From: a virus
Virus record (IMG/VR): IMGVR_UViG_3300031754_000219
Span: 1-22,692 of that record
Direction: 5' to 3' (one strand)
Length of the DNA: 22,692 nucleotides
Below the pieces are notes generated by a model. The model ran no database searches. It had not been told where the DNA came from and saw only the letters and a list, made by a program, of their open reading frames with translations. Each line of letters opens with the position of its first letter. Position 1 is the stretch's first letter. The position numbers and the translations under genes were made by a program. Below, in pieces: positions 1 to 22,692 of the stretch.

Positions 1-1
1 A

Positions 2-256
2 TATCGCGAACGTGGGCGCATAGCCGAGCACTCGCGGTCGATCGGAGGCGGCGAGACGGTCGCGTACTCGACGGTGATGTTTTCGCGACGCGACATGGCC
101 ACGGACATCCAGGCGCTGCTCTACCAGTACAGGCAGTCCGCGATCCTCCTGCGTCCCACGCTGCTCCCGACGCCGCCGGCCGGCCTGGAGTTCGAGGACG
201 TTACGACCGTGATCGAGCTGGAGGACGCCACCACGCCGATCGTGTCCGAGCCATGA
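2..256 (+). CDS. Head-tail connector / head completion protein, gp6-like (3' end only)
   Basis: The frame is open from base 2 to the TGA at 254-256, so this is the C-terminal 84 residues of a gene that begins left of the window. The GTG at 74 is internal. The segment SIGGGETVAYS followed by RRDMATDIQALLYQYR resembles the C-terminus of gp6/head-completion-type connectors that join portal and tail. Its position just before tail joining genes agrees. The stop overlaps the next ATG (ATGA, 253-256), which suggests translational coupling. The family assignment rests on a short stretch and gene order, so it is tentative. Confidence 0.55.
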   Translation, partial: YRERGRIAEHSRSIGGGETVAYSTVMFSRRDMATDIQALLYQYRQSAILLRPTLLPTPPAGLEFEDVTTVIELEDATTPIVSEP

Positions 257-873
257 TGTTGTTTCGGCGGCTCTTCTCGCCCCCTCCCAGGCCACAGCTG
301 CTGGGTACCCGCGTCACGGACCCGGCACTGGAGGTGAACGCCGCGGCCATTCTTGCCTCGGTAAATACGATCAAGGCTGTTGTGGGTCAATTCTCTCTCG
401 CGTCCACAGTGCAGGCACTGGACGCGATCAACGTGAGCCTGCTCGCCCAGACGACAGTTCTGCAGAAGATCGCGGACGCGCTGGTCCTGGAGTCCCCGTC
501 CGTCGGCAGGTTCGATCCGCCGCCGGATCTCGTGAAGTTCATCCCTGTGGAGGTTATGATGAGTGTTATGCAGTTGGAAGTTGGTCAGACTGCTGTTGGT
601 AAGTTGACTTTTGACGAGACCACAGCGCCGGCAGATGGAGCTGTCGTCAGCGACACGCCGACCGTCGCGACCATCGTGCTGGCGCCTGACAAAATGACCT
701 GGACGTGCGTCGCGATGGCCGTCGGCGTAGCGAACATCTCGTACACCGGTATTAGCGCTCCTCCCGACGTAGGTCCCGCAATCGTGCCGAATATGGTCGT
801 CACGGTAATCGCGGTTCCCGTCGCCGAGCACGGTGACTTTGATCCGACCCACGCGGTGATCACGGGACCGTGA
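253..873 (+). CDS. Hypothetical phage protein with Ig-like (Big-2-type) C-terminal half
   Basis: This is a 206-residue protein. Residues 1-100 are largely helical, with a run of aliphatic and Ala residues near 30-80 that could form a coiled coil. From about residue 105 the composition becomes beta-rich. The segment DGAVVSDTPTVATIVLA followed by VAMAVGVANISYTG has the typical pattern of bacterial Ig-like domains seen on phage head and tail surfaces. No catalytic motif is visible. The ATG at 253 overlaps the previous stop. Ig-like domains on virions usually bind glycans or decorate the particle; applying that here is inference. Bases around 541-610 use noticeably more T-rich codons than the rest of the gene, right at the start of the beta-rich half. 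Confidence 0.6.
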   Translation: MMLFRRLFSPPPRPQLLGTRVTDPALEVNAAAILASVNTIKAVVGQFSLASTVQALDAINVSLLAQTTVLQKIADALVLESPSVGRFDPPPDLVKFIPVEVMMSVMQLEVGQTAVGKLTFDETTAPADGAVVSDTPTVATIVLAPDKMTWTCVAMAVGVANISYTGISAPPDVGPAIVPNMVVTVIAVPVAEHGDFDPTHAVITGP

Positions 874-1055
874 ACAGGTACGTCGCGATGGCGCTCACGG
901 CGCTGGTCAGCTTAGTGGGCATCGCCGGAGGGGCCTACCTCTCGGTGGCTTCGGCCGGAGAGCCCACGAAGACGCAGGTCATCGGGGCGATAGTCACGGG
1001 ACTCGTGGCAGCGGCTAAGGCCGCGCAGGACCTGATGACCGCACCACCGCCGTGA
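870..1055 (+). CDS. Small membrane protein, function unknown (holin-like possible)
   Basis: This 61-residue protein starts at GTG 870 inside the previous stop (GTGA). Residues 5-29 form a hydrophobic segment (MALTALVSLVGIAGGAYL) that would serve as a membrane anchor or signal peptide. A second, weaker Ala/Val-rich segment spans about residues 36-54. A Pro-rich tail follows. Two short membrane segments would fit a small holin or a superinfection/moron protein, but the position among head-tail joining genes is not diagnostic. I do not recognise a family. The coding call is supported by tight stop-start overlaps on both sides. Confidence 0.55.
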   Translation: MNRYVAMALTALVSLVGIAGGAYLSVASAGEPTKTQVIGAIVTGLVAAAKAAQDLMTAPPP

Positions 1056-1525
1056 TCACTGCTCACCTCGTCGGCGACAGGGAGCTGATCACACGGCTCA
1101 GCGCGATGCCGGACGCAGTCCAGTCTGGCGTCGCGCGCGCCGTGACGCGGTTAGCGCTGGAGCTGGAGGCGCTCGTCAAGCGGAAGCTCTCCGGCGAGGT
1201 GCTCAGGGTACGCACCGGCGTGCTTAGGTCGTCCGTCCACAACCGGGTGGACCGAACCTCGACGGGTGTAACGGCGACCGTTGGTACTAACGTCGCGTAC
1301 GCGCGTGTGCATGAATTCGGCGTGCCACACTCCTGGGAGATCAGGCCGCGGGCTGCCCGCGCTTTGGCATTCGAGGTCGGCGGCCGGACGGTGTTCGCGG
1401 CGCACGTGACGCACCCGCCACTGCCGGAGCGCAGCTTCCTGCGCTCCGCTCTGCGCGAGATGGAGCCGCGCATCCGCAGCGAGCTGGAGACAGCGGTGAC
1501 GCAGGCTACGAGGGGTCCACGATGA
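1052..1525 (+). CDS. HK97 gp10-like tail component / tail completion protein
   Basis: This is 157 residues from GTG 1052 (GTGA overlap). The N-terminal helix (REL...RLSAMPDAVQSGVARAVTRLALELEALVKRKL), the RTGVLRSSV motif near residue 55, the VGTNVAYARVHEFG stretch near residue 80, and the C-terminal PERSFLRSALREM motif together match the HK97 gp10 / minor tail Z family. Members sit at the head-proximal end of the tail and help join it to the capsid. Length and position between connector and terminator genes are usual for the family. The gene ends inside the ATGA of the next gene. Confidence 0.85.
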   Translation: MITAHLVGDRELITRLSAMPDAVQSGVARAVTRLALELEALVKRKLSGEVLRVRTGVLRSSVHNRVDRTSTGVTATVGTNVAYARVHEFGVPHSWEIRPRAARALAFEVGGRTVFAAHVTHPPLPERSFLRSALREMEPRIRSELETAVTQATRGPR

Positions 1526-1737
1526 GCGACGATACCAAGAGCGAGCCTAGGCCGCCGCGGCCCGACGCCACCGAGGCGCAGGAGGCAGCGGAGACCCGAG
1601 CGCGGGAGACAATCAGGGATCTCGATGCAGGTCTCGTTACGCGGCGCAGTGCGGTCGAAGTGAAGCGCGCGGCGAAGCGTGCCATAGGCGGCCACGACTT
1701 GAGCCGGGGCCTGGGTAATATCAAGCCTTGGCCATAG
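1522..1737 (+). CDS. Small charged hypothetical protein
   Basis: This 71-residue protein starts at ATG 1522, overlapping the gp10-like stop (ATGA). It is very rich in Arg, Glu and Ala, with no hydrophobic core segment and no Cys, and probably forms a helix in the middle (about residues 16-55). No family is recognised. It is kept because it fits exactly between two tail joining genes with overlapping ends and the usual codon pattern. It could be a small scaffold or assembly factor, but nothing in the sequence shows this. Confidence 0.55.
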   Translation: MSDDTKSEPRPPRPDATEAQEAAETRARETIRDLDAGLVTRRSAVEVKRAAKRAIGGHDLSRGLGNIKPWP

Positions 1738-2171
1738 TCCGAGAGGCGATCTATGGCGCGCTGTGGAGGCTGGCTAGCGAGGCGGCGTCGTTTGCGACCG
1801 CGAACCGGCGTCTGCGCCACTGGTCCGACGTGTCACCGGCGGAGCAGCCGGCGCTGTTCATGAGCCAGAAGAGGCAGCGCGGTACCACGCACCAGGGTGC
1901 CGTCAACCTGCCGGTGGTCTGGACGCTGCTGGCTGACTTCTACATCTACGTCCACTCGTCGGACCCGGCCCTGTCGCCAGCTATCCTGCTCAACCCGCTG
2001 ATCGACGCGATCGAGTTGGCGCTCGCGCCGGACCCCGGCACCGGGGTCCAGGATCTGGGGCTGCCGCAGATGGTCCGGCACGTGCGGATAGTCGGCGAGG
2101 TCGAGACTGCCGAGGGAGTGCTCGGCGATCAGGAGATGGCGATCATCCCGGTGGAGATACTCTGCGTCTGA
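1728..2171 (+). CDS. Tail terminator-like / minor tail protein U-type
   Basis: This 147-residue protein reads from TTG 1728, which overlaps the end of the previous gene by 10 bases. No ATG or GTG gives a full-length product, so the TTG start is preferred. The early segment IYGALWRLAS, the compact alpha/beta middle (VVWTLLADFYIYVHS), the NPLIDAIELALAPDPGTGVQDLG stretch and the closing GDQEMAIIPVEILC fit small tail terminator proteins that cap the tail tube. Position directly before the tail tube gene is the usual one. The exact family is inferred from size, order and pattern. Confidence 0.65.
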   Translation: MAIVREAIYGALWRLASEAASFATANRRLRHWSDVSPAEQPALFMSQKRQRGTTHQGAVNLPVVWTLLADFYIYVHSSDPALSPAILLNPLIDAIELALAPDPGTGVQDLGLPQMVRHVRIVGEVETAEGVLGDQEMAIIPVEILCV

Positions 2172-2180
2172 CGACGCGAT

Positions 2181-2186
2181 AGGAGG
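2181..2186 (+). promoter_or_regulatory. Strong ribosome binding site of the tail tube gene
   Basis: AGGAGG lies five bases before the GTG at 2192. It is the clearest Shine-Dalgarno sequence among the + strand structural genes, where most starts are embedded in the previous stop codon. This fits the high copy number of tail tube subunits and confirms the GTG start. Confidence 0.85.
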
Positions 2187-2191
2187 TTGAA

Positions 2192-2977
2192 GTGACTCAG
2201 CTCAGCTTCGGGCCGGGCGTCATGTACGGCGAGCGTGTCGATACGACCGGATCGGGCATAGGTCCGCGCCAGTTCGGCCTGATGCAGGACGTGGACATCA
2301 CGTTCTCGTATACGGACAAGCCGCTCTACGGCCAGCAGCAGTTCCCAGCTGCTCTGGCCCGCGGGCAGGGCAAGATCACGGGTAAGGCGAAGCTCGCCCA
2401 GATCAACGTGCTGCTCTACAGCGATCTGTTTTTCGGCCTGACTCCGACGATCGGGTCGTCGCAGACGGTGTCGCAGGACGAGGCGTTGACGATCCCGGCG
2501 ACGCCACCGTTCACGGTTACCGTGAGCCACGCAGCGGCCTACCTGCAGGATCTGGGGGTGTGGAACGCGATCACTGGGGATCGCTTCAACAGGGTGACCA
2601 CGCCGTCGGCGAGTCTCCAGTACTCGGTTAATCCGGCCACGGGCGTCTACACATTCTCGTCGGCCGATCAGTCCGTCGCGGTTAGGATCAGCTACGTCTA
2701 CAACCAACCAACGACCGGGGCGAGCGTGCTGCTGACCAACCAGGTGCAGGGCTACACGCCGGCCTTCCAGTGCACCATATTTCAGAAGATCAGCCCGACG
2801 GTGCCGGGCGCGCCGCAGAATGTGAGCCTGCCGTGGGCCCTCATGTTGTATGCGTGCGTATCGAATTCGTTCAGCATTCCGACGTCGCAGGATAATTGGA
2901 CTTTGAATGCCTTTGACTTCTCGGCGTTCGCCAATGCGTCCGGGAACATCGGCCTCTACAACGCGGTGAGCCAGTGA
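2192..2977 (+). CDS. Major tail tube protein
   Basis: This 261-residue protein starts at GTG 2192 behind a strong AGGAGG. It is beta-rich throughout. The N-terminal part (GPGVMYGERVDTTG, then RQFGLMQDVDITFSYTDKPLYGQQQFP) and the motif GQGKITGKAKLAQI are typical of siphophage tail tube proteins related to lambda gpV and HK97 gp6-type tubes. The C-terminal FDFSAFANASGNIG also fits. Position between the terminator and the chaperones is diagnostic. The length is in the normal range for tubes without a large decoration domain. No other gene in the window is a better candidate. Confidence 0.85.
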   Translation: MTQLSFGPGVMYGERVDTTGSGIGPRQFGLMQDVDITFSYTDKPLYGQQQFPAALARGQGKITGKAKLAQINVLLYSDLFFGLTPTIGSSQTVSQDEALTIPATPPFTVTVSHAAAYLQDLGVWNAITGDRFNRVTTPSASLQYSVNPATGVYTFSSADQSVAVRISYVYNQPTTGASVLLTNQVQGYTPAFQCTIFQKISPTVPGAPQNVSLPWALMLYACVSNSFSIPTSQDNWTLNAFDFSAFANASGNIGLYNAVSQ

Positions 2978-3345
2978 TGATCGGCGTTAAGGTGCAGATG
3001 GGTGGTATTGAGTATATGGTGCCGCCATTGACGCTTGGTCAGCTCCGTCGGCTGGAGCCGAAGATCCGCGCGATGAGCGATCTACCGCCGGATGCGGGTG
3101 GCATATCGACCGAACAGATTGACGCGATAGGAGAGATAGTCTCTACCGCGCTGAGCCGGAACTATCCTGACATGACTCCTGAGAGGGTGCTTGAGCTCAT
3201 CGACGTCGCGAACGCGCGCGAGGTCATCCTGGCAGTGCTGACCGGTGCAGGTCTAAAGCCGGGGGAAGCCGAGGCGGTGACGAGGCCCAATGGGGCGATC
3301 TCTACGGACTCCTCGCCACCGCCTGTGGATACCCATACCCCGTGA
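2974..3345 (+). CDS. Tail assembly chaperone, gpG-like
   Basis: This 123-residue protein starts at GTG 2974 (GTGA overlap; ATG 2977 is the next choice). Residues 1-90 carry the conserved chaperone pattern: a short beta start, PPLTLGQLRRLEPKI, then RNYPDMTPERVLELIDVANA and a hydrophobic helix VILAVLTGAGL. The last 25 residues are low complexity (Ser/Pro/Thr), as in many gpG proteins whose tail is replaced after a frameshift. In lambda, G and GT keep the tape measure unfolded and recruit tube subunits. The -1 frame runs open below the 3' end and continues into the next gene (see the slippery site). Confidence 0.8.
   Translation: MMIGVKVQMGGIEYMVPPLTLGQLRRLEPKIRAMSDLPPDAGGISTEQIDAIGEIVSTALSRNYPDMTPERVLELIDVANAREVILAVLTGAGLKPGEAEAVTRPNGAISTDSSPPPVDTHTP
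3261..3268 (+). other. Candidate -1 programmed frameshift site
   Basis: The run GGGGGAAG is read as CCG GGG GAA GCC in the chaperone frame. It resembles lambda's G GGA AAG slippery site but allows perfect re-pairing only for the P-site GGG. From 3264 the -1 frame is open to the TAA at 3603-3605 and contains WGDLYGLLATACGYPYPV upstream of the formal GTG at 3342. The predicted fusion has about 97 residues from the gpG frame plus 113 from the -1 frame, roughly 210 in total. The exact slip codon is inferred. Confidence 0.6.
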
Positions 3346-3605
3346 TCGACGAGATGACGGTGTTCGACGCGGAGGAGCTGTGCTCCTACTGGAGCCGGCA
3401 TCCGCCGACCCACGTACTGGTCGCGGCGTTCCTTGGTGTTAGATCCAACGAGCCTGCGAACGAGGTTCGACAGCCCCAGCCGGATCGGCCGGTGCCGGTT
3501 AGCTTCGCGATGGCCGGCATGCCCGGCATGGCGGCGGCGGTTGAGCTCAACGTACCGCCGCCGATCTTCGACGCCACCGAGCTGATGGCGCTGAGGCCTG
3601 ATTAA
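3342..3605 (+). CDS. Tail assembly chaperone extension, gpT-like (probably expressed by -1 frameshift)
   Basis: The formal reading frame from GTG 3342 gives 87 residues. The GTG overlaps the upstream stop, but it falls inside a conserved-looking block that starts earlier in the same frame (LYGLLATACGYPYP, from about 3300) and continues as VIDEMTVFDAEELCSYW and HPPTHVLVAAFLGV. That block is typical of the second half of GT-type chaperones. I therefore think the real product is a fusion with the preceding protein, entered near 3264. Reinitiation at 3342 would lose the conserved start and is less likely. The C-terminal third is Pro-rich and variable. Confidence 0.65.
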   Translation: MIDEMTVFDAEELCSYWSRHPPTHVLVAAFLGVRSNEPANEVRQPQPDRPVPVSFAMAGMPGMAAAVELNVPPPIFDATELMALRPD

Positions 3606-3606
3606 C

Positions 3607-4185
3607 GTGCCAGCTGGCTGCGACGGATGCTCGCTCTGCTGCCGCCTGCTCTCGGTTGTGGAGATCGACAAGCCCGCCGGTGCTTGGTGCCGCGCGGTGG
3701 AGTGGACTCGCGCTGGCGGCCGGTGCAAGGTCCACCCCGAGCGGCCGGACGCGTGCCGCACGTTCGAGTGCATCTGGCTGCAGAGCCAGGTCCGCACCCC
3801 GACCAACGGCTTCCCGCCCGGTCAGGTGCTGCCGCCGCAGATGCGCCCCGACCGGTGCGGCGTGGTCTTCGCCCAGGAGGCGTACCTGAACGGGCCGGTC
3901 GACCCGGACAATCGGAAGATGGTGCTGTTCGTCGACCCTAACCATCCGTTCGCGTGGCGCGAGCCGGGGCCGATGGCCCAGATCAACGGGTTCCTCGCCC
4001 GTGGCGGCACCGTAGAGGTCAACGTTGGCTCGGACCAGGTCACGCTCAGGCGTGGGACCGGTAGGGTCGTCGTCGAGCGCAGCGAGCCGTACTACGGCAT
4101 GCTGAGGAGGGAGGTGAAGTTCCCGGAGCTGCCTGGGATGACGCTCGACGCCGACGAGCTGATGAGGAGGCGACCCGGTGGCTGA
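3607..4185 (+). CDS. Cys-rich YkgJ-like (CxxCxxCC) metal-binding protein
   Basis: This 192-residue protein starts at GTG 3607, one base after the previous stop. The N-terminal 58 residues hold eight cysteines: C5, C8, C11, C12 (CDGCSLCC), C28, C40, C50 and C55. This matches the CxxCxxCC family (YkgJ/UPF0153), predicted to bind zinc or an Fe-S cluster. The remaining 130 residues are alpha/beta without cysteines or a recognised active site. It lies between the chaperones and the tape measure, where siphophages usually carry nothing or a second chaperone. A role in metal loading or in maturing a tail protein is inference; no catalytic function can be read from the sequence. Confidence 0.7.
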   Translation: MPAGCDGCSLCCRLLSVVEIDKPAGAWCRAVEWTRAGGRCKVHPERPDACRTFECIWLQSQVRTPTNGFPPGQVLPPQMRPDRCGVVFAQEAYLNGPVDPDNRKMVLFVDPNHPFAWREPGPMAQINGFLARGGTVEVNVGSDQVTLRRGTGRVVVERSEPYYGMLRREVKFPELPGMTLDADELMRRRPGG

Positions 4186-6397
4186 GGAACTCCAAGTAAG
4201 ATTTGGAGCCGAGACCGCCGGCTACCTGGCCGGCGCCCAGGAGGTCAAGTCCGCGACCATGAGCCTGGTTCAGGACTTGAACGCGGCATTCGCTCACTCC
4301 GCCGAGGCGATCCGCCTCCCGCTCGACGCGCTGGCGATGATGAAGTCCAGCCTGCGCGAGACGGCCGAGGTGGCCGGCGTGGTATTCGCATTCGAGAAGC
4401 TCAAGGAGTTCGCCGAAAGCATGGCTGAGCTCGGCGAGAAGACTCTGAACAGTGCCTACATCTTAGGGCTGTCGGTTGAGGAGTACGCGAGGCTCTCTGG
4501 TGCCATTCGAATCTTCGGTGGGGATGCCGATGCTGTGCAGCGTCCACTTGAGCGATTGGCGCTCAACATACAGAGGGTAGCCGAGGGCAATAAGACCGCC
4601 GTTGCGGCGTTCCACAACCTAGGTGTCTCGACGGAGGAGGTAAAGACCAAGGGCGACAACCTGGTCACGTTCTTTACTTCAGTGATCCAGCACTACGCCG
4701 AACTGGAGCCTGCGGCGCGCAACATAGGCATACTGCACGAGGTGGCTGGCCGCGGCGTCGACCGCTTCGCTGGCGCGATGAGGCACGGTGTTGTGGCTTT
4801 TCAGGAGGCGATGCACGCGTCAGATGAGTACGCGGCGGCGATAAAGAAAAACGCTGATGGGATGGATGAGACCGCTGAGAAGACGAATAAGCTCGGCCTA
4901 GACCTGTCGACGCTGGCCGTTCAGGGTTTCGGCACGTTGAAACCGCTGATCGATGGAACGATCAGTGCGTTGGATGGTCTCGTGAGGTCCATGACAACCG
5001 CGATCGGCTGGGTCGGAAAGATCGCCACGGCGGTGGGGAATGCGGCGGCCGATTTCATCCACTGGACTAACGCGATACTCGGCGTCAGCCAGGCGCTCGA
5101 CGCGACCTCCGAGGCGGCCGAACGGAACCGGCAGCGCCGCGGCCTGGGCACCGAGGACTACGGCTACGCTGACATCCCTCCAGTGACCGTGACCGGAACC
5201 AGGAAGGCCGGAACGGAGAGCAGCGCCGGTGGCGGCAAGAAGGGCTCCGACGACCGCATGTCGGTCTGGCGTGACGAGTTGCGCCAGAGGCTGGAAGCCG
5301 AGGGTAACTTTTTCAATGACAGCAAGGCCGAGGAGCTGGCCTTCTGGCAGCAGAAGCTCGCGACGATATCTTCGGGCTCGCAGAACGACCTAAAGCTGCG
5401 ACGCGAGGTCAACGCACAGATATTCGCCCTGGAGAAGGGGCTGGCGCATCAGACCGAGCAGGACGCAATAGAGGAGCAGACCTACAAGGCGCGGGTCGCT
5501 GACGTCGAGTACGCTGGAAAGAAGGCGCACCTGGACGCCGAGGTCAAGCTCGGCAGGATGAGCGCTGACGAGGCCATCGCTCAGGAGAAGATGCTCCTCG
5601 ACGAGAAGCAGGCGCTCGACGAGGGGTACTTCAACGCCAAGCTGGCCGCCGCCGAGAAGGACTCCCGGACGTCAAAGAAGATCCTGGAGGAGGAGTACCT
5701 CGCTTACCAGGAGTACACGAACAAGCTCCAGGCGCTCGACGACAAGCTGGCCGAGGAGCAGAAGAGGGCTGCCGACAAGGCTGCTCGACCGTTCATCCAG
5801 GGATTCGACCAGATAGGTTCGTCGTTTGACTCGCTGATCACAGGGATGATCACGCACACATCTACGCTCCGGCAGGGTCTAAAGAGGCTCTGGGACACGA
5901 TCCTGGGCGACTTCATCAAGATGATCAGCGAGATGGTTAGTCGCTGGGCTGCAGCGAAGTTAATGGACATGGGCTTTGGAGCCGCCGCGGGTCCCGGCGC
6001 TGGCCTGGGCAGCGTGCTAGGCTCAGGATTCAGCAGCCTGTTCGGTGGGGGCTTGGGTGGCCTGTTTGGCGGTGGTGGTGGTTTGCTGTCGTGGGGCGAA
6101 TCTATTCCGTTTATGCTGCCCCTTGCCGAGCGCGGCTGGGTGGTTCCGAGCTTCCAAAGCGGCGGCATAGTGGGGCAGCTCCACTCCCGCGAGATGGTGC
6201 TGCCGGCCGACATCAGCGAGGGCATGCAAGGGATCATCCGCCGCGGCGGCACCGGGGGGACGATCAACATCCACGCCATAGACACTCAGGCCGGCGCGCA
6301 GTTCCTGATGAACAACCGCAGCACCATTGGCCAGGCGTTCCGCCAGGCCAGCCTGACCGGCGGCGTGAGCCCCAGGCAGCTGTCGACCGGACGCTGA
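4178..6397 (+). CDS. Tape measure protein
   Basis: This 739-residue protein starts at GTG 4178, overlapping the previous gene by 8 bases. It is the longest gene in the tail shaft module. The order is: N-terminal helices (residues 1-130), an all-helical body with hydrophobic stretches near 245-305 (IGWVGKIATAVGNAAADF), long charged coiled-coil segments at about 380-540 (Glu/Lys/Ala-rich), a region like lambda-type tape measures near 550-590 (GLKRLWDTILGDFIKMISEMV), a Gly-rich flexible stretch at about 600-640, and a compact C-terminus ending with NNRSTIGQAFRQASLTGG. It fixes tail length; at the commonly used 0.15 nm per residue this implies a tail of about 110 nm. Confidence 0.9.
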   Translation: MAEELQVRFGAETAGYLAGAQEVKSATMSLVQDLNAAFAHSAEAIRLPLDALAMMKSSLRETAEVAGVVFAFEKLKEFAESMAELGEKTLNSAYILGLSVEEYARLSGAIRIFGGDADAVQRPLERLALNIQRVAEGNKTAVAAFHNLGVSTEEVKTKGDNLVTFFTSVIQHYAELEPAARNIGILHEVAGRGVDRFAGAMRHGVVAFQEAMHASDEYAAAIKKNADGMDETAEKTNKLGLDLSTLAVQGFGTLKPLIDGTISALDGLVRSMTTAIGWVGKIATAVGNAAADFIHWTNAILGVSQALDATSEAAERNRQRRGLGTEDYGYADIPPVTVTGTRKAGTESSAGGGKKGSDDRMSVWRDELRQRLEAEGNFFNDSKAEELAFWQQKLATISSGSQNDLKLRREVNAQIFALEKGLAHQTEQDAIEEQTYKARVADVEYAGKKAHLDAEVKLGRMSADEAIAQEKMLLDEKQALDEGYFNAKLAAAEKDSRTSKKILEEEYLAYQEYTNKLQALDDKLAEEQKRAADKAARPFIQGFDQIGSSFDSLITGMITHTSTLRQGLKRLWDTILGDFIKMISEMVSRWAAAKLMDMGFGAAAGPGAGLGSVLGSGFSSLFGGGLGGLFGGGGGLLSWGESIPFMLPLAERGWVVPSFQSGGIVGQLHSREMVLPADISEGMQGIIRRGGTGGTINIHAIDTQAGAQFLMNNRSTIGQAFRQASLTGGVSPRQLSTGR

Positions 6398-6400
6398 GCC

Positions 6401-7060
6401 GTGGATGTCTTTCCTACGCCCAAGCCGAATACCCCGAGTTTCTTACCGGGATTGACTTGGTCGGTCACGAAGGCCCCCAAGTTCGCCACGCGTACTCAGA
6501 GGTCTGTGTCTGGCCGCCGGCTGGACCTGGCCGACCAGCTGTACCCTATATGGACCTGGACTCTGCAGTACAGCTTTCTGCGTGGTGGTAGGGATAGCCG
6601 GTTCGGCATCGGGCCGGGCTCAGGGTACACCGAGCTGGACTCGCTGATGGGGTTCTTCTGCCGGCAGAAGCAGGCGGCCAACGCCACCTTCCTGTTCGAC
6701 GATCCGACGGACGACCAGGTAACGAACCAGGGCATAGGGTACGGTGACGGTGCGACGACGTCGTACCAGCTGCTGCGCACCATCGGCGCGGCGTACTACG
6801 GTGGCCTGTTCACCGAGCCGATAACCCAGCCCAACGCGATCCTGGCGGTATACGTCAACGGTGCCTCGGTGCCGTACTCGCTGGGCGCCAATGGCGTCGT
6901 CACCCTCAATTCGCCGCCGCCGCCTGGCGCGCTGGTCAGCGCCACGTTCAACTACTGGTGGCCAGCGAAGTTCGCGGAGGACACTTTAGATTTTGATAAT
7001 TTCGCTTATCAGTTGTGGGAGCTCCGTAAATTATCTATTGAAAGTGTACTTTTACCGTGA
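6401..7060 (+). CDS. Distal tail protein, DUF2460 / RcGTA gp12-like
   Basis: This 219-residue protein starts at GTG 6401, three bases after the tape measure stop. The N-terminus (FLPGLTWSVTKAPKFATRTQ), RLDLADQLYPIWTWTLQYSFLR, the MGFFCRQKQAANATFLFDDP stretch and the C-terminal FNYWWPAKFAEDTLDFDNFA are characteristic of the DUF2460 (TIGR02217) family, which forms the ring where the tail tube meets the hub. The final 25 codons (from about 6985) switch abruptly to AT-rich codons while the protein sequence still looks normal. The gene ends by overlapping, tail to tail, the antisense endonuclease gene by 9 bases (7052-7060). Confidence 0.85.
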   Translation: MDVFPTPKPNTPSFLPGLTWSVTKAPKFATRTQRSVSGRRLDLADQLYPIWTWTLQYSFLRGGRDSRFGIGPGSGYTELDSLMGFFCRQKQAANATFLFDDPTDDQVTNQGIGYGDGATTSYQLLRTIGAAYYGGLFTEPITQPNAILAVYVNGASVPYSLGANGVVTLNSPPPPGALVSATFNYWWPAKFAEDTLDFDNFAYQLWELRKLSIESVLLP

Positions 7061-8008
7061 TTTCATTCCTAATTTCCATCCATCAGGGAGTGGGAGATCA
7101 CGACGAAGACGTTTATTGATTATGCTATTGTTGATCCAGATTAAAGCACTGGATGCTTTGCTTTTTCTTTCTTTCATGCCTGGTCTGGCGTTTATCTCTG
7201 CGGCCATTTTACTTGTAGCTGCACGTTGCGCTGGATCTTCATAACGTCGCTTTGCTCCTAGTGATTGGTTTAATTTCACTTCCGGTCTCATAAATGCTAT
7301 GTTAATTGCTTCGATTCTCTTCGCTCGTGATTCATTATCTGACCATTGAGTTTTAGTTATCTTTGCAATTCTGGATCGTGTTTCCGCAGTGCGTATTTTC
7401 CCAGTGTTACTCTTAGATATTTTCGATCTTGTTTCTACATTTGGAGGCTTTCTGTTTTTGGCCGATATACTCATTCGCGCCTTAGAGTCTAGAGAACGTG
7501 GGCGTCTGAGATTTGGATTAGCTTTCATCGATGAGATTGCGCGATTACGATATTCTGGATCACTCCATCGTTTCTTCATTATTTCGGTCAATTTAGCGCG
7601 TCGTTGGTCATTCCATGTATTTTGTAAGATAGCACTAAATAGTGGACCATACGGTCCAACACGTCCACATGCTTCTATTACATTATATCCCCATTTGATT
7701 GTATCAAATGTTTTTATCAAATCAACTTCTATACGTAATAGTAACTCTGGTTCGTAGTTAGTCATATAATATAATGGAATAATAATAAATGATTTTGATC
7801 TGTATTTCTTGATAGCGTTTCTAAGTTTAGATGGACTGCCAGATCTAGCGTGTGACGTTAATCTATTTTGGAGGTTTTCGCTAATACCGATGTATCCTTT
7901 ACCGTTGATCATATTCCATATCATGTATGCGCCCGGTCTCGGTATGGGTAAGTTGACAGGATTTGCCATGAATGATTTCCATATTACGAAATTATTATTA
8001 TTACTCAT
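7052..8008 (-). CDS. GIY-YIG homing endonuclease with NUMOD-type repeats
   Basis: This is 318 residues from ATG 8008. A TTG at 8035 would add nine residues, but AAAGGA at 8016-8021 is correctly spaced for the ATG. The GIY-YIG nuclease domain occupies residues 24-115: GAY at 26-28, YIG at 39-41, catalytic Arg49 (LQNRL) and metal-binding Glu94 (RIEVDLIKTF), closing with WGYNVIEACG. Residues 150-300 hold Arg/Lys/Ser-rich DNA-binding repeats of the NUMOD3 type (SKSNTGKIRTAETRSRIAK). The C-terminus (WINNSIINKRL, then LPDGWKLG) is a short motif seen in phage endonucleases. The gene is much richer in A and T than its surroundings and antisense to the late genes, so it was acquired from elsewhere. 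Confidence 0.9.
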   Translation of the reverse strand: MSNNNNFVIWKSFMANPVNLPIPRPGAYMIWNMINGKGYIGISENLQNRLTSHARSGSPSKLRNAIKKYRSKSFIIIPLYYMTNYEPELLLRIEVDLIKTFDTIKWGYNVIEACGRVGPYGPLFSAILQNTWNDQRRAKLTEIMKKRWSDPEYRNRAISSMKANPNLRRPRSLDSKARMSISAKNRKPPNVETRSKISKSNTGKIRTAETRSRIAKITKTQWSDNESRAKRIEAINIAFMRPEVKLNQSLGAKRRYEDPAQRAATSKMAAEINARPGMKERKSKASSALIWINNSIINKRLRRDLPLPDGWKLGMKSR

Positions 8009-8077
8009 TTGATATTCCTTTAGTAAGATGATCAAACGGCACTATATACTTAAATAACTATTTTTGATACATAAATT
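8009..8077. promoter_or_regulatory. AT-rich leader between the endonuclease and hub genes
   Basis: These 69 bases are almost entirely A and T. On the minus strand they contain the endonuclease ribosome binding site (AAAGGA, 8016-8021) and TATATA-like stretches near 8043-8050 that could serve as a promoter, though I see no convincing -35 element. On the plus strand there is no Shine-Dalgarno sequence before the hub ATG at 8078, and an in-frame TAA lies just upstream at 8072. The stretch looks like part of the inserted endonuclease element. Confidence 0.4.
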
Positions 8078-9085
8078 ATGCGCCCCGACCCGTCCGGCCA
8101 GGTGGCCAGCTTCCTCGCGTCGAACCGATCGTTCGTCGTCGCCGATTTGTGGGGCTTTCGCACGGTCTACGGCGAGTACCTTTCCTTTTCGGGATACACC
8201 ATACCGTTCACCCTGGGGCCGTCGCTCTTCGATCAGCACTCGATATGGAGTGGGTCGCCTACTCCGGTGGTGTTTGGCCTCGGTCCGCGGTTCGGCCGCA
8301 CCAAGACCGCGGTCAAGGTCGGGCTGGCGGTCGAGACCCTCGACCTGGCGGTGTACGCTGGTCCGTCGGACTCGGTCGGCGGGCTCTCGTGGCAGGCTGC
8401 GTTCTTCAACGGTGTGTTTGACCTCGCGACCGTGGAGCTGGGTCGCCTCGTCTGCTCCACCACGCCGGGTGCGGGGATAACCGGCATCGTCGGCTACGTG
8501 GTGTGGTTCCAGGGCCTCGTCGGCGACGTCGAGGTGGGCCGCACGACGATCGCGGTGAAGGTGAACTCGACCACGACGCTGATGACGGCCCAGTACCCGC
8601 GCCGCGTCTGGCAGCACACGTGCAGCCACGTGTTCGGCGACGCCATGTGCCAGTTCGACCGCCAGTCGATGGCCGTGACGGTCCAGGCGCAGGCGCCCGT
8701 GATGGCCCAGACGACGATCACGACGGGATTCAACCCGAACCCGTCGAACCTCTACGACCTTGGCACGATCGTAGGGCTCTCCGGTGGCAACGCCGGGATC
8801 AAGCGCACCGTGAGCAACGCCGAGGGCGGCGTCGTCAACTTCACCGCGCCGTTCATCTATACGATCCAGCCCGGGGACTACTTCTCGCTGCTGCCGGGGT
8901 GCGACCACACGCTGAGCGCCTGCCAGAATTACTTCAACAACCTGGGGCACTTCGGTGGACAGCCGTACATCCCGCAGAGTGAATTCGCCATCGCGCTGCT
9001 CGCCGCCGCCTGGCTCGGATCGTTCCTTCAGCACTTTGGTAGTACTATCTTCCATTCAATAGGCTCGTCGCTTGGCCTGTGCTGA
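8078..9085 (+). CDS. Tail hub protein, DUF2163 / RcGTA gp13-like (lambda gpL-like)
   Basis: This is 335 residues from ATG 8078; an in-frame stop at 8072 rules out a longer form. The N-terminal beta domain (residues 1-165) is followed by PRRVWQHTCSHVFGDAMCQFD (residues 174-194) and LLPGCDHTLSACQNYF (271-286), hallmarks of the DUF2163/TIGR02218 family. Cysteines 182, 191, 275 and 282 have the C-x8-C and C-x6-C spacing of the lambda gpL C-terminal domain, which binds a [4Fe-4S] cluster. About 80 residues separate the two pairs, more than in gpL. The protein forms the hub between the distal tail ring and the attachment protein. It overlaps the next gene by 14 bases. Confidence 0.85.
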   Translation: MRPDPSGQVASFLASNRSFVVADLWGFRTVYGEYLSFSGYTIPFTLGPSLFDQHSIWSGSPTPVVFGLGPRFGRTKTAVKVGLAVETLDLAVYAGPSDSVGGLSWQAAFFNGVFDLATVELGRLVCSTTPGAGITGIVGYVVWFQGLVGDVEVGRTTIAVKVNSTTTLMTAQYPRRVWQHTCSHVFGDAMCQFDRQSMAVTVQAQAPVMAQTTITTGFNPNPSNLYDLGTIVGLSGGNAGIKRTVSNAEGGVVNFTAPFIYTIQPGDYFSLLPGCDHTLSACQNYFNNLGHFGGQPYIPQSEFAIALLAAAWLGSFLQHFGSTIFHSIGSSLGLC

Positions 9086-9527
9086 TGTCGCGACCTGTCG
9101 CGAAGCGTTAGTCACTGCGGCCGAAGGTTGGATCAGGACCCCTTACGAGCATGCCCAGCGTCTGCGCGGCGTTGCAGTGGACTGTGTAAATTTGCTCTGT
9201 TCGGTTTATGAGGAGGCTGGGCTCACTAGTCACATCGTGCTGCCCCACTACACGCAAGATTGGATGTTACATAGAAGTGAAGAATTGTTTCTCATGGGTG
9301 TACTGGAGCGGCACCTGCACGAGGTTACCGCACCCCTCGCGGGCGACGTGGCGCTGTTTCGGTACGGGCGCTGCTACTCTCACGGTGCGATCGTGACCCG
9401 CTGGCCGAAGGTGATCCACTCGTTCGCCGGCCTGGGCGGTGTGGTGCGCGGCGACGCGACGCGGCACCCGCTGCTCGACAGGACCGGCCAGCCGCGCGCG
9501 GTCAAGTTTTATTCGATGTTAAGCTAA
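9072..9527 (+). CDS. NlpC/P60-family tail peptidase, RcGTA gp14-like
   Basis: This 151-residue protein reads from TTG 9072, overlapping the hub gene. The catalytic Cys is C38 in GVAVDCVNLL, after the family's TPYEHAQRLRG lead-in. His104 in CYSHGAIVT is the second catalytic residue, and H116 (KVIHSF) completes the usual pattern. GDVALFRYG before His104 is also typical. Such proteins (TIGR02219) sit at the tail tip and cleave peptide stems of peptidoglycan during DNA entry. The single-domain length is normal for this tail-tip form. The gene ends in tandem stops (TAATAA, 9525-9530), which is unusual among its coupled neighbours. Confidence 0.85.
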   Translation: MACADVATCREALVTAAEGWIRTPYEHAQRLRGVAVDCVNLLCSVYEEAGLTSHIVLPHYTQDWMLHRSEELFLMGVLERHLHEVTAPLAGDVALFRYGRCYSHGAIVTRWPKVIHSFAGLGGVVRGDATRHPLLDRTGQPRAVKFYSMLS

Positions 9528-9568
9528 TAAAGACAGGAGCTAAAGCCTCATGAGAAAGGATAGGTAAA

Positions 9569-9609
9569 ACGAATGGCGGGTCAACCCACGCCGTTCGTTT
9601 GACGAACGG
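9569..9609 (+). promoter_or_regulatory. Two mutually exclusive hairpins around a start codon and an in-frame UGA
   Basis: Hairpin A pairs 9569-9580 with 9586-9598 (12 pairs including one T-G wobble, with A9588 bulged); the ATG at 9573-9575 lies in its 5' arm. Hairpin B pairs 9591-9598 (CCGTTCGT) with 9602-9609 (ACGAACGG), eight perfect pairs with loop TTG. Both use 9591-9598, so only one can form at a time. The UGA at 9600-9602 sits in the loop of B, with its A in the first pair. No T-run follows B, so it is not an ordinary terminator. Confidence 0.55.
9573..9602 (+). CDS. Short leader ORF, or true N-terminus of the gp15-like protein before an in-frame UGA
   Basis: ATG 9573 has GGATAGG 8-14 bases upstream as a moderate ribosome binding site and encodes MAGQPTPFV before UGA 9600. 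Reading straight on in the same frame gives RTVNAFDHPSLQGLRYNV and then the annotated start at GTG 9654. MAG...LQGL...YGSPIPV is the expected N-terminal pattern of this attachment-protein family, so these nine codons probably belong to the next gene. Options are UGA readthrough, ribosome hopping, a real nonsense mutation, or a sequencing error. A regulatory leader peptide is also possible. Confidence 0.5.
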   Translation: MAGQPTPFV

Positions 9610-9653
9610 TAAACGCATTTGATCATCCCTCCCTGCAGGGGCTGCGCTACAAC

Positions 9654-10871
9654 GTGGCGCAGTACGGATCGCCCATTCCGGTCCTGTGGGGGACCCACCG
9701 TGTGTCGACGAACCTGTTAGATTACTTCGGATACCACTCGACCGGCAGCGGCAAGGGCGGCGTCACGGGCAGCAAGACCGGGAAATCTGGCAACTACTCG
9801 GCCAACGTGGCGCTTGGGTTCTGCGTGGGTCCAGCCGGGCCGCGGCCGAACAACTCGATATGGCTCGACGCTGGCGTTACCAACACGAATCGGGTACCGC
9901 TTAACTTCTTCGCCGGATACGACGGACAGCCGGCGGACCAGACGTTTCTGTCGTCGTCGCCCAACACTCCGGTGGTCGGGTACTCTGGGCTGTGCTACGC
10001 CACCGCCACCCCGATGCAGTTCGGCCAGGCCGGGGTGCTGCCGAACCTGTCCGTGGAGATCAACGGGTTTCGAACCGGCACGGCGGGCAACAACACCGAG
10101 GTCATTGTCGACGCCAGCCCGGCGCTGATCGTCTACGACATGCTCTACGACCCGCGTGTTGGGATAGGCTTTCCGGGGGTCCCGGCCGACCCTTCACTAT
10201 TCCAGACCTACTGCCAGGCGGCGCTGTTCGGGTTCTCGCTGCTCTGCGACAGGCAGCAGCCAACTTCGCGGTGGATTGAGGAGGTGCTGGAGCTAACCAG
10301 CTCGGCTGTCGTCTGGTCGTCCGGCCGTCTCATGTTCATACCCTACTCCACGGAGCAGCTAGACAACAATGACGCTGTCTACTACCCGAACCTGACGCCG
10401 GTCGCGAACCTTACAGACGACGACTTCATACCGTGGAGCGTCGGCACCTCGCATCAGGTGGGGGAGAAGGACGTGGTGCTGGCGACGCGGAACGACGTGT
10501 CGCAGCTTACCAACTGGCTGACGCTAGAGATAATGTACCGGCCGTATTGGTATGACCCGCTGGTGCAGCCACCGACGTTCGACCAGGCTTCGATCGAGCT
10601 CTACGGCGTGCGCAACATAGCCACGGTGCAGGCCCACGAGGTGTGCACCCAGACGGTCGGCGGCAACGTCGCCTCGACCATGCTGAAGCGCAGGCACACG
10701 CTGCGCCGGACGTACAAGTTCAAGGTCGGGATACGCTGGATGCTGCTGGAGCCCATGGACATAGTCACCATAACTGACCCTACCTACCTGACCCAGTTCA
10801 ACGTGAGGCTGACCGCCGTTGAAGAGGACGAGGGCGGCGTTCTGACGATAACGGCCGAGGACCTGGTGTAG
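9654..10871 (+). CDS. Tail-tip attachment protein, N-terminal part (RcGTA gp15-like / host-specificity type)
   Basis: GTG 9654 gives 405 residues, but conserved-looking coding (LQGLRYN) continues upstream in frame to a UGA at 9600 and beyond it to ATG 9573, so this GTG is probably not the natural start. Features: AQYGSPIPVLWGTHRVSTNLLDY at the N-terminus; a Gly/Ser-rich loop at about residues 25-45; ALIVYDMLYDPRVGIGFP near 160; SRWIEEVLELTSSAVVWSSGRLMFIPYS near 205-232; and a C-terminal MLLEPMDIVTITDP block. This order matches large tail-tip attachment proteins that follow the NlpC peptidase. Its C-terminal half appears to be the next gene. It caps the tail and connects to the fibres. Confidence 0.75.
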   Translation: MAQYGSPIPVLWGTHRVSTNLLDYFGYHSTGSGKGGVTGSKTGKSGNYSANVALGFCVGPAGPRPNNSIWLDAGVTNTNRVPLNFFAGYDGQPADQTFLSSSPNTPVVGYSGLCYATATPMQFGQAGVLPNLSVEINGFRTGTAGNNTEVIVDASPALIVYDMLYDPRVGIGFPGVPADPSLFQTYCQAALFGFSLLCDRQQPTSRWIEEVLELTSSAVVWSSGRLMFIPYSTEQLDNNDAVYYPNLTPVANLTDDDFIPWSVGTSHQVGEKDVVLATRNDVSQLTNWLTLEIMYRPYWYDPLVQPPTFDQASIELYGVRNIATVQAHEVCTQTVGGNVASTMLKRRHTLRRTYKFKVGIRWMLLEPMDIVTITDPTYLTQFNVRLTAVEEDEGGVLTITAEDLV

Positions 10872-10873
10872 CC

Positions 10874-11521
10874 ATGCGCGAGCGGCTGCCTTACGACCGG
10901 CTGGCGCCGGCCTCGCCGACGGCGCCGCCGGTCCTGTTCGAGCCTCCAGGAGCGCTCACGGGCAACCGGCACGAGGTGTGGATCGCTGCGGCTGGTTCGT
11001 CCGGGTGGGGCGGAGCTGAGGTGTGGGTGAGCCTAAACGACCGGAGCTACGACAGGCTTGGCACGATCTGGCGCGGTTGCGTCGTTGGCACCCTCGCCTC
11101 GCCGCTGCCGGCGGCAGCTGAGGATCCCGACACGACTAGCTCATTCCACGTCGACGTGACGCCATCTAATGGTGTGCTTCACCCAGGGCACCCCGACGAC
11201 GCGGACCTCTACACGACGCTCTGCTGGGTGAGCGACGAGCTGATCAGCTACAGCAGGTCGACCCTGGTTGGCCCGCGCCTCTACTGCCTGGACGGCCACC
11301 TGCGCCGCGGCGCCTTCGGGACGCCGGTGAAGCACCACGACGCAGGCCTGCCCTTCGCGCGGCTGAACGCGGCGGTGTTCCGCCACCAGTACCCGGCCCA
11401 CCTGGTGGGCCAGACCATCTACGTCAAACTGCCGGCGATGAACGAGCACTACCAGTGGCTCCAGGGCCTCGACGAGGTTGAGCCCGCTTCCCTGCTACTA
11501 ACCGGCGCGAGCGCGAGGTAG
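10874..11521 (+). CDS. Tail-tip attachment protein, C-terminal part (split gp15-like)
   Basis: This 215-residue protein starts at ATG 10874, two bases after the TAG of the preceding gene and in a different frame. [24 protein letters not shown] (about residues 18-42), [21 protein letters not shown] and the [27 protein letters not shown] stretch (about 120-150) are usually the C-terminal part of the same polypeptide as the upstream gene. The two therefore look like a split of one ancestral attachment protein. The split lies exactly between domains, so both parts may fold and assemble together. No ribosome binding site is obvious, so coupling to the upstream stop is likely. Confidence 0.7.
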
Positions 11522-11522
11522 T

Positions 11523-12536
11523 ATGTCCACTGGCACGTACCTCGCCGGGGCGGTCCTCGTTGGCTACTCCGGGTACACCGGGCCAGCCGGCCCTAACGAC
11601 GTCGACATAACCGGCGTCTACCGGCAGTCCGGCGTGCCGATCACGGCCCTTACCGGCCCCCCGGGGCCAACCGGCACGGGCGGTGGACCGACCGGCCCGC
11701 AGGGCGTTCCTGGTCCGACGGGGCCGAGCATGGGTCCCACTGGCCCAACGTCGACCGTCACCGGCCCCACCGGTGCGACGGGGCCTGCAAGCACCGTCAC
11801 GGGTCCGACTGGCCAGCGCGGGCTCCAGGGCGTTACCGGTTCATCTGGAATTGGATCTACCGGCGCAACAGGTGCAACAGGTGCAACAGGTCCCACGGGA
11901 GCGCTTGGCACTGGCCCCACAGGCGCAACCGGAGCAGTTTCTACCGTCACCGGCCCCGTCGGATTAACGGGCCCCACCGGTTCTATCGGCAGAACCGGTG
12001 CAACGGGACCATCCAGTGGGCCCACGGGTCCCACAGGCGCAACCTCGACCGTCACAGGACCCACCGGTCCACCAGGCACCGGACCTACGGGACCCACTGG
12101 CGCAACCTCGACCGTCACAGGACCCACCGGCCCCACGTCTACGTTCCCTGGCCCTACGGGTCCCACCGGAGCCGCCGGCACGGGCGGGACGATAGGCCCG
12201 ACCGGTGCCACCGGCCGCGCGGGCAGTACCGGCCCTACGGGCTCCTCGATAACCGGTCACGCCACGGCGACCGCTGTGGCCGGAGCAGCGACGCTCAACG
12301 CCTCGGCCGGCCTCGTCACGTCCGAGGCCCTCTCGGGGGCTAGCGTCTACACGCTCACTATAACTAACAGCGTCGTGCTCACGACGTCGGTCGTTTACGT
12401 CACCGCCTACACGGGCAGCTCTATCATCGCCAACATAACGAACATCACACCAGCAGGTGGCAACGTGGCGATAGCGCTAGCGTTCTCCTCTGCGCTCACC
12501 GGCACGGTAAAAGTAGCATTCATGGTGAGTAATTGA
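11523..12536 (+). CDS. Collagen-like tail fibre protein
   Basis: This 337-residue protein starts at ATG 11523, two bases after the previous stop. Residues 1-42 form a short N-terminal attachment segment. Residues 43-243 are dominated by Gly-X-Y triplets, mostly Gly-Pro-Thr and Gly-Ala-Thr, broken by a recurring STVTGPTG-type interruption about every 20-30 residues. Such a segment should form a collagen-like triple helix stabilised without hydroxyproline. Residues 245-337 are beta-rich and lack charged residues ([17 protein letters not shown] ... [11 protein letters not shown]), probably a trimeric C-terminal head that starts helix folding or binds the receptor. The position after the attachment genes and before the spikes supports a fibre. 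Confidence 0.85.
11862..11888 (+). repeat. Three tandem 9-base units in the collagen-like gene
   Basis: The unit GGYGCAACA occurs three times in a row and encodes Gly-Ala-Thr each time. The near-perfect DNA identity, despite freedom at third positions, suggests recent slippage expansion of the collagen-like stalk. Confidence 0.8.
12036..12067 (+). repeat. 32-base direct repeat, copy 1
   Basis: This segment is repeated exactly at 12099-12130, 63 bases (21 codons) downstream in the same frame. It starts GGCGCAACCTCGACC and encodes the [10 protein letters not shown] interruption of the triple helix. The identity indicates a recent in-frame duplication or recombination. Confidence 0.9.
12099..12130 (+). 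repeat. 32-base direct repeat, copy 2
   Basis: Exact second copy of 12036-12067. The 63-base period keeps the reading frame, so unequal exchange between copies would change stalk length by 21 residues without disrupting the gene. Confidence 0.9.
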
Positions 12537-15500
12537 TCCGTCTGCTTCTCGCACTTATGCTCGTCCTGGTCGCGGGTGCCGCCCACGCGGCGGTCGCAGT
12601 GTTCAGCACTGACGTTCAGATGTGCTCTGGACGCCCGTGGATCGACGTCACCTGCAACGGGGCCGATCCGACCGGCGTCTCCGACTCGACGACGGCCATC
12701 AACAGCACGTTCAACACGGCCATCACCAGCGGCGTGCCGGTGCTGTTCCCCGCTGGATCGTACAAGGTCACGAGCAAGATCACGGTCGACTTTCAGGGTC
12801 AGGCAGCCAACGGGCTGGAGGTGATATCACGCGGCGCGAGCATAGACGGCCGCACGATTGCCTCAGGCAACGTGATCCAGTTCCTCTGCTCGGGAGGCAC
12901 GACCGTCACGCCGGTGGTCTGCAACAACCTGCGGCTCACCGGTCAGATAACCGTGGTGGGCAGCACGGCGAGCTACGTGGTGGTGCTTGGCAAGACCGAC
13001 TTTAGCGACCAGATCGCCGGCGCGCTGATCGAGCACCTCGTCGTCACGAACAACAGCACCGGTGGGGCCATCCAGGCGAATTACCTGACGAACGGCAACC
13101 TCTGGCTGTCAGGATCGACGGCCGGCGGATCTTCCTCGATCGGCGCGGTGGCGCTGGAGCAGGTGCAGACGAGCAGGATCGGCGGGTGGGGCTCGGCGCT
13201 CGGCGCAAGCGCACCAGGACTGCTTATCGAGAACGGGTCGTCCGTGGGCAACCAGTTCACCGGCTTTGCGTACGATCCAAACTCCGCCACTTGCATCTCA
13301 ATCGTCGCGGTCGGTGCGCGCCGCAACGCCTGGCTCGCACCATATCTGCCGTGCGCGACCTCGGTCAACGCGACGACGGGCAACAATCAGAACGTGCTTA
13401 TGGGCCCGAGCTTCGTCGGCACCAACGCCGGGCCGACCTCCACTGGGATCACGATCGTTGGCCGTGGCAACCTGAACCGCTTCTCGGCGCCCGCGGTAGC
13501 GAGCCAGACGCTGTACGGCACCGACGACGGCACCATATTTTCGTCGGCGAACGCCACCGGACCCTCGACGCAGTTTGCGGCGGCCTCGTTGCCCGTGACG
13601 CTGCCAGACCCGGTCCAGGTAGGTCCTGGTTGGACGGCCGCCTTCGTCACCGACGGCGGCAAGGCGGTGGTTCTCAGCACGTCCGCTGGTGGCATCGTGC
13701 TCGCTGGGAAGTCGTTCTCCACGCTGACGGTCGGCGCCATTAACTCGGTGAACTTCGAGAGCGCCGTGCTGCAGAGCGACGGCGCGAACTTTCGGGTCAC
13801 CAGCATCAGTCAGGGCACGGCTCTGTTAAACGGCGGGCAGACAGCTGCTCCGGCACGGTGGGAGTTTGTACCCGGTCCAGGATACCAGATGACCCAGGGT
13901 GATAATGGCGGGGTGATATCAAGCTTGGCGACGGGCGCTAGTCTAAGCGTGACGCTGCCGACGACCACCGGACTCGCGACTGGCTGGAACGTCAACCTCG
14001 TCCAGGACGGTGGCAAGAGAATAACGGCGCAGGTAAGCGGCACCAACGGTGGGCAGATAATGCGCCCTGGTGTGTCGGCCGGGCAGTCCACTCTCTCCAC
14101 CGTCGCCGACCACCAGGTCGTCAGCCTGCAGTTTGACGGGTCCAACTTTCGCGAGGTGGGGGCGCCGTTCAGCTACGGTCCGGGCGATGTGACGCTCTTT
14201 GGTGCCAAGTGCGACGGTACCACCGACGACACCGCCGCGTTCCAGCGCGCCCTGAACGGGGAGGTGGGTGGCATCGTGACGGTGCCCCCGTTGCGTTGTG
14301 TACTCAATTCCGGCATAACCCTTCCGGCTCAGACTCAGCTGGAGTGCACCACGCCGTTCCCCGCTGGCACAACCGGCACGGCGGCGCTCAATACGGTACC
14401 GGCGATCGTCCTAAATCCTCCGGCCACGATAGGTGCGGCTGGCAACGGCGTTGGGGTGTCTGGATGCTTCATCGTCGCGAAAGGTCTCACATTTCCCATC
14501 ACCTCGGCGCCAACGTGGACCGGCATCGCGGTGGCGGACAATGGCTACGGTGATTTTGCGCTCGTCAACGACACGATCGTAGGTTTCGACACCGCTTTCT
14601 ACAACACGGGCGTGCGGCCGTATGTTCACCACGTATACCTGGATGGCACGGGGGTGACCCACGCGGTTCTTGAGCTGGACGTCGGACCGACTGACATTGG
14701 CTACGCCGACGACGTCAAGGTGCAGCCCATTGCTGGGATCAACAGCTGCGCCGCCGGCCCGCGCCCTGGCACTGGGGTTAGGATTGGTGACGCCCCGTTC
14801 GGCACTCCTGGTCCGCCCGGAGTCTGGCTGGACAACATCATATCTCAGAACTTTGCGGTGCGCGATTTCGATTTCCAATCAGGGGTGATCGCCGGCGATC
14901 TTTGGGCTGACAACATTACCTACGTTTGCGGCACCTTCGCCGGTGCAGTTGGCGTCTTCGTCGCTCCTGGCACCAATGTCAAGGTTAGCTCCCTCTACGT
15001 CTTTTCGGGTTCCCCAGGAATCTACGTGTCGGCTTCGCTCGCGCAGCTCTATGCACAATATATACTCGTGCAGTTCAATGGTGGCGACTGCATCCAAACC
15101 GATGGCGTGGTTGAGGCTTCTGCCGCAACTTTATCGAATTGCACCGGTGCGGCGGTCAAGCTGTTGAGCAACAACGGTCACTTCCACGCCACGACAGTTC
15201 AGATGTTCTCCGACAACGGTGGCGTTGTGCCATACTTCAAGGCCGGCGCCACCGCGCTCATCGCACCAGTACCGTGGGGCAATGTGGCGTTTGAGGCACT
15301 ATTGACGGACGGAGTTGGAAATCTGTTCGACTCTAACTTTGTCGCCACGGTAGACTCCGTCGCATTATTGGAGTTAATGAAGATCGCCCCGACCGTGACT
15401 GGCACGGGGGCCGGGTCGACGGGCACGTATACACCAGTCCCCGCCGCCAGCGGCGTCAGGTCGGGGAGGGTGGCAATAAGCGCCGGAGGCTCGGGCATCG

Positions 15501-15733
15501 GCGCATCCGGAACGCTTACGCTAAGCTTCCCGATAAACGCAGCAAATACCGTGATATGCACCGCCGGCCTGACCACCGTGTTCGGTGGTTTCCCATGGGC
15601 CAACGGGGCCTTCGTGGTGTCTGGCGTCCAGCAGTCGATGGCACCGCAGGTGACGCTGAACTGGAGCAACAACGGCGTCGTCTTGACGCCCGGCGGGTCC
15701 TACTCCATCAGCTACATGTGCGACTTCAGGTAA
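12533..15733 (+). CDS. Large beta-helix tailspike-like protein with signal peptide (tandem pectate-lyase-3 folds)
   Basis: This 1066-residue protein reads from TTG 12533 (TTGA overlap); ATG 12557 is an alternative. Residues 1-20 form a Sec-type signal peptide ([17 protein letters not shown], likely cut after AHA). A first beta-helix begins near residue 36 ([20 protein letters not shown]) and runs to about 345. Two related beta modules follow (about 351-426 and 469-543), each with VTLP...GW...DGGK...F.V/REV. A second beta-helix begins near 552 ([20 protein letters not shown]) and runs to about 950. The last 100 residues are a Gly/Ser-rich linker and compact beta domain ending [10 protein letters not shown]. 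The fold suits polysaccharide binding or cleavage; active-site residues cannot be assigned. The signal peptide is unusual for a virion protein. Confidence 0.75.
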
Positions 15734-15758
15734 CTCGTGCAGGGGAATATCTAATGAA

Positions 15759-16604
15759 ATGAGTTATCAAGGCTTTTGGCAGAATGACTGGCGGTGGCAG
15801 TACCTGGTGCGGTGGGACGGCGTCGTCCTGTGGGAAACTACGACGCTAGAAGAACGCCTCTGCGACTGGCCCAATCCGGGCTCGGAGCAGTGCTGCGATT
15901 GCGTCGTCTCCGCTCAGACCGGCCGGTTCGCCGCGCAGTTCAAGAGCTTCCCACCTTACCTCGGTCCGGTGCAGGATGGTGCAGGAGACGGTGGCGACGT
16001 TCTGGTGATCACCGATGATGGTTACGTTAAGATCATTGCCACGCAGGATGGCGGACACCCGGGCCAGCTTTACTACTTCGTCGGGCCTGGTGTCGGTCAG
16101 CCTGGGGACGCGCGTGTCGGTGGGTGGCTGATCGCCGGACCCGACCTCGCCTTCGGCTGGAACAGCCGAGTGACCTGGCTGGATCAATCATTCAACGGTC
16201 CCTACAATCCGGTCGGCAACCTCACGCCGGCCTACACCCGTTACATCCTGGCCCCGGCGCGCGTGCCCTACGCGGTGAACGGCGTTAGCGGTGGTGGTAG
16301 CGAGCGGAGCGTCATCGTCTCTGAGCACTACACTGGGGCCGATCCAACCCAGTCTCCGATCATGGAGCGCTTCATCTACGCGCAATGGATGGGCCTCGTC
16401 CGCTGGGAGTTCTACGGTACGGGCCAGGCCGTGCCAGGCACCTTCGAACGTGCCATCGACTTCCCCTACGGATACCCGACCTCGGCCCCGCTCAACCCGA
16501 GTCTTCGGCTTAACGACTGCCGTACCTGGACGAACTGGCGCAGCGACTTGCCGCGGGTTACGACGCGGGCGGCTGGATGGCCGTCTGGGGTGGTGCTGCC
16601 GTGA
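15759..16604 (+). CDS. Trp-rich protein of unknown function in the receptor-binding module
   Basis: This is 281 residues from ATG 15759; AGGGGAA at 15741-15747 lies upstream, and a three-codon ORF (ATG 15754) overlaps the start. I do not recognise the family. It has 14 Trp, five of them in the first 25 residues (GFWQNDWRWQYLVRWDGVVLW), and a cysteine cluster near residues 35-48 (CDWPNPGSEQCCDC). The rest is beta-rich and aromatic (YVKIIATQDGGHPGQLYYF, WMGLVRWEFYG). There is no signal peptide or membrane segment. Lying between two beta-helix proteins, it may bind carbohydrate or be part of the tip; many exposed aromatics fit sugar binding, but that is inference. Confidence 0.6.
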   Translation: MSYQGFWQNDWRWQYLVRWDGVVLWETTTLEERLCDWPNPGSEQCCDCVVSAQTGRFAAQFKSFPPYLGPVQDGAGDGGDVLVITDDGYVKIIATQDGGHPGQLYYFVGPGVGQPGDARVGGWLIAGPDLAFGWNSRVTWLDQSFNGPYNPVGNLTPAYTRYILAPARVPYAVNGVSGGGSERSVIVSEHYTGADPTQSPIMERFIYAQWMGLVRWEFYGTGQAVPGTFERAIDFPYGYPTSAPLNPSLRLNDCRTWTNWRSDLPRVTTRAAGWPSGVVLP

Positions 16605-17491
16605 TCGTGAACGTCAAGGACTTTGGCTGCGTCGGAGATGGCGTCGCGCACGACGCGGTCAATTTCCAAAAGGCCATCGATACCGTGGCCGCTGACCCGC
16701 GTGGTGGCGGCCGAGTGTTCGTGCCAGCCGGCCGCTATGACCTGGCCAGCGGCATCGTAGTGCCAAGCAACGTGTGGGGCGAGGGCGAGGGCCGCAACTG
16801 CACGATCCTCCAGTCGCTCACGTTAGACAGCGTTGTTGTCACCGCCAGTGGCGCCGCGCCGAAACTTACAGACTTAACGATCGTCGGCTTCGGGACGGAC
16901 GGCAGATCGTCCGGCGCCAAGAATGCGCTGGTCGTGACTTCTGTCGAAGGTGTATTCCGCGATCTCCTAATTGCCGGCGGCGCGTCCGCCATCTACGCCG
17001 CGGGCGTCGACAACCTCTTTGAGAACGTCAAGGTGACTCAGACGACCGGCCGCGCGCTGGTGACGTCCGTCGGCGCGGACTGGTACGTCAGGTGCAAGTT
17101 CGACGCGGCGCCCGGGTGGCGACGGCAGACCGCTGCTGTCTCGTTCCTCGACGGTGCTGGCGAAAATCACGTGATCCACGCCGACTTCTCCGGCGACTTC
17201 GTGAACAGCGTCGAGTTCGACGCGGCGCCGCGGGCCGACACTCCACCAATTCTGGTGATCAGCGACAGCATCCTGTCGGCTGGTGTCACGCTCGTCCGCG
17301 GGAAGTGGTTTTGCCTGGACCACTGCGAGCTGGGCGGCGGCGACATCGCGGTCAACCCACCCTATGCCGGCGACGTCACGATCGACAAGAACGAGGCACT
17401 TGGGCACGTTAGAATACTCAAAGGATCGACTTCGACCAACTACGAAATCAGCGGCAACATCCCAAGCTCTCTGATATCCATCATCGGGTAA
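16601..17491 (+). CDS. Single-domain beta-helix protein, pectate-lyase-3 type (tailspike or depolymerase candidate)
   Basis: GTG 16601 (GTGA overlap with the previous gene) gives 296 residues; ATG 16577 in the same frame would add eight. The N-terminus is the classic beta-helix opening: VNVKDFGCVGDGVAHDAVNF, then KAIDTVAADPRGGGRVFVPAGRY. Repeating short beta rungs follow (LTDLTIVGFGTDG, VEGVFRDLLIAGGAS, VDNLFENVKVTQTTG, CLDHCELGGGDIAV) to the end. There is no signal peptide, unlike the larger beta-helix upstream, and no separate particle-binding or trimerisation domain. It may need the upstream proteins for attachment. Enzymatic activity is plausible but not shown by motifs. Confidence 0.75.
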   Translation: MIVNVKDFGCVGDGVAHDAVNFQKAIDTVAADPRGGGRVFVPAGRYDLASGIVVPSNVWGEGEGRNCTILQSLTLDSVVVTASGAAPKLTDLTIVGFGTDGRSSGAKNALVVTSVEGVFRDLLIAGGASAIYAAGVDNLFENVKVTQTTGRALVTSVGADWYVRCKFDAAPGWRRQTAAVSFLDGAGENHVIHADFSGDFVNSVEFDAAPRADTPPILVISDSILSAGVTLVRGKWFCLDHCELGGGDIAVNPPYAGDVTIDKNEALGHVRILKGSTSTNYEISGNIPSSLISIIG

Positions 17492-17495
17492 AGTC

Positions 17496-18230
17496 ATGAC
17501 CCGCGTCTGCCTCAACATGATCCTCAAGAACGAGGCCGCTCGCGTCGAGCGCTGCCTGGCCTCGGTGGCGCCGCACGTGGCGTGCTGGGCGGTCATGGAC
17601 ACGGGCTCGACCGACGGCACGCAGGCAGTGGTGCGCGACTTCTTCGGCGCCCGCGGCATCGCGGGGCACCTCTGGAATGGGCCATTCACGAACTTCCGCG
17701 ACACCCGCAACGCGGCGCTGGCCGGTGCGATGAAGCTGCGAGGCGACATGGCGTGGGACCAGCTGCTGCTGTGCGACGCGGACATGGTGCTGGTGGCGCC
17801 CGATGGGCTGGGTCCGCTAAACGGCGTCGGCTACCAGGTGCTGCAGCGCGCCGGTGGGCTGGAATACTGGAACGCGCGGCTGGTGCGGTGGAACAACGCG
17901 CCGCGGTACATCGGCGTTACGCACGAGTACCTCGACGTCGCGCAGCCGCTGGAGAAGCTGCACGGTCCGTGGTTCGCCGATTACGCCGACGGTGCCAATC
18001 GGCCGGGCAAGGTTGAGCGCGATATCGCGCTGCTCAGGGCCGAAGTTGAGCGTGACCCGACCGACGCGCGCAGCTGGTTCTATCTGGCCAATAGCTATCG
18101 AGAGCTTGGCCGCCACGCAGAGGCTATAGACGCGTACGCGCGACGCGTGGCGCTTGGCGGGTGGTCCGAAGAGATCTACGCCGCGACGCTCTACGCGTCG
18201 CGCTGCAGGCGGGCGATGGAATCGGGCTGA
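17496..18230 (+). CDS. Family 2 glycosyltransferase with C-terminal TPR-like repeat
   Basis: This 244-residue protein starts at ATG 17496, four bases after the previous stop. Residues 1-160 form a GT-A fold: CLNMILKNEA at the start, DTGSTDGT at 35-42 for nucleotide-sugar binding, DAD at 94-96 (LLLCDADMVL) for the metal, and VTHEYL around H143-E144 in the acceptor part. Residues 176-236 form TPR-like helices (DARSWFYLANSYRELGRHAEAIDAYARRV). This arrangement is common in GT2 enzymes that glycosylate proteins or glycans. The acceptor cannot be read from the sequence. The last 40 bases overlap, on the opposite strand, the 3' end of a small minus-strand gene. Confidence 0.85.
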   Translation: MTRVCLNMILKNEAARVERCLASVAPHVACWAVMDTGSTDGTQAVVRDFFGARGIAGHLWNGPFTNFRDTRNAALAGAMKLRGDMAWDQLLLCDADMVLVAPDGLGPLNGVGYQVLQRAGGLEYWNARLVRWNNAPRYIGVTHEYLDVAQPLEKLHGPWFADYADGANRPGKVERDIALLRAEVERDPTDARSWFYLANSYRELGRHAEAIDAYARRVALGGWSEEIYAATLYASRCRRAMESG

Positions 18231-18370
18231 TCGATTGGCCTCCAGCGACGCGGTCCCATCATCTTGTATGGTTCGGCGTGCTCGTCACACATGTACGTCA
18301 TGCCAGCGAGGGGTGTGATGACGCACGTTGCCGGTTTCGAGCAGTCTACAACTTCGCACTCTCGTGTCAT
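18191..18370 (-). CDS. Small Cys-containing protein, putative zinc-binding (59 aa)
   Basis: ATG 18370 is preceded by GAGGAG (18377-18382) with a six-base spacer, the same arrangement as the three other minus-strand genes here. The product begins MTRECEVVDC and has cysteines at 5, 10, 16 and 28, the last in MCDEHAEPY with a His at 31. The C-x4-C-x5-C-x11-C-x2-H pattern resembles a small zinc-binding fold. The middle KMMGPRRWRPID is basic. No family is recognised. The final 40 bases lie antisense to the end of the glycosyltransferase gene. The good ribosome binding site, the shared leader and the sensible protein make this a real gene despite its size. Confidence 0.7.
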   Translation of the reverse strand: MTRECEVVDCSKPATCVITPLAGMTYMCDEHAEPYKMMGPRRWRPIDQPDSIARLQRDA

Positions 18371-18407
18371 GATAGTCTCCTCGTTTAATCGTTAGGTGTG
18401 TGAGGTC

Positions 18408-18669
18408 TTAATACCAATCCATTTTCATAATCGGATGAATTGTAGCTTCATCAAATAATCGTTGCTCAATTTTCTTGGCAGATTCGCGCTCATCCTCATC
18501 GTATAGCGCCGAAATTGCGTAAGCTAGTGCAGCGGCACGCTCCATCAGGGGGGACATACTGCTCGCGTTTACTAGTTGCGAATCTTTCACCCAAACGACG
18601 ATATTCATCAGCACGTTGCTTCCAAGCATCACGCCGCCTGGAATTTACTAGATTAGTTGTTTTATTCAT
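18408..18669 (-). CDS. Small helical protein interrupted by a frameshift at a C6 run
   Basis: ATG 18669 has GAGGAGG at 18676-18682 and encodes 57 residues (MNKTTNLVNSRRRDAWKQRA...REQYVPPDGACRC...) to a TGA at 18496. From residue 42 this frame becomes implausible. Meanwhile another frame, open to the TAA at 18408, carries a good helical continuation: MERAAALAYAISALYDEDER, then ESAKKIEQRLFDEA. The two join by a +1 shift at the C6 run read GTC CCC CCT (G6 on + strand, 18548-18553), giving about 86 residues rich in helix-forming residues. Either one base was inserted into the run (pseudogene or sequencing error) or the ribosome shifts at CCC-C. Codons are AT-richer than in the phage genes around. 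Confidence 0.55.
18548..18553 (-). other. C6 run where the reading frame changes (+1)
   Basis: On the minus strand the text is GTC CCC CCT GAT in the upstream frame. Skipping one C gives CTG ATG GAG, the downstream coding frame. CCC followed by C or T is a known +1 slip context for proline tRNAs, and a run of six is also a common place for an inserted base. Confidence 0.5.
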
Positions 18670-18692
18670 GAGGATCCTCCTCGTTTGATCGA

Positions 18693-18875
18693 TTAAAGGT
18701 TGTCGAGGAACACGCCATCCTCGTCGTAGACCTTGATGATGGCGCGGCCGGAGCCCTGTGGGTCTGCGACGACCACGTACTCCCAGCCGTCCGAGTCCGC
18801 ATTATTTGCGGAGGCGACCTTTTCGGCTTCGGAGACGGTGTTGTAGATCGTGTGAAGTTGATTGATGATGAACAT
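18693..18875 (-). CDS. Small hypothetical protein (60 aa)
   Basis: ATG 18875 is preceded by GAGGAGG (18882-18888) and a six-base spacer AACCTC. The product starts with a helix (MFIINQLHTIYNTVSEAEKV), followed by beta strands EYVVVADPQGSGRAIIKVYDEDGVFLDNL. The helix plus beta-hairpin pattern with a DPQGSG turn resembles small cytoplasmic phage proteins of unknown role. It is the second gene of the minus-strand cluster. No family is recognised, but the strong ribosome binding site and balanced composition support translation. Confidence 0.7.
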   Translation of the reverse strand: MFIINQLHTIYNTVSEAEKVASANNADSDGWEYVVVADPQGSGRAIIKVYDEDGVFLDNL

Positions 18876-18903
18876 GAGGTTCCTCCTCGTTCGACCATGA
18901 GGT

Positions 18904-18922
18904 GCGCCGGCTTTCCCGGCGC
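18904..18922. other. GC-rich hairpin between two minus-strand genes
   Basis: GCGCCGG pairs with CCGGCGC around a five-base loop (seven GC pairs). It sits between the stop of the upstream gene (18951) and the ribosome binding site at 18882-18888. There is no T-run on either strand, so it is more likely an mRNA processing or stability element, or a weak attenuator, than a standard terminator. Confidence 0.45.
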
Positions 18923-18950
18923 TGGACCCCTGGGTGAGATGGAGTGATGC

Positions 18951-19127
18951 TTACTGCTGAACGAAGACGTATTTGTCGTCGATGAGGTAGAAGCTGCCAG
19001 GAGGTAAGTTAATGTTGTCGCTTTCGAGGCTGTACTTCGCGATGATATCTTTGTGGATGTCGTATAGCCTCGAATCGAGACGTTCGACGCGGGTACCGTA
19101 TCTTTGGGCGTAAGTTTCGAGGTTCAT
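18951..19127 (-). CDS. Small hypothetical protein (58 aa), first gene of the minus-strand cluster
   Basis: ATG 19127 is chosen over an in-frame ATG at 19151 because GAGGAGG (19133-19139) lies five bases before it and the longer form would put that site inside the gene. The product (MNLETYAQRYGTRVERLDSR ... GSFYLIDDKYVFVQQ) is a helical N-terminus with mixed charge followed by a short beta C-terminus. No family is recognised. It is the promoter-proximal gene of the cluster and reads away from the large propeller gene. Confidence 0.7.
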   Translation of the reverse strand: MNLETYAQRYGTRVERLDSRLYDIHKDIIAKYSLESDNINLPPGSFYLIDDKYVFVQQ

Positions 19128-19152
19128 GAGGTCCTCCTCGGTCGAGAGCACG

Positions 19153-19181
19153 ATGATACGCTCTTCTCTCGGAAAAGTAAA
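19153..19181 (-). promoter_or_regulatory. Sigma-70-like promoter for the minus-strand small genes
   Basis: On the minus strand, TTTACT (19176-19181) is followed after exactly 17 bases by TATCAT (19153-19158). These match four and five positions of the consensus. Transcription would start near 19146 and leave a leader of about 20 bases with the GAGGAGG site. The -10 overlaps a small inverted repeat (AGAGC, ten bases, GCTCT) that could be an operator. Confidence 0.5.
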
Positions 19182-19199
19182 CAGAAAAATGAAGGTGCG

Positions 19200-22100
19200 A
19201 TGACGATTCTCCCGAACTCAGCCACAGACCTCGCGCTCCGCGCGTTCGAGACGCGGCCGTCGCGCGCCGAGGCCCTGGCCGACCTGGCTCGGCACGCGCG
19301 CGACCTGGGCATGAACGAGACCGCGGCGATGTTCGCCCGGCGTGGCCTCGCGGTCCCTCCGAGCGACGACCTGCTGTTCGTCGAGGGCTGGTCGCGTGAG
19401 TCGCTGGCGACCGACCTCGTGATCTGCGGCTACTACTCGCGCGATCCCGAGACGCGCGAGCTGGCCCACAGGACAGCCGAGGCGCTCGCGCTCGACCGTT
19501 CCGTCTCGGCCGACGTGCGCGAGCTGGCGCGGCAGAACCTGTTCTGGTACGCCCCGAAGCTCCGGACGCTCGCTCCATCCTGGCAAGCGAGGCAGATTGA
19601 ATGGATGCACGGTGCACCAGAAGGGTGGCATGCAATGAACCCATCAATTTGTCGATACGACGGCAAATTGATGGCGATTATACGGTGTGTGAATTACTGG
19701 ATAGAGCCGGACGGGAGCTATAAGTTTCCTGATTCTGAGCCTGCCGTAATTACCAGAAACTTTCTGGTTGAGCTTCATCTGCGGAACCCCCACATCGTCA
19801 GGCGCACCGTCGGAGAGGTCGTCGCCGACCTCGGCACCATGTGGTGGGGCAACGTGCGGGGCATGGAGGACCTCCGGTTGTTTACGATTCGCAGCTCCGA
19901 CCAGCTGTGGTTCTCGTGCGCATGCCGGCAGATGAACGCGGACGGGGTGTGCGAGCAGCTTATCGGGAGCCTCGACGCTGACGGCTTCGTCCGCGTGCTC
20001 ACGCCAATGAGGCTCAACACCGGCCGGTACGAGAAGAACTGGATGCCGCTGATCGACGCTGATACTCCTACCTTCATCTACCGTGTCGACCCGACGACTG
20101 TCGTCCGACCCGACATGACCACCCTTCCTGATGGCCGGCCGGCCGCGATCGCAGGCGACAACTTCGCCGGCTCGGCCCAGCTGGTGCGGTTCGACGGTGG
20201 CTGGCTCGGGATGGAGCATGAGCCGCTGGCGAGCCCGATCAACGGGCGCCGGCTCAACCAGCAGCGCTTCGTCTGGTTCACCGATGGCCTCGAGCTGACG
20301 GCGGTCAGCCGACGGTTCATCTTCGAGCTTAACGAGGAGATCGAGTACGTGATGGGGCTGGTCGATGACGGGGACAGGCTCATCATTTCCTATGGGTCCC
20401 ACGACCGGCAGGCCCGGGTCGGCACGCTCGAAGCTGACAACGTGCGGAGGATGCTGGATAAAGAGCCATGGGTGGCGCGAAAACCATCATCTACTTCAAT
20501 CGAGACAGTTCCAAAGCCGTGGAGGATAATTGACAGGATCGTCCCCCCGTCGGATCACGATGCGCTCGCTCTAGACCGCACCGCCTCACCTGAGGCGCGC
20601 GAGGTGGCGCGTCGCGCGTCCGTCGCCGAGCTCCTGGAGGTACAGGAGCTGCTGCCGTCGTGGTGCCAACGGCGGCTGGTGTTCGCGCCGCCCGAGGGCT
20701 TCGCGGCGATGGCACCCAGCGTCGTCAACCGCAGGGGCAGGCTGCTCGCCACGGTGCGGTGCATCAACTACGCGTGCAATGACGAAGCCGGGTACCACAG
20801 AATAGCCGACGGCGCGCCTATGGGCCGCGAAGCGGTCAGGCCAGTGAGCCGCACATTCATGGTTGAGTTCGACCCAGAGACTATGAACGATAGCACCCTT
20901 GGCGAGCTTAGCACGACTAGGGTTTTGCAGAAGCCTCGCGAAGACGCACGCGCCCTCGGCTTCGAGGACGTGGTGCCGTTCGAGTGGGGCGAGAAGCTGT
21001 GGGGTATAGCCGCCTTCTCCGAACAGTCGGCGGACGGCCTACCCGAGCAGTGGCTGATCAGGATCGACGAGGACGTGTGGTCGGTTGATCACGCTCTCCG
21101 CCTAAGCTCGCAAGCTGGACCACGCCGCGCCGAGAAGAACTGGATGCCGGTAGCCGGTGGCAGCCCAACGCCGCGGTTCGTCTACCTGTGCGATCCGACG
21201 ACGATCTTAAATTACCGCGGCGAGGTCGTCCACCGCAGTGAGCTGGAGTTCGCCGCGGAGCACCTCCACGGTGGCTCGCAGGCTGTGCCGTTCGCTGGTG
21301 GTTGGCTGGCGGTGGTGCACTGGATGCAGGTGCTCGACGAGGCCAACCGGTGGGCCGACTTCGAGTACAGGAACCGGTTCGTCTGGTTCGACAAGAGCCT
21401 CGCCCTGCGCCGCGTTTCACCGGCGTGGACGTTCCCGGTAGACCCCTCGGTTTCGCCGTTCCCGCGGCGCTTCCAGATAGTCCACGGGCTCGCCTGGCAC
21501 CCGGACGGTCGCCGCCTGGTGGTGGGCTACGAGATGTACGAGCGCGAGCCGTGGGTGGCCGGGGTGGACGCCGACGACGTCCGCAGGCTCATGGGATTTT
21601 CGGAGGTGGATGTGAATACAAATGTGAAGATGGAGACGAATTCTGCGGCGGCAATTGGCGACCATTGGGTTCTGGAGCAGACCAACCGATCACTGCAGAA
21701 TTCAGAGTCCGTAGAAGAGGCGACCCACGCACTGCGCGCGCTGGGGCTGCCGGAGTGCGGTGGGTGCCGCGAGAAGAACTGGGACACCTACCTGGGCATC
21801 TGGCACGCTCTTAAAACCTGCGTTCATGCGCCAGAAGCGCCCATCCTCGACGCCGGTGGCGATCGTCACTCGGTTTTCCTCCCAGGGATGAGGAAGCTCG
21901 GCTACCAGAACCTCCTCAACGTGAACATCGCCGAGTGGTCCCCTGGAGACGAGAGCGGCATCCGCTTCCGCCGCGGCGACATAACGGCGCTGGACCTGCC
22001 GGACCAGTCGCAACAGTTCGTCATGTGCCAGTCAGTCCTAGAGCACGATGTAGACTGGCGTAGGTTCTTTGACGAGATGGCCAGGGTCATCTTGCCCGGC

Positions 22101-22316
22101 GGTGGTCTCTTCGTGTCGATAGACTACTGGGGGCGGTCGACCTACGAGGGCGTGAAGATCTTCGACGAGGGAGAGGTCCGCGAGATGGTAGACCACGCCG
22201 CCAACCGCGGGTTGCGCCTATCGTCGCCGATGGACTACTCCTGCCGCGAGGCGTGCGTCGAGTGGGACGGCCGTCGGTACACCTTCATGAACATGCTGTT
22301 CGTCCGCGCGCAGTGA
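19200..22316 (+). CDS. Tandem beta-propeller (GH43/GH130-like) protein fused to a SAM-dependent methyltransferase
   Basis: ATG 19200 has AAGGT a few bases upstream and gives 1038 residues; a longer frame to 19104 would run across the promoter region. Residues 1-125 are TPR-like helices. Residues 126-430 and 480-800 are two copies of one beta-propeller-like domain. Each opens after a LALDR...PSW helix with PEGxxAMxPS and R(C)xNY, and each contains EKNWMP, xxDPTT and RFVWF. Residues 845-1038 are a class I methyltransferase: ILDAGGDRHS at 882, LNVNIAE near 906, and MCQSVLEHDVDWRRFFDEM at 942-960. Motif I is atypical (DAGGD instead of GxGxG). The propellers resemble glycan-active folds. The combination suggests a glycan-modifying enzyme; donor and acceptor are unknown. 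Confidence 0.7.
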   Translation: MTILPNSATDLALRAFETRPSRAEALADLARHARDLGMNETAAMFARRGLAVPPSDDLLFVEGWSRESLATDLVICGYYSRDPETRELAHRTAEALALDRSVSADVRELARQNLFWYAPKLRTLAPSWQARQIEWMHGAPEGWHAMNPSICRYDGKLMAIIRCVNYWIEPDGSYKFPDSEPAVITRNFLVELHLRNPHIVRRTVGEVVADLGTMWWGNVRGMEDLRLFTIRSSDQLWFSCACRQMNADGVCEQLIGSLDADGFVRVLTPMRLNTGRYEKNWMPLIDADTPTFIYRVDPTTVVRPDMTTLPDGRPAAIAGDNFAGSAQLVRFDGGWLGMEHEPLASPINGRRLNQQRFVWFTDGLELTAVSRRFIFELNEEIEYVMGLVDDGDRLIISYGSHDRQARVGTLEADNVRRMLDKEPWVARKPSSTSIETVPKPWRIIDRIVPPSDHDALALDRTASPEAREVARRASVAELLEVQELLPSWCQRRLVFAPPEGFAAMAPSVVNRRGRLLATVRCINYACNDEAGYHRIADGAPMGREAVRPVSRTFMVEFDPETMNDSTLGELSTTRVLQKPREDARALGFEDVVPFEWGEKLWGIAAFSEQSADGLPEQWLIRIDEDVWSVDHALRLSSQAGPRRAEKNWMPVAGGSPTPRFVYLCDPTTILNYRGEVVHRSELEFAAEHLHGGSQAVPFAGGWLAVVHWMQVLDEANRWADFEYRNRFVWFDKSLALRRVSPAWTFPVDPSVSPFPRRFQIVHGLAWHPDGRRLVVGYEMYEREPWVAGVDADDVRRLMGFSEVDVNTNVKMETNSAAAIGDHWVLEQTNRSLQNSESVEEATHALRALGLPECGGCREKNWDTYLGIWHALKTCVHAPEAPILDAGGDRHSVFLPGMRKLGYQNLLNVNIAEWSPGDESGIRFRRGDITALDLPDQSQQFVMCQSVLEHDVDWRRFFDEMARVILPGGGLFVSIDYWGRSTYEGVKIFDEGEVREMVDHAANRGLRLSSPMDYSCREACVEWDGRRYTFMNMLFVRAQ

Positions 22317-22692
22317 GCTACACGGAGATCGATAGCTGCCGCGTCTGCGGCAATCGGAATCTGGTCCCGGTGCTCCACCTTGGCAACCAGTACCTTAGTG
22401 GCGTCTTTCCACGCGCGAGGGACCATCTTGATTCCCTCACCAGCGGCCCCCTGGACCTGGTCAAGTGCCACGGTGACGGCGCTTGCGGCCTTCTGCAGCT
22501 GCTCCAGTCCTACCCGCCGGCGGAGATGTACGGTGACAACTACGGCTACCGGTCTGGGCTAAACCGCACGATGGTCGACCACCTGCGCGGCAAGGTGCGC
22601 CGGATAACGGACCTCGTCGCGCTCAGGGACGGCGACTGCGTCGTCGACATCGGCAGCAACGACTCGACCCTGCTCCGGGCCTACCCGCAGGC
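22313..22692 (+). CDS. Zinc-finger C-methyltransferase (Methyltransf_13/14 type), 5' part
   Basis: GTG 22313 overlaps the previous stop (GTGA), and the frame stays open to the window end (126 complete codons). The N-terminus has CRVCGN (Cys 9 and 12), then VKCHGDGACGLLQL with further cysteines, the zinc-binding domain found in front of sugar C-methyltransferases such as TylCIII and NovU. EMYGDNYGYRSGLNRTMVDH and then DCVVDIGSNDSTLL are the linker and SAM-binding motif I of that family. The usual partner is a nucleotide-activated keto-deoxysugar. Here it follows the propeller-methyltransferase gene, so both may act on the same glycan. The catalytic and C-terminal domains lie outside the window. 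Confidence 0.8.
   Translation, partial: MSYTEIDSCRVCGNRNLVPVLHLGNQYLSGVFPRARDHLDSLTSGPLDLVKCHGDGACGLLQLLQSYPPAEMYGDNYGYRSGLNRTMVDHLRGKVRRITDLVALRDGDCVVDIGSNDSTLLRAYPQ

Follow-up and report, generated by a model that had tools for sequence, protein, structure and literature searches.

A hairpin-forming 12-nt insertion with an in-frame UGA interrupts the tail-hub gene of a phage contig

The tail-hub gene of the viral contig IMGVR_UViG_3300031754_000219 (22,692 nucleotides, referred to as the window) is interrupted after its ninth codon by a 12-nt in-frame insertion that begins with UGA. The frame opened by ATG 9573-9575 on the plus strand reads MAGQPTPFV, then TGA at 9600-9602, then RTVNAFDHPSLQGLRYN in the same frame, an arrangement that had been described correctly in the original prediction, and past the UGA this frame (RTVNAFDHPSLQGLRYNVAQYG) is open until the stop codon at 10869-10871. 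The explanation we favour, at a little short of an even chance, is a recent hairpin-templated insertion by which expression of the hub was lost or strongly reduced. Recoding of the UGA is possible, unproven and not favoured. The features of the site are the following.

9573-9599, plus strand: 5' coding segment of the hub gene, ATG GCG GGT CAA CCC ACG CCG TTC GTT, i.e., MAGQPTPFV; the residues match those of the relatives L007, L088, and L086
9600-9611, plus strand: 12-nt insertion TGA CGA ACG GTA, i.e., UGA and three sense codons, found in no relative
9591-9609, plus strand: perfect 8-bp hairpin CCGTTCGT-TTG-ACGAACGG with a 3-nt loop and the UGA at the loop and 3' arm; -12.7 kcal/mol, z -3.9
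9567-9600, plus strand: alternative 5' hairpin AAACGAAUGGCGGG...CCACGCCGUUCGUUU covering the start codon; -19.5 kcal/mol, z -4.7
9597-9599, plus strand: putative take-off codon GUU (Val), a role suggested by the sequence
9609-9611, plus strand: putative landing codon GUA (Val), followed by the AAC of the conserved NAF; role likewise putative
9612-10871, plus strand: remainder of the hub gene (gp15/gpJ/GTA-megatron type by Pfam and PDB 6tba_8A), intact and, judged by dN/dS, under purifying selection
9654-9656, plus strand: formal GTG start within a conserved LRYN-TSQ-GSP stretch; the segment from the UGA to this GTG carries 24 bits of family homology

Inspection of the sequence bore out the earlier claim that the frame has no ATG, GTG, or TTG from the UGA up to GTG 9654. 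TGA is the stop codon in 13 of the 19 tabulated open reading frames of the window, once followed by C (the frame ending at 2171). A changed genetic code, which the original prediction had also dismissed on account of TGA being a normal stop in the neighbouring genes, is thereby ruled out. So is a +1 or -1 frameshift at GUU UGA, as neither of the other frames stays open for more than a few codons (TAA 9610-9612, TGA 9620-9622). A mini-ORF of five codons (MRKDR, 9551-9568) with AGGAG upstream directly precedes ATG 9573.

The interrupted gene encodes a phage tail hub of the gpJ/GTA-megatron type. The protein matches Phage-tail_3 in Pfam (PF13550, E 1.2e-21) and tail proteins in PHROG, and a profile search identified 6tba_8A, the Rhodobacter capsulatus GTA megatron Rcc01698 (E 1.1e-19). 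6tba was also found when the AlphaFold model was searched with Foldseek (E 1.2e-15), and lambda gpJ and T5 tail-tip proteins match by both routes. Upstream of the hub are a DUF2460 gene, a GIY-YIG gene, a BR0599/Gp84-type gene, and an NlpC/P60-like gene, and downstream is a Rcc01698_C-like reading frame. This second hub reading frame (ATG 10874, to 11521) holds the C-terminal Rcc01698_C domain, and L007 is split likewise. The GIY-YIG homing endonuclease gene is free-standing (7052-8035, minus strand) between the DUF2460 and DUF2163-type genes; none of the five relatives searched has it, and in L086 the flanking genes abut (1637/1638). A link to a homing endonuclease as in T4 was considered and rejected, as nothing connects the GIY-YIG gene, whose end lies about 1.5 kb upstream and which those five relatives lack, with the insertion. 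Some 90-100 nt extra (8993-9099) separate the DUF2163-type gene, at its conserved end, from the conserved start of the NlpC-like gene; they add a 30-residue hydrophobic tail and shift the NlpC-like start to TTG 9072. Far from the tail genes, the frame 19104-22316 (1070 residues) has a C-terminal methyltransferase domain and two similar-looking N-terminal repeats. The window contains no known RNA family and no tRNA gene, although a tRNA may be encoded outside the 22.7-kb contig.

The case for an interrupted gene comes from the comparison with relatives. Alignment-guided scanning, twice over viral contigs and once over bacterial genomes, yielded about 125 distinct homologues whose N-terminus could be read, and all of them begin further upstream than GTG 9654 would lie. 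The alignment that the original prediction had called for thus identifies ATG 9573 as the homologous start and the UGA as an interruption of the gene; the residues ahead of GTG 9654 are indeed conserved, the true N-terminus lies upstream, and no relative begins at the GTG. Among the three closest relatives, L086 (64% identity) begins (T)AGHPTPFV-QSF, L007 (60%) MAGQATPFT-NAF, and L088 (56%) MAGHPTPFT-SAF, so that all three join AG[QH]xTPF[VT] straight to [NQS][AS]F where the window reads MAGQPTPFV-[UGA RTV]-NAF. The next group of relatives has the N-terminus GKGGGPTPFVNAF and similar. Relative to its close relatives the window therefore has exactly four extra codons, TGA CGA ACG GTA, with conserved residues on both sides of the stop. 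The same four positions appear as a four-column gap in the close relatives when 31 relatives are aligned with the window (A3), and a family HMM from which the window was left out assigns them to four insert states. Inclusion of the segment from the UGA to GTG 9654 raises the score against this HMM by 24 bits (535.4 versus 511.0). Since GTG 9654 lies inside this conserved region, it is not the ancestral start.

Neither a stop nor an insertion at the equivalent of 9600-9611 was present in any of the ca. 125 distinct N-termini. None of 31 loci from bacterial genomes (prophage relatives) had the insertion, and a degenerate scan of viral contigs for PFV-TGA-xx-V-NAF gave no match. Two exact scans for same-species contigs, with or without the insertion, found none among the records scanned; a single-sequence search of genome contigs found no relative, and none was found with DUF2460 as bait. 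On the 3' side of the insertion the NG86 estimates are dN 0.29 and dS 1.40 against L086, and 0.33 and 1.30 against L007. Past the insertion the hub gene is unbroken, and these values indicate purifying selection on it. The nine codons before the UGA encode a conserved protein segment with many synonymous differences from L007, L088, and L086. The DUF2460, DUF2163-type, NlpC-like, and downstream reading frames can be aligned almost end to end with those of L086 and L007, at 55-70% identity and with no frameshifts, and the tape-measure gene aligns with 29-42% identity, also free of frameshifts. From these comparisons the interruption would be either recent or silent, both being compatible with a set in which no relative has the insertion.

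Of the 12 inserted bases, eight (ACGAACGG) match exactly the reverse complement of the adjacent upstream CCGTTCGT, and the two stretches form the hairpin at 9591-9609; the other four are not accounted for by the inverted copy. L086 has an identical CCGTTCGTT without the insertion, and no further copies of the hairpin element occur within the window. The hairpin at 9567-9600 pairs the start-codon region with CGCCGTTCGTT and, as the two share bases, excludes the one at 9591-9609. The window is GC-rich, and places of equal energy on its plus strand number 69 for the 9591-9609 hairpin and 18 for the 9567-9600 hairpin, for which reason neither is evidence of function. What stands above chance is the comparison with relatives, i.e., conserved flanks of the stop with only four codons extra. 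The question put by the original prediction, whether UGA and hairpin are kept in relatives, is answered in the negative for every relative found.

Template switching can create perfect hairpins in one event (PMC8794818). In the explanation we favour, the polymerase switched template inside CCGTTCGT during replication of the phage or prophage and copied the reverse complement back, which would have left a 12-nt in-frame insertion that forms a perfect hairpin and brings a UGA directly behind the ninth codon of the hub. Any full-length hub still made would then come from rare misreading of the UGA or a rare Val-to-Val hop, neither with an evolved signal. About three copies of the hub (gpJ) are needed per virion. 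Both hairpin arms are still perfect and no relative has the insertion, from which we infer that the event is recent and the allele null or strongly reduced. The inverted copy of adjacent sequence (eight of 12 nt exact) and the lack of the insert in L086, L007, and L088 are as expected of a template switch, and the hairpin requires no functional explanation since its strength is ordinary for the window. That none of the ca. 125 relatives has a stop or insertion here, and that the comparable neighbouring genes are unbroken, speaks for the same explanation. On the other hand the length is a multiple of three, the stop directly follows a Val codon and the last inserted codon is again one for Val, a hop-compatible combination that by rough estimate is about a 1-in-50 coincidence. 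Furthermore, four of the 12 inserted bases do not derive from the inverted copy, and an essential hub gene with a null allele would be expected to disappear from a lytic population. A prophage could carry such an allele, and the window genes examined include no recognisable integrase.

The closest relative of the window offers a parallel of its own. In L086 (2968-3003, AGGAGG-CGGTC-ACG-GCG) an ACG is found five bases past AGGAGG where others have ATG, and ahead of the conserved region its frame has no canonical start (ATG, GTG, or TTG). In L148 the expected start position is occupied by GTT, but the frame is open and has a GTG further upstream, so that one or two of about 125 homologues have a non-canonical start, one of them L086. 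This may be chance, or the hub may tolerate very low expression.

The probabilities given here to the favoured explanation and to its four alternatives are our judgement and were not computed. Foremost among the alternatives, though unlikely, is readthrough, in which a near-cognate tRNA would read UGA-C at a few percent to give MAGQPTPFV-x-RTV-NAF, enough for a low-copy hub. The insertion is in frame, its UGA is followed by C, and coding sequence is conserved on both sides of the stop in one frame. The N-terminal arm (residues 1-22 and 27-32) has pLDDT below 50 in the AlphaFold model and its length varies across the family, so four extra residues look tolerable, and the apparently weak start of L086 looks as if low expression were tolerated. 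Against this, the UGA and the extra residues are in no relative, the frame ending at 2171 uses UGA-C as an ordinary stop, and the window has no tRNA gene, suppressor or other. Somewhat less probable still is the hop that the original prediction had raised as its more speculative alternative, which would make the site a natural in-frame stop-hop with a phage bypass element of 12 nt, the hairpin insertion being silent at the protein level. The peptidyl-tRNA-Val would leave GUU 9597, skip UGA CGA ACG, and land on GUA 9609 to give PTPFV-NAF; by analogy to the stem loops of T4 gene 60, the 5' hairpin might re-zip behind the ribosome while the second holds the stop. The product would be exactly the family sequence with zero extra residues. 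The take-off codon directly precedes the stop, the UGA (9600-9602) is contained in a take-off-type hairpin (9591-9609) which a 5' hairpin overlaps, and synthetic in-frame stop-hops, 9 nt read as one amino acid, are documented (PMC5009743). However, GUU and GUA are synonymous and not identical, differing in the third base, the landing codon has no Shine-Dalgarno-like element upstream, and the nascent peptide is just nine residues. The element is kept in none of the ca. 125 relatives and the collection scan gave 0; the 5' stem loop has z -4.7, yet 18 equally strong places in the window. While the restored family sequence speaks for the hop, a selected recoding signal is not supported, as there is no conservation, the hairpins are of ordinary strength and the insertion looks like a one-step template switch.

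We find it doubtful, to a slightly greater degree, that the insertion is a sequencing or assembly artefact from chimeric or fold-back reads. The contig is from a metagenome, and fold-back chimeras typically give inverted copies; such a chimera would, however, not rejoin the original strand after 12 nt, and the remainder of the contig is clean wherever comparable. Least probable is initiation past the UGA, either at GTG 9654 or at ACG 9606, a near-cognate codon in frame, which would give a hub with a shortened N-terminal arm. The confident part of the AlphaFold fold begins after residue 32, with GTG 9654 as residue 28, the arm is short in some distant relatives (MSGLTNAA), and L086 apparently starts at ACG. 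Such a start is opposed by the ca. 24 bits of conserved sequence between UGA and GTG and by the LR motif, which extends to the R. capsulatus GTA megatron, so that a start at 9654 would keep the confident fold but lose a conserved arm; neither site has a good Shine-Dalgarno sequence, and no relative starts there.

If the hub were expressed via the hop, the site would rank as the first natural in-frame stop-hop and as a bypass element of very small size, and a bypass element could then arise in a single template-switch step. Otherwise it is a clean case of a phage gene with a hairpin-templated insertion, and it warns that the GTG start which a gene finder would call here is wrong.

The hub shares sequence and fold with the RcGTA megatron Rcc01698, lambda gpJ, and T5 pb3, but is unlike them split in two reading frames (9573-10871 and 10874-11521). 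With T4 gene 60 the site has in common a stop directly after the take-off codon, a take-off-type hairpin around the stop, a putative 5' stem loop, a landing codon for the same amino acid, and a hop product equal to the uninterrupted family sequence. T4 gene 60 has a 50-nt gap between GGA and GGA, whereas the window has a 9-nt in-frame gap between GUU and GUA. T4 bypassing uses a KKYK nascent-peptide signal 25-30 residues from the P site (PMC5009743, PMC11194080) within a nascent chain of 46 residues; the nine residues of the window are too few, which makes a signal of this type impossible. The window further differs in having no Shine-Dalgarno-like element and no conservation, and its hop product is predicted. 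The byp elements of Magnusiomyces capitatus mitochondria are also short inserts that interrupt conserved genes, some with non-identical take-off and landing codons, but they occur in 81 copies and on mitochondrial ribosomes, while the window has one copy and involves no unused or unassigned codon. According to a review no natural in-frame stop-hop is known (PMC5009743). The synthetic ones resemble the putative hop of the window in crossing a stop in frame and in linking two codons of one amino acid (matched codons in the synthetic cases), with 9 nt read as one amino acid compared to 15 nt in the window, take-off and landing codons included. Short-range template-switch mutations produce an adjacent exact reverse-complement copy, and with it a perfect hairpin, in one event, which matches the window; the window differs in that four of its 12 inserted bases are unexplained by the copy and in that its uninserted comparison is a relative, L086.
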